NCBI RefSeq assembly: GCF_013201705.1
Contig: NZ_CP053837.1
Coordinates: forward strand, 1,984,001-2,048,000
Source of the DNA: Aliarcobacter faecis
Lineage (GTDB): Bacteria; Campylobacterota; Campylobacteria; Campylobacterales; Arcobacteraceae
Length of the DNA: 64,000 nt
Reading direction: 5' to 3'
How positions within the stretch are numbered: the first letter of the stretch is position 1; the number at the start of each line of letters is the position of its first letter. The notes under the pieces are model-generated. The model saw nothing but the letters and a program-made list of their open reading frames with translations, did not search any database and was not told the DNA's origin. Position numbers and translations under genes: made by a program. This document shows, one piece after another, positions 1 through 64,000 of this stretch.

Positions 1-130
1 GTTATATTTAGAATTTAGCTACCAATCTACATGCAATAAAAATAAAAGATGAATAATAGATAATAAAATCTTAAATAATAATGAACAAAAATTTATATAA
101 AATAGATTATCCAAAATAAAAGGAAGAATT
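1..130. other. left-edge non-coding stretch
   Basis: AT-rich sequence with no open frame of useful length on either strand and no RNA-gene signature. It ends in the AGGAAG ribosome binding site (121-126) of the small membrane peptide that follows. The upstream neighbour is outside the window, so any promoter role cannot be judged. Confidence 0.5.
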
Positions 131-283
131 ATGGAAATAGCTATGATATTAATATATGTTATTCTTTTTTCAATATCTTTATTTTTAAGCTTTGCTAGTG
201 TGAAATATTTTATTACTATGTGGAAATTTAAAAATAGAAAAAAAGATGGAAGTGAAGATGATAATTTTAAAAGATTTGATTAG
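131..283 (+). CDS. small single-pass membrane peptide (50 aa), unknown function
   Basis: An ATG preceded by AGGAAG at 121-126 opens a 50-codon frame ending in TAG. Residues about 4-24 are almost entirely I, L, V, F, M, A and S and form one membrane helix. The rest (residues 32-50) is charged, with KNRKKDG followed by acidic residues and a final KRFD. The basic patch just after the helix predicts N-outside, C-inside topology. It stands alone about 100 bases before pyk and has the same strand. I do not recognise the family. Small membrane peptides of this kind often tune larger membrane complexes, but nothing here shows a partner. The good ribosome binding site and clear helix make it more likely real than chance. 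Confidence 0.55.
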   Translation: MEIAMILIYVILFSISLFLSFASVKYFITMWKFKNRKKDGSEDDNFKRFD

Positions 284-346
284 AAATTTATATAATTTAC
301 CATTTTATAAATATTTTATTGTAACTAAATAGAAACTATTATAGGT

Positions 347-352
347 TATAAT
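347..352 (+). promoter_or_regulatory. -10 element of pyk
   Basis: TATAAT about 30 nt before the pyk ATG, within GGTTATAATTACCC. A start near 359 would give a leader of roughly 23 nt holding the TAGGAGA ribosome binding site. Promoters of this group rely on the -10 box with little -35 conservation, which fits what is seen. Confidence 0.55.
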
Positions 353-381
353 TACCCATTTTAAAAAATAGGAGATATTTT

Positions 382-1875
382 ATGAATAAAAAAACAAAAA
401 TTTTAGCAACACTAGGACCAGCTAGTAATAGTTTAGAAATGATAGAAAGATTAATTGATGCTGGTGCAAATATGTTTAGATTAAACTTTTCACATGGAAG
501 CCACGAGTATCATCAAGAGACTTTAAACAATATTCGACAAGCTATGGAAAATAAGAAAACAATTGTAGGAATTTTACAAGATATATCTGGACCAAAAATA
601 AGAGTTGGTGAGTTAAAAGAGCCTTTTTTACTTGAAAGTGGAGATACTATAACTTTTGAAAAAGAGGAGATTATTGGATACAAAAAAGCTCCTAAAGAGT
701 ATGTAGTATCAATAAATTATCCAGATATTTTAGAAAAAATAAAAGTTGATGAGTATATCTATTTATATGATGGAATTATAAGAGCAAGAGTAATAGAAAC
801 AACTCCAAAAGTAAAAGCCCAAATCGAAAATAATGGAATACTATCAAGTAGAAAAGGGGTGAATTTTCCAAATACAGTTATAGATATTGAAGTTATTACA
901 AAAAAAGATGAAGCTGATATTGCTTGGGGAGTAAAAAATAGAGTTGATTATTTTGCTATATCATTTGTTCAAAGTGCTAAAGATATGAGAAAAGCAAGAA
1001 GCCTTTTAGGAGATTACAAAGGTAAATTAATAGCAAAAATAGAGAAATTTGATGCTGTTTCAAATATTGATGAAATAATAGAAACAAGTGATGGAATAAT
1101 GGTTGCAAGGGGAGATTTAGGAATAGAAGTTCCATATTATGATGTTCCAACTATTCAAAAAATGCTAATTAAAAAATCAAATGCAAAAGGAATCCCAGTA
1201 ATTACTGCAACTCAAATGCTTTTATCTATGACACAAAATGAAAGAGCAACAAGAGCTGAAATTTCAGATGTTGCAAATGCTGTTTTAGATGGAACAGATA
1301 TTGTAATGCTTTCAGAGGAGAGTGCAGTTGGTGAAAACCCTACAAATGTTGTTGAAACAATGAACAATATCATAAGCCAAACAGAAAAAATCTATAATCA
1401 TGATAAAAGATATAATTTTACATATTTAGATGAGTTTGATGTAATTCAAGCAACAGTTACAAAACTAGCTGATGACTTAAATGCAGATGGTATTTTATCA
1501 CTTACAAGTAGTGGAAATTCTGCTAGAAAAATGTCAAGATATAGACCAAAAACTCCTCTATTTACTTTTGCACATGAAAAAGAGACTCTTACAAGTTTAA
1601 CAGCTCTTTGGGGAGTTCAACCAATAACAACAGTAAAAGAAGCTCAAGCATCTAAAATGATTCAAAAAATGTTAAGAAGTTTAGAAAAAAGAGAGTTATT
1701 AAATAAAAATGGACTATACATTTGTACAGTTGGTTATCCTGTTGGAATCCCTGGAAGTACAAATACTATAAAAATTTTAACTCCTAGTGAAATAGAGTTT
1801 TATCTAAACTTTAAAGAGAATAGAGAAAAAACAAAACAAGAGAAAAAACAGAAAATAACAGTTATAGATGAATAA
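382..1875 (+). CDS. pyk: pyruvate kinase
   Basis: Converts phosphoenolpyruvate and ADP to pyruvate and ATP in the cytoplasm. At 497 residues it has the usual family length. The N-terminus MNKKTKILATLGPAS and RLNFSHG are typical, DISGPKIRVG lies near residue 70, and the signature IAKIEKFDAV carries Lys219 and Glu221, which serve phosphoryl transfer and divalent metal binding. ARGDLGIEVP and the ITATQMLLSM...RAEISDVANAVLDGTD block complete the barrel active site; the C-terminal regulatory domain is present. A start at 382 is supported by TAGGAGA. Many Campylobacterota run glycolysis only in part, so pyk mainly feeds pyruvate from PEP made by gluconeogenic or C4 metabolism. Monocistronic, ending in a hairpin shared with the gene on the other strand. 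Confidence 0.97.
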   Translation: MNKKTKILATLGPASNSLEMIERLIDAGANMFRLNFSHGSHEYHQETLNNIRQAMENKKTIVGILQDISGPKIRVGELKEPFLLESGDTITFEKEEIIGYKKAPKEYVVSINYPDILEKIKVDEYIYLYDGIIRARVIETTPKVKAQIENNGILSSRKGVNFPNTVIDIEVITKKDEADIAWGVKNRVDYFAISFVQSAKDMRKARSLLGDYKGKLIAKIEKFDAVSNIDEIIETSDGIMVARGDLGIEVPYYDVPTIQKMLIKKSNAKGIPVITATQMLLSMTQNERATRAEISDVANAVLDGTDIVMLSEESAVGENPTNVVETMNNIISQTEKIYNHDKRYNFTYLDEFDVIQATVTKLADDLNADGILSLTSSGNSARKMSRYRPKTPLFTFAHEKETLTSLTALWGVQPITTVKEAQASKMIQKMLRSLEKRELLNKNGLYICTVGYPVGIPGSTNTIKILTPSEIEFYLNFKENREKTKQEKKQKITVIDE

Positions 1876-1876
1876 A

Positions 1877-1898
1877 AGTAGAACTTTATAGTTCTACT
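1877..1898. terminator. bidirectional terminator-like hairpin, pyk / 86-aa gene
   Basis: A perfect 9-bp stem, AGTAGAACT and AGTTCTACT, with loop TTAT, lies between convergent genes. On the plus strand it is followed by AATTCTCTTTTA. Its right arm overlaps the last codons of the minus-strand gene, so the stop codon of that gene sits in the loop and arm. Confidence 0.6.
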
Positions 1899-2146
1899 AA
1901 TTCTCTTTTAAATATCTCTTGATTTAATTTCTTAATTGCAGTTTGGTAAGTTTTCTCTATTTTTTCTTCATCTTCTTTTAAAAGAACTTTTATCTCGTCA
2001 AGAGTTTTTCCTTCTTCAAAAGCTATAAAAGTTTTATACTCTTTTTTTGTAAATTTTCTTTTTAAAATCTCTTGAAGTTCATCTTCAGATTTTAAAAATC
2101 CTACAAGTTTTACTATATGTTTTTTAATTGAATTCTCAAAATTCAT
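1886..2146 (-). CDS. 86-aa protein with sigma region 4-like helix-turn-helix pattern
   Basis: A short soluble, charged protein. Residues about 45-80 (EEGKTLDEIKVLLKEDEEKIEKTYQTAIKKL) follow the spacing of the sigma-70 region 4 helix-turn-helix, where a G-x-T-L-x-E-I helix is followed by a turn and a recognition helix ending in A-x-x-K-L. This is a similarity in pattern only. There is no promoter-recognition region 2, so it is not a sigma factor. It lies 23 bp downstream of surE on the same strand with an AAAAAGGAAATT ribosome binding site, so it is probably the last gene of the dnaE-surE transcript. No known function. It could be a small DNA-binding or anti-sigma-like protein, or simply a helical protein. 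Confidence 0.7.
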   Translation of the reverse strand: MNFENSIKKHIVKLVGFLKSEDELQEILKRKFTKKEYKTFIAFEEGKTLDEIKVLLKEDEEKIEKTYQTAIKKLNQEIFKRELVEL

Positions 2147-2169
2147 AATATGGAATTTCCTTTTTATTT

Positions 2170-2958
2170 TTATTTATTTAACCAATTTTCTAGTTTTGTT
2201 ATATCATCATAAGATGTCATATCAAGATGAACAGGAGTTATAGAAACATATCCATCTTTTACTGCTTCAAAATCGCAAGATCCATCCACACTACTTCTCC
2301 AGCTAAGAGGGTGAAGCCCTATCCAATAGTACTCTTCTCCTCTTGGATTTGTATGTCTTGAAGCATCATTTCCATACTCTCTATATCCAGCTTTTGTAAT
2401 CTTAAATCCCTTACACTCTTTTGCACTAATTGGTGGAATATTAACATTTAAAAACTTTCTTTCATCTAATGGAAATTCCCCTTGAAAAATCTTCTCTACT
2501 AGTGTAACAATAGCTTTACAAGCTAATTCAAAATCCCAATTATATGCAATGTGTCGGCACATATCTTTACAAACTTGAGAAATAGCAATTGCAGGAATTT
2601 TATGTAAAATTGCCTCCATAGCAGCACTGCAAGTTCCACTATATGTAATATCTTCTCCCATATTTGCACCAATATTTATTCCACTTATTACTAAATCTGG
2701 TCTATAACCATTTTTAAATAGATTTCCTAATGATAGATATATACAATCTGTTGGTGTTGCATCATCTATCTTATAAAAATCATCGTCTATACTAATAAGC
2801 CTTAAAGGTCTATCTAAAGTTAGTGAATGCCCACAAGCTGATTTATTTTTCGCTGGGGCTACTACCATAATTTTTGCTATTGGACTAAGAACTTTTATTA
2901 AAGCTTTTAATCCAACTGCATCATATCCATCATCATTTGTTAGAAGAATTTTCAACAT
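2170..2958 (-). CDS. surE: 5'/3'-nucleotidase SurE
   Basis: A metal-dependent phosphatase that dephosphorylates nucleoside 5'- and 3'-monophosphates, and sometimes short polyphosphate. The N-terminus MLKILLTNDDGYDAVGL carries the metal-binding Asp9-Asp10 pair, followed by VVAPAKNKSACGHSLT and SGINIGANMGEDITYSGTCSAAMEA, the further signature segments. The length, 262 residues, is normal. Its start overlaps the 3' end of dnaE by 26 bp, so the two are translationally coupled and cotranscribed. It is followed after 23 bp by the 86-aa gene. SurE is usually linked to stationary-phase survival, which is general family knowledge and not visible here. Confidence 0.95.
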   Translation of the reverse strand: MLKILLTNDDGYDAVGLKALIKVLSPIAKIMVVAPAKNKSACGHSLTLDRPLRLISIDDDFYKIDDATPTDCIYLSLGNLFKNGYRPDLVISGINIGANMGEDITYSGTCSAAMEAILHKIPAIAISQVCKDMCRHIAYNWDFELACKAIVTLVEKIFQGEFPLDERKFLNVNIPPISAKECKGFKITKAGYREYGNDASRHTNPRGEEYYWIGLHPLSWRSSVDGSCDFEAVKDGYVSITPVHLDMTSYDDITKLENWLNK

Positions 2959-5900
2959 CTACTATATATGCTCCTTTTATATTATGTATTAATTTTTCAA
3001 TATCACTATTTACTTTTATTGCACTATCAAGTTCTAAATCTGCTAATTTTGATTTTATTAAAACTTTCAACTCTCTTTTTCCTTGATTATTTACTACTAA
3101 ATCAAATAAATCGTGAATTATAAGCTCATCTTCACTAAAAGGAAGTGCTATAATAAGTGGTGGTTCAACTATCTCTTTTTGTTTTATTTTTACTTTCTCT
3201 TTTTGTGCATCAAAAATAGTCTCTATCTTTAAAACACTCATTCTTGTAAATTGGTCGTTTTTTGAGATTCTAACTTTAATTGCTATTGGTTCATCTAAAT
3301 TAAAACTCTCTTGAAGCTCTTTTAATTTATCTTCAAATAACATAAACTCTATAGTTCCATGATAATCTAAAATTGAAACAATACCAAATTTTGAACCTTT
3401 TTTAGAAATTTTTTCAACTATCTCTTCCACTTTCCCAACTATTAAAATCTGGCTTCCATCAGCAAGTTCATCAATACTCGAACTTAAAGTATAGTTTATC
3501 TTCTCTATTTGCTCTTTATACTCATCAAGAGGGTGTCCTGAAACATAAAATCCTAAACTAGCTTTTTCAAGTTCAAGTAGCTCTTTTTGTGAGTATTCAG
3601 GTAAATTATCAAGCTCTATTTCAATTTTTGTAAGTTCATCACTATCACCAAAAAGTGAACCTGTTGCCATTTTTTTAGCATTTGAAGCTTTTGAAGAACT
3701 ATCCATTATCTTTTCTATTTGGCTTAAAAGTGCATTTCTTGAATACCCAAAACTATCAAAAACTCCCGCTTTCCCCAATGACTCAATAACTCTTTTATTT
3801 ACCTTACTTGCATCAATTCTTGAAATAAAATCTGATAAATCCTTAAAATTATCTTTTCCTCTCGCACTTAATATAGAGTTTATTGCTATATCTCCAGCAC
3901 CTTTAATTGCTCCCATTCCAAACATAACAACCTCTTTGCCATTAATATTTGTAGCTGAAAAAACTAAATCCGATTTATTTATATCTGGTGGGAAAAGTTC
4001 TAAACCTAGCCTTTTTACCTCATCAACATATCTTACAACCTTATCTGTATTATCTTTTTCAAGAGTTAAAAGTGCCGCCATAAATTCAGCTGGATAGTAA
4101 CATTTTAAATAAGAAGTATAAAAAGTAACCAAAGCATAAGCTGCTGAGTGAGACTTATTAAATCCATATCCAGCAAATTTAACAATCAAATCAAAAAGTT
4201 CTTCAGCATAAGCTCTTGTAAATCCTTTTTGCTCTGCACCATCAGCAAACTGCCCTTTTAATCTATCCATCTCCTCTTTAATCTTTTTACCCATAGCTCT
4301 TCGTACTAAGTCTGCCCCACCCAAAGAGAAGCCACCAACACTTTGAACAATTTGCATAACCTGCTCTTGATAAACAATAACTCCATAAGTATTTTCTAAA
4401 ATCGGTTTTAAAACCTCTTCAAGTTCATCGTGAAAATAATCGATCTTTGCTCTTCCATGCTTTCTTTCAATAAAATCATCAAGCATTCCTGATTCCATAG
4501 GTCCTGGTCTATAAAGTGCAAGTACGGCTACAATATCCTCAAAATTTGATGGTTTTAATCTTTTACACAAATCTTGCATACCATCAGACTCTATTTGAAA
4601 TAAACCTAAAGTATCTCCTGTTTGAATTAAATCATAGACACCCTTATCATTTACATCTATTGTTTTAAAATCTATTCTTTTACAATGTCTTTGCTCGATT
4701 AATTTTATAGCTTCATCAATAACTGTAAGAGTTTTTAATCCTAGAAAGTCAAACTTGATTAAATCTACATCTTCAATGTATTTCCCATTATATTGAGTAG
4801 CTAGAGTATCAAGCCCACTTGGTTTAAAAAGTGGTGTTTTATTCCACAATGGTTCATTTGAGATAACAACTCCAGCAGCATGAGTTCCTGCATTTCTATT
4901 TAATCCTTCAAGAGCAAGTGCATATTCCCAAACTCTAGCTGCTAATGGGTCAGCTTCACAAAGCTCTTTTATTTTTGGCTCTTTCTCCCAAGATTTTTTA
5001 AGATCAATTCCTAATTCATCAGGAATTAATTTTGCCATGGCATCAGCTTTTGCATAAGGCATATCAAGAACTCTTGCAACATCTCTAATAACCCCTTTTG
5101 CTAGAAGCTTACCAAAAGTGATAATTTGAGCAACATTGGCTCTTCCATACTGATTTACAACATAGTCAATTATCTCTCCTCTTCTACTTTGGCAAAAGTC
5201 CATATCAATATCGGGCATTGATACCCTTTCAGGATTTAAAAATCTCTCAAAAAGTAATCCATAAGGAATTGGGTCAATATCTGTAATTTTCAAACTATAC
5301 GCAACCAAACTTCCAGCAGCTGAACCTCGTCCTGGACCAACTGGAATTCCCATATCTTTTGCAACTTTCACAAAATCCCAAACTATCAACATATACCCTG
5401 GAAATTTCATACTGTTTATAATCTCTATTTCTAACTCTAATCTAGCTCTATACTCATCATGTTTACTTATAGGAACAAGTTTTAATCTATCTTCAAGTCC
5501 ATTTCTACACTCATATGCAAATAAAACCTTATCATTTTCTAGTGAATATTCATTCTCTGGCTCTGGAATATCTATATTTTTCTCTTTTAGCTTATCTCTT
5601 GTAAATTTAAAGTTTGGAGGAGTGGGGTTTCCTAATTTTATTGTTAAATTACATTTATCTGCTATTTCTTGAGTATTTTCTATGGCTTCAGGAATATCTG
5701 CATAAAGTTTGCTTATTTGCTCTTGTGATTTTAAATAAAATTCGTGAACACTATGTCTTAATCTATTTGGGTCATCATAAAGTTTATTCATAGCAATACA
5801 CATAAAAGCTTCGTGTGCATCAGCATCTTTTTGCTCTAAATAGTGTGTATCATTTGTAGCAACTACTTTTATTCCTGTTTCATTTGAAATTTTTAAAATT

Positions 5901-6496
5901 AAATCATCAACAAAGTGTTGGTCACCAATTCCATGACGCATAATCTCTAAATAAAAATCATCTCCAAAAATCTCTTTATACTCTAAAGCTATTCTCTTTG
6001 CTTCTTCATAACCTTTTGCACCATTTTTTACATTTCTCTCATTTTGAGTATTTAAATGCCAATTTACCTCTCCTTGTAAACAAGCAGCACTACAAACAAG
6101 CCCTGCACTATGCTCTTTTAGAAGTTTTTTATTTATTCTTGGATAATAATAAAATCCATTTATATAAGCTTGTGAACTAAGATACATAAGGTTTTTATAC
6201 CCTATTTCATCCTTTGCATATAGACATAAATGGTATCTTTGTCTATTTGTTTTATCGCCTAACTCTTCACTATTGTGAATATATGCTTCCATTCCAATAA
6301 TTGGTTTTATACCTTCAGTTCTCATAGCATTGTAAAAGTCTATTGCTCCAAACATATTTCCATGATCAGTCATAGCAACACTTGTCATTCCAAACTCTTT
6401 TAGTTTTTTCGCAAGTGGTTTTATCTTATTTGCACCATCAAGAAGTGAATACTCAGTATGTAAATGTAAATGTGTAAATTGTGGTATTTGTGACAT
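2933..6496 (-). CDS. dnaE: DNA polymerase III alpha subunit
   Basis: The catalytic subunit of the replicative polymerase. The 1187 residues give a full-length DnaE1-type enzyme. The N-terminal PHP domain starts FTHLHLHTEYSLLDG. The polymerase core holds the metal-binding motif PDIDMDF with Asp429 and Asp431, preceded by GPGRGSAAGSLVAY. Downstream come the helix-hairpin-helix region, an OB fold (ILIVGKVEEIVEKISKKGSKFGIVSI) and a C-terminal tau-binding tail. The start codon choice is firm because MSQIPQFTHLHLHTEYS matches the family start. First gene of the dnaE-surE-86 aa cluster. No proofreading 3'-5' exonuclease domain is present, as expected for DnaE, which uses a separate DnaQ. Confidence 0.98.
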   Translation of the reverse strand: MSQIPQFTHLHLHTEYSLLDGANKIKPLAKKLKEFGMTSVAMTDHGNMFGAIDFYNAMRTEGIKPIIGMEAYIHNSEELGDKTNRQRYHLCLYAKDEIGYKNLMYLSSQAYINGFYYYPRINKKLLKEHSAGLVCSAACLQGEVNWHLNTQNERNVKNGAKGYEEAKRIALEYKEIFGDDFYLEIMRHGIGDQHFVDDLILKISNETGIKVVATNDTHYLEQKDADAHEAFMCIAMNKLYDDPNRLRHSVHEFYLKSQEQISKLYADIPEAIENTQEIADKCNLTIKLGNPTPPNFKFTRDKLKEKNIDIPEPENEYSLENDKVLFAYECRNGLEDRLKLVPISKHDEYRARLELEIEIINSMKFPGYMLIVWDFVKVAKDMGIPVGPGRGSAAGSLVAYSLKITDIDPIPYGLLFERFLNPERVSMPDIDMDFCQSRRGEIIDYVVNQYGRANVAQIITFGKLLAKGVIRDVARVLDMPYAKADAMAKLIPDELGIDLKKSWEKEPKIKELCEADPLAARVWEYALALEGLNRNAGTHAAGVVISNEPLWNKTPLFKPSGLDTLATQYNGKYIEDVDLIKFDFLGLKTLTVIDEAIKLIEQRHCKRIDFKTIDVNDKGVYDLIQTGDTLGLFQIESDGMQDLCKRLKPSNFEDIVAVLALYRPGPMESGMLDDFIERKHGRAKIDYFHDELEEVLKPILENTYGVIVYQEQVMQIVQSVGGFSLGGADLVRRAMGKKIKEEMDRLKGQFADGAEQKGFTRAYAEELFDLIVKFAGYGFNKSHSAAYALVTFYTSYLKCYYPAEFMAALLTLEKDNTDKVVRYVDEVKRLGLELFPPDINKSDLVFSATNINGKEVVMFGMGAIKGAGDIAINSILSARGKDNFKDLSDFISRIDASKVNKRVIESLGKAGVFDSFGYSRNALLSQIEKIMDSSSKASNAKKMATGSLFGDSDELTKIEIELDNLPEYSQKELLELEKASLGFYVSGHPLDEYKEQIEKINYTLSSSIDELADGSQILIVGKVEEIVEKISKKGSKFGIVSILDYHGTIEFMLFEDKLKELQESFNLDEPIAIKVRISKNDQFTRMSVLKIETIFDAQKEKVKIKQKEIVEPPLIIALPFSEDELIIHDLFDLVVNNQGKRELKVLIKSKLADLELDSAIKVNSDIEKLIHNIKGAYIVDVENSSNK

Positions 6497-6563
6497 ATTA
6501 TATAAATCTTTATTAGTTTTTTTATAGTTTATCTAAAGTTTAATTTGAGTCTAGTTAAGAAAG

Positions 6564-6586
6564 AAAAGACCAAAAACTGGTCTTTT
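6564..6586. terminator. intrinsic terminator after the DJ-1 gene
   Basis: A 9-bp stem AAAAGACCA / TGGTCTTTT with loop AAAAC. On the minus strand it directly follows the DJ-1 stop codon and runs into TTTTCTTTC. On the plus strand it is followed by further Ts. It separates the DJ-1 gene from the dnaE promoter. Confidence 0.75.
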
Positions 6587-7129
6587 TTATACAAGAAGTT
6601 GATTTTTTATTGAAGCGTAAGCATCTTCACCTTTTAGAGTTTTTACAATCTCTAAAACAAATTTTATAGCAGTTCCTGGTCCTTTTGAAGTTATTACATT
6701 TTCATCAATAACAACATCTTTATCTACTTGATAATTACTATCTTTTATTTTTTCTTCAAAACTAGGATAACAAGTATAATTTTTATTTAAAACATCAGCT
6801 TTATATAAAGCATAAGGAGCGGCACAAATAGCAGCTATTTTTTTACTTTTAGCTTTAAACTCTTTCAGAAGTTTTTGAACATTTTCATCTTCAGCCAAAG
6901 TAAAAGCATTTGGAACTCCTCCTGGAAGAACTATCATATCAAAATCAGCACTAGATATTTCAGTTATTTTTTTATCTGTTTCTATCTTAATATTATGAGC
7001 ACCCGTTAAAATTTTATCTTCAACTCCAGCAGTTATTACTTCTATTTCTGCTCGTCTACAAATATCTATTATTGTAATTGCTTCTATCTCTTCAAAACCA
7101 TTTGCAATAGGAACTAAAATTTTTGTCAT
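6587..7129 (-). CDS. DJ-1/PfpI family protein (YajL/ThiJ type)
   Basis: A 180-residue single-domain flavodoxin-like protein of the DJ-1 superfamily. MTKILVPIANGFEEIEAITIID contains the conserved Glu near position 14 that contacts the reactive cysteine, and KIAAICAAPYAL places that cysteine, Cys102, in the nucleophile elbow. The segment VLPGGVPNAF is also typical. YajL-type members protect proteins from oxidative and electrophile damage and are reported to act as chaperones or on glyoxal adducts; which applies here cannot be told from sequence. Monocistronic with its own terminator, starting behind AAAGGAGATTTT. Confidence 0.9.
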   Translation of the reverse strand: MTKILVPIANGFEEIEAITIIDICRRAEIEVITAGVEDKILTGAHNIKIETDKKITEISSADFDMIVLPGGVPNAFTLAEDENVQKLLKEFKAKSKKIAAICAAPYALYKADVLNKNYTCYPSFEEKIKDSNYQVDKDVVIDENVITSKGPGTAIKFVLEIVKTLKGEDAYASIKNQLLV

Positions 7130-7245
7130 AAAATCTCCTTTTTTATCTGTTTTATGGATTATATTAAATTAAGTTTAAAGTTAGTTCAAGGATATGTAAG
7201 TAAGTTTTTTATAAAATCTTAGCAATTTATAAAAGGGGTTTTTCA

Positions 7246-7920
7246 ATGTTTAGAAATATTTCTAAAACTGCTATTTTAACATCTTTAGTTGTTTTAATTC
7301 TTTCAGGTTGTTCATATAAATATAGAAGTGCAAACACTTCTGATGCGACAAGTAATAGCAACTTAAACAAAGAGTACAACAAAGTAAAAGATGCCAGAGA
7401 CCATTTAGATATTGCAGAGGATATGCAAAAATATGTAACAAGCCAAACAACTCTTGAAGCTACAATTGCATCTCTTTCAACTCAATTAATGCAAAATCAA
7501 AAGATTAATACTGATAAACCTGTACTTATTACATCTTTTGTAAGGTTAGACCAGCTAAAAGAGACTTCAGAATTTGGAAGAGTTTTAGGTGAAAGCTTAA
7601 TAAATGAGTTATCAAATAGAGGTTTTAATGTAATTGAATATAGAGGGCAAATGGCTGTTTCTATAAACGATAAAGGTGAATATTTCATCTCTAGAAAACC
7701 TCATGAAATCAAAAGTTCAACTCCAAATACTTATGTAGTTGTTGGTACTTACTCAAGACAAGCTGGAAAAGTTATATTAAATGCAAGAATTATTGATAAT
7801 ATTAGTGGGAAAATAATAACAAGTGCCAGAGCTACATATCTTCATAATTTAGCAAATGATTGTACACTTTTCAAAGATTGTGCACCTGCAAGAACTATAA
7901 ATATAGTTAAAGAGAAATAA
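7246..7920 (+). CDS. FlgO-like outer membrane lipoprotein, first of a tandem pair
   Basis: A 224-residue lipoprotein. The signal peptide ends in the lipobox LILSGC, so Cys22 is the expected lipidated residue. The mature part contains TSFVRLDQLKETSEFGRVLGESLINELSNRGFNVIEYRG and later YVVVGTYSRQAGKVILNARIIDNISGKII, which are the two recognisable blocks of the FlgO domain. FlgO of Vibrio is an outer-membrane protein that stabilises the flagellar basal body. Whether this protein is flagellar is inference. A -10 like TAAAAT (7212-7217) and a strong AAAAGGGG ribosome binding site (7231-7238) precede it. Its stop overlaps the next start by one base. Confidence 0.85.
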   Translation: MFRNISKTAILTSLVVLILSGCSYKYRSANTSDATSNSNLNKEYNKVKDARDHLDIAEDMQKYVTSQTTLEATIASLSTQLMQNQKINTDKPVLITSFVRLDQLKETSEFGRVLGESLINELSNRGFNVIEYRGQMAVSINDKGEYFISRKPHEIKSSTPNTYVVVGTYSRQAGKVILNARIIDNISGKIITSARATYLHNLANDCTLFKDCAPARTINIVKEK

Positions 7921-8507
7921 TGCAAAAACCTTATCTAAGGGTAGTAAAACACATTCTTATTTTACTACTCTTATCTTTTACTTTAAACTCTTGTGCATAC
8001 AAATACCCATTAAATGGCTCAAATAACTTTCATGCTCTAATCTCTACTATGGTTGATGAATCTGGTCAAAAGATAAAAAGATATGTTGGATCTGGAGAAG
8101 TTGTTTTAGTTTCAGATTTTGTAAATCTTGACAAACTACAAAATAGATCTCAATTAGGATTTCTACTTTCAAGTATGCTAAAAGATAAACTTTCATCTTT
8201 AAATATAGTTGTAAAAGAGATAGAGTTAGGAAAAGAGTTTGAACTTGGAAAATCAGGCTTTAATCTTCTCACAAGAGAACAAGAAAAAATCTTATCAAAA
8301 ACAGTTCAATCAAAATATGCAGCAGTTGGAACTTACTCAATTACAAGTAAAACTTTAAATGTTTTCATAAAATTAATTGATGTGAGAACTGGGAATATTT
8401 TAGCTTCATCTTATGAAAGAACAAATATAGATGATGAAATTTTAGGACTTGAAGGTAGTTTAGAGAGAAAAACAACCCCTATTTTAAAACCACATTTAGT
8501 TTTATAA
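7920..8507 (+). CDS. FlgO-like outer membrane lipoprotein, second of a tandem pair
   Basis: A 195-residue paralogue of the gene before it. The signal peptide ends with LNSC, giving lipidated Cys25, followed by AYKYP, close to the SYKY after the first protein's cysteine. VLVSDFVNLDKLQNRSQLGFLLSSMLKDKLSSLNIVVKEIELG and YAAVGTYSITSKTLNVFIKLIDVRTGNILASS reproduce the FlgO domain. The start overlaps the upstream stop (TAATG), so translation is coupled and the pair is likely made in fixed ratio, perhaps as a heteromer. Convergent with recJ, overlapping its 3' end by 6 bp. Confidence 0.85.
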   Translation: MQKPYLRVVKHILILLLLSFTLNSCAYKYPLNGSNNFHALISTMVDESGQKIKRYVGSGEVVLVSDFVNLDKLQNRSQLGFLLSSMLKDKLSSLNIVVKEIELGKEFELGKSGFNLLTREQEKILSKTVQSKYAAVGTYSITSKTLNVFIKLIDVRTGNILASSYERTNIDDEILGLEGSLERKTTPILKPHLVL

Positions 8508-10067
8508 AATCTCTTGAATTAAAAAAGATGGAGTAACAACTCCTCTAAACTCATTTTTTGAAATAGACAGTATTAAGTTTAAAGTATCTGTTAAACTTGT
8601 ATTATTATCATAAAATTTTAAAGCTTCAAAAATAAATCCATCACTATTTAATGTAAGTTTTAGATGATTTTTATCTTTTCCTATTAATTCACTCTTAATT
8701 AATTTTGCATTTGATACATTAAAAATAGGTCTTTCATTTTCAAGTCCATAGGGTTCAAACTCTTCAATTATTGATATAAATTCTAAATCTACACTACTAA
8801 CATCAAGTTCACCTAAAGTTATATATTCATTATGTAAACTATCATTTACTTGATTTAATTCACTATTTATTATCTCTTTAAATGCCTCTAAATTTGAAGA
8901 GTTTAAAGATAAGCCAGCAGCATTCTTATGTCCACCAAAACCAAGAAGTAAGTGTGAAGCTTTTGATATTAACTCATATAAACTAATTTGTGAATTTGCT
9001 CTTGCACTTCCTTTTGCTATTCCATTATTTATAGAAAAGATAAAAGCTGGTTTTTTATACTTATTTGAGAGTTTTGAAGCAACTATTCCAATAACTCCTT
9101 CATGCCAATTCTCTCCCCAAACAACAACAGCTTTATCCAAAATTTTTATCTGTTTTTCAGCCTTAGAAGAGATATCCTCTTGCAAAGTTTTTCTATAATT
9201 ATTTAATTCATCTAAAACAGATAAAGCCTCATAGGCACTATTTTGACATTTTGATAATAAAAACTCTAAAGCTAAACTAGCATCCTCCATTCTTCCAGCA
9301 CTATTTATTTTAGGAGCTATTGTAAAACCTATATCATCTGAGACTAAAAACTCTTTTTGAATATGTTGATTTAATAGTTTAAATGCTTCTCTTTTTGAAC
9401 TTTTTATCTTCTTTAAACCTTGTTTTACCATTGTGTGATTAAGGCTTGTCATTGGCATAATATCTGCAATAATTGCCAAAGTTAATAGATCCAAATAAGA
9501 GCTTAAATCAATATTTGCATTTAACTCTTTTTTAATTGCAGCACAAAAATACCAAGCAACTTGAGCTCCACAAATCTCTTTAAACTCAAAATTACAATCA
9601 TTTTGCTTAGGATTTATTATTGCTAAAGCAAGAGGTATTTTTTCTCCAACTGTATGATGATCTGTTATAATTAAATCTACATTTTTCTCTTTTAAAATAA
9701 GTGAAGCCTCATAAGCACTAATTCCATTATCAACGGTAATAACAAGCCCTTCACTTATCATATCTGCTATTTTAGTAGATAATCCATAACCATGTTCAAA
9801 TCTATTTGGAATAATATAATCTACTTTTACTCCCAAATCTTCAAAAAATTCAAGCATAATTGTAGTTGAAACTACACCATCTACATCATAATCTCCAACA
9901 ATAGTTATCTTCTCTTTGTTTTGAATAGCTTCTTTTACTCTTTTTGTTGCAATATCTATATCTTTAAAACTGTTAGGTGATGGGATAGAAGCAAGTTTTG
10001 AATATGGATTATTCAAATGTCTTGCTTTTAGAATTTCAAAAAGTCTTTGCTTTGTGATTTTTGACAT
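8502..10067 (-). CDS. recJ: single-stranded-DNA-specific exonuclease RecJ
   Basis: A 5'-3' single-strand DNA exonuclease acting in mismatch repair, base excision repair and RecF-type recombination. At 521 residues it is near the usual length. The DHH phosphoesterase motifs are clear: VGDYDVDGV (Asp59, Asp61, Asp63), VDNG (Asp113) and TDHHTVG (Asp136-His137-His138). The DHHA1 domain follows with GFGGHKNAAGLSL. It starts one base inside the pyrG stop (shared T), so it is coupled to pyrG. The pyrG-recJ pair is also seen in Campylobacter genomes (from memory). Confidence 0.95.
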   Translation of the reverse strand: MSKITKQRLFEILKARHLNNPYSKLASIPSPNSFKDIDIATKRVKEAIQNKEKITIVGDYDVDGVVSTTIMLEFFEDLGVKVDYIIPNRFEHGYGLSTKIADMISEGLVITVDNGISAYEASLILKEKNVDLIITDHHTVGEKIPLALAIINPKQNDCNFEFKEICGAQVAWYFCAAIKKELNANIDLSSYLDLLTLAIIADIMPMTSLNHTMVKQGLKKIKSSKREAFKLLNQHIQKEFLVSDDIGFTIAPKINSAGRMEDASLALEFLLSKCQNSAYEALSVLDELNNYRKTLQEDISSKAEKQIKILDKAVVVWGENWHEGVIGIVASKLSNKYKKPAFIFSINNGIAKGSARANSQISLYELISKASHLLLGFGGHKNAAGLSLNSSNLEAFKEIINSELNQVNDSLHNEYITLGELDVSSVDLEFISIIEEFEPYGLENERPIFNVSNAKLIKSELIGKDKNHLKLTLNSDGFIFEALKFYDNNTSLTDTLNLILSISKNEFRGVVTPSFLIQEIL

Positions 10068-11683
10068 TATTTAAGGCTATTTGCCTGTTTTATAAACTCT
10101 AAAATTATAGGATTTGGAGTCTCTAAATGTGAAGTAAATTCTGGATGAAATTGAACTCCTACAAACCAAGGATGCTCTTTTAATTCAACTGCTTCAATAA
10201 GCCCATTTGACTCTCCACAAATAATCATTCCAGCATTTTCTAAAGCCTCTTTATACTTTGGATTTGCTTCATATCTATGTCTATGTCTTTCAAAATACTC
10301 TTTTTCCAATCCATAAGCTTTTTGAAGTTTTGAACCTTTTAATGGTTCAAATGGATACTCTCCTAATCTCATTGTTCCTCCCATTGGAGATTCATGAGTT
10401 CTTAATTGTTTATTTCCACTTTGATCCATAAATTCATCAATTAAATATATTAGTGGATTTGTTGTATTTTCATCAAACTCAATAGAGTTAGCATCTTCTA
10501 AACCTAAAACATTTCTTGCAAACTCAATTATTGATAGTTGCATTCCAAGACAAATTCCTAAGAAAGTAATATTATTTTCTCTTGCATATTTAATCGCTTG
10601 AAGTTTTCCTTCAACTCCCCTTGAACCAAACCCACCAGCAACTAAGATAGCATCAACATTACCAATAACTTCATAGGCTCCTAAATCTTCTATTCTCTCA
10701 CTATCACACCAATGAATATTAATTTTTGTATTTAAGTGAGCCCCTGCATGAACTAAAGCTTCAATTAAAGATTTATAAGACTCTTTAAGTCCTAGATATT
10801 TACCAACAAAAGCAATAGTAACTTCATCTTGTGGAACTAAAATATTTTTAACTAAAGTATCCCATTTTTCCATATTTGGTTTAATTTTGATATTAAAATG
10901 ATCTGATAGTGGAGTTAAAATCCCCTCTTTTATAAAATGAAGTGGAACTTGATATATTGATTGAGCATCTCCAGCTTCAATAACTGCATTTCTATCAATA
11001 TCACAAGAAAGAGCTAATTTATCTTTTAATGATTTTGGAAGCTCTTTTTCTGTTCTACAAACAAGCATATGAGGAGTAATTCCAATTCTTCTTAACTCTT
11101 GAACTGAGTGTTGAGTTGGTTTTGTTTTAAGTTCACCTGCTGCTTTTATAAAAGGAACCAAACTTACATGAATATTCATAGTATTTGATTTTGGAAGTTC
11201 ATGCCTAATTGATCTAATTGCCTCCAAAAATGGTAAACTCTCAATATCTCCAACAGTTCCACCAATTTCAATGATTAAAAACTCATTTCCTTCAGCAGCA
11301 GCAAAAATTCTCTCTTTAATTTCATCAACAACATGAGGAATTACTTGAATAGTTTTTCCTAAATAACCACCCTCTCGTTCTCTTTTGATTACACTTTGAT
11401 AAACTTGTCCTGTTGTAAAACTATTGATTTTTGATAAAGTTTTATCTATAAATCTCTCATAATTTCCTAAATCTAAATCCGTTTCAGCTCCATCAGCAGT
11501 TACAAAAACTTCACCATGTTCAAGAGGACTCATTGTCCCTGGGTCTACATTTAAGTACGGGTCAATTTTTAACATACTTACTTTAAATCCTGATTGCTTT
11601 AATATTGCAGCAATTGAAGCAGAAGTTATACCTTTTCCTAAAGAACTAAGAACTCCACCCGTTACAAAAATGAATTTTGTCAT
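10067..11683 (-). CDS. pyrG: CTP synthase
   Basis: Makes CTP from UTP, ATP and glutamine. The N-terminal synthetase domain opens with [26 protein letters not shown] and continues with [40 protein letters not shown]. The C-terminal class I glutaminase holds the nucleophile Cys378 in FLGICLGMQ, and the VQFHPEFTS block supplies the His and Glu of the triad. The 538 residues are typical. Upstream of recJ with a one-base overlap. Confidence 0.98.
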
Positions 11684-11767
11684 TAAAATACTCCATAAAA
11701 ATTATTTAATTTGTAAAATATATAAGCTGTGATTTTATCTAAAAGTTTATAATAAGCAATTTAAAGA

Positions 11768-11799
11768 GGTAGAGTGTAAGACTATTTTTACACTCTACC
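11768..11799 (-). terminator. terminator of ccoG
   Basis: A perfect 12-bp stem GGTAGAGTGTAA / TTACACTCTACC with an 8-nt loop, about 10 bases after the ccoG stop in the minus direction. It is unusually GC-rich for this DNA and is followed by TCTTTAAATT. The T run is weak, but the position and stability argue for termination. Confidence 0.7.
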
Positions 11800-11808
11800 A
11801 AAAATTAT

Positions 11809-13191
11809 TTATTTAAGTTTATCGGCTCTAGGGAAAAAGAAAGTAGCATTTCTAACTACCTTAACTTTCTCTGGGTCCTCTTTTGCATAAGCTTTTAATG
11901 TAATAGGAATAGGAGTATCTTTAGAACTATCGTTTACCAAAAGTTTATCTGTTTCTAAAATTACAACTTTTTTAGCCATTTTCCCTGGACTTAATGTAAA
12001 TGGTTCAAATCTCGTAATTTTAATATCTGGATTATTTGTAATTTCAAGTTCATATGTAAGAGGCTTTGACTCAGTATTTTGGAAAAGTAATAAATATGTA
12101 TTTGATACAACATTATTCTCTTTTATTTTATATAGCTCTGTATCCTTATTTACATTTAAAAGCATATACTCTTTTTCCCCACTCATTAAGAATAATATAC
12201 TAATAGTAATTGCTAAAGCTACAAAATACATAATTGTATTTTTTCTAAGTACCTTAGTTGGTTCGTTATATACAATATTATTAGTACTTGACCATTGAAC
12301 TAAAGATGGTTTTCCTAATTTTCCCATAACTGTCGTACAGGCATCAACACATTCAAGACAGTTTATACACTCAAGTTGCATCCCTTTTCTTATATCAATA
12401 TGAGTTGGACAAACACTAACACAGGCTTCACAGGCTGTACATTCGCTAGAAGGATCAACAAAATCTTTTATTTTAAAGATTGTCTTCTCTTTTTGCTCAT
12501 TATAAATATTTCCACCTCTTGAAGTTGAGTAAATCGCTTGATATGTATTATTATCATATAAAACAGATTGAACTCTTGAATAAGGACAGATATAAATACA
12601 AAAATCCTCTTTTAAAATAATTACATCATATATTAAAAATCCAGCTATACATAAAACCATTCCTATAAGAAATAGATGTTCTGTTGGTTCTTTTAAGTAT
12701 GCAAAGAAATCAGCAGGAGGAACAAAAAACCACATAAAATTTGAAGCTGCAATCAGAGATAAAATAGACCATAAAGCAATACCAACTGCTTTTTTGAACC
12801 TATTCTCATTTTTACTTAAATCTATATCTTTTTGTTTGTTTTTTATTCTTCTAAGTTTTAAAAGTGTTGATTCAATTAAATCTCTATAAATTACCCTAAA
12901 AATTGTTTGTGGACAACTCCAACCACACCAAGCACGACCTCCAATAGCAGTAAGGGCAAAAATTCCTAAAAATAGAAGCATTAATAAGAATGGCATAAGA
13001 TATAACTCTTGCATATCAAATGCTGTTCCCATTAAATGAAATTGTTTTTTATCAAATGATAATAGGAAAATTTGGTTACCATTTATTTGAATAAATGGGA
13101 TTGCTAAAGAGATAATTGTAGCAAGAGTATATCCTACATATCTTCTATATCGATAAGGTGTCTTATCTAAATATTCATTTTTTTCTTTCAT
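11809..13191 (-). CDS. ccoG: cytochrome c oxidase accessory protein CcoG (FixG/RdxA)
   Basis: A membrane iron-sulfur protein that helps deliver copper to cbb3-type cytochrome oxidase, probably by reducing Cu(II). The 460 residues contain about five hydrophobic helices, the FixG motif GGRAWCGWSCPQTIF early on, and a double 4Fe-4S ferredoxin stretch from Cys251 (CTACEACVSVCP...CINCLECVDAC). A C-terminal immunoglobulin-like periplasmic domain ends the protein. The ccoNOQP genes are not in this window. It is transcribed alone, divergent from the double-thioredoxin gene across a 260-bp gap rich in dyad symmetry, and ends in a strong terminator. Confidence 0.95.
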   Translation of the reverse strand: MKEKNEYLDKTPYRYRRYVGYTLATIISLAIPFIQINGNQIFLLSFDKKQFHLMGTAFDMQELYLMPFLLMLLFLGIFALTAIGGRAWCGWSCPQTIFRVIYRDLIESTLLKLRRIKNKQKDIDLSKNENRFKKAVGIALWSILSLIAASNFMWFFVPPADFFAYLKEPTEHLFLIGMVLCIAGFLIYDVIILKEDFCIYICPYSRVQSVLYDNNTYQAIYSTSRGGNIYNEQKEKTIFKIKDFVDPSSECTACEACVSVCPTHIDIRKGMQLECINCLECVDACTTVMGKLGKPSLVQWSSTNNIVYNEPTKVLRKNTIMYFVALAITISILFLMSGEKEYMLLNVNKDTELYKIKENNVVSNTYLLLFQNTESKPLTYELEITNNPDIKITRFEPFTLSPGKMAKKVVILETDKLLVNDSSKDTPIPITLKAYAKEDPEKVKVVRNATFFFPRADKLK

Positions 13192-13451
13192 AAAGTGACC
13201 TTTTGTGACATTTTTAAAATTTTATATAAATAAAGCTTATTATTTGCATAAGTATTCATAAGTTTTAATTATAATTAAATGTTTATCTTCTCTAATTTAC
13301 TTAAAAAATGATATCATTTAAAGACTAAAATTATTTATTATTCAACCAGAAGAGATAAATTTATTTTAGATTTTGTAAATTTGAGTTTTTTATATAACAA
13401 TTAACTCTATTATTATACAAAATAAAATTATTTTAAATAAGGGAGAGATTT
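13192..13451. promoter_or_regulatory. 260-bp divergent control region, ccoG / double-thioredoxin gene
   Basis: No open frame or RNA gene is seen. It holds a direct repeat CATAAG-N4-CATAAG (13247-13262), a 16-bp perfect palindrome TTTAATTATAATTAAA (13264-13279) whose core ATTATAAT can serve as a -10 box in both directions, and a 14-bp perfect palindrome AAATGATATCATTT (13306-13319). The plus-strand gene has a ribosome binding site GGGAGAG just before its ATG. The palindromes could be operators, but AT-rich DNA produces such symmetry by chance fairly often. Confidence 0.5.
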
Positions 13452-14468
13452 ATGAAATTCATATATAGAAGTTTTGTAGCACTTTTTGTTTCAATACTTT
13501 TTATTACAAATTTAAGTGCAAAAGAGGCAAAAATAATTGGTGCATCAAATCACACTATACCTAGTTGGTTTAAAGATAGCTTTTTAGATATTTCTGAAGA
13601 TATTGAAGAAGCATCTGAAAAAAATAAACATTTTATGATATTTTTGGACTTTGAAGGTTGTCCATATTGCTCTAAAATGTTAAAAGAGAGCTTTGAAGAA
13701 GATAATAAAACGAGCCAATTTATCAAAACAAATTTTGATGTAATCGAATTAAATGTTAAAGGTAGTAAAGAGATAACTTGGATTGATGGAGATATTGTAA
13801 CAGAAAAAGAGCTAACTGAAAAATTAAAAATTCAATATAGCCCAACTATTCTTATTTTCTCAGCAAATAAACAGATAGTTGCTAGAGTAAATGGTTATAG
13901 AAATAGTGTTAATTTTCAATATATCTTAGATTTTGTACAAACAAAAAAATATGAAAATATGAATTTAGCAACATATTTAAATAAAGTTGAAAAAAATGAG
14001 ATTTATAAACTTCAAACAAATAAAATGTTTAAAGATTTAAATGATTTATCAAAAATTTCTACTCCTCTTGCTGTTATCTTTGAAGATGGAAGTTGTACTC
14101 AATGTGAACATTTCCATAATAAAATTCTTACAAATAAAGATGTTAAAGATGAGTTTAGTAAATTTACAGTTGTTAGAGTTGATGCAAATAGTAATAGTGA
14201 AATTATAACTCCTGATGGTGTAAAAACAACTCCAAAAGAGTGGGCAAATAATTTAAATTTAGATTATAGACCAGCTGTTCTACTTTTTGATAATAAAAAA
14301 TTAATCTCTACAATAGATGCTTTACTTTTTCCATTTCATTTCAAAGAAGTTTTAAGATATGTTAGTGGAAAACATTATGTAGAATACCCAAATAGTTATT
14401 TAGACTATTTAAGAGTAAGACAAGATGAACTTATAAAAAATGGTATTTCTATTAATGTAGGTGAATAA
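13452..14468 (+). CDS. periplasmic protein with two thioredoxin-fold domains
   Basis: A 338-residue exported protein with a signal peptide (residues 1-23, ending LSAKEA) and two tandem thioredoxin-like domains. The first has the redox motif CPYC (70-73) in DFEGCPYCSKM and a cis-proline in YSPTILIF. The second has CTQC (215-218) in EDGSCTQCEHF and a proline in YRPAVLLF. CPYC resembles the glutaredoxin/thioredoxin-related SoxW and DsbC-like families; it is not a classical CGPC thioredoxin. A thiol reductase or isomerase role in the periplasm is likely, and its divergent position next to ccoG hints at cytochrome or copper-centre assembly, which is inference. The proposed partners are not in the window. 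Confidence 0.8.
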   Translation: MKFIYRSFVALFVSILFITNLSAKEAKIIGASNHTIPSWFKDSFLDISEDIEEASEKNKHFMIFLDFEGCPYCSKMLKESFEEDNKTSQFIKTNFDVIELNVKGSKEITWIDGDIVTEKELTEKLKIQYSPTILIFSANKQIVARVNGYRNSVNFQYILDFVQTKKYENMNLATYLNKVEKNEIYKLQTNKMFKDLNDLSKISTPLAVIFEDGSCTQCEHFHNKILTNKDVKDEFSKFTVVRVDANSNSEIITPDGVKTTPKEWANNLNLDYRPAVLLFDNKKLISTIDALLFPFHFKEVLRYVSGKHYVEYPNSYLDYLRVRQDELIKNGISINVGE

Positions 14469-14494
14469 AATTTTATCTTTCTTGATTTTGATAC

Positions 14495-14541
14495 CAAATT
14501 GATACTATTTTTTCATATAATCAATTTGTCATTTGACAAAT
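14495..14541. repeat. two overlapping inverted repeats in a convergent gap
   Basis: CAAATTGAT (14495-14503) is repeated inverted as ATCAATTTG (14520-14528) across 16 nt, and ATTTGTCA / TGACAAAT (14524-14541) form a second near-perfect palindrome with a 2-nt centre. The two are mutually exclusive because they share ATTTG. They sit between the thioredoxin gene and the terminator before argD. No function can be assigned. Confidence 0.45.
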
Positions 14542-14554
14542 AATTTTAAATTCG

Positions 14555-14582
14555 AAATATAAGAGAATTATCTCTTATATTT
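14555..14582. terminator. bidirectional terminator, double-thioredoxin gene / argD
   Basis: A perfect 12-bp stem AAATATAAGAGA / TCTCTTATATTT with loop ATTA, followed on the plus strand by ATTTTATTTTATTT. The argD stop codon lies at the right edge of the stem. It serves the convergent pair. Confidence 0.75.
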
Positions 14583-15768
14583 ATTTTATTTTATTTAAAG
14601 TAGCTTGAAGTCTTTTAAATCCCTCATCAATTTCAAATTTTGAGATAGTAAGAGCAGGTAAAAATCTTAAAGTATTATTTCCCGATTTTAAAACCATAAC
14701 TCCACACTCAAAGGCAGTTTTAATTAAAAGAGCTAAAGTATCACCATCTTTTACTCTTAATCCTCTCATTAATCCTAAACCAACATGAGTTATAAAAATA
14801 TCTCTATTGTTTTCATAAAGTTCATCTAATTTTTTTGTAAAGTAGATAATAGTTTCATCTAATTTTCCACTATCTTTTAACTCTTCTAATATATCTAAAA
14901 CTTCCAAACCAGTAGATGTTACAAGGTAGTTCCCACCAAAAGTGCTTCCATGATCTCCAGCACCCCAAATATCTTTATGTTTTGTAATAACTGCACCAAT
15001 AGGAACTCCCCCACCAAGACCTTTTGCTAAAGTTATAATATCTGGTTCAATTTCATATAAATTTGAAGCTAAAAACTCTCCAGTTCTATAAACTCCTGTT
15101 TGAACCTCATCAATTATTAATAAAATATTATTATCTTTTAAAAATTTTGCTAACTCTTGAATTTTATCTTTAGGAAATGGTAAAATTCCACCCTCTCCTT
15201 GAACTAGTTCAATCATAACTGCAACTGTTTCATCATCTATTGCATTATAAACATCATCTATTGCATTAAATGAAAAACCATCTGGATATGGAGCAAATTT
15301 ACTTTGATGAAATGAACTCTGACCTGTCGCTTTTACAGTTGTTATAGTTCTTCCATGAAAAGAGTTCTCTAAAGTAATGATTTTATATCTTTTCTTCTCA
15401 AACTTTATCTCACCATAAGTTCTTGCTATTTTTATAGCTCCTTCATTTGCTTCAGCTCCACTATTTGCAAAAAATGTTCTTACATCATAACCACTTAACT
15501 CTTTAATTTTTTTTGCTAAAAGTGCTTGTGGTTCTATTACATAAAGGTTTGAAGTATGTAGTAAATTTGAAGCTTGCTCAAATATCTTTTTAGCAACTCT
15601 AGCATTACCATGCCCTACACTTGTTACCCCAATTCCTGAAGTAAAATCTACATAATCTCTGTTTTCATCATCAAAAAGTGTTGCATTCAAACCTTTTTTA
15701 AAATTTATATAATTTCTAGCATATGTATGAAGTACATACTCTTTATCTAATTTTTCTATATCTTTCAT
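14581..15768 (-). CDS. argD: acetylornithine aminotransferase (class III PLP aminotransferase)
   Basis: Transfers the amino group of N-acetylornithine to 2-oxoglutarate in arginine synthesis; family members often also act on succinyl-diaminopimelate. The 395 residues are typical. Visible marks are DFTSGIGVTSVGHGN, FANSGAEANEGAIKIAR (phosphate binding), SFHGRT, IDEVQTGVYRTG with the PLP-pairing Asp, and the Schiff-base lysine in TLAKGLGGGVPIGA. It starts behind AGGAAAG. Monocistronic. Distinguishing ArgD from close ornithine aminotransferases rests on the overall pattern, so the exact substrate is slightly uncertain. Confidence 0.93.
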   Translation of the reverse strand: MKDIEKLDKEYVLHTYARNYINFKKGLNATLFDDENRDYVDFTSGIGVTSVGHGNARVAKKIFEQASNLLHTSNLYVIEPQALLAKKIKELSGYDVRTFFANSGAEANEGAIKIARTYGEIKFEKKRYKIITLENSFHGRTITTVKATGQSSFHQSKFAPYPDGFSFNAIDDVYNAIDDETVAVMIELVQGEGGILPFPKDKIQELAKFLKDNNILLIIDEVQTGVYRTGEFLASNLYEIEPDIITLAKGLGGGVPIGAVITKHKDIWGAGDHGSTFGGNYLVTSTGLEVLDILEELKDSGKLDETIIYFTKKLDELYENNRDIFITHVGLGLMRGLRVKDGDTLALLIKTAFECGVMVLKSGNNTLRFLPALTISKFEIDEGFKRLQATLNKIK

Positions 15769-15798
15769 AATTCTTTCCTAATTTTTTATAAATTATTT

Positions 15799-16110
15799 TT
15801 ATAAACTAAGGCTTACTATACAATCTTTTAAAATATCTGGTTTAGAAATTTTTAGTTTTAAATTTTCTATCTCATAATTTTGTTTTATAATTCTTGCCAA
15901 AGTTTCAACAGCATCTTCTAAAAGCTCAAATTTCCTCTCTTTCATTGTCCTTTTTACAAGATTACTAACCTCTGTATAATCAATAAAAGATTTATTTTTA
16001 AACTCATAATCAAAGCTAATATTTACAATAACTCTTTGCCTCTTTTTTCTTTCAAAATCAAGAATTCCAATAATACATTTAAAAGTTAAATTCTCTATAT
16101 GTACTCTCAT
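15799..16110 (-). CDS. folB: dihydroneopterin aldolase
   Basis: A folate-pathway enzyme that cleaves 7,8-dihydroneopterin to hydroxymethyldihydropterin and glycolaldehyde. The short 103-residue protein has MRVHIENLTFKCIIGILDFERKKRQRVIVNISFDYE, the FolB start in which the conserved E-R-x-x-x-Q segment is present, then the LLEDAVETLARIIKQ helix and the final strand KLKISKP. Its start overlaps the plsY stop by 4 bp, so it is translated with plsY. Confidence 0.9.
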   Translation of the reverse strand: MRVHIENLTFKCIIGILDFERKKRQRVIVNISFDYEFKNKSFIDYTEVSNLVKRTMKERKFELLEDAVETLARIIKQNYEIENLKLKISKPDILKDCIVSLSL

Positions 16111-16730
16111 ATTACTTTTTTCTCTTCACCTTTTATAAGTCTTATAATATTTGGTATATGTTTATATAAAATAATAAAGGCTATTAAATACATAGGAGCA
16201 TTTGAACCAATATTTAAACCATTATTTATAAAAATTGCACTAATTACAACTGCAACAAGCCCTAAAAGACTAGAAAGTGATGATATTTTTAAAACTTTTG
16301 CAAAAACAAGCCAAACAACAGCACCAATTAGTGTTGAAATTGGAATTAAAACTATATAAACTCCAAGTCCAGTTGCTACCCCTTTTCCACCTTCAAGTCC
16401 TAAATATATTGAGTAACAGTGTCCTAATACACTTAAAACTGCCATTGCCCAAAGCGTCTCATAACTTAAATTAAGGCTAAGTCCTATAAGTAGAAGAATT
16501 GTCCCTTTTAAAGCATCTAAAATAACTGTTGCTATACCAAGTTTTTTTGCTAAAGTAGGATTTGTTTGCTTCACAACTCTTAGAACATTTGTAGCACCTA
16601 TACTTTTACTTCCTTGAGTTTTTATATTAACTCCTGCAAAAGTTTTTGCCAAAATAAGTCCAAAAGGAATAGACCCAACCAAATAAGCTAAAAGATAAAA
16701 AATTATATTTTGATTTGTAAAAAAATCCAT
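16107..16730 (-). CDS. plsY: acyl-phosphate glycerol-3-phosphate acyltransferase
   Basis: An inner-membrane enzyme that makes lysophosphatidic acid from acyl-phosphate and glycerol-3-phosphate, the first step of phospholipid synthesis. Several membrane helices surround the family motifs YLVGSIPFGLILAK, GSKSIGATNVLRVVKQTNP and LEGGKGVATGLGVYI. The frame extends to a TTG at 16733, but the ATG at 16730 is better placed 6 nt from AAAGG, so a 207-residue product is preferred. Cotranscribed with folB and divergent from nadA. Confidence 0.95.
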   Translation of the reverse strand: MDFFTNQNIIFYLLAYLVGSIPFGLILAKTFAGVNIKTQGSKSIGATNVLRVVKQTNPTLAKKLGIATVILDALKGTILLLIGLSLNLSYETLWAMAVLSVLGHCYSIYLGLEGGKGVATGLGVYIVLIPISTLIGAVVWLVFAKVLKISSLSSLLGLVAVVISAIFINNGLNIGSNAPMYLIAFIILYKHIPNIIRLIKGEEKKVI

Positions 16731-16760
16731 CAATAACCTTTGTTATTTATTAAAATTAAA

Positions 16761-16793
16761 TGGGATTATAACCAAAATTTTGCTATATTCCCA
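16761..16793. promoter_or_regulatory. mirror-image divergent promoters of plsY and nadA
   Basis: Around a central AAAATTTT, the plus strand reads TTTTGCTATATTCCCA and the minus strand TTTTGGTTATAATCCCA. The TATATT (plus, 16784-16789) and TATAAT (minus, 16770-16765) boxes give leaders of about 25 nt for each gene, each with an AAAGG ribosome binding site. The near symmetry may also be an operator for a regulator acting on both genes. Confidence 0.55.
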
Positions 16794-16821
16794 CTTAATA
16801 AAAATTTGAAAAGGTTTTATT

Positions 16822-17811
16822 TTGAATTATAAAGAAGAGATTTTAAAACTAAAAAAAGAGTTAGATGTAGTTTTAGTAGCACACTTTTACCAAAGAGATG
16901 AAGTATTTGAACTAGCTGATATAACAGGGGATAGTCTTGAATTAGCAAAAAAAGTTATGCAAAGCGATAAAGAGTTTGTTGTATTTTGTGGAGTTGGATT
17001 TATGGGAGAGAGTGCAAAAATTTTAAATCCACAAAAAAGAGTTTTAATGCCAAGAATTGCTTGTTGTGCAATGGCTAGAATGATAGATGAAGGGTATTTT
17101 TTAGAGAATTTAAAAAAGATGAATGAAGCTGGAATTTCAAATGATGATATTCTTCCAATTACCTATATAAACTCTAGTGCCAGTGTAAAAGCAAGAGTTG
17201 GAGAAATGGGTGGAGTAGTTTGTACATCTTCAAATGCTTATAAAATAATTGAAAAAGGTTTAGAAAGTGGTAAAAAAATCTTCTTCGTTCCTGATCGCTG
17301 TTTAGGACAAAACTTTGCAAAAAGTTTAGGACTAAAATCAGCAGTTATTGGAGATGGAACAGATTTAAAAGAGGCTGACATTATTTGCTACAATGGATTT
17401 TGTAGTGTACATCAACAATTTAATATTGATGATATAGATTTTTATAGAGAAAAATATCCAAATATTATTGTAGCTGTTCATCCAGAGTGTGACCCAGCAG
17501 TTTGTGATAAAGCTGATTTTGTTGGTTCAACTTCACAACTAATAAAATTTATAAAAGAGCTTCCTGAAGATCAAAAAGTTGTTGTTGGAACAGAATTTAA
17601 TATGGTAAATAGACTTCGAGAAAAAAATACATATATCTTAAGTTCAACAAAACCAGAGTGTCCAACTATGAATGAAACAACTTTAGAACATGTTTATTTA
17701 ACTTTAAAATCTATAAAAGATAATAAAATTAGTGAATTAACAGAGATAAAAGTAGATGAAAAAACAAGATATTGGGCGAAAATAGCACTAGAGAGGATGT
17801 TTGAGATATGA
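16822..17811 (+). CDS. nadA: quinolinate synthase
   Basis: Condenses iminoaspartate with dihydroxyacetone phosphate to quinolinate, using a 4Fe-4S cluster. The 329 residues carry the three expected cluster cysteine segments: CCAMA (81/82), NGFCSVH (Cys194) and KPECPTMN (Cys280). HFYQRDEV and GDSLELA near the start are typical. Translation starts at a TTG, preceded by AAAAGG; no ATG fits. First gene of the long plus-strand run and overlapping nadC by 4 bp. The aspartate oxidase partner nadB is not in the window. Confidence 0.96.
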   Translation: MNYKEEILKLKKELDVVLVAHFYQRDEVFELADITGDSLELAKKVMQSDKEFVVFCGVGFMGESAKILNPQKRVLMPRIACCAMARMIDEGYFLENLKKMNEAGISNDDILPITYINSSASVKARVGEMGGVVCTSSNAYKIIEKGLESGKKIFFVPDRCLGQNFAKSLGLKSAVIGDGTDLKEADIICYNGFCSVHQQFNIDDIDFYREKYPNIIVAVHPECDPAVCDKADFVGSTSQLIKFIKELPEDQKVVVGTEFNMVNRLREKNTYILSSTKPECPTMNETTLEHVYLTLKSIKDNKISELTEIKVDEKTRYWAKIALERMFEI

Positions 17812-18629
17812 TACATATAAAAAGATTTGTAAAACAGGCAATTACAGAAGATAATGGTAGGGGAGATCTATTTTACGATATTGCTCCAGATGGAAATTTT
17901 ACAGCAAAAATTATTTCAAAAAGTGATGGAATACTTGCTGGTGTTATGTATGCTGAAATTCTTGCAAGAACAGAAAAAATAGATGTTGAATTTTTAAAAA
18001 AAGATGGAGATGTTATAAAAGCAGGAGATATTCTAGCAAAACTTGAAGGAAGAGCTTCAAAACTACTTTCAACAGAAAGAACTTTTTTAAATATGCTTCA
18101 ACATGCTAGTGGAATAGCAACAATGGCAAATAAATTTTCAAGCCAAATTGAAGATTTAAATGTGATTTTACTTGATACTAGAAAAACAAGACCTCATTTA
18201 AGAGACTTTGAAAAATATGCTTCAAGAATTGGTGGAGCAATAAATCATAGACTTGGGCTTGATGACTGTTTGATGTTAAAAGATACTCACTTAAGAACAA
18301 TAGATAATTTAAAAGAGTTTGTAAAAAAAGCTAGAAAAAGAATCTCTTGGGTTACAAAAATAGAAATAGAATGTGAAACATTTGAACAAGTAAAAGTTGC
18401 TATGGATGCGGGAGCTGATATTATTATGTGTGATAATATGACACCTTCTCAAATTAAAGAAGTTGTAGAATTTAGAAATAAAAACTATCCATATATTATG
18501 CTTGAAGCTAGTGGAAATGTTAGTTTAAAAACTATTAGAGAGTATGCACTTACAGGTGTTGATGCTGTTAGTAGTGGAAGTATTATACATCAAGCAACTT
18601 GGCTTGATTTTTCTATGAGAGTTGATTAA
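17808..18629 (+). CDS. nadC: nicotinate-nucleotide pyrophosphorylase (carboxylating)
   Basis: Converts quinolinate and PRPP to nicotinate mononucleotide, CO2 and pyrophosphate. The 273-residue protein shows EDNGRGDLFYDIAP, LSTERTFLNMLQHASGIAT, LDTRKTRPHLRDFEKYA and RIGGAINHRLGLDDCLMLKDTHL, the full set of NadC active-site segments, with GADIIMCDNM and LEASGNVS in the barrel. Coupled to nadA by an ATGA overlap, so the two consecutive steps of NAD synthesis are made together. Confidence 0.97.
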   Translation: MIHIKRFVKQAITEDNGRGDLFYDIAPDGNFTAKIISKSDGILAGVMYAEILARTEKIDVEFLKKDGDVIKAGDILAKLEGRASKLLSTERTFLNMLQHASGIATMANKFSSQIEDLNVILLDTRKTRPHLRDFEKYASRIGGAINHRLGLDDCLMLKDTHLRTIDNLKEFVKKARKRISWVTKIEIECETFEQVKVAMDAGADIIMCDNMTPSQIKEVVEFRNKNYPYIMLEASGNVSLKTIREYALTGVDAVSSGSIIHQATWLDFSMRVD

Positions 18630-18631
18630 AT

Positions 18632-19618
18632 TTGAAAAAAGATTTCATCTTAAATAATAAAATAGATATGAGTTTATACTCAAAAGCTTTAGAGTTAATA
18701 GAAAAAAGTAGGTATATTTTAATAATAACTCATGTAAATCCTGATCCAGATTCTATTGGTTCAGCACTAGCTTTATCAAATCTATTTTTTGAAAATAAGA
18801 TTAAACATAAAGTTTTTAATATAAGCAGTGATTTACCACAAAATCTTAATTTTTTAAATAGATTTGAAAAAATAACAGATGTTTTACCACCCTTTTATGA
18901 TTTAGCAATTAGTGTTGATTGTGGAACTTATAAAAGATTAGGTTTTGAAGTACCTAAAGATATACCTCTTATAAACTTTGACCATCATGCTTCAAACGAA
19001 AATTTTGGAGCTATAAATTTAGTTGATCCATATAAAAGTAGTACAGCAGAAATAGTATTTGAATTCTTTAAACATAATGGTCTATATATTACAAAAAATA
19101 GTGCAAGCGCTCTATATACAGGTATTTATGATGATACTTTAGCATTTTCTTTAGGAAGATGTGATGAAGAGACTTTCAAAAAAGTAAATTTTTTAGTAGA
19201 GTGTGGAGCTAGTCCCTCTTTTATAGCAAATAAGCTATTAAGAAGAGATTCTTTGGCAAAATATAGAATAATTCCGAAAGTTTTAGAGAGCCTTGAACTA
19301 TATAAAGAGGGTGAATTAGCTTCTATTATTGCCCTTCCTGAATGGTTTAAAAGTACAGGTGCACATATTAGAGATTGTGAAGATGCCCTAGATATGATTA
19401 TGAGCATGAGTATTGTGAGAATTGCATTTTTTGTAAGATTTATAAATGATACTTGCAGAGTCTCTTTAAGGTCTAAAGATGAAGTTAATGTATCAAAAAT
19501 AGCTTCTATTTTTGGTGGTGGTGGACATTTTAATGCTGCTGGTTGTACAATAGAGACAAAAGATGTATTAGAAGCAAAAAATTTAATATTAAAGGAAATT
19601 CTTGAAATTTACAAATAA
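18632..19618 (+). CDS. DHH family phosphoesterase (NrnA-like)
   Basis: A 328-residue DHH/DHHA1 protein. Motifs are THVNPDPDSIGSALAL (the N-x-D-x-D-x-x-G/S-S motif), SVDCGTYKRLG, the DHH itself in INFDHHASN, and the C-terminal FGGGGHFNAAGCTI. Members called NrnA degrade 2-5 nt RNA (nanoRNA) and dephosphorylate pAp; some cleave cyclic dinucleotide products. The start is a TTG only two bases after nadC. The last codons overlap the start of the M23 gene by 17 bp. Precise substrate is inferred from family. Confidence 0.9.
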   Translation: MKKDFILNNKIDMSLYSKALELIEKSRYILIITHVNPDPDSIGSALALSNLFFENKIKHKVFNISSDLPQNLNFLNRFEKITDVLPPFYDLAISVDCGTYKRLGFEVPKDIPLINFDHHASNENFGAINLVDPYKSSTAEIVFEFFKHNGLYITKNSASALYTGIYDDTLAFSLGRCDEETFKKVNFLVECGASPSFIANKLLRRDSLAKYRIIPKVLESLELYKEGELASIIALPEWFKSTGAHIRDCEDALDMIMSMSIVRIAFFVRFINDTCRVSLRSKDEVNVSKIASIFGGGGHFNAAGCTIETKDVLEAKNLILKEILEIYK

Positions 19619-21038
19619 AATTAATTTAAATAGATTTAGTCTAAATCAGTTGGCAATTTATGCCTCTTTATTAATAGTTTTAATAGTAGTAGGTTTTATA
19701 TTTTTATCTCCAACTTTTGAAAGAAATACACCAGTTGTAAAATTTGAAAATGAGATAGAAGGAAAAGAGATCTATTGGAACTTCAAAACTCCAATAAAAG
19801 TATTAATTGCAGAGAAAAGTGGAATTCAATCATTCAAAGCAGTTTTTAATGATGGAACTACAAATTTAGAGCTTGAAAGTAAAATAGAACCTGAAGATTT
19901 AGAAAAAGGTATTTATAGTGTTGAATTAAAAGCTCCTAAAATAGCTGAGCAGATAAAATCAACAATTGGAACAATAAGTATTGAAGTTTATGATAATAGT
20001 AAATGGAACTTTTTTAGAGGAAATAAAACTTTAAAAACTACAAATTTAATTGTTGATAAAAGAAGCCCTATTATAAATGTAGTTTCAAATTCATATATGA
20101 TAAAACAAGGTGGAAGTGGAGTTTTAATTGTAGAAATCAATGATGAGAACCTAAAAGATTATTATGTATCTTTTAATGATCAAGAAATTTTTGAAATGTT
20201 TCCATTCCATAAAAAGAACTTCTTTATCTCAATTATCACTTGGCCTATTGATATAAATGAGTTTAAAGGTGTAAATATCATTGCAAAAGATAGTGCAGGA
20301 AATAAATCAAGTATGAGAGTTCCTTTTTATATCCAAAGCTTTAAAGTAAAAATTGACAACTTAAAAATTAGTGATGAGTTCGTAAATAGTGTTAGTAAAA
20401 ATGTTTTGGAATTAAGTAATGAAACTGTTCCTGATTCAATTGTTGAAGCCTTCGTAAAAGCAAATAGAGATTTAAGAGCAAAAAACCTTAAAACAATGCG
20501 AGATGTTACTAGAAAAAACTTTGTAAACTCTAGTGAAATTCCTTTTGAGTTAAAAACTTTTGTAAGAATGACAAATGCTGCAACTTTTGCAATGTTTGGA
20601 GAGAGACGACACTATTTTTATAATGAAGAGAAAATTGATGAAGCTTGGCACTTAGGAATGGATTGGGCAAGTACAAAACAAGCAAATGTATATACAACAA
20701 ATGCAGGAAAAGTTATATTTAAAGATTATTTAGGAATTTACGGTAATAGTATAATAATTGATCACGGTTTTGGAGTAGCTTCACTTTATGCTCATACAAG
20801 TACACAAAATGTTGAAGTTGGAGATTTTGTAAATGCTGGAACACATATAGCAAACACAGGATCAACTGGTGCAGTATTTGGAGATCACTTACATTTTGGA
20901 ATATTAATTCAAGGAATTGAAGCAAATCCAAATGAATGGTTAGATTATAATTGGATAAAACTAAATCTTACAAATACAATAAATAGTGCAATAAAAATTA
21001 TAGATGGAAATAAAAATGAAACAAAGAACACTAAATAA
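19602..21038 (+). CDS. M23 family metallopeptidase, membrane-anchored
   Basis: A 478-residue peptidoglycan endopeptidase candidate. One N-terminal membrane anchor spans residues about 18-37, followed by about 300 residues of periplasmic beta-rich sequence and a C-terminal LytM/M23 domain. Zinc ligands are seen as His350 and Asp354 (HLGMD) and the HLH pair His429/His431 (GDHLHFG); YAHTS supplies a further active-site His. All catalytic residues are present, so it should be active. It begins at a TTG behind AAAGGA. In helix-shaped Campylobacterota M23 enzymes trim peptide cross-links and set cell shape. The next gene, lpxC, overlaps its end. Confidence 0.92.
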
Positions 21039-21930
21039 GAGCGTTGAAATTATAGGAGTTGGACTTCATAAAGGAGTTCCTGTAAAAATGAGATTAGAAC
21101 CACTTCCAGAAAATAGTGGAATCATTATTTATAGAAGTGATGCAGCTGTTACAATTCCTTTAAAAAAAGAGTTTGTTGTTGATACAAAAATGGCAACAGT
21201 TTTAGGAAAAGATGGAGTTATAGTTTCAACTATTGAACATCTATTAAGTGCAATTTATGCTTATGGAATTGATAATTTAAGAATTGTTTTAGACAATGAT
21301 GAGATACCAATACTTGATGGAAGCGCTTCTGGATATTGTATGCTAATTGAAGAAGCAGGTATTAAAGAGCAAGAAGAGAGTAAAAAGGTAATAAAAATAA
21401 AAAAAGAGGTTGTAATAACAACAGAAGATGGTAAAAAAGTTGCTCTTAAACCTTCAAATAGAATTATTTATGATTTTGAAATCAAGTTTAATCATCCTGC
21501 AATTGGAAGCCAAAAATATCATTTTGATTATTCAATTGAAGAGTATAAAGAGAGTATTGCAAAAGCTAGAACATTTGGTTTTTTACATGAAGTTCAATAC
21601 CTAAGAAGTATTGGTCTTGCTCTTGGTGGAAGTATGGAAAATGCAATAGTTTTAGATGAAACAAAAATTTTAAACCCAGAAGGGCTTAGATATGATGATG
21701 AATTTGTTAGACATAAAATCCTTGATGCAATTGGAGATATGGCACTTTTAGAATATACTATGATTGGTGAATATGATGCCATTGCAGGAAGTCATCATCT
21801 AAATCATCTTTTAACAAAAAAACTTTATGAAGATAAAGAGAATTATGAGATTATTGATTTAGAAGAGGCTAAACATGAGGCTGAAATGTTTGAATTTGCT
21901 TTTGCGAAACAACTAAATTCAGAGCAATAA
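21016..21930 (+). CDS. lpxC: UDP-3-O-acyl-N-acetylglucosamine deacetylase
   Basis: The committed, zinc-dependent step of lipid A synthesis. The frame opens at an ATG at 21004, but the ATG at 21016 gives [20 protein letters not shown], which matches the usual LpxC start, so a 304-residue product is preferred. Zinc and catalytic residues are in [20 protein letters not shown] and the terminal GSHHLNHLL. It overlaps the M23 gene by 23 bp. Confidence 0.96.
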
Positions 21931-21933
21931 ATA

Positions 21934-22386
21934 GTGATAGAAGTTTTAGTAATTACAATTTCAAATCCTCTTTTAATTGGAATTTACAAAAATAAAAAAC
22001 TTTTAAAAGAGATTCAATTAGAAGGACTTACATCTGATAAGTTACCACTTCTTTTTGAAAATTTATTAAAAGAGTTTGAGATAAAAACTATTATTTATGT
22101 AAATACTCCAGGATCTTTTATGTCTATAAAAATTGCATATATTTTTTTAAAAACTCTTACTCAAATAAAAAATATAGAGTTTTTAGCTATAGATGGCTTC
22201 ACTTTTAATCAAAATTCACCAATAAAAGCTTTAGGAAAAAAATACTTTATAAATGAAAATGGAATTATTAAAGTAGATTTTTTGCCAAATCTTTGTAAAA
22301 TCCAAGATTTTGAATTACCACAAAGTATAGAAAAACTAAATTTTTCAAAAGATACTTTACCAATATATAATTTACCAGCAGTATAA
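21934..22386 (+). CDS. TsaB-like protein, short and divergent
   Basis: A 150-residue protein starting at GTG. NTPGSFMSIKIAYIFLKTL lines up with the GPGSFTGLRIG...AKGLA signature of TsaB (YeaZ), the partner of TsaD in making threonylcarbamoyladenosine on tRNAs that read ANN codons. It is much shorter than the usual TsaB of about 220 residues and covers only the first lobe. The N-terminal nucleotide-binding start (D-T-S in TsaB) is replaced by TISNPLLIG. It may be a minimal TsaB that only supports the TsaD dimer. The place between lpxC and thrB is shared with Campylobacter, where the same spot holds an uncharacterised gene (from memory). Confidence 0.6.
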   Translation: MIEVLVITISNPLLIGIYKNKKLLKEIQLEGLTSDKLPLLFENLLKEFEIKTIIYVNTPGSFMSIKIAYIFLKTLTQIKNIEFLAIDGFTFNQNSPIKALGKKYFINENGIIKVDFLPNLCKIQDFELPQSIEKLNFSKDTLPIYNLPAV

Positions 22387-22398
22387 AAAGGAGAATAT

Positions 22399-23280
22399 TT
22401 GAGAGTAAGCGTTCCAGCTACAAGTGCCAATTTAGGTCCTGGATTTGATTGTTTAGGTTTAGCAGTAGCACTAAAAAATCAAGTAATAATAAGACCATCT
22501 AAATTTCATAGTGTATCATTAAAAGGAGAAGGTTCAAATAATCCTGCTTTAAAAGATAATAATATGTTTATCTCTATTTTTAATGATTTTTATCATAATT
22601 TATCAAATAAAAAACGATTTTTTAGATTTGAGTTTTTTAATGAAATTCCTCTTTCAAGAGGATTAGGAAGTTCATCAGCAGTTATTGTCTCAGCAATTGC
22701 TAGTGCTTATGCTATTGAAGGAATAGAGCTAGAAAGAGATAAACTTTTAAATTTAGCTCTTGCTTACGAAAGCCATCCAGATAATATTACACCTGCTGTA
22801 ATGGGTGGTTTTAATGCAGCAACTGTTCAAGACAATGAAGTAAAATATATAAATAAACCTATGCCAAAAAGCTTAAAAGCAGTAATTGTTGTACCAAATA
22901 GAGCGATTTCGACTGCTCTTTCAAGAAAAACTTTGCCATTTAAATACTCAAAAGAGGATACAGTTTTCAATATTTCGCACTCCTCACTTTTAACAGCAGC
23001 ATTTATGAGTGAAAATTGGGAAATGCTAAAATATGCTTCACAAGATATGGTTCATCAAAAATATAGAATGAAACATATGCCAGAACTTTTTGATGTACAA
23101 AAAACTGCTTTAAAAAGTGGTGCTTTAATGAGTACACTATCAGGTTCAGGTTCAACACTATTTTCAATAGCTTATAATCAAGATAGTAATAAAATTGAAC
23201 AAGCTTTAAAAAATAAATTTCCTCACTTTAAAGTATTTACAATAGATTTTGATAATCAAGGTGTAAAAATTGAACTTTGA
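22399..23280 (+). CDS. thrB: homoserine kinase
   Basis: A GHMP-family kinase that phosphorylates homoserine in threonine synthesis. The 293 residues start at TTG, 5 nt after a strong [26 protein letters not shown] opens the protein, [18 protein letters not shown] is the ATP-binding GHMP motif, and [12 protein letters not shown] is the third conserved segment. In this group it is placed with translation genes instead of with thrA/thrC. Confidence 0.95.
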
Positions 23281-23310
23281 TAAAATCTTTGTGATTAAGA
23301 AAAATTTAGG

Positions 23311-23316
23311 TATAAT
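23311..23316 (+). promoter_or_regulatory. -10-like TATAAT in the thrB-ylxR gap
   Basis: A perfect TATAAT lies 2 nt before the only plausible ylxR start (TTG at 23319). A transcript initiated from it would begin a few bases after that TTG, so it would serve infB rather than ylxR. It may be an internal promoter for the infB-rbfA-rimP group, or chance. Confidence 0.4.
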
Positions 23317-23318
23317 GT

Positions 23319-23609
23319 TTGCCTAGTTTAAAAATAATCCTAAGAACTTGTATTTTTTGTAGAGGGAAATATGAACAAAAAGTACTACTTAGATTAAAAT
23401 GTTTCGATAAACAATTATCAATTTATGATAATTTTGGGAGAAGCTTTTATATTTGTAACTCATGTCTTTCCACACTAAACGAGAATACAAATGAAAAAAC
23501 TTATAAAAAATATGAAAAAGCACTCTGTAAAGAGTGTAAAAATAGCGATAAATACGTTATACAACTTAAGGAGATTCTAACAGATGTCAGATACAGTAAG
23601 AGTTTATGA
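23319..23609 (+). CDS. YlxR/DUF448-like protein
   Basis: A 96-residue basic, cysteine-containing protein. The motif RTCIFCRGKYEQKVLLRLKCF...YDNFGRSFYICNSCLS resembles the YlxR family (RxC, then GRG-x-Y-V-C), here with extra cysteine pairs CNSC and CKEC that may bind a metal. YlxR family members sit between nusA and infB in many bacteria and bind RNA or RNase P. The start is uncertain: no ATG or GTG precedes the domain, and the TTG at 23319 is the only common start codon between the thrB stop and RTC. It overlaps infB by 26 bp. Confidence 0.8.
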   Translation: MPSLKIILRTCIFCRGKYEQKVLLRLKCFDKQLSIYDNFGRSFYICNSCLSTLNENTNEKTYKKYEKALCKECKNSDKYVIQLKEILTDVRYSKSL

Positions 23610-26229
23610 AATTGCAGAAGAAGCAGGTGCTAGTAGCCAAGATGTAATTACAAAGGCGAAGGATTTAGGAATAGATTTAAAATCAGCACAAACAGCAGTT
23701 TCATATGAAGATGCAGAAGAGATTACAAACTATATTCTTACAGGAAAAAGTAAAAGGATAAAAGAACCTACTACTGCAAAACCAAAAAAAGTGGTAAAAC
23801 CACAAGAAATTGAAAAAGAGATAGAAAAACCAGTTGAAAAAGAGGAAATTCCTACTATTGAAGCAAAAAAACCTGAAGTTAAAAAAGTTGTAATTTCAAA
23901 ACCTATACAAAAATCTCCTGTTTCAAATATTGAAGAGACTAAACCTGAAATAAAAGAGGATAATAGTAATAAAATTATTCCTAAAAGAAAAGGTTTAGTT
24001 ATCATTAAAAAGAAGACTCCAAAAGAAGAGAGTGTTACAACAAATAGTTTTGATAATCAACAAGATAAAAAACCTACAAAATCTTTAAGCGATATTTTTG
24101 GTCCAGATGATTCAATAAAAGAGCAAGTAAAATCAAAACCTGCAAGTGAAATTTTTGCCCAAAAAGTAAAAAAAGAGAAAAAGAAAACTCCTATCAAAGC
24201 ACAAGAACATGGTAAAAAACTTGAAGTACTAAAAAGAGATGATGAATTTAGGAGTAGTGATGATTCATTATTAGGAGAAGAGATAGTTCTTCTTGATATG
24301 GATTTACAAGATAACTTTAAAATCTTTGATGAACCAAAACCAATAAATACTGCAAATCATTCAAGAAGCTCAAAACCAGCAGCATTTGGTAATGTACCAA
24401 TTGGTCTTCAAAGAGGAAAAAGAAAGAAAAGAGTTGTAAGAGCTCAAGAAAAAGCAGAAATAAACTCTGTTACTATTCCTGAGGATATTAGAGTTTATGA
24501 ATTTGCAGAAGCTTGTGGAAAATCTCCAGCTGAAGTTATAAAAGTTCTATTTAGTTTAGGAATGATGGTTACAAAAAATGACTTCTTAAAACAAGACGAA
24601 TTAGAAATATTAGGTGAAGAGTTTGGAATTGAAGTAACTGTAAAAGATGCTTTAGAAGATGTAAACTATGTTGAGTCTTATGAAGGAGAAGAGGTTGATA
24701 GTAGCACATTTGTAACAAGACCTCCTGTTGTTACAATTATGGGACATGTTGATCATGGTAAAACTTCACTTCTTGATAAAATTAGAAGTTCAAAAGTAGC
24801 TTCAGGTGAAGCTGGTGGAATTACACAACATATCTCTTCATATACAGTTACAAAAAATGGTCAAAAAATAACTTTTGTAGATACTCCAGGACATGAAGCA
24901 TTTTCTGCCATGAGAACAAGAGGTGCAAATGTTACAGATATTATTATAATCGTTGTTGCTGCTGATGATGGAGTAAAAGCTCAAACAGAAGAGGTAATCT
25001 CTCATGCTAAAGCAAGTGGTTGTCCAATTATTGTAGCTATGAATAAAATGGATAAAGAGAGTGCAAATCCTGATATGGTAAAAGCTCAAATGGCTGAAAA
25101 AAATCTAACACCTGTTGATTGGGGTGGAGATATTGAATTTATTGGGGTTTCAGCTAGAACTGGTGATGGAGTTGAAGATTTACTTGAAAATATTCTAATC
25201 CAAGCTGAACTTTTAGAGTTAAAAGCTGACCCAACTGCAAAAGCAAAAGCTACTGTTATAGAGGCTAGTCTAGAAAAAGGGAGAGGTCCTGTTGCAAATG
25301 TAATAGTTCAAAATGGAACTTTAAAAGTTGGAGACAATATTGTTTGTGATACAACTTTTGGAAGAGTAAAAGCTATTACAAATGATATGGGTCAAATTGT
25401 AAAAGAGCTAGGGCTTAGTGAAACAGGAACTGTTTTAGGATTAAATGATGTCCCTAGTACTGGTTCAAGTCTTATCTCAATGGATAGTGAAAAAGAGGTT
25501 CGTGAAATTGCAAATACTAGAGCTGAACACGCACGTGCAAAAGAACTATCAAAATCTACAAAAGTATCTTTAGAAGAGATGAGTGGATTAATTGCTGAAG
25601 GGAAAATGAAACAATTACCAGTTATTATAAAAGCTGATGTAGGTGGTTCATTAGAAGCTATTAAAGGTTCATTAGAAAAAATTGCAAATGATGAAGTAAA
25701 AGTAAAAGTTATTCATGCTGCAGTTGGTGGAATTACTGAATCTGATATTGTATTAGCAAGTGCAAGTAGTGGTTGTATTATTTTAGGATTCAATGTAAGA
25801 CCAACAGGAACTGTAAAAGCAAAAGCAAAAGCTGATGGTGTTGAAATTAATACTTACTCTATTATTTATGATTTACTTGATGATGTAAGAGATGCTCTTT
25901 CAGGAATGATGAGTGCTGTTATTAGAGAAGAGAATACTGGTCAAGCAGAAGTTAGAGATACATTTGTTGTTCCAAAAGTTGGAACAGTTGCAGGATGCCT
26001 AGTAACAGATGGAAAAGTTATTCGTGGTGGTCATGCAAGAATTATTAGAGATGGGGTTGTAACATATACAGGAAAAATATCATCATTAAAACGATTTAAA
26101 GATGATGTTAAAGAGGTTGCAAATGGTTATGAGTGTGGAATTATTTTTGAAAAATTCAATGATATAAAAGTTGGAGATTTTATTGAAACATTTATTCAAA
26201 TTGAAGAGAAAGTAACTATTAATAACTAA
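23584..26229 (+). CDS. infB: translation initiation factor IF-2
   Basis: A GTPase that brings fMet-tRNA to the 30S subunit. The 881 residues consist of an N-terminal IF2_N-type domain, a long lysine- and glutamate-rich linker (about residues 60-290), a second IF2_N domain ([32 protein letters not shown]), then the G domain with G1 GHVDHGKT at 387-394, DTPGHEAF and NKMDK, and the C-terminal domains that bind fMet-tRNA. The start overlaps ylxR by 26 bp and has AAGGAG upstream within ylxR. A TAATG overlap couples it to rbfA. Confidence 0.98.
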
Positions 26230-26594
26230 TGAAAAGTATAAACCTACAAAGAACTGAATCTTTATTGATGGAGCTGATTCCAATGGCTCTATCAACTCTT
26301 GCTGATACTAGAATCAACTCTTTACCAATTACAGGTGTAAACTGTAAAAATGGGAAATATGATGCTATTGTTTACTTTGATGGAAGTGATTATAATAAAG
26401 AAGAAGTTAAAAGCATAATAGCAACACTAAATAAAGCAAATGGAAGAATAAAAAGTGATGTTCTAGCAAGTACAGGTTGGTATAAATGCCCAAACTTTAA
26501 GTTTGAACTTGATACTTCACTAGATAAATCTAAACATATAGAAGATCTATTTGCAAAAATCAAAAAAGATAAAATGAAAAGTGATAAAGAATGA
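26229..26594 (+). CDS. rbfA: ribosome-binding factor A
   Basis: A 30S maturation factor with a KH-like fold, active on the 5' end of 16S rRNA. The 121-residue protein begins [52 protein letters not shown], the typical RbfA pattern of an R-x-x-x-L-x-x-x-I/L helix followed by beta strands. It shares a base with the infB stop and overlaps rimP by 4 bp. Confidence 0.9.
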
Positions 26595-27019
26595 ATTTAG
26601 AAGAACAAATTAAACTAATAGTTGAAAATAGTGGTCTTAAACTTTATGATATTATTACAACAAAAGAGCATGATAGAAATATTTTTAGAGTTGTTGTAAC
26701 ATCAAAAGATGGGGTAAATTTAGATAAGTGTGCAGAAATTTCAAGACTTATATCTCCACTATTAGATATTGATGAACCTATGAATGGAGTTTATAATCTT
26801 GAAGTAAGTTCTCCTGGAATAGAAAGAAAATTAAAGAAAAAAGAGCATTTTATTGCTAGTATTGGAGAACTTATAAAAGTTAAAAATTTTGCAACAAAAT
26901 CCTTTAAAGGTGAACTTTTAGATGCAGATAATGAAAAAATCACTATAAAGACAGAGATTGGTCAAGAAGAGATTACTTATGATGATATTTTAAGTGCTGC
27001 AACATATTTTGAGTGGTAA
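26591..27019 (+). CDS. rimP: ribosome maturation factor RimP
   Basis: A 142-residue 30S assembly factor. [64 protein letters not shown] is diagnostic, with the SSPG-x-x-R/K-x-L segment ending the N-terminal domain. The Sm-like C-terminal domain follows. Starts four bases inside rbfA. Confidence 0.95.
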
Positions 27020-27032
27020 AGAGTAACTTTTT

Positions 27033-28046
27033 ATGAAAATTGATGATAATTTCTATATGAAATTAGCCATTGATGAGGCTTGGAAATATCAACTTTTAAC
27101 TTATCCAAATCCTGCTGTTGGATGTGTAATTGTGAAAAATGGAAAACTTCTAGCAATAGAAGCCCATAAAGAAGCAGGAACTCCACATGCTGAAATAAAC
27201 GCTCTTAAAACAGCTTTTTTAACTCAAGATTCAAACTCTCTTTTAAAAGTAAAAAATAGTAGTCATGAAATTCATGAATATTTAACTAAACATCATAATA
27301 ACTTTTTTAACGATTGTGATATTTATACAACTTTAGAACCTTGTAATCATGAAGGAAAAACTCCATCTTGTGCAAAACTTTTATCAGTTCTAAAACCTAA
27401 AAGAGTCATTATTGGTTCATTTGATACAAATAAAATTGCAAGTGGTGGAATAAAAACTCTACAAGCTAGTAATATAAATGTTGTTACAAAAGTTTTAGAA
27501 AAAGAGTGTGAGAATCTTCTACTTCCATTTAACTCTTGGCAAAGTAAAACGTGTATATTTTTTAAAATGGCACAAACCATAAATGGGGCGATAGATGGTA
27601 AAATAAGTAGTCAAAGAGCAAAACTTTATGTACATACACTAAGAGATAAGATAGATTTACTTATTATTGGTGGAAACAGTGTAAGAGTAGATAAACCAAT
27701 ACTTAATACTAGATATGTAAAAGGGAAAGAACCAGATATTTTTATATATAGTAGAAGTAAGGTTTTCTCACCAAATATACCACTATTTTCTGTTCCAAAT
27801 AGAAAAGTTATTATAAGTGATGATCTCTTTAAAATCTTAAACTATAAATTTGTAATGGTTGAAGGAGTTTATAATCTTCTTAATATCTTGAAAGATAAAA
27901 TTGATTTTTTTATATTAATAATATCTCCAAAAATTAGAACTGGAATAAATGCTTTAAATAGTTTAGATATTGATTTTGAGATACTTCACGAAAACTATTT
28001 AGGAGATGAAAAAATAGTTTTTTTAAAAAGAAAAATAGCTAAATAA
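27033..28046 (+). CDS. ribD: riboflavin deaminase/reductase RibD
   Basis: Bifunctional pyrimidine deaminase (N-terminal) and reductase (C-terminal) of riboflavin synthesis. The deaminase zinc site is HAEINAL and LEPCNHEGKTPSCA, with PNPAVGCVIVKNG before it. A loop of about 30 residues separates the two zinc segments (residues about 60-90), longer than in many RibD proteins. The reductase domain is shorter than usual but has MAQTINGAIDGKISS and LLIIGGNSVRVDKP. Twelfth and last gene of the plus-strand run and convergent with the GspL-like gene. Confidence 0.93.
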   Translation: MKIDDNFYMKLAIDEAWKYQLLTYPNPAVGCVIVKNGKLLAIEAHKEAGTPHAEINALKTAFLTQDSNSLLKVKNSSHEIHEYLTKHHNNFFNDCDIYTTLEPCNHEGKTPSCAKLLSVLKPKRVIIGSFDTNKIASGGIKTLQASNINVVTKVLEKECENLLLPFNSWQSKTCIFFKMAQTINGAIDGKISSQRAKLYVHTLRDKIDLLIIGGNSVRVDKPILNTRYVKGKEPDIFIYSRSKVFSPNIPLFSVPNRKVIISDDLFKILNYKFVMVEGVYNLLNILKDKIDFFILIISPKIRTGINALNSLDIDFEILHENYLGDEKIVFLKRKIAK

Positions 28047-28058
28047 ACTATTTTTCTT
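28028..28058. terminator. bidirectional terminator, ribD / GspL-like gene
   Basis: A perfect 11-bp stem AAGAAAAATAG / CTATTTTTCTT with a 9-nt loop that includes both stop codons of the convergent genes. It is followed on the plus strand by GTTTTTCTTGG. Confidence 0.65.
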
Positions 28059-29628
28059 GTTTTTCTTGGTTAAAATCTAAATTGAACTCTATTTCAATAA
28101 TATTCTCTTTTTTTATCATATTTATTGGATAATTTATGTTTATTGAATAAAGCTCACTATTTAAATTCTCAATTAAAGTAAAAAACTCTTTTGGCTCTTT
28201 TACTAAAATATTGACAATATAGTTATATTGTAAAAAATCCTTTTGTTGTTCACCTAAATATCTAATAATTGCATTTTCTGGTAAAAATATCTTAAGTTGT
28301 TCTAAAACTCTCTCATTTGACATCATCTCATCATTTAAATACTCTTTATCAAAGTTTCTATAATTTGTATTAAAATTTTTAAAATCTTTTGCTAAAACAA
28401 GGGCTTTAAAATCTTGTTTTTTACCTTTTTCTACACTTTCTACTTTACTATTTTCAAATACTGATATTAATAAAGGTCTCATTAAAGCCAAATTCTCTTC
28501 ATCTTTTGAAAATAGTTCCATTTCAAGGCTATTTTTATTTAATTTAAATCTATCTATTGAAATACCATCTGCAATTGTATTAAATATTGCTTTTATCTCT
28601 TTTTCTATTCTATCATTTAAATTAACATGATCAGGAAGTAACAAAGAGTTATTTGTAGCTATAAAATCCTCTTGTTTAGTAGAAAATTTCTCTTTTAATA
28701 CTTCAATATCGAGAAGTGTATAAAACTTATATAAACCAGCAATTAAAACTATTAAAAAAATTATGAAATATAGATATTTAAAATCTCGTTTTTTTCGTTT
28801 TTTTCTTGGACTTATAAAACTTTTTTGATTTCTTATATCTTTTGCTAATTCAAAAATCTCTTCATCAATATTTATTGGAAGATAATCAACTTTTAAAAAT
28901 AGTTCTGTTGAGAGTTTTTCTATATCACTACTATCTAACTGTTTTAGGCTATATAAAAGTGTTACTTTCTCTACAAATGTATTTTTATGATTAGAGTAAA
29001 AATCACTTAAGCAATTTTGTATTATTGTATTTAGTTCAAAATAGTAAATTTCATTAAAGAGTTTTTGTGCTTCTAAATCATCTTCATAAAAATGTGTACC
29101 TTTTACAGATTGATATGTGGGTAAATCCATAATTTTATTATCTATAATAATTCCAGCACTATTTAAAATTAAAATATATGCTTTATCATTATAAATTAAA
29201 GCTAAAAACTCATTTCTACAAATATTCTTTTCAACATATAAATTCATTATATGAAAAGCTGAATATATAAAGTCTATTCCCGTTTTTACAAAGAAATTTT
29301 TTGTCTCAAAAAGTGTTGTTTTCAAAACTGCAATATCATATTCAAGATTAAATTTTGCAATTTCACAATCTTTTATTTTACTTGATAACTCTTTTGGAAC
29401 TAAAGATGTTGTATCACTCAAAAGTAAAGTTGAAATATATGTAAAATCTGTATCTTCTTGAGAGCTATTTAATTTTTGTGCAATATCTGCAGGTAAAATA
29501 TCATCTTCACAAATAAAATTTGAGCTATTTGTCTCTAAAATTAGATTATTACTAAATTTTCTATGATCAATTTTTAGTTGATTATCATTTTTCAAAACAT
29601 TTATATATAAAGACTCTTTTTTAAACAT
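28048..29628 (-). CDS. GspL/PilM-like one-pass membrane protein of unknown function
   Basis: A 526-residue protein. Residues 1-270 form a soluble mixed alpha/beta domain whose segments FLALIYNDKAYILILNSAGIII and GIDFIYSAFHIMNLYV look like the actin-like fold of PilM and GspL. A basic stretch PRKKRKKR (about 274-281) precedes one membrane helix at about 285-302, predicting a cytoplasmic N-terminus and a periplasmic C-terminus. The C-terminal part (about 305-526) has a coiled segment and alternating strand/helix pattern like PilN/PilO or GspL periplasmic domains. No nucleotide-binding motif is obvious. It is the last gene of a minus-strand group with DUF374, miaB and HP0268-type genes, an order also seen in Campylobacter (from memory). 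No secretion or pilus genes are near. Confidence 0.7.
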   Translation of the reverse strand: MFKKESLYINVLKNDNQLKIDHRKFSNNLILETNSSNFICEDDILPADIAQKLNSSQEDTDFTYISTLLLSDTTSLVPKELSSKIKDCEIAKFNLEYDIAVLKTTLFETKNFFVKTGIDFIYSAFHIMNLYVEKNICRNEFLALIYNDKAYILILNSAGIIIDNKIMDLPTYQSVKGTHFYEDDLEAQKLFNEIYYFELNTIIQNCLSDFYSNHKNTFVEKVTLLYSLKQLDSSDIEKLSTELFLKVDYLPINIDEEIFELAKDIRNQKSFISPRKKRKKRDFKYLYFIIFLIVLIAGLYKFYTLLDIEVLKEKFSTKQEDFIATNNSLLLPDHVNLNDRIEKEIKAIFNTIADGISIDRFKLNKNSLEMELFSKDEENLALMRPLLISVFENSKVESVEKGKKQDFKALVLAKDFKNFNTNYRNFDKEYLNDEMMSNERVLEQLKIFLPENAIIRYLGEQQKDFLQYNYIVNILVKEPKEFFTLIENLNSELYSININYPINMIKKENIIEIEFNLDFNQEKQEK

Positions 29629-29634
29629 TTTTTC

Positions 29635-30249
29635 CTACTTTATTGTGTGGACTAACATTTTATCTTTTATCAAAGTTTTTGCCTCTTCCAAATCAATATC
29701 TTGAACACTAAATGGCTCACTAATATAAAAATCTATTTTACCAAAAGGTTTTGGAAGTATAAATTTATCCCAAGATTTAAACTGCCAATATTTTGTTGGA
29801 ACTGAATTAAAACATCTAATATTTTTACCACTCTTTTGTGCAATTACAACTATCCCATCTGCGATACTATGTCGTGGACCTCTTGGACCATCTGGAGTTA
29901 TCGCAATATCATTTCCAGTTTTTAGCTCTTTTAAAGCATTTATTAAAACTTTTGTAGCACCTTTAGAACTAGAGCCTCTAATTGCCCCAATTTTAAACAT
30001 AGAAGCTAATTTAGTAATAGTCTCACCATCTCTATTTTCACTAACCATTGCTTTTACAATACCTCTATCTCTAAAAGTATGATAATTAAAGATTTGAGAA
30101 AGTAAATCTCCATGCCACATACAAACTATAAAAGGCTCTTTGTCATTATTTCTTGGGTGATGATAAACTTTTTTATTTGTCATATATATAAATTTTACAA
30201 CAAAGTATAAAAAATATGGTGCAAAATTTCTTTTAAATTTTTTCCACAT
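29635..30249 (-). CDS. DUF374 lysophospholipid acyltransferase-like protein
   Basis: A 204-residue membrane-associated protein of the LPLAT superfamily. FIVCMWHGDLL contains the catalytic-type H-x(n)-D/G motif at His46, and ITPDGPRGPRH (about 118-127) is the diagnostic DUF374 motif. The hydrophobic N-terminal stretch FAPYFLYFVVKFIYM may anchor it in the inner membrane. Members are thought to acylate a lipid, and some are annotated lipid A acyltransferase-like, but no substrate is proven. It shares one base with the miaB stop and is 6 bases from the GspL-like gene. Confidence 0.85.
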   Translation of the reverse strand: MWKKFKRNFAPYFLYFVVKFIYMTNKKVYHHPRNNDKEPFIVCMWHGDLLSQIFNYHTFRDRGIVKAMVSENRDGETITKLASMFKIGAIRGSSSKGATKVLINALKELKTGNDIAITPDGPRGPRHSIADGIVVIAQKSGKNIRCFNSVPTKYWQFKSWDKFILPKPFGKIDFYISEPFSVQDIDLEEAKTLIKDKMLVHTIK

Positions 30250-31556
30250 TAGCTATTTACCACTTCACCTTTTAAAGAGGTTCTTGTAACTTCTGTAATT
30301 TTAACATCAACAAATTTTCCTAAAAGTTCATCACTCCCTTTTGTAAAAACTAGAAAATAGTTATCTGTATATCCACTTACTTCACCATTTGGTTTTAAAC
30401 TCTCTATTAAAACATTTACAGTTTTTCCAAGCATTGATGGCATACTATCCTCTAAATATTTTTTATGAAGTTCTATAAGTTCTGTTAATCTTGCACTTCC
30501 AATCTCATCATCTATCTCTTGATCTTTTAACTCTAAAGCTTTAGTTCCTGGTCTAGCAGAGTATTTAAAATTAAAAATCTGGTCAAATTTTACTTTATTT
30601 ACAACATCTAAAGTATCTAAAAAATCTTCATTAGTTTCTCCAGGGAAAGCTACAATAATATCTGTTGTAATTCTTAAATCTGGAATCAACTCTCTCATTT
30701 TTGTTGCTCTATTTAAAAACCACTCTTTTGTATATCCTCTTTTCATAGCTTTTAAAATTTTTGTTGATCCACTTTGAAGTGGCATATGTATACATTTTGA
30801 GATTTTAGGATTTCTTGCAAACTCTTCTATAAACTCATCATCCATATGTAATGGATGAGGAGAAGTAAACCTTATTCTTTTAAGCCCTTCTATTTTTGAA
30901 ACATCTTGAAGAAGTTTAGTAAAACTATATTTCTCTCTTTTATCACTAAATCTTTTCCCATAAGAGTTTACATTTTGTCCTAAAAGTGCAACTTCAACTG
31001 CTCCATTATCAACTGCTTTTTGTACTTGAGAAACTATCATCTCTGGTGGAATTGAAATCTCTTCCCCTCTTGTACTTGGAACTATGCAATATGTACACTC
31101 TTTATCACAACCAACAGAGATATTAACACTTGTTCTAAAACTATTATTTTTTGCTATTGCAAACTCATATTGTGAATCATCATTTGAAATTGACACTTCA
31201 ACAGAACCTTTTACATCAACAACATCTTTAATTTTTGAGATATTTCTAGCTCCTAAAACAAAATCTACATATGGTGCTCTTTTTATAATATCTTTTCCTA
31301 AATGAGAAGCTGTACAACCACAAACTCCAATTTTTGCACCATCTTTTTTCTTTTTATTAAATTGTCCAATTTCAGAAAATAGTTTTTGTACAGGTTTCTC
31401 TCTAACAGAACAAGTATTAATAATAATTAAATCTGCATCTTCAATGTTTTGTGTAGCTGTATAACCTTTATGTTTTTCTAGCTCTGCTTGAATATGTTTA
31501 CTATCAGTGTCATTCATTTGACACCCTAATGTTTGTATAAATAATTTTTTACTCAT
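30249..31556 (-). CDS. miaB: tRNA-2-methylthio-N6-dimethylallyladenosine synthase
   Basis: A radical SAM methylthiotransferase acting at A37 of tRNAs reading UNN codons. The 435 residues have the N-terminal UPF0004 cluster cysteines in [22 protein letters not shown] and GVCGC, the radical SAM CxxxCxxC in [23 protein letters not shown], and a C-terminal TRAM domain. MQLNDTDS near the start separates MiaB from RimO, which is a different gene in this window (56019). The gene order HP0268-miaB-DUF374 suggests cotranscription. Confidence 0.96.
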
Positions 31557-31577
31557 AAACTTTCTAACACTTGAATT

Positions 31578-31820
31578 TTAAAGTGCATGAACCTCATACA
31601 TATACTCATCATCAGCTAAACCATATTTTATCTCTCTAAAATAGACATTAAATCCATCTTTTTCTAAAGTATCAACTAAAGCCATCATATCTTTGTGAGA
31701 GTTATCTCTATCAAAATAGAATATTTTTTGTTTATCTTTTACTAAATCCTCTTTTATTTTCTCTAATTGAGCCTTTTTTGGCTTCTCATTTAACTCTTTT
31801 CTTGCAAATAATAATTCCAT
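31578..31820 (-). CDS. HP0268-type small protein (putative nuclease)
   Basis: An 80-residue protein, exactly the length of Helicobacter pylori HP0268, with the central segment KIFYFDRDNSHKDMMALVDTLEKDGFNVYFREI and a C-terminal YMYEVHAL that match the pattern I remember for that family. HP0268 has been reported to have a nicking endonuclease and ribonuclease activity with a compact alpha/beta fold. It starts behind AAAGG and is the first gene of the minus-strand group with miaB. This is a genus-group marker gene of Campylobacterota. Confidence 0.8.
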   Translation of the reverse strand: MELLFARKELNEKPKKAQLEKIKEDLVKDKQKIFYFDRDNSHKDMMALVDTLEKDGFNVYFREIKYGLADDEYMYEVHAL

Positions 31821-31895
31821 TTATTAAACCTTTTTTTTGATAATTAATCATACATTTTATTTAAAAATTGCTTTAATTTCTATAAAAGGCAACTT

Positions 31896-31950
31896 TAGAT
31901 AAAATCCCTATCTACACTTACATTGAAAATCAGAATTTTACATTTCAATG
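31896..31950 (+). promoter_or_regulatory. nusA leader with two inverted repeats
   Basis: TAGATA-AAATCCC-TATCTA (31896-31914) overlaps a -10-like TAAAAT, and CATTGAAA (31921-31928) pairs with TTTCAATG (31943-31950) across 14 nt. The second lies 20 nt before the NusA ATG (31971) and would fold in the mRNA leader. NusA genes elsewhere are autoregulated, so this could be a control hairpin; this is inference. Confidence 0.45.
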
Positions 31951-31970
31951 TCAAAAGACTAAGGATAATT

Positions 31971-33152
31971 ATGGATAAAATAATAGATATTTTAGATTCA
32001 ATTGCCTATGAAAAAGGTTTAAAAATTGATGATGTTGAAAATGCACTAAAAGAGGCTTTAATTAAAACTGCACAAAAGATGGTAGACCATACTTTAATTT
32101 TTGATGCAAAAATTGATAGAACAAATAAAAAATTAGTTCTTCTTCAAAAAATAGAAGTTATAGCAGATGAAGATAGAAGACTTTTTGGTGATTCTAAAGA
32201 TGAAGATGGAAATACAATAAATAGCGAAAATTATATTAGTATAGATGCTGCAAAAGATATAAACAAAGATTTAGAAATTGGTGATTTTTTAAGTTATGAA
32301 TTAGAGTTTGAAAACATGGGAAGAAATGCAGCGACTATTCTTTCAAGTAATTTTGAATTTAGACTTCAAAGATTTGTGGAAGAGAATATTCTTTCAAAAT
32401 ATAAAGAGAAAATTGGGAAAACTGTATCTGGAGTTGTTTCAAGAGTTGATAAAAATGAAAGCACTTTTATTGAAATTGGTGAAATTAAAGGAGTTCTATT
32501 ACGAAAGAATAGAATTAAAGGTGAGAAATTTAAAATTGGAGATACTTTAAAAGCAGTTGTAAAAGGCGTTAATATTGATAAAAATTTAGGGCTTATTGTA
32601 GAATTATCAAGAACAAGCCCAAAATTCTTAGAAAATTTACTTGCACTTGAAGTTCCAGAGCTTAAAGATGGAAAAATAACTATTGAAGCAAGTGCTAGAA
32701 TTCCAGGTACTAGATCTAAAATTGCATTATCAACAACAAATGAGCAAATAGATCCAATTGGAGCCATTGTTGGAGTAAAAGGTGTTAGAATAAATGCTGT
32801 TTCTTCACAACTTAATAAAGAAAGCATAGATTGTATTGAGTTTTCAACTATTCCTGAAATGTTTGTAGCAAGAGCATTAAGTCCTGCTTTAGTAAATAGT
32901 GTAAAAATAGATATTGAGCCAAAAAATGGGGAAAAAGGGAAAGCTATTGTTACAATAAATAGTGATCAAAAATCAAAAGCAATAGGGAAAGATGGTTTAA
33001 ATATTAGATTAGCATCAATGCTTACAAAATATGAAATTGAATTAATTGAAGTTGCTACATCTTCACAAAGTATCTCAACACTTGATAAACAAAATAGTGA
33101 AAATGAAGAAAAAACAATGGATACATCAACTCTTGAGGCACTATTTAAATAA
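31971..33152 (+). CDS. nusA: transcription termination/antitermination factor NusA
   Basis: The frame extends upstream to a TTG at 31923, but the ATG at 31971 is 7 nt from AAGGA and gives MDKIIDILDSIAYEKGLKIDDVENALKEALIKTAQ, the normal NusA start, for 393 residues. Domains in order: N-terminal RNA-polymerase binding, S1 (GKTVSGVVSRVDKNESTFIEIGEIKGVLLRKNRI), KH1 (GAIVGVKGVRINAVSSQL) and KH2 (AIGKDGLNIRLASMLTKYEIEL). No acidic C-terminal repeats, as is usual outside gamma- and some other proteobacteria. cysS starts one base after its stop. Confidence 0.95.
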   Translation: MDKIIDILDSIAYEKGLKIDDVENALKEALIKTAQKMVDHTLIFDAKIDRTNKKLVLLQKIEVIADEDRRLFGDSKDEDGNTINSENYISIDAAKDINKDLEIGDFLSYELEFENMGRNAATILSSNFEFRLQRFVEENILSKYKEKIGKTVSGVVSRVDKNESTFIEIGEIKGVLLRKNRIKGEKFKIGDTLKAVVKGVNIDKNLGLIVELSRTSPKFLENLLALEVPELKDGKITIEASARIPGTRSKIALSTTNEQIDPIGAIVGVKGVRINAVSSQLNKESIDCIEFSTIPEMFVARALSPALVNSVKIDIEPKNGEKGKAIVTINSDQKSKAIGKDGLNIRLASMLTKYEIELIEVATSSQSISTLDKQNSENEEKTMDTSTLEALFK

Positions 33153-33153
33153 T

Positions 33154-34557
33154 ATGAAAAAGATATATTTTTATGATTCATCAAAAAAATCTAAAGTAGA
33201 GTTTATCTCTTTAGTTGAGAATAAAGTAAAAATTTATGTATGTGGACCAACTGTTTATGACAACTCTCATTTAGGACATGCTAGAAGTGCAATTGCTTTT
33301 GATTTATTACATAGAGTTTTAAAAGCAAATGGATATGAGGTAATTTTTGCAAAAAATTTTACTGATATTGATGATAAAATTATTAAAAAGATGAAAGAAG
33401 AGAATAAATCTTTAGAAGAGATTACAAATTTTTATATAAAAACTTATAAAAATGATATGGAAACTCTAAATATTTTACCAAATAGTATTGAACCAAAAGC
33501 AACTGCTAATCTTGAAGCTATGCAAGAGATGATAGAGGATTTACTAAAAAAAGATATTGCATATAAAACAGAAGATAGTGTATATTTTGATGTATCAAAA
33601 GATAATTTATACGGTTCTTTATCAAATCAAGCAAGTGATGAAAAATCCATAGCAAGAGTTGAAATAAACAAAGAAAAAAGAAATAGTTCAGATTTCGCTC
33701 TTTGGAAATTTGAGAAAGAAAATGATGTATCATATATTACTAGTTTTGGAAGAGGACGACCAGGATGGCATATTGAATGTAGTGCAATGATTAAAAAACA
33801 TTTAGCCTATACAAATTTACCATATCAAATAGATATTCATTGTGGTGGAGCTGATTTATTATTTCCACATCACGAAAATGAAGCTAGTCAAACAAGATGT
33901 TCTACTGGTCAAAACCTAGCAAAATACTGGATGCACAACGGTTTTGTAAATATAAATGGTGAAAAGATGAGTAAATCTTTAGGAAACTCTTTTTTCTTAA
34001 AAGATGTCTTAAAATCTTATAGTGGAGAAGTTGTAAGATTCTATCTTTTAAGTACCTCATATAGAGCAAATATAAACTTCAATGAAGAAGATTTGATATC
34101 AGCTAAAAAAAGGCTTGATAAGCTTTATAGAGTTAAAAAAAGAGTTTATGGAAGTTCTAGTTCACTTGTAAATAAAAAATTTGAAGACTCTATTTTAGAA
34201 GCTTTAAATGATGATTTAAATACCTCTTTAGCTCTATCTATTATTGATGAATTTATAAATATTTCAAACGATGCTTTAGATAAAAATCCAAAAGATAAAG
34301 CTCAAAAACAAGAGATATTTGCAAATATTGAATTTATTGAAAAAACACTAGGTTTTGGTGGAAGTGATGCTTACTCATATTTTCAGTTTGGAATAGATGA
34401 AATAAGTAAAAGTAAAATTGAAGAGCTTATTTTACAACGAACTGAAGCTAAAAAGAATAAAGATTTCACAAAAGCAGATAAAATAAGAGATGAGTTATCA
34501 GCAATGAATATTTCTATTATGGATACACCTTCTGGAGTTGTTTGGGAAAAATTATAA
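33154..34557 (+). CDS. cysS: cysteinyl-tRNA synthetase
   Basis: A class I synthetase. The open frame reaches back to 33046, but MKKIYFYDSSKKSKVEFIS at 33154 is the family start, giving 467 residues. Motifs: VYVCGPTVYDNSHLGHARS (HIGH-type HLGH and first zinc Cys), CGGADLLFPHHENE (zinc ligands), and GEKMSKSLGNSF (KMSKS). No ribosome binding site of its own is obvious, so it is probably translated by coupling to nusA. Confidence 0.97.
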   Translation: MKKIYFYDSSKKSKVEFISLVENKVKIYVCGPTVYDNSHLGHARSAIAFDLLHRVLKANGYEVIFAKNFTDIDDKIIKKMKEENKSLEEITNFYIKTYKNDMETLNILPNSIEPKATANLEAMQEMIEDLLKKDIAYKTEDSVYFDVSKDNLYGSLSNQASDEKSIARVEINKEKRNSSDFALWKFEKENDVSYITSFGRGRPGWHIECSAMIKKHLAYTNLPYQIDIHCGGADLLFPHHENEASQTRCSTGQNLAKYWMHNGFVNINGEKMSKSLGNSFFLKDVLKSYSGEVVRFYLLSTSYRANINFNEEDLISAKKRLDKLYRVKKRVYGSSSSLVNKKFEDSILEALNDDLNTSLALSIIDEFINISNDALDKNPKDKAQKQEIFANIEFIEKTLGFGGSDAYSYFQFGIDEISKSKIEELILQRTEAKKNKDFTKADKIRDELSAMNISIMDTPSGVVWEKL

Positions 34558-34749
34558 ATTTTCTTCAAACTCCTCTAAAAGTTTTGGCATCATCTTGGCA
34601 ATTTCTTTAAAATCATACTTAAAACTTTTTACTACTACTTTATATAAATCATGATTTTTATACTTTTTATGCCAATCTTTTTCTTTTGTTGCATATAAAT
34701 TATAGTATTCAAAACGTAAACTTAAAGCAGTTTTTAATCTATTTTCCAA
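34552..34749 (-). CDS. 65-aa conserved-looking protein, unknown function
   Basis: A small soluble protein, highly charged and rich in aromatic residues: MENRLKTALSLRFEYYNLYATKEKDWHKKYKNHDLYK followed by a helical FKEIAKMMPKLLEEFEENL. It overlaps the 3' end of cysS by 6 bp on the opposite strand. Its start has only a weak GGAAA upstream. There is no signal peptide or membrane helix. I do not recognise it. The aromatic and lysine pattern could bind nucleic acid, but that is only a guess. Confidence 0.55.
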   Translation of the reverse strand: MENRLKTALSLRFEYYNLYATKEKDWHKKYKNHDLYKVVVKSFKYDFKEIAKMMPKLLEEFEENL

Positions 34750-34770
34750 TATTAAAGCCTATTTTCTAAA

Positions 34771-34805
34771 TAAAAAAAGGGAAGAAGATAAAACCTTCTC
34801 CCCTT
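34771..34805 (-). terminator. intrinsic terminator of the rpsF-ssb-rpsR operon
   Basis: On the minus strand AAGGGGAGAAG pairs with CTTCTTCCCTT through 11 pairs, one of them G-U, around a 7-nt loop, and is followed by TTTTTTT. A textbook terminator 20 bases after the rpsR stop. Confidence 0.85.
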
Positions 34806-34824
34806 AGATTTTTATAATTTAATA

Positions 34825-35091
34825 TTATAAGAATGTTCTTGCGTATGCTGTATCAGAAACATTTTGAGTATCAACAACATAAGGAACTAATGCCATATGT
34901 CTAGCTCTTTTAATTGCTTTTTCTACCATTTCTTGAGCATTTTTAGAATTTCCAGTAAGTCTTCTAGGCATAATTTTACCTCTTTCACTCATAGAAATTT
35001 TTAATAACTCAGTATTCTTATAATCAATAAAATCAACTTTCATTTCAGTATATTTACAAGATTTTTTTCCGTATTTTCTTCTTTCTGCCAT
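34825..35091 (-). CDS. rpsR: 30S ribosomal protein S18
   Basis: An 88-residue basic protein that pairs with S6 on the 30S platform. The start [48 protein letters not shown] and the following [21 protein letters not shown] match S18. Third gene of the rpsF-ssb-rpsR operon, 15 bp after ssb. Confidence 0.97.
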
Positions 35092-35106
35092 TTTTTATCC
35101 TTTTTC

Positions 35107-35622
35107 CTAAAACGGTATTTCATCGTCTTCGATATCAATTTCAGGCACTTTTTGTTCAAATTTTTGTTTTTGTGAACTAGTACCACCAAAATTATCATAA
35201 GAATTTTGATTGTTATATTGATTTTGTGGAGCCTGGTTATAGTTTTGGTTGTAAGAACCCGAATTAGGGTTATAGTTGCTACCACCTTCACTAGAACCTT
35301 TTGAATCTAACATTTTCATCTCATCAACTCTTAATGAGTGTCTGTTTCTTGTAGTTCCATCTTGTGCTGTCCACTGCTCAAAAACAAGTCTTCCTTCTAC
35401 TAAAACTTTAGAACCTTTTTTTAAGTATTGATTAGCAATTTCGGCTGATCTTCCAAAAAAGTTTATATCCAAAAAGCAAACTTCTTCTTTTTGTTCACCT
35501 GTTTGTGATTTATACTTATATGAAGTAGCAATCGCACTTTTTGAAACAGCTGTTCCTGAAGGCAAGTATCTTAATTCGATATCCCTTGTTAGATTCCCAA
35601 CCATAATTACTTTATTATACAT
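35107..35622 (-). CDS. ssb: single-stranded DNA-binding protein
   Basis: Binds single-stranded DNA and recruits repair and replication proteins. The 171-residue protein has an OB fold (MYNKVIMVGNLTRDIELRYLPSGTAVSKSAIATS...EEVCFLDINFFGRSAEIANQYLKKGSKVLVEGRL), a glycine-, asparagine- and glutamine-rich linker (about 110-150) and the acidic tip EDDEIPF used for partner binding. It lies between rpsF and rpsR, the normal order. Confidence 0.97.
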   Translation of the reverse strand: MYNKVIMVGNLTRDIELRYLPSGTAVSKSAIATSYKYKSQTGEQKEEVCFLDINFFGRSAEIANQYLKKGSKVLVEGRLVFEQWTAQDGTTRNRHSLRVDEMKMLDSKGSSEGGSNYNPNSGSYNQNYNQAPQNQYNNQNSYDNFGGTSSQKQKFEQKVPEIDIEDDEIPF

Positions 35623-35641
35623 ATAAGGTCCCTTTTTTTAA

Positions 35642-35998
35642 TTATTTAGAAGCTTTTTTTGTAGCCTCATCACTCATTTTTGTCCAAGAAGTAATCTCTT
35701 TTTTTGACTCAAATTTAATGAAAATAAATCTAATTAAATTTTCATTATTTCTATAATTTCTCTCAAGTTCAGCAATTGCTGCTGCTGGAGCTTTAAAATA
35801 GATTACATAATAGTAACCTCTTTTTTGCTTCTCAATTTCGTAAGCTAACTCTTTAATACCAATATTGTCTGTTGATACAATTTCTGCACCATTTTTTTCA
35901 AATAGAGCTTTAATTCCCTCTAATTGTGCAACTGTTTCTTCTTCAGTTAATGTAGGTTTTAAGATAAACATTGTTTCATAATGTTTTAATTTTGACAT
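35642..35998 (-). CDS. rpsF: 30S ribosomal protein S6
   Basis: A 118-residue protein forming a heterodimer with S18. MSKLKHYETMFILKPTLTEEETVAQLEGIKALFEKNGAEIVSTDNIGIKELAYEIEKQKRGYYYVIYFKAPAAAIAELERNYRNNENLIRFIFIKFE is the S6 ferredoxin-like fold. First gene of the operon with rpsR, with AAGGAG before the start. Confidence 0.97.
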   Translation of the reverse strand: MSKLKHYETMFILKPTLTEEETVAQLEGIKALFEKNGAEIVSTDNIGIKELAYEIEKQKRGYYYVIYFKAPAAAIAELERNYRNNENLIRFIFIKFESKKEITSWTKMSDEATKKASK

Positions 35999-36027
35999 AT
36001 ATTCTCCTTATAGATTGTGCCGATTTT

Positions 36028-36072
36028 CTTTACATTTCCCATTTCATCAGCAAGGATTTATTTTTTGTAAAG
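36028..36072 (-). promoter_or_regulatory. inverted repeat in the rpsF leader
   Basis: CTTTACA (36028-36034) and TGTAAAG (36066-36072) form a perfect 7-bp dyad 31 nt apart in the region transcribed ahead of rpsF. Many bacteria regulate rpsF through an S6:S18-binding leader hairpin. The conserved CCG bulge of that motif is not clearly present, so only the position and pairing support regulation. Confidence 0.35.
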
Positions 36073-36081
36073 TGCAGGATT

Positions 36082-37062
36082 TTATCTAAATAAAACTATG
36101 AATTTTCTTAAACTTGCCTGTAAGTATAAATTTATATTATCAATTTTCTCTGTTTTAAGCTCTAATTCTAAACTTAAAAGATAATTTAAAATCCTCTCAA
36201 AATCTTGTGGTTTTCTATTTATTGCTAATTTAGATTTTTTTTCCCAAATATTCTTTGGTGGAATATAACCTAAAATATCTTTTGGATTTACTTGCCCAAA
36301 GTTTCTAGCATAAGAGCTAATCATAAAAAGTTGTTGAACAAAAGATGTAATTTGATTTAAAATAAAAATCTCATTTATTCCCTCTTCTAAGATTCTACTT
36401 AAATCTTCACTTATATCTTTTCCACTTAATAAATCGTGTAAAAAATCTTCAAAATTTACACTAGCCATTCCAAAACAGTTTGCATCAACTACATTTATAG
36501 TAATTAATTCATCTAAAACAGCTAATTTTTTTAAATCATTTACACAAAGAGCTAAATCCATTTTATGCATAAAGAAAAGATGGCTTAAAGCATTTAGTTC
36601 ATATTTTATAGCCAAATTTTTCGCTTCAAACTCTAAAAAATTGATAGCTTCATTGTCATTTGGCTGGAAAAATCTCACAAAAACAGATTTTGTTTTTTCT
36701 GAAAAACTACTCTCCATAGTTTTAAAATCAGCATCTCCTAAACATGCAATTACAAGATAGCTATTTGGATTGGTATTACAAGCTTCAATTAAAGAATCAA
36801 GCTCTTTTTTTGGAATTTTTTTATCTATTTTTATTAATAATATATTACTATTTGAAAAAAGTGAAGATTGAAGAAGCTTATTTTTTGCATTTTTAAAATC
36901 ATACTCATCAAAATATAATTTTTCTATATCATCACCTTGCGCCAAAACTCTAGCAATATCTAAGGCATATCTCTCAATTAAATAGATACTTTGACCATAA
37001 AACATATAAGATTTGTAAATTTTATTTTGTCTTAAACAATTATCGAATTCATTTTTATACAT
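36082..37062 (-). CDS. holA: DNA polymerase III delta subunit
   Basis: Opens the beta clamp in the clamp loader. A 326-residue AAA+-like protein with low sequence conservation. YMFYGQSIYLIERYALDIARVLAQGDD at the start, and NSYLVIACLGDAD and KSVFVRFFQP in the middle, match HolA, as does the C-terminal helical domain. It has no functional Walker A motif, as expected for delta. It is monocistronic, upstream of the rpsF operon and divergent from fliW with a shared promoter. Confidence 0.85.
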   Translation of the reverse strand: MYKNEFDNCLRQNKIYKSYMFYGQSIYLIERYALDIARVLAQGDDIEKLYFDEYDFKNAKNKLLQSSLFSNSNILLIKIDKKIPKKELDSLIEACNTNPNSYLVIACLGDADFKTMESSFSEKTKSVFVRFFQPNDNEAINFLEFEAKNLAIKYELNALSHLFFMHKMDLALCVNDLKKLAVLDELITINVVDANCFGMASVNFEDFLHDLLSGKDISEDLSRILEEGINEIFILNQITSFVQQLFMISSYARNFGQVNPKDILGYIPPKNIWEKKSKLAINRKPQDFERILNYLLSLELELKTEKIDNINLYLQASLRKFIVLFR

Positions 37063-37090
37063 AATAAAATAATACCCTAAGTTTACTTTT

Positions 37091-37098
37091 ATTATAAT
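37091..37098. promoter_or_regulatory. shared symmetric -10 box for holA and fliW
   Basis: The palindrome ATTATAAT contains TATAAT on both strands. Starts about 7 nt to either side give leaders of about 22-24 nt, each with a ribosome binding site (AGGGT for holA, AAAAGGGG for fliW). Two divergent promoters would thus share one melting site and be mutually exclusive. Confidence 0.6.
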
Positions 37099-37128
37099 TT
37101 TTTCAACTTAACAAAAAAAGGGGTTTAT

Positions 37129-37503
37129 ATGTACAAAATTGTTCTACCTATTTTAGGTTTTGAAGGGGCTAAAAATCTTTCTATAGAAAAAATTGATGAG
37201 TTCTTCTCATTTTTAGTTTTAGAAGATAAAACAAAAATAGCAGTTGTAAATATTAATGTTTTAAATAAAGTAACTTTTGATTTTGAAATAGATGAAAAAA
37301 CTCTTTCAGAATTAAAAATTAAATCAAAAGATGATTTTGAAACTTATTTTGTAGTTGTATCTCAAGATCCTGTTGAATACTCGATTATAAACTTAGTTGC
37401 ACCAATTTTTATAAATAAAAAAGAGAAATTAATTGGTCAATATGTAACAAACGAGAAAGTCGATCCTTTTTTTGCCTCAATTGATAAGTGTTCTACACTA
37501 TAG
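37129..37503 (+). CDS. fliW: flagellar assembly factor FliW
   Basis: A small protein that binds flagellin and the RNA-binding protein CsrA, linking flagellin export to translation control. The 124-residue protein MYKIVLPILGFEGAKNLSIEKIDEFFSFLVLEDKTKIAVVNINVL...YFVVVSQDPVEYSIINLVAPIFINKKEKLIGQYV has the FliW beta-barrel pattern with the conserved N-L-x-A-P-I-x-I/V-N segment. No flagellin or csrA gene is in the window. Convergent with rnr, overlapping its last codons by 11 bp. Confidence 0.93.
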   Translation: MYKIVLPILGFEGAKNLSIEKIDEFFSFLVLEDKTKIAVVNINVLNKVTFDFEIDEKTLSELKIKSKDDFETYFVVVSQDPVEYSIINLVAPIFINKKEKLIGQYVTNEKVDPFFASIDKCSTL

Positions 37504-37518
37504 TAGCCACTATCAATT
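37479..37518. terminator. convergent hairpin, fliW / rnr
   Basis: AATTGATA-A-GTG pairs with CACTATCAATT in an 11-bp stem with one bulged A, and an inner CTAC/GTAG stem extends it. TTTTG follows on the plus strand. It spans both stop codons. Confidence 0.6.
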
Positions 37519-39340
37519 TTGTTGCTAAACAACTAGAAACTATTTTCACTTTATATTTTGAAAATAGTTTCTGTCCCTTATAATTTTCAATTACTACTTT
37601 TAAACCAACCATTTTATCATAACAAACCGCTTTCCCTTTTTCTATATCAACAATTTTTACTTTAATCTCATTCCCTATATTATCTTTAGCCCATCTTGCA
37701 TATTTTCTATCTTCAAAATCCCAAACTAATTTATCTATTTTTCTCTCTTGCTCTGAAATATGAGTACAAATATCATCAAGATTTTTAGGTAATTTTTTAC
37801 TCTTTAAAATACGATGTAATACTAAATCCGAATATCTTCTAATAGGACTTGTAAAGTGAGAATAAGAGCTAAAGCCCAAACCAAAATGGCCTAAATTTTT
37901 TGAACTATATTTTGCTTGAGTTAGACTTTGAATAATAAGCTCATCAACTTCATCTCTTAAAAAAAGTTTACTTGCCTCTTCTTGAATATGAGTAAGTGTC
38001 TGATGAACATTATCTTTTAATTTTGCTTTTACTCCTAAAATATTTACATCATCAATTAATTTTGATAAAGCTTTAAAATTTGGCTCTTCATGAATTCTAA
38101 AAATACCTAAAGTTCCAACTTTTTTGCTAGCTTCAATATTTGCCATTAGCATACACTCTTCTATCAACTGATGAGAAGCTGTTGATTTTTCAACCTCTAT
38201 ATTTTCAAGTAAATCATTTTTTAACTTTAATCTATTCTCTTGAGTTCTAAAGTCATAACCTTTTTGTAACCTATTTTCTCTAAACTTTTTCGTAACTTTA
38301 TAAAGTGGTAACAAATAATCAAAAATTCTTTTTTCATTATTATTGTACAAATCAAGTTTTCCTTCTAAAACCCTATCAATTCTTCCATAAGAGAAATTTC
38401 TATGATTTCTTATAATTGCAGTAAATAATTCACTACTTTCGACTTTTAATTTTTTCAAATCAAGTTTTAGTTTAAAAACATAAGCATATCTATCAACATT
38501 TTCTTTTAGTGAACATAAATTCTCACTTAAAATATTTGGAAGCATTGGTAAAGTTCTACTTGGTAAATAAATAGTTGAAGATTTTTTAAAAGCTAATTGG
38601 TCTAATTCACTATCCTCTTTTACAAAGTAGGATACATCAGCAATTGCTACAAAAAGAGTTCTATTCTCTTCATCAAAATATATTGCATCATCATGATCTT
38701 TTGCACTATTTGGATCAATTGTACAAAATGGTAAATCTCTTAAATCAACTCTTACTTTTTCATCTTCTATAAACTTATCAGCTTCTACTTTTTGTTTATC
38801 TCTATAAAGTTCTTCATAGATATATAAACTAATAAATTCATCTATTTTTGCTTCATCTAAATTTCCAATAAACTCTAGTTCTTTAAACTCTTTATTATCT
38901 ATTAGTAAAACATCTCCATCTTTATAGTTTTTTATATTTTTACTATTTAGTTCTATATTCTCTTTTAATGTAAAAAATGAACCATCTTTTACATAAACTA
39001 AAATCTCAACTTTTTTACCATCTAAAATTTTTACTATTTTTGCCTTTATTTTACTTCTTGGATTAAAAACTCTTTTTGCCAAAACTAAGTCTTTATTAAA
39101 AGCCCCATTTAAAGACTCTAATTCAAGTTTTATATTTTTTATTGGATTTACTAAATCTTCTAAAATAGCAAAATTCTTTTCTATTTTTAAAACTCCTATT
39201 TTATACTTTGAGTTTATCTCATAATCTTCAATATTTTTTATGATAATTTCATCTTTTATATAACTTTCTATAATATTTTTCTCTTCTTGTGAAAACTCAA
39301 ATATCTTTTTTTCAATTTTTGTAAATATCTCTTTTAGCAA
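37493..39340 (-). CDS. rnr: ribonuclease R (RNB family)
   Basis: A processive 3'-5' exoribonuclease. The 615-residue protein starts at a TTG behind AAGGA. The RNB catalytic site is TIDPNSAKDHDDAIYFDEE, with the metal-binding aspartates. Later come SLKENVDRYAYVF, GLGFSSYSHFTSPIRRYSDLVLHRIL and the S1-like C-terminal end. It is shorter than E. coli RNase R (over 800) and lacks its long C-terminal basic tail. The N-terminal cold-shock-like part is present but weak. The rnr/ilvC head-to-head arrangement is shared with Campylobacter (from memory). Confidence 0.94.
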   Translation of the reverse strand: MLKEIFTKIEKKIFEFSQEEKNIIESYIKDEIIIKNIEDYEINSKYKIGVLKIEKNFAILEDLVNPIKNIKLELESLNGAFNKDLVLAKRVFNPRSKIKAKIVKILDGKKVEILVYVKDGSFFTLKENIELNSKNIKNYKDGDVLLIDNKEFKELEFIGNLDEAKIDEFISLYIYEELYRDKQKVEADKFIEDEKVRVDLRDLPFCTIDPNSAKDHDDAIYFDEENRTLFVAIADVSYFVKEDSELDQLAFKKSSTIYLPSRTLPMLPNILSENLCSLKENVDRYAYVFKLKLDLKKLKVESSELFTAIIRNHRNFSYGRIDRVLEGKLDLYNNNEKRIFDYLLPLYKVTKKFRENRLQKGYDFRTQENRLKLKNDLLENIEVEKSTASHQLIEECMLMANIEASKKVGTLGIFRIHEEPNFKALSKLIDDVNILGVKAKLKDNVHQTLTHIQEEASKLFLRDEVDELIIQSLTQAKYSSKNLGHFGLGFSSYSHFTSPIRRYSDLVLHRILKSKKLPKNLDDICTHISEQERKIDKLVWDFEDRKYARWAKDNIGNEIKVKIVDIEKGKAVCYDKMVGLKVVIENYKGQKLFSKYKVKIVSSCLATKLIVATIV

Positions 39341-39409
39341 ATTTTATCCTTATTATTTGCATCATTATATAGTTTTTCTTTTAAATCTAATATTTAGTTT
39401 GATTTTTGT

Positions 39410-39415
39410 ATAATC
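39410..39415 (+). promoter_or_regulatory. -10 element of ilvC
   Basis: TATAAT, about 34 nt before the ilvC ATG, with AGAGGGT as ribosome binding site. A minus-strand TATAAT at 39370-39365 serves rnr, so the two genes have separate promoters in one 109-bp gap. No leader peptide with branched-chain codons is seen. Confidence 0.55.
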
Positions 39416-39449
39416 TTGCTAAATTTTTAAAAAAATAGAGGGTAGATAA

Positions 39450-40472
<1,023 letters not shown>

Positions 40473-40506
40473 AAATATTTTAAGGAATTCTTTCCTTAAA
40501 ATATTT
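40473..40506 (+). terminator. 15-bp perfect hairpin after ilvC
   Basis: AAATATTTTAAGGAA and its exact inverse TTCCTTAAAATATTT flank a TTCT loop, starting right at the ilvC stop. There is no T run beyond the arm, so termination may be partial or the hairpin may protect the 3' end. The next gene starts 11 nt later and probably needs read-through or its own promoter. Confidence 0.65.
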
Positions 40507-40516
40507 AACTCCTCTT

Positions 40517-41749
40517 ATGGCGAAAAAAAGATCAAAACTAAAAACTAAAGTACGACAAGCTAAAAGAAAACTATCAAGAAAAAAATTATCTAAACTCTTT
40601 TTACTTCTTATTGCTTCCCTAATATTTATATCTATTGGTTCATATTTTATATTTTCAAATGAAAATGAACTTAATAAAATAGAAAAATCAAATTTGGAAT
40701 CAAATAAAACATCTTCTATATATGAAGAGAAACAAACATTAAATGAGAAAAAGATTTTTGATGAATTAAAGATTTTTGAAAATAAAAAAATTGAAGAAAA
40801 TATAATAAAATCTGAAGAAAAAACAAAAGATGAACATTTTGAAGAGACTAATTTTGAACTAGAAAAGAGCTATATAGAAGAGAATAAAGAGAATATAAAT
40901 GAAAAAATTGTTCAAAAGATTGAAGAGATAAAAAAAATAAATGATGAAAAAACTACAAATAAATTAGAAACTAAAGAGAAAACTACTAAAAAAACAGAAG
41001 AAGAAAAAGAGCAAAAAACAAAAAAAACTGAAGTACCTAAAGCTAATGAAGAATCTATAATAAGTTCAAAAGATAAATATATTCATGATCCAAAGAAAAA
41101 ACCAAAACTTGTAATTATCATTGATGATGTAAGCACTCAAAAACAAAAAGAGAGTATTTTAAATGTTGGATATCCAATAACTATGGCTTTTTTACCTCCA
41201 ACCCCAAATCATCCAAACTCTGCACAAATTGCAAAAGATATACCATTTCATATGATACATTTCCCAATGCAAGCTTCAAGTGCATTTAAAGGTCCAGAAC
41301 TTGATACTTTAAAAATAACTGACTCTTATGAGAAAATTGAAGCAAGAGTAAAACAATTACGAGAGTGGTATCCAAAAGCAGTATATACAAATAATCATAC
41401 AGGTTCAGTATTTACCGAAAATGATGAAGCAATGGCAAAACTATATAAAGCATTAGATAAATATAACTTTATCTTTGTAGATAGTAGAACTAGCCCAAAA
41501 TCACTAGCAAAAAAATACTCTGTAAAATACAATATGCCTTATATTGTAAGAAACACTTTTTTAGATAATACAAAAGAGTATTCAGCCATTCAAAATCAAT
41601 TAAAAGATGCTATTAGAATAGCAAAAAAACAAGGCTATGCTATTGCTATTGGTCATCCTTATGATATTACTATAAAAGTTTTAAAAGAGTCAAAACATCT
41701 TTTAAATGAAGTTGAACCCGTACTCTTAAATAAACTTCCTTATTTATAA
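40517..41749 (+). CDS. divergent polysaccharide deacetylase family protein (YibQ-like)
   Basis: A 410-residue protein. A membrane anchor at about 27-47 is followed by a very long K/E/N-rich coiled-coil-like stretch (about 50-185) and a C-terminal divergent polysaccharide deacetylase domain from about 195: PKLVIIIDDVSTQKQKESILNVGYPITMAFLPPTPNHPNSAQIAKDIPFHMIHFPMQA, then NNHTGSVFTENDEAM and FVDSRTS. A periplasmic enzyme acting on a glycan is plausible, with the coiled coil spanning the periplasm. It is between ilvC and dprA, as in Campylobacter (from memory). The substrate is unknown. Confidence 0.85.
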   Translation: MAKKRSKLKTKVRQAKRKLSRKKLSKLFLLLIASLIFISIGSYFIFSNENELNKIEKSNLESNKTSSIYEEKQTLNEKKIFDELKIFENKKIEENIIKSEEKTKDEHFEETNFELEKSYIEENKENINEKIVQKIEEIKKINDEKTTNKLETKEKTTKKTEEEKEQKTKKTEVPKANEESIISSKDKYIHDPKKKPKLVIIIDDVSTQKQKESILNVGYPITMAFLPPTPNHPNSAQIAKDIPFHMIHFPMQASSAFKGPELDTLKITDSYEKIEARVKQLREWYPKAVYTNNHTGSVFTENDEAMAKLYKALDKYNFIFVDSRTSPKSLAKKYSVKYNMPYIVRNTFLDNTKEYSAIQNQLKDAIRIAKKQGYAIAIGHPYDITIKVLKESKHLLNEVEPVLLNKLPYL

Positions 41750-41758
41750 AAAAACTAG

Positions 41759-41764
41759 TATAAT
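41759..41764 (+). promoter_or_regulatory. -10 element of dprA
   Basis: TAGTATAATAATTT contains TATAAT about 30 nt before the dprA ATG, so dprA can be transcribed independently of the upstream gene. Confidence 0.5.
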
Positions 41765-41792
41765 AATTTAAGTTATTTTATTAGGCTTTTAA

Positions 41793-42566
41793 ATGATTAA
41801 AAAAATTGACTTTGAAATTCCTTATCTAAATCTTATGAAAAAATACCCTAATGAACTTTTTTACATGGGAAATTTAGAACTTCTAAAAAAAAGAAAGATT
41901 GGAATAGTTGGCAGTCGTACTCCTTCTCAATATTCTGCTATTGTAACTCAAAAAATTGCAAATTTATTATCACAATTGGGAAATGTTATAGTAAGTGGTG
42001 GAGCAGTAGGAGTAGATACAATAGCCCATAAATCTGCTACTCCGTCTAAGACCATTATGATAAGTGGTACGGGACTTGATATTCGCTATCCAGCTATAAA
42101 TAAAAGATTAATTCAAGATATAGAACAACAAGGTTTAGTTTTAAGCCAATTTCCTATAAATACCCCTTCCCTACCTAGAAACTTTGCTATAAGAAATGAG
42201 CTTATAGTTGCACTAAGTGATATTTTAATAGTTACCTATGCAGATATAAAATCTGGAAGTATGAGAAGCCTAGAATATGCACTTAAAATGAATAAAGAGA
42301 TATATGTCCTACCACATAGAATTGGGGAGAGTGAAGCTACAAATCAACTCTTAGCAAAAGGTTTGGTAAAAGCAATTTATGATATTAATCAGTTTATATC
42401 ACAGTTTGGAAATACTATTCAAGAAGATATCAAAGATGAGTTTTTAGAGTATTGCAAAATCAATCCACCATATAATGAAGCTGTTTTTAAATATGGAGAT
42501 AAAGTTTTTGAATATGAGTTATTGGGTAAAATTGAGATACAAAATGGGAAAGTAATTATAAAATAA
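41793..42566 (+). CDS. dprA: DNA processing protein DprA
   Basis: Loads RecA on incoming single-stranded DNA during natural transformation. The 257-residue protein shows the Rossmann-like core IGIVGSRTPSQYSAIVTQKIANLLSQLG, the SGGAVGVDTIAHKSA loop, the GTGLDIRYPAINK and PRNFAIRNELIVALSDILIVTYADIKSGSMRSLEYALKM segments. There is no clear C-terminal winged helix, as in some short DprA proteins. It suggests the host can be naturally competent. Confidence 0.95.
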   Translation: MIKKIDFEIPYLNLMKKYPNELFYMGNLELLKKRKIGIVGSRTPSQYSAIVTQKIANLLSQLGNVIVSGGAVGVDTIAHKSATPSKTIMISGTGLDIRYPAINKRLIQDIEQQGLVLSQFPINTPSLPRNFAIRNELIVALSDILIVTYADIKSGSMRSLEYALKMNKEIYVLPHRIGESEATNQLLAKGLVKAIYDINQFISQFGNTIQEDIKDEFLEYCKINPPYNEAVFKYGDKVFEYELLGKIEIQNGKVIIK

Positions 42567-42589
42567 CATCTCCCTTTAATCTTTGTATT

Positions 42590-43894
42590 TTAATATCTCA
42601 ATTGATAAGTAATATCTCCTGCACCAACTCCTAAAAATATACCATCTTCATAAGTTTTTATGATTTTATCATCTTTAATTAACTCTATTTTTCCTTTATA
42701 AGATACTATTCTATCCGCAAAAATTGGATTATAACTAGCAAACTCTTTTTCAAAATCTATATCTATTTTTTTCTCACCTGCAACTGTCCAAAGTGGTAAA
42801 ATAATAAGCTCATCACATCTTCTAAAACACTTTTTAAACCCTTCAAGATTATCTGAAGTTCTTGAATATTTATGTGGTTGCCAAAGAACTATTCTATTAT
42901 TAAAATTTGTAAGATTGTCATATAACTCAATTGATTTCATAGTTGCTTCTATCTCTGTTGGATGATGTGCATAATCATCAATTACAACAAATTTCTCATT
43001 TGATTGAACTATATCAAATCTCTTTTTTATTCCTTTATAGTTTAAAAGATTTTTTCTAATAGTTTCTATATCAAGTTCATTTAAAGCTGCAAGTATTGCT
43101 AAAGAAGCATTTGTAGCTATATGAAAACCAAATCCCCAAACTTCAAAAGTTCCAAAATCTTTTAAATCAAATTTTGTACAAGGCTCACCATTTTTAGTTG
43201 TATAACAAAGGTTCTTTATATCTTTTGATGGGTAAAGATAAGTTGCATCTTCTATTTTTAGTTTAGCAATATCTTTATCTTCAGCATTTACAACTCTTTT
43301 TTTTGCCAAGCTTAAAAAAGTTTCATAAGATTCATAAAATTTATCATAATCATAGTGATAATACTCCATATGCTCAGGTTCAGCATTTGTAACTATTGCA
43401 CAATATGGATTTGAAAGTAAAAAAGAGGCATCAGACTCATCTGCTTCAAAAGCAACAATATCATTTACATATCTAAAATTTGAACCAAACTCTTTAGATA
43501 TTGCTCCTATTAAAGCACTACTTTCTAAAATAGTTGCCAAGATGGCTGTTGTTGTAGATTTTCCATGAGCTCCAGCTACACAATAGTTTTTCTTATCTCC
43601 TAAAATTATTGGTAAAGCCTCTTTTCTTGAAAGAGTTCTTATTTGTTTAAGTCTAGCTTCTATTAATTCTGGATTTTCATCTGTAACTGCAGCTGAGTAA
43701 ATAACTAAATCTAAATCATCACTTATATTCTTTGATTCTTGTGGACAAGATACTTTTATTCCCTCTTTTTCTAAATCTTTTGTAATTGAAGAGCTTTTCA
43801 TATCACTCCCACTTACACTATGTCCATCAAAATTCAAAAATCTAGCTAAGGCTGAAAGCCCAATTCCTCCAATTCCTATAAAATGAACTCTCAC
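42590..43894 (-). CDS. murC: UDP-N-acetylmuramate--L-alanine ligase
   Basis: Adds L-alanine to UDP-MurNAc in peptidoglycan synthesis. The 434-residue protein has HFIGIGGIGLSALARFLNFDGHSVSGSD, the ATP motif GAHGKSTTTAILATIL, EADESDASFL and the C-terminal VVIDDYAHHPTEIEATMKSI with the family His pair. Its start overlaps the stop of the 195-aa gene by one base, so the two are translated together. Confidence 0.97.
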   Translation of the reverse strand: MRVHFIGIGGIGLSALARFLNFDGHSVSGSDMKSSSITKDLEKEGIKVSCPQESKNISDDLDLVIYSAAVTDENPELIEARLKQIRTLSRKEALPIILGDKKNYCVAGAHGKSTTTAILATILESSALIGAISKEFGSNFRYVNDIVAFEADESDASFLLSNPYCAIVTNAEPEHMEYYHYDYDKFYESYETFLSLAKKRVVNAEDKDIAKLKIEDATYLYPSKDIKNLCYTTKNGEPCTKFDLKDFGTFEVWGFGFHIATNASLAILAALNELDIETIRKNLLNYKGIKKRFDIVQSNEKFVVIDDYAHHPTEIEATMKSIELYDNLTNFNNRIVLWQPHKYSRTSDNLEGFKKCFRRCDELIILPLWTVAGEKKIDIDFEKEFASYNPIFADRIVSYKGKIELIKDDKIIKTYEDGIFLGVGAGDITYQLRY

Positions 43895-44481
43895 TACTTT
43901 CTCTCCATTATTAAATGTTGTAAACTTTTATACTCTTCTTCTAAAATATTCTGATTATCTTTTAAAAAATCTTTAGTATTAAAATTGAAATTTATCAAAA
44001 AGTAACCATATTTCTCATCATTACTAACAGCTTCTAAATCAACAAAGCCATCATAAAACTCATCAAAACTCATATCTTTATTTAAAAATATAAGCTTACA
44101 ATTTATTGCATCTTTCAAAGCTTCATCATCTATAATATTTGCAATTACAAAAAATAGCTCTTTTGCTCCAGATATATTTTCATTTGTCCATTTCTCTATA
44201 GAATGTTCATACAAAGCTCTTATGTAAAAAATATTTGGTTCATTTAAATCAAGTCTCTCTTTTTTACTTAAAAGTTTTTCAACACTTAAAAATGCTAATT
44301 TCAAAATCTCTTCATACAAAGAGTTTATTTTCTCTTCATCTAAATCTAAAACCAACATGGAATCAAGAGTTTCATACATTAAAGCAATATTTTTCTCTTT
44401 TATTGAATTAACTCTTGCCTCTTCTAAATATTTTAGAAATTCAGGATTTGTTCTTGCTTCATCAAGCTCATTTGGTGTCAT
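43894..44481 (-). CDS. 195-aa soluble protein, unknown function
   Basis: A highly acidic, helical protein with no signal peptide, membrane segment or recognised motif. Its repeating short helices and the lack of cysteine clusters suggest a TPR-like or coiled adaptor. It is encoded between the RCK-type gene (13 bp upstream) and murC (one-base overlap), so it is almost certainly expressed with murC. I cannot assign a role. A cell-wall connection would be inference from position only. Confidence 0.7.
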   Translation of the reverse strand: MTPNELDEARTNPEFLKYLEEARVNSIKEKNIALMYETLDSMLVLDLDEEKINSLYEEILKLAFLSVEKLLSKKERLDLNEPNIFYIRALYEHSIEKWTNENISGAKELFFVIANIIDDEALKDAINCKLIFLNKDMSFDEFYDGFVDLEAVSNDEKYGYFLINFNFNTKDFLKDNQNILEEEYKSLQHLIMERK

Positions 44482-44493
44482 TTGTTTCCTTTT

Positions 44494-47147
<2,654 letters not shown>

Positions 47148-47207
47148 ACTATTTTTTGATAAAATAAAAACCCAAAAAATTAAAAGATATTTAAAATAAG
47201 GAAAACA

Positions 47208-47501
47208 ATGAATACAGTTGATGATAAATTACTAGCAAAACTAGAAAAGCTTTCAAGCTTAAAAATAGAAGATGAAAATAAAGAAAAAATCAAAAATGAT
47301 ATTTCACAAATGCTTGAGTTTGTAAACAACCTAAATGAAGTTGATGTTTCAAATGTTCAAGCAACTTTTAGCACTATTAGTGGAGGTACTCCTTTTAGAG
47401 AAGATATTGCAGTTTCTAGTAAAGAAATATCTGATGCTATTTTAAAAAATGCACCAAAAAGTGAAGATAACTACTTTGTAGTTCCAAAAATCATAGAGTA
47501 A
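47208..47501 (+). CDS. gatC: Asp/Glu-tRNA amidotransferase subunit C
   Basis: The small subunit that clamps GatA and GatB in the transamidosome. The 97 residues, MNTVDDKLLAKLEKLSSLKIEDENKEKIKNDISQMLEFVNNLNEVDVSNVQATFSTISGGTPFREDIA, end with the R-E-D segment typical of GatC. gatA and gatB lie elsewhere. It has AAGGAAAAC before the start and is 9 bp upstream of the ArsC-like gene. Confidence 0.93.
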   Translation: MNTVDDKLLAKLEKLSSLKIEDENKEKIKNDISQMLEFVNNLNEVDVSNVQATFSTISGGTPFREDIAVSSKEISDAILKNAPKSEDNYFVVPKIIE

Positions 47502-47510
47502 GGTTTTAGG

Positions 47511-47852
47511 ATGATTAAAGTTTATGGTATAAAAACTTGTGGAAGTGTAAAAAGTGCTTTAAAATTTTTCAAAGACCACAATATTGAAGTAGAGTTTGTA
47601 GATTTTAAAACTACAAAAATAGATTTAGAAACTATTGAAAAATGGTCACAAAAAGTTGATATCAATATACTTTTTAATAGTAAGGGTACAAAATATAAAA
47701 CTATGAATTTAAAAGATTTAAATCTTGATAGTGGTGGTAAAAAAGAGTATTTAGCAAAAGAGCCAATGCTTTTTAAAAGACCTGTTATTGAGTTTGGGGA
47801 TAAACTCATAGTTGCTTGGAATGAAGAAGAGTATAAGAAGATTTTTTTATAA
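47511..47852 (+). CDS. ArsC/Spx family protein (YffB-like)
   Basis: A 113-residue thioredoxin-fold protein. MIKVYGIKTCGSVKSALKFFKDHNIEVEFVDFK has the family cysteine Cys11, and PMLFKRPVIEFGDKLIVAWNEEEYKKIF is the ArsC/Spx C-terminal helix-strand unit with its conserved R-P. There is no second cysteine at CxxC spacing, so it is not a typical Spx. It may be a glutathione-free arsenate-reductase relative. It is expressed with gatC, which says little about function. Confidence 0.85.
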   Translation: MIKVYGIKTCGSVKSALKFFKDHNIEVEFVDFKTTKIDLETIEKWSQKVDINILFNSKGTKYKTMNLKDLNLDSGGKKEYLAKEPMLFKRPVIEFGDKLIVAWNEEEYKKIFL

Positions 47853-47911
47853 TCTTCCTATTCTTTAATATATTTCTTATATCATTGAGTAAGAAAAGTT
47901 AATTACCCTTC

Positions 47912-49264
47912 CTACTTTCTAGCCTCTTTTAGAGTATTTGCTATCATAAATGACAACTCTAAAGCTTGGTCAGCATTCAATCTTGGATCACATTGAGTGT
48001 GGTATCTACTTGCTAAATCACTTTGTGTAATAGCAGAAGATCTACTTCCTGTACACTCTGTTACATTTTGTCCTGTCATTTCAAGATGTATTCCACCTGC
48101 ATAAGAACCTTGAGCCTTATGAATTTGGAAGAACTGTTTAACCTCTCCTAAAATTGCTTCAAAATCTCTAGTTTTATAACCATTATCTGCTTTTATAGTA
48201 TTTCCATGCATTGGATCACTTGACCATAACACTTTTTTACCCTCTTTTTCAACTCTTGCTAAAAGTTTTGGGAAATGTTCTGCAATCTTTTCATTTCCCA
48301 TTCGAACAATTAGATTTAATCTTCCAGCTTCATTTTGTGGGTTTAAAGCATCTATTAGTCTAATTAGTTCATCCTCTTTCATAGATGGTCCAACTTTACA
48401 ACCAATAGGGTTTTTTATTCCCCTAAAATACTCAAGATGAGCTCCATCTAAATCTCTTGTTCTATCTCCTATCCAAAGCATATGAGCTGAACAGTTAAAC
48501 CAATCACCTGTTATTGAATCTCTTCTAGTTAATGCCTCTTCATAGTTTAATAAAAGAGCTTCATGAGATGTAAACAGTGTAGTTTGATTTAATTGTGGAG
48601 TATTCTCACTTGTAATTCCACAAGCTCTCATAAATGCCAAACTTTGAGATATTTTATCTGCTAACTCTTCATATTTAGCACCCAAAGTATTATCTTTTAC
48701 AAAGTCTAAATTCCATAAATGAACTTGATTTAAATCAGCCATTCCACCTCTTGAAAATGCTCTTAAAAGATTCATAGTTGCTGCACTTTGATTATATGCT
48801 TTTAAAAGTTTTTTTGCTTTTGGTTCTCTTGCATCATTTGTAAAATCCATATCATTTATAATATCTCCTCTATAAGAAGGAAGAGTTATTCCATTTATAT
48901 CTTCAAAATCAGCACTTCTAGGCTTTGCAAATTGTCCAGCAACTCTTCCTACTTTTACAACAGGACAACCACCTGAAAAAGTAAGAACTACTGCCATTTG
49001 CATAATTACTTTAAATAAATCTTTTATATTTTGTGCATTAAAAGAGCTAAAACTCTCAGCACAATCTCCACCTTGAAGTAAAAAAGCCTCTCCATTTACA
49101 ACATTTGCAAGTTGTTTTTTAAGATTTAGTGCTTCACCTGCAAAAATAAGTGGTGGATAAGAAGCTAACTCTTTTTCAACATTTTTTAAAATATCTAAAT
49201 CATTATATGTTGGTTGCTGTTTTATTGGAAAATCTCTCCAACTACTTGGACTCCAGTTTTTCAT
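47912..49264 (-). CDS. aroG: class II 3-deoxy-7-phosphoheptulonate synthase
   Basis: Condenses PEP with erythrose 4-phosphate, the first step of the shikimate pathway. The 450 residues are of the plant-like type [19 protein letters not shown] at the start, [52 protein letters not shown] and [11 protein letters not shown]. The E4P it uses can come from the upstream transaldolase gene, suggesting a shared supply. The gap before it holds a weak 6-bp hairpin, ATTGGA/TCCAAT (49291-49311). Confidence 0.95.
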
Positions 49265-49327
49265 TTTATCACCTTTCTTTATATTTTATCATTGGAAAAA
49301 TTTTATCCAATATCTCTTAAAGTAAAA

Positions 49328-50320
49328 TTAATGTTTTAATTTAGATAACAACTCTTTAAATGATATTTTAAATGCTTCAAGCCCATCACTTAAAAGTTTT
49401 TCATAAACTTCACTCATATTTATTCCATTTTGTTGAAGAAGAGTAAAATATTTATTACACTCATCTTCACTCATAATAGAGCTTTGCTCTTTTTTACCAT
49501 CCCTTAACCAATCCTCAATAGTTCCAAGAGGTGCTGTATTTATTGAGTTTGGATAGATTAAATTATCTACATAATAACTAGGGCTTAATTCATTTCCTTT
49601 TACACCTGTACTTGCAAAAAGTGTTCTAATATTTTGATTCTCTAATTTATTTATCTCATGATAACATTTTGTAGCATTTACAATTCCTAATTTAGAAGTT
49701 TGTAACATCTTTGTACTAAAAGTTGTATCCATTAATCTATCAAATCTTGAAACAAAAATAGAGACAACTCCTTTTGTATCTTTATTTGAATCTTTTATTC
49801 CTTCATCAAGTGCCATAGCACATTTTTTTGCTTGATCAGGTGAAAAAATCAAAGTTGCATTTATATGAATTCCTCTTGAACTAAGCTCTCTCATTGCTAT
49901 ATATCCAGCTTCTGTAGCAGGGATTTTTATCATCACATTATCACAATTTAAACTTTTATAAATTCTAAGTCCCTCTTCAATAGTTCCTGCTGCATCATCA
50001 CATAAAAGTGGATCAACTTCTATCGAAATAAATCCATCATTTGTATTAATTTTATGAAGTGGTTCTAAAAGAGTTGCTGCTCTTTTAATATCAGTTAAAG
50101 CTAACTCTTCATAAATTCTTTTTTGTTCATTTGCTTGAAGCATATCAAGTTGCTGTTTATATGCAACCGAACCTGTAATTGAAGCTTCAAAAATAGCTGG
50201 ATTTGATGTAGCACCTTTAATTGTTCCATCATTTATAATCTCTTGAAATCTATTTTCTAAAAAATCTCTTTCAATAAAATCACACCAAATTGAGTAGTTT
50301 ATATCTTCAAATAATCCCAT
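49328..50320 (-). CDS. tal: transaldolase
   Basis: Interconverts sedoheptulose-7-P and glyceraldehyde-3-P with erythrose-4-P and fructose-6-P through a lysine Schiff base. The 330-residue enzyme contains GATSNPAIFEASITGS and the active-site strand MIKIPATEAGYIAMRELSSRGIHINATLIFSPDQA with the catalytic Lys in NVMIKIP. ISIEVDPLLCDDAAG is also diagnostic. It starts 2 bases after serB, so they are one operon, probably continuing into aroG. Confidence 0.95.
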   Translation of the reverse strand: MGLFEDINYSIWCDFIERDFLENRFQEIINDGTIKGATSNPAIFEASITGSVAYKQQLDMLQANEQKRIYEELALTDIKRAATLLEPLHKINTNDGFISIEVDPLLCDDAAGTIEEGLRIYKSLNCDNVMIKIPATEAGYIAMRELSSRGIHINATLIFSPDQAKKCAMALDEGIKDSNKDTKGVVSIFVSRFDRLMDTTFSTKMLQTSKLGIVNATKCYHEINKLENQNIRTLFASTGVKGNELSPSYYVDNLIYPNSINTAPLGTIEDWLRDGKKEQSSIMSEDECNKYFTLLQQNGINMSEVYEKLLSDGLEAFKISFKELLSKLKH

Positions 50321-50322
50321 TT

Positions 50323-50949
50323 CTAAGCCTTTATATGTTTTAAAATTTCTGTCAAATCTTTTGTATCTATTACGATATTTGCCTCTTTTTTAAGTACCTC
50401 TTTTGCACAAAAAGCAATTTTTGTATTAGCCTCAGCAAACATACTTAAATCATTTGCACCATCTCCACAAACTAAAGTATCCTCTTTTGAAACTTTTAAA
50501 AGATTTTGTAATCTTCTTATCATATCACCTTTTGAATAACCAAACATCATATCACCACCAACAAGACCTGTTAAAACTCCTTCTTTTTCATGTAAGATAT
50601 TTGAAAAATCAGCATCAAGTCCTAGTTTTTCTTTAGCTGGACTTGTTCCCACTCTAAATCCACCACTAAAACAAACCACTTTATAATCCATTTTTTTCAA
50701 TTCAGTTACAATCTCATAAGAACCTTTCATTAAAGGTAAATCTTTACAAATATCCACAACTTTTTTATAGGGCATTCCTTTTAGAAGTACTACTCTTTGG
50801 ATTAATGATTCAAAAAAATCTAATCTTCCACTCATTGCTTCTTCGGTAATTTTTTTAACTTCATCACCTAAACCAAACTCTTGAGCTAATATATCAATTG
50901 TCTCTCCATCCATAAGTGTTGAATCAAAATCAAAAACTGCTAATTTCAT
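50323..50949 (-). CDS. serB: phosphoserine phosphatase
   Basis: The last step of serine synthesis. The 208-residue HAD protein has the nucleophile motif FDFDSTLMDGE, FSGGFRVGT (motif II), and the motif III/IV block VCGDGANDLSMFAEAN with Lys in the GYSKGDMIRRL segment. It lacks the regulatory ACT domains found in E. coli SerB. First gene of serB-tal. Confidence 0.96.
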   Translation of the reverse strand: MKLAVFDFDSTLMDGETIDILAQEFGLGDEVKKITEEAMSGRLDFFESLIQRVVLLKGMPYKKVVDICKDLPLMKGSYEIVTELKKMDYKVVCFSGGFRVGTSPAKEKLGLDADFSNILHEKEGVLTGLVGGDMMFGYSKGDMIRRLQNLLKVSKEDTLVCGDGANDLSMFAEANTKIAFCAKEVLKKEANIVIDTKDLTEILKHIKA

Positions 50950-51031
50950 AAATATCCTAAAACTTTAAATATTAAAAGGTATAATATTAGCTAAATTTAA
51001 CTAAAATAGTTTAAAAGGAATATATTCTAAA

Positions 51032-51946
51032 ATGTTTGAAACACTTATTTCTAAACTTCAAGAAGATAAATATTTAACTCTTGAAACAACACCTCAACAC
51101 GAACCATCAATGCATAATATTATTGAAAAAATTAAGAAATTTAAAATTAATGAAAAAGTAGATGGTTTTACTTGTACAGATAACCCTTTGGCAAAACTAA
51201 AATACTCTTCACTTTTTGCAAGTTTAAAACTTCAACAAGAGTTTAAAAAACCTGTAATTGCGACAATGTCTATGAGAGATAGAAATAAAATATCTTTACA
51301 ATCTGATTTACTTGGTGCAAATGATTTTGATATAAGAGCAATTTTGGCTTTAACTGGAGACCCAGCAAAAATGAGTGACCAACCAAATAGTAAAGGTGTT
51401 TTTGAAGCAAACTCTTTAATGCTTTTAAAAATGATTAAATCTTTTAATTATGGTATGGATTTTGCAGGACGACCTTTTAAAATAGAACCTAAACAGATTT
51501 TTCCATTCGCAGTTGTAAATGCCTATGCTAAAAGTTTTGGCTCTTTAGAAAAAAAGATGCATCTAAAAATCCAAAATGGTGCTGTTGGAGTTATCACTCA
51601 ACCTGTTTTTGATATTGAAAATGTTAAAAAACTTCTTGAAAGCTTTGAAATTGCAAAAGAGGGTGTTGAAGGTGAGAAGAAAAAAGCTCAATTAATCTTA
51701 GGTCTATTCCCTATAACAAAACTTAGAACTGCTCTATTCTTATCTGCTCAAGTTCCAGGCATTCATGTACCTCAATTTTGGATTGATGAACTAGAACGTG
51801 CTCATAGTATTAGTGAGGATGAGGAGTATAAAGTTGGAATGCAATTAAGTAGAGATTTATTTAATGAAATAAATAAAATTCACCCAAAAATTCACCTAAT
51901 GACTGCAAATAATAAATTTGAAGTTGCAAGTGAGATTATAGGTTGA
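51032..51946 (+). CDS. metF: methylenetetrahydrofolate reductase family protein
   Basis: Reduces methylene-THF to methyl-THF for methionine synthesis with FAD. At 304 residues it is the usual length. LTLETTPQHEPSM at the N-terminus replaces the more usual E. coli start, and the barrel segments TCTDNPLAKLKYSSL, ILALTGDPAKMSDQPNSKGVFEAN, KIQNGAVGVITQPVFDIENVKKLLESF and LGLFPITKLRTALFLSAQVPGIHVP follow the family. A TATAAT (50980-50985) precedes it. It overlaps ruvX by 4 bp. Confidence 0.88.
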   Translation: MFETLISKLQEDKYLTLETTPQHEPSMHNIIEKIKKFKINEKVDGFTCTDNPLAKLKYSSLFASLKLQQEFKKPVIATMSMRDRNKISLQSDLLGANDFDIRAILALTGDPAKMSDQPNSKGVFEANSLMLLKMIKSFNYGMDFAGRPFKIEPKQIFPFAVVNAYAKSFGSLEKKMHLKIQNGAVGVITQPVFDIENVKKLLESFEIAKEGVEGEKKKAQLILGLFPITKLRTALFLSAQVPGIHVPQFWIDELERAHSISEDEEYKVGMQLSRDLFNEINKIHPKIHLMTANNKFEVASEIIG

Positions 51947-52332
51947 AATTAGCTTCTATAGATATTGGTTTAAAAAGAATAGGAGTTGCTATTTGTCTTA
52001 CAAGCGATATTGTAACTCCTCAAAATGCAATTATAAGAAAAAATAGAAACCAAGCAGCCCTAGATGTAAATACTTTTTTAAAAGAGTGGGAAATAGATAA
52101 ATTAATAATTGGATTTCCAAGTTCAAATGAAGATACACAAAATAGAATTAAACACTTTACTTCACTTTTAGAGTTAAAAATTCCTTATGAATTTCAAGAA
52201 GAGAATATGAGTTCTATTGAAGCAGAAGAGTTAATTAAAGGTGAAATAAAATATAAAAGAGATGGAAGAGTTGATTCATTAGCTGCAAAAATAATTTTGG
52301 AGAGATATTTAACAAAAAGCAAAAAAAGGTAA
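51943..52332 (+). CDS. ruvX: Holliday junction resolvase-like protein RuvX
   Basis: A 129-residue RNase H-fold protein (YqgF). MKLASIDIGLKRIGVAICL carries the catalytic Asp, KLIIGFPSS and EENMSSIEAEELI and the final DGRVDSLAAKIILERYL supply the other metal ligands. YqgF is also linked to 16S rRNA 5' processing. It starts at TTG inside the metF stop (TTGA overlap). Followed by a convergent gap of 154 bp. Confidence 0.93.
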   Translation: MKLASIDIGLKRIGVAICLTSDIVTPQNAIIRKNRNQAALDVNTFLKEWEIDKLIIGFPSSNEDTQNRIKHFTSLLELKIPYEFQEENMSSIEAEELIKGEIKYKRDGRVDSLAAKIILERYLTKSKKR

Positions 52333-52380
52333 TGAATTTTATATTTAATCCTTACTACACTTTAATAGCTGCTGTATAGT

Positions 52381-52397
52381 TTTACTTAATAAGTAAA
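52381..52397. promoter_or_regulatory. 17-bp perfect palindrome in the ruvX/FmdE-like gap
   Basis: TTTACTTA-A-TAAGTAAA lies in the 154-bp convergent gap that otherwise shows no gene. It is too weak to be a good RNA terminator (one-base loop), so a protein-binding site or a cruciform is possible; its position between two gene 3' ends makes a promoter role unlikely. Confidence 0.4.
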
Positions 52398-52486
52398 TTT
52401 CTTGTAAATAAAATTGAAGTTTTATACTGATTTTATGACAAATTTAGCAACAGGCTATTTTAAAATTTTTTGGATAATACAAAAAA

Positions 52487-53083
52487 TCAGTAAATTAATA
52501 CCTTTACAACTTCATCTTTATATTTTAGAAGGATCTCTTTAACTCTTTCTTGCCAAGCCGTTCCAAAAATTTCAAGTTCCTCTTTTGAAGCTACTCCTTG
52601 CAAACCTTTTTGCATTAACTTAGCATCAAAACCACTTAGAGTTACATTAGATAAATCATACATTATTTCAACACTTTTATTATTATCAAGCCTTGTAAAT
52701 TTTATATCACCTCTTATAGAAGATTCATATTTAAGTAGATTATTTCTAAAATATTGACCTTGTAAGCCTTTAAATCCATCTTCCTCTTTTGCACCAGTTA
52801 TAAAAGAAGCAACATTTGCTAAAACTCCTGTTGTTCCAAAGCTCTTTACATCTCTTAATTCAACTTTAATTTCACCACGAACTGGCAATTCATCTTTATA
52901 TAGTTCTTTTAACGCCTTTAAAGTCATAAGGTATGCACCAGCAACAGTAGGGCAAGAGTGACCACTAAGCTTCACCACATCTTTAAATGTATATGTAAAA
53001 TCTTCATCAACACCTAAAAATTGACCCAATTTATCTTTTAAAACTATACTTTCAACACTATCAAAAAAATCTATATTTTTCAT
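52487..53083 (-). CDS. FmdE-like protein
   Basis: The frame starts at GTG 53089, but the ATG at 53083 is spaced properly from AAAGGG, giving 198 residues. KDVVKLSGHSCPTVAGAYLMTLKAL holds a G-H-S-C-P segment (Gly41-His42-Ser43-Cys44-Pro45) like the HGHxCPG metal-binding motif of FmdE (formylmethanofuran dehydrogenase subunit E family), though the leading His of HGH is Ser here. ELRDVKSFGTTGVLANVASFITGA follows. No second zinc-ribbon region is present. FmdE relatives in bacteria are of unknown, often molybdenum-linked, role. Upstream are a Crp/Fnr box and a strong hairpin, so redox or oxygen control is likely. The assignment rests on one motif. Confidence 0.6.
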   Translation of the reverse strand: MKNIDFFDSVESIVLKDKLGQFLGVDEDFTYTFKDVVKLSGHSCPTVAGAYLMTLKALKELYKDELPVRGEIKVELRDVKSFGTTGVLANVASFITGAKEEDGFKGLQGQYFRNNLLKYESSIRGDIKFTRLDNNKSVEIMYDLSNVTLSGFDAKLMQKGLQGVASKEELEIFGTAWQERVKEILLKYKDEVVKVLIY

Positions 53084-53112
53084 TTGCACCCTTTATATAA
53101 AATTTGTAAGTA

Positions 53113-53190
53113 ACTAAAAATTTGCTAGATGGGTTTATTAGGAGAGATTCAGGGGCAAACCCATCTTAGCAAGCTCTTTTTACAGAGTGA
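53113..53190 (-). ncRNA. candidate small RNA or leader with C/U-rich loop
   Basis: Reading the minus strand from about 53190 there is first a small CTCT/AGAG hairpin, then a long stem of 15 pairs with one bulge, TTGCTAAGATGGGTTT (53172-53157) against AAACCCATCTAGCAA (53136-53122), closing a 20-nt loop that contains CCCC and CTCTCCT, then ATTTTTAG. Stem plus T run makes an intrinsic terminator, and the promoter elements in front would give a transcript of about 75 nt. The CTCTCCT loop is complementary to Shine-Dalgarno sequences, as in C/U-loop RNAs such as H. pylori RepG. It could instead be an acpS terminator or a leader regulating the FmdE-like gene 30 nt on. Confidence 0.45.
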
Positions 53191-53193
53191 GGC

Positions 53194-53204
53194 ATTTTAT
53201 TATA
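53194..53204 (-). promoter_or_regulatory. -10 elements of the hairpin transcript
   Basis: On the minus strand TATAATAAAAT holds two overlapping candidates, TATAAT (53204-53199) and TAAAAT (53199-53194). The start site would be near 53193 or 53188. These put the upstream Crp/Fnr box centre (53228.5) at about -36 or -41, close to the -41.5 of class II activation. Confidence 0.5.
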
Positions 53205-53221
53205 TAAAAAATTACTATACA

Positions 53222-53235
53222 TTGATTTATATCAA
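53222..53235 (-). promoter_or_regulatory. Crp/Fnr-family box TTGAT-N4-ATCAA
   Basis: TTGATTTATATCAA is a perfect match to the E. coli FNR consensus half-sites TTGAT and ATCAA with a 4-nt spacer. It starts 5 bases after the acpS stop and precedes a -10 element and the hairpin transcript. It is the only full match I found in the window's intergenic gaps. Confidence 0.65.
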
Positions 53236-53239
53236 AGTG

Positions 53240-53593
53240 CTACTCTTTTATTATATTTACAACAACTGCTATAGCAAAGCCACCATCATGGGTTATACTT
53301 AAAGATGATTTTTTTATTTTAAATTTTTTCTTTAGTTTTTTACTATATTTTATCTTTGGAGCATTGTTTTTATCTTTTTTTATTTTTATATCATAAAAAC
53401 TACAAACTTCTCCAATTCCTGTTCCTATTGCCTTACTAGCAGCTTCCTTTGCTGCCCAAAATCCAGCTGCTGTTTGAGTAGATTTTATAAAAATCTTTTC
53501 ATCTTCATTTAGAAATCTATCATAAAACTTATCCCCAAACTTTTCATACAACTTTTTTACCCTATCTATGCCTACTATATCTATACCTATCAT
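53240..53593 (-). CDS. acpS: holo-[acyl-carrier-protein] synthase
   Basis: Attaches 4'-phosphopantetheine to apo-ACP. The 117-residue protein starts MIGIDIVGIDRVKKLYEKFGDKFYDRFLNEDE, and FWAAKEAASKAIGTGIGE carries the Mg-binding Glu and catalytic Lys; SITHDGGFAIAVVV closes the fold. Start behind AGATAGG. Only 28 bp separate it from the divergent permease ATG, so their promoters overlap. Confidence 0.95.
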   Translation of the reverse strand: MIGIDIVGIDRVKKLYEKFGDKFYDRFLNEDEKIFIKSTQTAAGFWAAKEAASKAIGTGIGEVCSFYDIKIKKDKNNAPKIKYSKKLKKKFKIKKSSLSITHDGGFAIAVVVNIIKE

Positions 53594-53609
53594 TTAAACC
53601 TATCTTTTG

Positions 53610-53615
53610 TATAAT
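53610..53615 (+). promoter_or_regulatory. -10 box 6 nt before the permease ATG (leaderless candidate)
   Basis: TATAAT, TTATCT, then ATG at 53622. The transcription start is expected on the A of the ATG. No Shine-Dalgarno sequence is seen, and the gap to acpS is only 28 bp. Confidence 0.6.
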
Positions 53616-53621
53616 TTATCT

Positions 53622-54581
53622 ATGAATCTATTTTTAAAAAAATTATTATATATTATTGTTATGCTATTTATCATTAGCTTAATCTCTTTTATTGCTATAA
53701 ATTTAGCTCCAAACTCATTTTTTGCAAGTGGAGAGTTAAATCCAAATATCACTCCCGAAGCAATAGAGCAGTTAAAAGCTATTTATGGACTTGATAAACC
53801 TTTATATATACAGTTTTTTTCTTGGTTTTACTCAATCTTACATTTTGATTTTGGAATATCTTTTTCAAGTGGAGCAACAGTAAAAGAGGAGATTTTAAGT
53901 AGAATCCCTATAACTTTAACTATAAATATTATCTCTATGGTACTAATATTCATCATTTCACTATATTTTGGAATAAAATCAGCAATGAGTCAAAATAGTT
54001 TTTTTGATAAATTCACAAAGCAACTTTCACTTTTGAGTTTTTCAATGCCCTCTTTTTATCTAGCATTAGTTTTAGTGCTAATCTTTTCTATAAAATTTGA
54101 ACTTTTTCCAATAGCTGGACTTCATAATGTAACAAATGATGGAAGTTTTACTTACTATTTAGATTTTGCTTGGCATTTGGTTTTACCAATATTTATAATA
54201 GTTTTTGGTGGAATTGGAAGTTTGATTTTATATATAAGAGCTTTAACAATTGAAATTTTAAAAAGTGATTATATCTTTTTTGCTCATGCTAGAGGTTTAA
54301 ACAAAAAACAGATTTTAAGATACTATATCCTACCAAACTTATACCCACCAGTTATCACACTTTTAGGTCTTTCGCTACCAGCAGTTGTTGGTGGAAGTGT
54401 AATACTTGAAACAATATTTTCAATAGATGGAATGGGCTTATTATTTTATCAAAGTGCTTTAAGCCATGATTATCCAGTAATTATGGGAATACTTATAATT
54501 GGTGCATTTTTAACACTTATTGGAAATATGTTTGCTGATTTAGTATTACTTAAACTAAATCCAAACTACAATGAGAAATAA
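53622..54581 (+). CDS. ABC transporter permease, DppB/OppB type
   Basis: The frame reaches a TTG at 53607, but that codon lies upstream of or within the -10 element; the ATG at 53622 gives 319 residues. Six membrane segments are visible. The conserved cytoplasmic EAA loop is in FFAHARGLNKKQILRYYILPNLYPPVITLLGLSLP, and the PNSFFASGELNPNITPEAIEQLKAIYGLDKPLYIQFFSWFYSILHFDFGISF region is the DppB-family periplasmic loop. The family takes up peptides, or nickel/metal complexes. No second permease, binding protein or ATPase gene is next to it, so its partners must be encoded elsewhere. panC follows 24 bp later. Confidence 0.92.
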   Translation: MNLFLKKLLYIIVMLFIISLISFIAINLAPNSFFASGELNPNITPEAIEQLKAIYGLDKPLYIQFFSWFYSILHFDFGISFSSGATVKEEILSRIPITLTINIISMVLIFIISLYFGIKSAMSQNSFFDKFTKQLSLLSFSMPSFYLALVLVLIFSIKFELFPIAGLHNVTNDGSFTYYLDFAWHLVLPIFIIVFGGIGSLILYIRALTIEILKSDYIFFAHARGLNKKQILRYYILPNLYPPVITLLGLSLPAVVGGSVILETIFSIDGMGLLFYQSALSHDYPVIMGILIIGAFLTLIGNMFADLVLLKLNPNYNEK

Positions 54582-54605
54582 AATTAGAATATAAAAGGAA
54601 AAATA

Positions 54606-55424
54606 TTGCAAATAATAAAAACAGTTGAAGAGTTAAAAAATATTAGAAAAACACTTAAAGGAACTATTGGATTTGTACCTACAATGGGAGCCTTACACGA
54701 TGGGCATATCTCACTTATAAAAAAAGCTAGAGAAGAAAATGAGATTGTAATAGTATCAATTTTTGTAAATCCAACTCAATTTTTGAAAGGCGAAGATTTA
54801 AGTACATATCCAAGAAAAGAGGAAGCAGATATAAAAATTTGTCAAATGTGTAAAGTTGATTATCTTTTTATGCCTGATATAAAAACTATGTATGAAGAAG
54901 ATGAAGTTTTAATAAAAGCTCCACAAAATAGTTATGTTTTAGAAGGCTTTACAAGACCTGGTCATTTTGATGGAGTTTTACAAGTTGTTTTAAAACTATT
55001 TAATCTAACACAAGCAACAAATGCCTATTTTGGAAAAAAAGATGCTCAACAACTGGCACTTATACAACAAATGGTAAAAAATTTATTTTTACCTATAAAT
55101 ATCATTCCTTGTGATATTGTACGAGAAAATAGTGGACTAGCAATGAGTTCTAGAAATGTATATTTAAGTATTGAACAGAAACAAGAAGCTCTTAAAATCT
55201 CAAAATCAATCTATATGGCTGGAAATTTAATAGCTAAAGGTGAAAGAGATGCAAATATAGTAAAAGATAAAATATATGAAGTTTTAGCTCCTCTTGATAT
55301 TGAATATGTAAAAGTTGTAGATAAAAGATTTGATGAAATAGAAGTTATAGAACCTTCAAATACAATAATTTTAGTTGTTGTAAGATTTGGAAATGTAAGA
55401 CTGCTTGATAATATTTGGATGTAG
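54606..55424 (+). CDS. panC: pantothenate synthetase
   Basis: Joins pantoate and beta-alanine using ATP. The 272-residue protein begins at a TTG 5 nt from AAAAGGAA. The motifs FVPTMGALHDGHISLI (HIGH-like), FVNPTQF, GHFDGVLQVVLKLFN, FGKKDAQQLALIQQM and SSRNVYLS are complete. Probably cotranscribed with the permease. panB and panD are not in the window. Confidence 0.96.
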   Translation: MQIIKTVEELKNIRKTLKGTIGFVPTMGALHDGHISLIKKAREENEIVIVSIFVNPTQFLKGEDLSTYPRKEEADIKICQMCKVDYLFMPDIKTMYEEDEVLIKAPQNSYVLEGFTRPGHFDGVLQVVLKLFNLTQATNAYFGKKDAQQLALIQQMVKNLFLPINIIPCDIVRENSGLAMSSRNVYLSIEQKQEALKISKSIYMAGNLIAKGERDANIVKDKIYEVLAPLDIEYVKVVDKRFDEIEVIEPSNTIILVVVRFGNVRLLDNIWM

Positions 55425-55432
55425 AATAGGAA

Positions 55433-55450
55433 ACTGGACTTTAGTCCAGT
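55433..55450. terminator. terminator-like hairpin, panC / META lipoprotein
   Basis: ACTGGAC-TTTA-GTCCAGT is a perfect 7-bp, GC-rich stem between convergent genes. The T tract on each side is weak. Confidence 0.55.
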
Positions 55451-55466
55451 CTGCAAAAAACCAAAT

Positions 55467-55904
55467 TTATACCTCTTTTTTAAATTTAGCTATCTCTTTA
55501 CTATTTTCATCAAAAAATATTAAATTATTCTCTTTCATTTTATAGCCTTTTACATTTTGTAAAACTTTAGAATACTCATTTTCAACACTCATATCAAGGC
55601 ACATCATCATTGTACTTCCAACTTGACCTATTTCCAAATTTGTAGAATTTACTTTATAAGTTCCAAAAAAGTTATTACATCCTAAATTTCCAAAGACTTT
55701 ATTGTCTTTTTCAAAATTTATACTAGCAATTTTATCAAGTTTTTTTATCTCTTTTTGATTTAAACTTACAAGCTCCCATTTAGTATTTTCTAAATTCTGA
55801 CTAACTTTTGACACTTCTAAACCTTTTGTTGAACTACAAGAGATTAAAACTAAACTCAAAACAGATACAAAAATAGTTAAAAAAATATTTAATTTTTTAA
55901 ACAT
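55467..55904 (-). CDS. META-domain lipoprotein
   Basis: A 145-residue lipoprotein. The signal peptide ends in LVLISC, making Cys23 the lipidated residue. The mature part, NTKWELVSLNQKEI...INFEKDNKVFGNLGCNNFFGTYKVNSTNLEIGQVGSTMMMCLDMSVENEYSKVL, is the META domain known from HslJ, where the G-x-x-G-C-N and T-x-M-x-C segments are conserved. Members are linked to stress or antibiotic tolerance, with no defined biochemical role. Monocistronic. Confidence 0.9.
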   Translation of the reverse strand: MFKKLNIFLTIFVSVLSLVLISCSSTKGLEVSKVSQNLENTKWELVSLNQKEIKKLDKIASINFEKDNKVFGNLGCNNFFGTYKVNSTNLEIGQVGSTMMMCLDMSVENEYSKVLQNVKGYKMKENNLIFFDENSKEIAKFKKEV

Positions 55905-56018
55905 CTTTACTCCTAAAATTTTATTTCAACTATCATCATACTACTTTTGTGCTTATTAATTTTTATAAATGCTCTTATATGCTAAAATCTGCAAAAAAAT
56001 TTATGGATAAAAAATTAT

Positions 56019-57359
56019 ATGAAATTTAGTGAAGAAAAACCGAAAAAAAAACTGCATATGGTAAGCCTTGGCTGTACAAAAAATCTAGTAGATAGTGAAG
56101 TTATGCTTGGTCGTCTTAAAGATTATGAACTAACAGATGATGAATCACAAGCAGATTTAATCATTGTAAATACTTGTGGATTTATTGATAGTGCAAAAGA
56201 AGAGAGTATTAATACAACTTTAAATCTACACAACGAGAGAAAAAAAGATTCTGTTTTAGTTATGGCTGGATGTTTAAGTGAAAGATATAAAGATGACCTA
56301 CAAAAAGAGCTTACAGAGATAGATATTTTTACAGGAGTTGGGGATTATGACAAAATCGACAAATTAGTTCATGAAAAAAGAAGTAGTTTTTCAAATGAAG
56401 TATTTTTAGCGAATGAAGAGAATGATAGAGTAATAACTGGGTCAAGCTACCATGCTTATGTAAAATTAAGTGAGGGCTGTAACCAGTCTTGCTCTTTTTG
56501 TGCAATTCCCTCTTTCAAAGGAAAACTTCATTCAAGAACTCTAAACTCTTTAATAAAAGAGGTTAAAAATCTAGTAAGTAAAGGTTATAAAGATTTCTCT
56601 TTTGTATCTCAGGATTCATCATCATTTTTACGAGATTTAGGACACAATGATGGTTTAGAGCAGTTAATAAGCGAAGTTGAGAAAATAGAAGGAGTAAAAA
56701 CTGCAAGGATTTTATACCTATATCCAAGTACAACAACTCTAAGTTTAATAGACAAAATTGCAGACTCTAAAGTTTTTGTAAACTACTTTGATATGCCACT
56801 TCAACATATCTCTCAAAATATGCTTAAAATTATGAAAAGAGGGAAAGGTGCAGAAAAGTTAGTAGAGCTAATGCTTTATATGAAATCAAAACCAAACTCT
56901 TTTGTGCGAACTACTTTTATAGCAGGTCATCCAGGGGAAACACAAACTGATTTTGAAGAGCTTTGCAATTTTGTAGAAGAGTTTGGATTTGATAGAGCAA
57001 ATGTTTTTTCATACTCTGATGAAGAAGGAACAAGTGCTGAAACTAGAGATGATAAAGTTGAACAAGAGTTAGTAGATGAAAGAGCTGAAATTTTGGGAGA
57101 GATTATTTTTGAAACAACTATAAAATCTCTTGAAAATGATATTGGAAAAACTTTTGAAGTTTATATAGATGGAGAGAGCAATGAGCATGAATATCTTTTA
57201 AGTGCTAGAAAAACTCTTTGGGCTCCAGAAATAGATGGAGAGATTTTTATAAATGATAATGATTTAGAAGAGCCAATAATTTTTGGAGAGATTTATGAAG
57301 TTATGGCAACAGAACTTGCTGGAGATAAACTTCTAGCAAAAATTATAAAAAAAGTATGA
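56019..57359 (+). CDS. rimO: ribosomal protein S12 methylthiotransferase
   Basis: A radical SAM enzyme that methylthiolates Asp of ribosomal protein S12. The 446-residue protein has MVSLGCTKNLVDSEVMLGRL, VNTCGFIDSAKEES and AGCLSERY as N-terminal cluster ligands, CNQSCSFCAIPSFKGKLHSR as the SAM motif and a C-terminal TRAM domain. LGC-T-K-N-x-V-D-S-E separates it from MiaB. A short frame MDKKLYEI (from 56003, in another frame) overlaps its start and could affect translation. tilS overlaps its last codon by 4 bp. Confidence 0.95.
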   Translation: MKFSEEKPKKKLHMVSLGCTKNLVDSEVMLGRLKDYELTDDESQADLIIVNTCGFIDSAKEESINTTLNLHNERKKDSVLVMAGCLSERYKDDLQKELTEIDIFTGVGDYDKIDKLVHEKRSSFSNEVFLANEENDRVITGSSYHAYVKLSEGCNQSCSFCAIPSFKGKLHSRTLNSLIKEVKNLVSKGYKDFSFVSQDSSSFLRDLGHNDGLEQLISEVEKIEGVKTARILYLYPSTTTLSLIDKIADSKVFVNYFDMPLQHISQNMLKIMKRGKGAEKLVELMLYMKSKPNSFVRTTFIAGHPGETQTDFEELCNFVEEFGFDRANVFSYSDEEGTSAETRDDKVEQELVDERAEILGEIIFETTIKSLENDIGKTFEVYIDGESNEHEYLLSARKTLWAPEIDGEIFINDNDLEEPIIFGEIYEVMATELAGDKLLAKIIKKV

Positions 57360-58322
57360 ATTTAGATTTTCATAAAATAACTAATACAAAAAATTTATTA
57401 GCATTTTCAGCAGGAGTTGATTCAACCGCACTTTTTTTCCTGCTCTTAAACTCAAAAACTCCTTTTGATATTGCTATTGTAAATTATAATACAAGAGAGC
57501 AATCAAAAGAAGAAGTAGAGTATGCTAAGTTTTTAGCACAAAAATATAATAAAAAAATCTTTATAAAAGATGTAAAACTTGAAACTAATTCTAACTTTGA
57601 AAAAACTGCAAGGGATATAAGGTATAGTTTTTTTGAAGAACTTATAAAAGATAACTCTTATGAAATTTTAATAACAGCTCATCAATTAAATGATCTTTTT
57701 GAGTGGTTTTTAATGCAATTAAGTCGTGGTGCTGGTTTAGTAGAACTTTTAGGAATGAATGAATTTGAAAAGAAAAATGAGTATTCAATTTTTAGACCAC
57801 TTTTAAATATCAGTAAAGATAAATTAGAAAATTTTCTAAAAGAAAATCATATTAAATATTTTGTTGATAGTTCAAATTGTGATGAAAAATATAGAAGAAA
57901 CTACTTTAGAAAACATTTCTCAAATAATTTTTTAAATGAATTTAAACAAGGAGTTACAAAAAGTTTTGAGTTTTTAAATAATGATTTAAACTCTTTAAAT
58001 ATTAAAACTGAACCTATAAAAAAGTTTGAAGAGTTAGAGATTTTTAAAAACTTACAAGATGATAATCTAAATCTTAGAGTTATTGATAAATCTTTAAAAA
58101 AAAGAGGATTTTTACTAAGCAATAAAGAGAGAAATGAGATTTTAAAACAAAAAGAGCTTACAATTTCTCATAAAATCAATATTTCAATTACAGAAAACTA
58201 TATTTTTATTGCTCCAAAAATAGAAGTTATAATGTCAAAAGAGTTTAAAGAATTTTGTAGGATTAAAAAAATCCCACAAAATATTAGAGCCTATATTTTT
58301 TCAAAAAATATACCTCTTGATT

Positions 58323-58333
<11 letters not shown>
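57356..58333 (+). CDS. tilS: tRNA(Ile)-lysidine synthase
   Basis: Makes lysidine at C34 of the AUA-reading tRNA. The 325-residue N-type protein has the PP-loop ATP site as [14 protein letters not shown]; the usual motif is SGGxDS, so the first Gly is Ala here. The [29 protein letters not shown] segment, [17 protein letters not shown] are the substrate-binding parts. The C-terminal domains of E. coli TilS are missing, as in many of this group. Starts four bases inside rimO and overlaps pyrC at its 3' end. Confidence 0.92.
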
Positions 58334-59698
<1,365 letters not shown>

Positions 59699-59737
59699 TT
59701 AGTATATTTATTTTAACAAAAGTTTATTAAACCAATA

Positions 59738-60922
59738 TTATGAAAATGCTCGTTTAAACTCTGGGTAAGCTTCTAATCCGCACTCTTCAACATCTAATCC
59801 TTGCATCTCTTGATCTTTTTTTACTCTTAAAGGTAATATTTTATTTATAATATATAAAGCTATATAAGAGCTTACAAAAGCAAATACTCCTACAACTACA
59901 ACACCTTTTAATTGACCTAAGAATGTTATATCTTCGCCATTTGAAGCAAAAATTCCAACAGCTAATGTTCCCCAAACTCCACATACTAAGTGTACAGATA
60001 AAGCTCCTACTGGATCATCTATTCTTAATTTATCAAACATAAATACACCAAAAACAACTAGTATTCCACCAACTGCACCTATTAAAACTGGCATATAGAT
60101 ATTAAATAAATCTGCTCCAGCAGTAATTGAAACCAAACCACCTAAAGCTCCATTTAAAATCATCGTAATATCAAATTTTTTAAACATTATTTGCATAATT
60201 ATTGCAACCATAATTGCCCCACTTAAACCAGCAGTATTTGTATTTAATATTGTAAGAGCAACTAATTCAGCATTCTCTTTAGAAGATATACTTCCAACAC
60301 TTCCTCCATTAAATCCAAACCAACCAATCCAGAGTAAAAAAGCTCCTAAAGTTACCAAAGGTATATTTGAAGCAGGAATAACTCTTATTCCACCCTCTTT
60401 TGTATATCTTCCAGCTCTTGCACCAATTATTAAAATAGCTGCAAGTAAAGCCCAACCACCAGTACTATGAATAACTGTTGAACCAGCTAAATCATGCATT
60501 GTTATATTAAATATTGTATTTTCTAAGAAATTTGTTCCCCAAGTTATATTTACAGCGATTGGATATAAAACTGCTCCCATTATTATAGTAAAAAGTGATA
60601 ATGGAATAATTCTAGCTCTTTCACTAACTCCACCACTTATAATATTTATAGCTTTCCCAACAAAAGCCATTTGGAATAAGAATGTTGCATATTTACTCAT
60701 AGTATCACTTCCAAAATCTCCAAAAGCTAAAGAGTAACCTATCAATAAAAATGATAATGAGGCAATTGAATAAATTAGAATATTTATAGTTAAAACAGAA
60801 GTAACATTTTTTGTTCTTACAATACCAGCTTCTAACATAGCAAAACCAGGAACCATAAAAATAACTAATGTCATTGCAAACAGTGCGTAAAGTGTATCAA
60901 TAATAAATGGTATTGAATCCAT
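59738..60922 (-). CDS. amtB: ammonium transporter
   Basis: A trimeric ammonia channel of about 11 membrane helices, 394 residues. DSIPFIIDTLYALFAMTLVIFMVPGFAMLEAGIVRTKN is the usual start. The twin-His pore residues lie in LAGSTVIHSTGGWALLAA and SVHLVCGVWGTLAVGIFA. It is followed by glnB 49 bp downstream, the arrangement in which PII plugs the channel. A palindrome lies ahead of its start, and the ribosome binding site is AAAGGACGG. Confidence 0.97.
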   Translation of the reverse strand: MDSIPFIIDTLYALFAMTLVIFMVPGFAMLEAGIVRTKNVTSVLTINILIYSIASLSFLLIGYSLAFGDFGSDTMSKYATFLFQMAFVGKAINIISGGVSERARIIPLSLFTIIMGAVLYPIAVNITWGTNFLENTIFNITMHDLAGSTVIHSTGGWALLAAILIIGARAGRYTKEGGIRVIPASNIPLVTLGAFLLWIGWFGFNGGSVGSISSKENAELVALTILNTNTAGLSGAIMVAIIMQIMFKKFDITMILNGALGGLVSITAGADLFNIYMPVLIGAVGGILVVFGVFMFDKLRIDDPVGALSVHLVCGVWGTLAVGIFASNGEDITFLGQLKGVVVVGVFAFVSSYIALYIINKILPLRVKKDQEMQGLDVEECGLEAYPEFKRAFS

Positions 60923-60948
60923 GAAATCCGTCCTTTTAGAGTATAAAC

Positions 60949-60958
60949 CCAGCGCTGG
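60949..60958 (-). promoter_or_regulatory. GC-rich palindrome in the amtB leader
   Basis: CCAGCGCTGG is a perfect 10-bp palindrome, the only such GC-rich block for hundreds of bases. It lies about 27-36 nt before the amtB ATG, upstream of the ribosome binding site. It could be an operator or a small mRNA hairpin. No sigma-54 signature is near it. Confidence 0.4.
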
Positions 60959-61112
60959 ACGAGCAGTATTCTATCTAATAAAACTTTAAACTAAGTTTAT
61001 ATTATGAGTATTTAATGAACAACTTTATAAATTTATAGATATTTTTTTACATATTAAGCATATATTAAGTTTATTATGTTTCTAATTAACTATCAAATAA
61101 ATATAGTTATTA

Positions 61113-61118
61113 TATAAT
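61113..61118 (+). promoter_or_regulatory. -10 element of the ankyrin-glnD transcript
   Basis: TATAAT, 26 nt before the ATG of the ankyrin gene, with ATAGGAAA as ribosome binding site. The gap from amtB (222 bp) otherwise shows no gene. Confidence 0.5.
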
Positions 61119-61144
61119 TAATAAAAATAAAATAATAGGAAAAT

Positions 61145-63073
61145 ATGCTAAATAGTTTATTAGTAAAAAATAGAGCTTTTACAAAAGAAGATTTAATTGA
61201 AGAGTTAATTAATCCAAATAGCAATCGTGAAAAACTAGATGAGATTTATAAATCTATTAAAGTTGATTTAAACTCTTTAGAAATTGAAAATGAACCAATT
61301 TTACATATTTGCTGTAAAAAAGATATATTTGAGTCTGTTTCATGGCTACTTGAAAAAAAAGTAAATATCTCTAAACAAAATATATACAAAGAGACTGCAG
61401 CATTTTATGCAATATACTCAAGAAATAGTGCAATGTTACAACTTTTAGTAGATTATGGTACGAATGTAAACCACTTAAATATCTCAAATCGAACAATTTT
61501 ACAAGAGGCTTTAAATAGTGCAAATGGTTCAGTTATTAGATATCTTTTACAAACTACAACTCTTTTTAACAATATTGATATTCATGGGAATAATCTTCTT
61601 TTTGATGCTGTTTTAAACCCAAATAATAATACTTTACAACATATAGCATCCCTCAAGCAAATTGATATAAACCATATCAATAAGACTGGAAACACTATTT
61701 TACACCTAAAAAATGTACTTGAGAATAACACTCTTGCACAATTTTTAATAGGGCTTGGGGCAAATCCAACAATCCCTAATACCAAGGGAGAAAGCTTTCT
61801 TTTTTATCTTGTTCAAAAAGGTGCAAGTAGTATAAAACTTATAAAATATATCTCTAGTATGAAATTTAATTTTAATCTAAAAAATAGTTCAAATAGAACA
61901 ATTTTAATGGAAGCTATATCAACTTATATGCAAATTCCAATTAGAAATGAAGTAAAAAGAGATGGTCAATATAAACTAATCTTAGAAATTATGAATTTAA
62001 ATATTGATATAAATGTAACTGATTCAAAAGGTGAAACTGCTTTTTTCTATGCTTTAAGAAGTGAAGATAAAGATTTAATTTTAGAGTTTTTTAGAAACTT
62101 TAAAATAGATGTAAATCAAGATAATACCGATGGTATTAGCCCATTTTTATATCTAATTTTAGGTGGAATAAAAAATAAAGAGCTAATAAAACCATTTATT
62201 GATAAAGGTGCAAATCCAAACTTAAAGAATTTTCATAGAAAAAATATTGTAGAAATTTTAATTGATATTATTTTACATATTGAAAATGGTCAAAAATTAG
62301 ATGATATTTATAGAAAACTCATCCAATTAAATGGTCACTATAGAACTATTTTAGAGATAATTATTAAATACTATAGTATTGATGTAAATGCCCTAAATTA
62401 TAAAAATGAACCACTATTTTTTAGTTCTATTTTAAATTTTAACTTTAAACTATTTGCTATTTTAAAAACAAGAACAATAAATTTAAATAAAAAAGATAAA
62501 GCAGGAAATAATATTATTTTTAGATTAGTTGAACAAAATAACAAAGATTTAATCAAAGATAAAAAACTATATTTAAATACAATAAGAACTTTAGTAAATG
62601 CAGGAATTAATATAGATGAAAAGAATTCTGATGGTTTTACAATCTTACATATTGCTATCACTCAAAAATGTGAGGATACTATAAAATTAATCTTTAATCT
62701 TCAAGCCGATTTTTTTGCGAAAGATAAAAATGGAAGAAATATTATGCACTTAATTATCCTAAATAATGCTTCAAAATATTTTAATTTTATTCATAATATA
62801 AATAAAGGAATAGTTGAAGTTGCTGATTATTATGGTGTAAAACCTATAAACTATGCTGCTTTTATGGGTAAATATGAGCTTGTTCTTGCTATGATAAATG
62901 AGAAAATTTCAATAGAAAATAAAGAGAAAAAACATCCAAATATTCTTAAGTTTTTAGAAAAATATCATCTAAATCTTATCTCTTTATCACAAAAAGCAAA
63001 AAATGAAATTGACAAGAAAAAGATAGAAGAGCTTGTCTTAAATATGAAAAAAGAGTTTAAAATTGCACAATAA
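61145..63073 (+). CDS. ankyrin repeat protein
   Basis: A 642-residue cytoplasmic protein without signal peptide or membrane helix, made almost entirely of about a dozen or more ankyrin-type repeats. Repeat cores include NISNRTILQEAL, DIHGNNLLFDAV, NKTGNTILHLKNV, NTKGESFLFYLVQ, NSSNRTILMEAI, DSKGETAFFYAL, NTDGISPFLYLI, DKAGNNIIFRLV, NSDGFTILHIAI, DKNGRNIMHLII and DYYGVKPINYAA. Such repeats form an elongated protein-binding surface. A lysine-rich helical end closes the protein. It overlaps the glnD-type gene by 11 bp, so both are made from the same transcript and may interact. No eukaryotic-effector features such as a secretion signal are seen. Confidence 0.88.
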   Translation: MLNSLLVKNRAFTKEDLIEELINPNSNREKLDEIYKSIKVDLNSLEIENEPILHICCKKDIFESVSWLLEKKVNISKQNIYKETAAFYAIYSRNSAMLQLLVDYGTNVNHLNISNRTILQEALNSANGSVIRYLLQTTTLFNNIDIHGNNLLFDAVLNPNNNTLQHIASLKQIDINHINKTGNTILHLKNVLENNTLAQFLIGLGANPTIPNTKGESFLFYLVQKGASSIKLIKYISSMKFNFNLKNSSNRTILMEAISTYMQIPIRNEVKRDGQYKLILEIMNLNIDINVTDSKGETAFFYALRSEDKDLILEFFRNFKIDVNQDNTDGISPFLYLILGGIKNKELIKPFIDKGANPNLKNFHRKNIVEILIDIILHIENGQKLDDIYRKLIQLNGHYRTILEIIIKYYSIDVNALNYKNEPLFFSSILNFNFKLFAILKTRTINLNKKDKAGNNIIFRLVEQNNKDLIKDKKLYLNTIRTLVNAGINIDEKNSDGFTILHIAITQKCEDTIKLIFNLQADFFAKDKNGRNIMHLIILNNASKYFNFIHNINKGIVEVADYYGVKPINYAAFMGKYELVLAMINEKISIENKEKKHPNILKFLEKYHLNLISLSQKAKNEIDKKKIEELVLNMKKEFKIAQ

Positions 63074-64000
63074 TATAATAAACGAATTTGCAGTTGCAAA
63101 AAATTTCAAACAAAAATATAAAGATTATTTAAACTTCTCAAACAAAAAAATAACAAAAGATTTTTGTTTGAATCACACAAAAGAAACTGATTCTTTTTTA
63201 CTTGAACTATATAGTTTTATTTTAAAAAAACACTTTAGTAATTTTCAACCAACTCTAAATCAAATACCAATATCTTTCATAGCTTTAGGCTCTTATGGAA
63301 GAAAGGAGTTATGTCTTTATTCCGATATTGACATTATGATTATCTATCAAGATATTGGTGCTTATAATATTGAAAAAATCATTGAGAATTTTGTATCTTT
63401 TGCTTGGGATTGTGGATTAAGACTTGGTCTTAGAGTTGTAAAAATAGATGAGATAGATAAAATATCACTTGATGACATCACAATTAAAACCTCTTTTTTA
63501 GAATCAAGATTTATATTTGGTTCAGAAATTTTATATTTAAATTATGAAGATGAGTTAGAAAAAATTCGAACTGTAAATAAAGAACTATTTTTACAAGCTA
63601 AACTTCTTGAACGAAAAAATAGACTTATTAAATATCCACTTTCAATGCAAGTAAATCTAAAAGATGGTTATGGGGCAATAAGAGAAGCAAATATGCTTTG
63701 GTGGATAGCAAATGTAATATATGGAGTTAAAAATACAAAAGATTTAATAGGTAAGAAATTTACGAATATTGAATACAAAAGGTATAAAAACTCTTTAAAT
63801 TTTATATTTTTAGTACGAAATACTCTACATTTAATAAGTAAAAGAAAACTAGATATTATTACTTATGATATTTTACCCGAACTTAGTAGTAAACTAAACT
63901 TCTCAAATGAGTTTTTATTTATGAAAGCTCTTTTTCAAGACTTACATATTATTCATAATTTCAGTGCAAATATTATAAAAAAACTTTTTAGTGGAACTTT
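63063..64000 (+). CDS. glnD: GlnD-type [protein-PII] uridylyltransferase, 3' part missing
   Basis: The frame opens at TTG 63063, inside the ankyrin gene, 7 nt after AAGAG, and runs off the window after 312 codons. SFIALGSYGRKELCLYSDIDIMIIY is the nucleotidyltransferase motif with Asp-x-Asp. VNLKDGYGAIREANMLWWIANV matches the GlnD L-K-x-x-x-G-x-x-R-x-x-x-x-x-W segment. GlnD adds UMP to PII when glutamine is low and removes it when high; HD and ACT domains should follow beyond the window. Its nearness to glnB and amtB supports the call. DUF294-type nucleotidyltransferases share the motif, so some doubt remains. Confidence 0.8.
   Translation, partial: MHNNIINEFAVAKNFKQKYKDYLNFSNKKITKDFCLNHTKETDSFLLELYSFILKKHFSNFQPTLNQIPISFIALGSYGRKELCLYSDIDIMIIYQDIGAYNIEKIIENFVSFAWDCGLRLGLRVVKIDEIDKISLDDITIKTSFLESRFIFGSEILYLNYEDELEKIRTVNKELFLQAKLLERKNRLIKYPLSMQVNLKDGYGAIREANMLWWIANVIYGVKNTKDLIGKKFTNIEYKRYKNSLNFIFLVRNTLHLISKRKLDIITYDILPELSSKLNFSNEFLFMKALFQDLHIIHNFSANIIKKLFSGT

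Follow-up and report, generated by a model that had tools for sequence, protein, structure and literature searches.

A conserved hairpin element behind a predicted class II Crp/Fnr-type promoter, probably a new small regulatory RNA of Aliarcobacter

In the 64,000-nucleotide stretch of the Aliarcobacter faecis genome analysed here (the window; contig NZ_CP053837.1, positions 1,984,001 to 2,048,000), the DNA between acpS and an FmdE-like gene carries a real conserved RNA element, as all 11 loci have the box, the spacer has diverged far more than the -10 region and the stem covaries. We read the element as a probable new small regulatory RNA, since it has been kept in one species without the gene that usually follows it. 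From its layout, and with somewhat better than even confidence, we would describe it as an activator-driven, trans-acting small RNA with a C/U-rich antisense loop. The features are the following:

53240..53593, minus strand: acpS (PF01648), the conserved upstream neighbour
53222..53235, minus strand: Crp/Fnr-type box TTGATATAAATCAA, TTGATA-N4-TCAA in 11/11 element genomes and in a locus of another genus (L011)
53194..53199, minus strand: -10 region TAAAAT, 22 nt past the box; 12/12 loci have TA(A/G)A(A/C)T at this spacing
53174..53187, minus strand: hairpin 1, CTCT-GTAAAA-AGAG, where the RNA is predicted to begin, with a putative +1 near 53187
53122..53172, minus strand: hairpin 2, 15 stem pairs interrupted by one bulge and capped by a C/U-rich loop of 20 nt, seen in the fold and by covariation
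53137-53156, minus strand: loop of hairpin 2, GCCCCTGAATCTCTCCTAAT, 20 nt
53137-53163: a micro-ORF, NTG-(G/D)-x-P-x-N-x-S-stop, preceded at about 9 nt by AGAG
53114..53121, minus strand: U-rich tail ATTTTTAG (5 U of 8), a possible terminator tail
52487..53083, minus strand: FmdE-like ORF (PF02663), probably under the same promoter

An earlier note on this DNA had read a box, a -10 region, a CTCT/AGAG hairpin, a 15-pair stem with a 20-nt C/U-rich loop and a tail on the minus strand, and all of these are present there. The two arms of hairpin 2 (53172-53157 and 53136-53122) pair with a single bulged A, and the region 53110-53200 has a folding energy of -23.1 kcal/mol (z -4.73), a value as low being reached by 0/200 shuffles. 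A generic promoter and terminator scan, which requires a -35 hexamer and a terminator loop of 3-8, included neither the promoter nor the terminator of the element among its calls. A plus-strand reading, with a GGA-containing loop, was set aside because the box and -10 promoter matches the minus strand; among the stem pairs, a single G-U pair is informative about the strand.

The stem of hairpin 2 is supported by its variation among genomes. In an alignment of 9 distinct rows, 93.5% of the cells pair, changes on both sides occur in 9/14 modelled pairs, and covariation scores 0.631, compared with 0.234 in shuffled alignments (as high in 0/500; controls with slid partners gave at most 0.095), this alignment being fitted to the covariance model and therefore biased toward it. 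A MAFFT alignment of 8 rows (7 distinct), with the structure named on it, gave a score of 0.571 against 0.226. The number of further pair types was unremarkable in both alignments (14 versus 13.4 in the fitted one and 11 versus 10.7 in the MAFFT one). The loop behaves differently from the stem: its CCCC and UCUCC are invariant in 11/11 genomes while the stem letters turn over, and in most genomes UAA follows UCUCC. The structured RNA with a C/U-rich loop that had been proposed is thus conserved. Hairpin 1 has no covariation support, because its arms are identical in 10/11 genomes; it is weak in the remaining one (G027, locus L050), and in L005-L008 the minimum-energy fold has an extension of the main stem in its place. 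The proposed terminator function of hairpin 2 fits the majority of loci, where the 8 nt past the stem include 5 or more U (8/11 genomes), and does not fit the tails of the other 3/11, which have 3-4 U.

In the class II layout of Crp/Fnr promoters, a palindromic box is centred near -41.5 and followed 22 nt later by the -10 region. This spacing of 22 nt is constant in the 11 element genomes and in L011, and 12/12 loci therefore present a class II arrangement, as had been suggested for the window; the promoter has a class II layout, with a putative start site and predicted activator binding. With this spacing, the start of the RNA would fall at hairpin 1. Over 10 rows (L007 omitted), identity is 50% in the spacer, 88% in the -10 region and 55% in the 20 nt preceding the box, and it reaches 100% and 93% in the two half-sites, values that are not independent because the search pattern TTGATA-N4-TCAA fixes most half-site letters. 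All 11 loci, which were located through fmdE or the stem with the box unused, carry the box at the same place. Taken alone the box is not significant, since 0.44 are expected by chance per 64 kb and the genome has 18 such sites, versus 14 for the reversed control. At the level of sequence, the element has the promoter of its own that a stand-alone small RNA gene calls for.

A search for FmdE in 60 relatives gave matches in 37, including close relatives (73-85% identity) in 9 further members of the genus (L002-L010) and one of 57% identity in another genus (L011). The DNA upstream of fmdE contains the box, the -10 region, the stem and the loop in 10/10 genus members, the window included. A lack of conservation of the box and stem between acpS and the FmdE-like gene in sister species, which had been named as grounds for abandoning the element, is therefore not what we observe. 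A covariance model built on 8 of the 10 genus loci and searched against 104 family genomes returned 13 matches, namely the 10 genus loci, G027, L052 and L053; the last two were dropped as chance matches, as by eye they lie inside other genes and have neither box nor loop. A second model, applied to 398 genomes of the order with 12 candidates scored per genome, gave at least 13 matches, of which 8 were already known and 5 (L216-L220) were dropped for overlapping open reading frames; the matches listed include none from G002, G005 or G011. Another 22 covariance matches, at E 0.11-1, were left outside these counts. By eye, the element is absent from the 330 nt after acpS at 15 loci, including those of G008 and G023, and it was unmatched in the plasmid records. 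On the matches obtained, the element is restricted to one Aliarcobacter group, in which acpS precedes it in all 11 genomes of the genus, and it may have a wider spread in diverged form.

We propose that an activator of the Crp/Fnr family would bind the box and switch on the class II promoter, which would produce a short RNA starting near 53187. From predicted start to stem end this RNA would measure 61-70 nt in the 11 genomes, plus the tail. Its stem would display the unpaired C/U-rich loop (CCCC...UCUCC, then mostly UAA) as an antisense seed, most likely acting on other mRNAs at purine-rich ribosome-binding sites or in G-rich leaders, and part of the transcription would probably continue into fmdE in the genomes that have it. 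We infer the production of the RNA, its ends, its action in trans, the type of target and the signal, which may be low oxygen, NO or something else. With its defined loop and activator-type promoter, such a conserved RNA offers a testable entry to the post-transcriptional control of respiration or of nitrogen-oxide responses in Aliarcobacter, and the comparison of species can, in this case, tell a small RNA from a gene leader.

That distinction matters because fmdE lies downstream of the element in 10/11 genomes, an arrangement also expected of a cis-acting leader, in which the hairpin, as part of the fmdE 5' UTR, would set termination or translation through its loop, a bound factor or a pairing RNA. 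We regard such a leader as possible but doubtful. It would agree with the U-poor tails of 3/11 genomes, with the generic scan of the window, in which no promoter-like site appears between the stem and fmdE, and with L010, where the ribosome-binding site of fmdE comes immediately past the stem. It would also agree with L011, in which the same box stands directly ahead of fmdE with its 22 nt of spacer and its -10 region but without a hairpin, so that serving fmdE may have been the original role of the promoter. Pairing of the loop with the fmdE ribosome-binding site reaches -9.4 to -10.5 kcal/mol in L001, L002, L004 and L009, equalled by 0.5-8.5% of 200 mononucleotide shuffles; in the other 6/10 genomes, however, it is weaker (-1.4 to -6.3 kcal/mol; L005 was partly tested, with its leader truncated at an early ATG) in spite of a conserved loop. 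An argument against a leader is G027 (99% complete), where a search for fmdE gave no match and the box, the -10 region and an unbroken 13-pair stem are retained, the element adjoining a convergent gene that we take to be ruvX-like. As G027 keeps the element without fmdE, a function of the RNA itself is favoured, and the comparison speaks more for a small RNA that stands alone, with probable read-through into fmdE, than for a leader and nothing else. A stand-alone small RNA gene would be independent of its neighbour; the element persists without fmdE in one genome of the 11 and has fmdE beside it in the other 10. The fmdE-free case is a single genome, and the loss may be recent there; third-position identity of acpS between G027 and G003 is 0.75, which gives no date for it, and an acpS tree of 13/23 loci (10 were missed by the motif) is mostly unresolved and does not date the absence either. 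Tentatively, the RNA might be an Hfq-free small RNA born in the fmdE leader, with one promoter making both an anti-Shine-Dalgarno RNA and a read-through fmdE mRNA, and might have outlived the gene once. Structured mRNA leaders, such as attenuators and riboswitch-like elements, likewise have a conserved hairpin between promoter and gene, as seen in 10/11 genomes; they differ from the element, which is kept without the gene in G027 and consists of a single long stem that carries a conserved loop and has no match to a known leader family.

Other explanations account for part of these observations. The conserved loop on a stem whose letters change freely could belong to a decoy, an RNA that titrates a protein bound to the loop; we have no candidate for this protein, an antisense seed would look like a C/U loop too, and we consider a decoy improbable. 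Even less probable is control of fmdE by translation of a leader peptide from the micro-ORF that runs through stem and loop. Its frame can be read, from an ATG, GTG or TTG start, in 9/11 genomes, with the stop missing in L002 and a length different by one codon in L004 and G027, but it is broken in L008 and L010, the third positions of the loop codons barely vary and the stem codons change the amino acid. We give just as little weight to a plain acpS terminator standing next to an unrelated promoter: the hairpin does follow acpS in all 11 genomes, but the box and the -10 region lie between the two, 3/11 tails are poor in U, and a terminator would have no use for a conserved loop.

As to the regulator, the genome of the window (G000) encodes two HTH_Crp_2 proteins, found by a search for PF13545 as the only Crp-family model, and both have the Fnr-type ET-x-SR in the recognition helix, as judged from an alignment for one protein and from the sequence for the second. 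The N-terminal cysteine cluster of the Fe-S protein Fnr is missing from both. The suggestion that the RNA is oxygen-responsive therefore finds no support in the HTH_Crp_2 proteins found, and a small RNA controlled by an Fe-S Fnr would call for a regulator with that cluster. The surroundings of 15 of the 18 genomic box sites were viewed. One perfect box (L102, G000:C1:42274-42287) is found where a Crp/Fnr gene begins, immediately ahead of a TATAAT, and would fit autoregulation of this gene. Another (L103) is upstream of what we take to be Rieske and cytochrome b genes, and a third (L110) is near a gene that is possibly, by our assignment, a cytochrome gene. A respiratory or nitrogen-oxide signal is plausible. 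If what the activator senses is NO or nitrogen oxides, and not oxygen, the RNA would be a post-transcriptional arm of the Aliarcobacter response to them. In C. jejuni, according to one published report, no FNR orthologue was found (PMC11334517).

In the searches for partners and targets, no Hfq was found in 6/6 genomes, the same search being positive in 5/14 control genomes. The E. coli RNA FnrS works with Hfq and differs from the element in this respect. The loop had been suggested as a guide to targets, and we searched for anti-loop patterns. Allowing one mismatch, TTAGGAGAGAT had more matches than its reversed control in every one of the 11 genomes, among the matches listed, and TTAGGAGA-N-ATG, for 6 of the 11 genomes and likewise among the matches listed, was above its reversed control in each; purine-rich ribosome-binding sites together with coding words would be expected to give the same excess. 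A strict 18-mer with 3 mismatches had 39 matches in the 11 genomes, 9 of which are the elements, and the remaining 30 are at control level (31). A site shared by 8 genomes lies, in the two cases inspected, in the 5' coding part of what is presumably a photolyase-like gene. Another, present in 4 genomes (2 inspected; L204, L206), matches the anti-loop sequence at 15/18 positions; it falls on the ribosome-binding site of a gene that we take to be nirF-like, where this overlaps the end of a presumably nirJ-like gene, and, overlapping a coding end, it may be a chance match. Neither the photolyase-like nor the nirF-like site is claimed as a target, because both are conserved protein-coding words. 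The 30 exact anti-loop sites listed include the element itself twice and 24 sites in open frames of more than 100 codons, 4 of which are also 12-13 nt ahead of an ORF start, at four different genes. No target stands out in the loose, strict or exact anti-loop searches.

The element was also compared with known RNAs. Rfam gave three weak matches in 52900-53600 at E up to 10, none of them over the element, and 0 matches in the whole window at the gathering threshold; no covariance model thus assigns it to FnrS or to another Rfam family. FnrS, as described in one report (PMC8139620), resembles it as a short RNA under an Fnr-type site; the differences are the lack of an Rfam match here and HTH_Crp_2 proteins without the Fnr N-terminal cysteines. 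The H. pylori small RNA RepG, from the same phylum, is a precedent in that its C/U-rich terminator loop is the pairing region (PMC8295292); here the C/U-rich loop is present in 11/11 genomes and a U-rich tail in 8/11. RepG pairs with a homopolymeric G-repeat in the tlpB leader and is located between hp1043 and hp1044, whereas for the element, which lies between acpS and fmdE and is known from sequence alone, no single target emerges. Judged by titles and abstract openings, none of the papers listed by the literature searches describes a small RNA at the acpS/fmdE site. The intergenic regions of Arcobacter sp. L were screened for structured RNAs in a study that gave no names to the majority of its novel ones (PMC6429828), and the element may be listed there without a name; PMC3847290 concerns C. 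jejuni RNAs.

FmdE itself had no solved-structure relative at E 0.1 and no NCBIfam family. A second FmdE-like group (L012-L030, about 46-52% identity) has other surroundings, and the upstream DNA examined contains, by eye, neither box nor hairpin. One relative (G009) carries two copies of acpS, at G009:C1:255329-255676 and 385030-385377.
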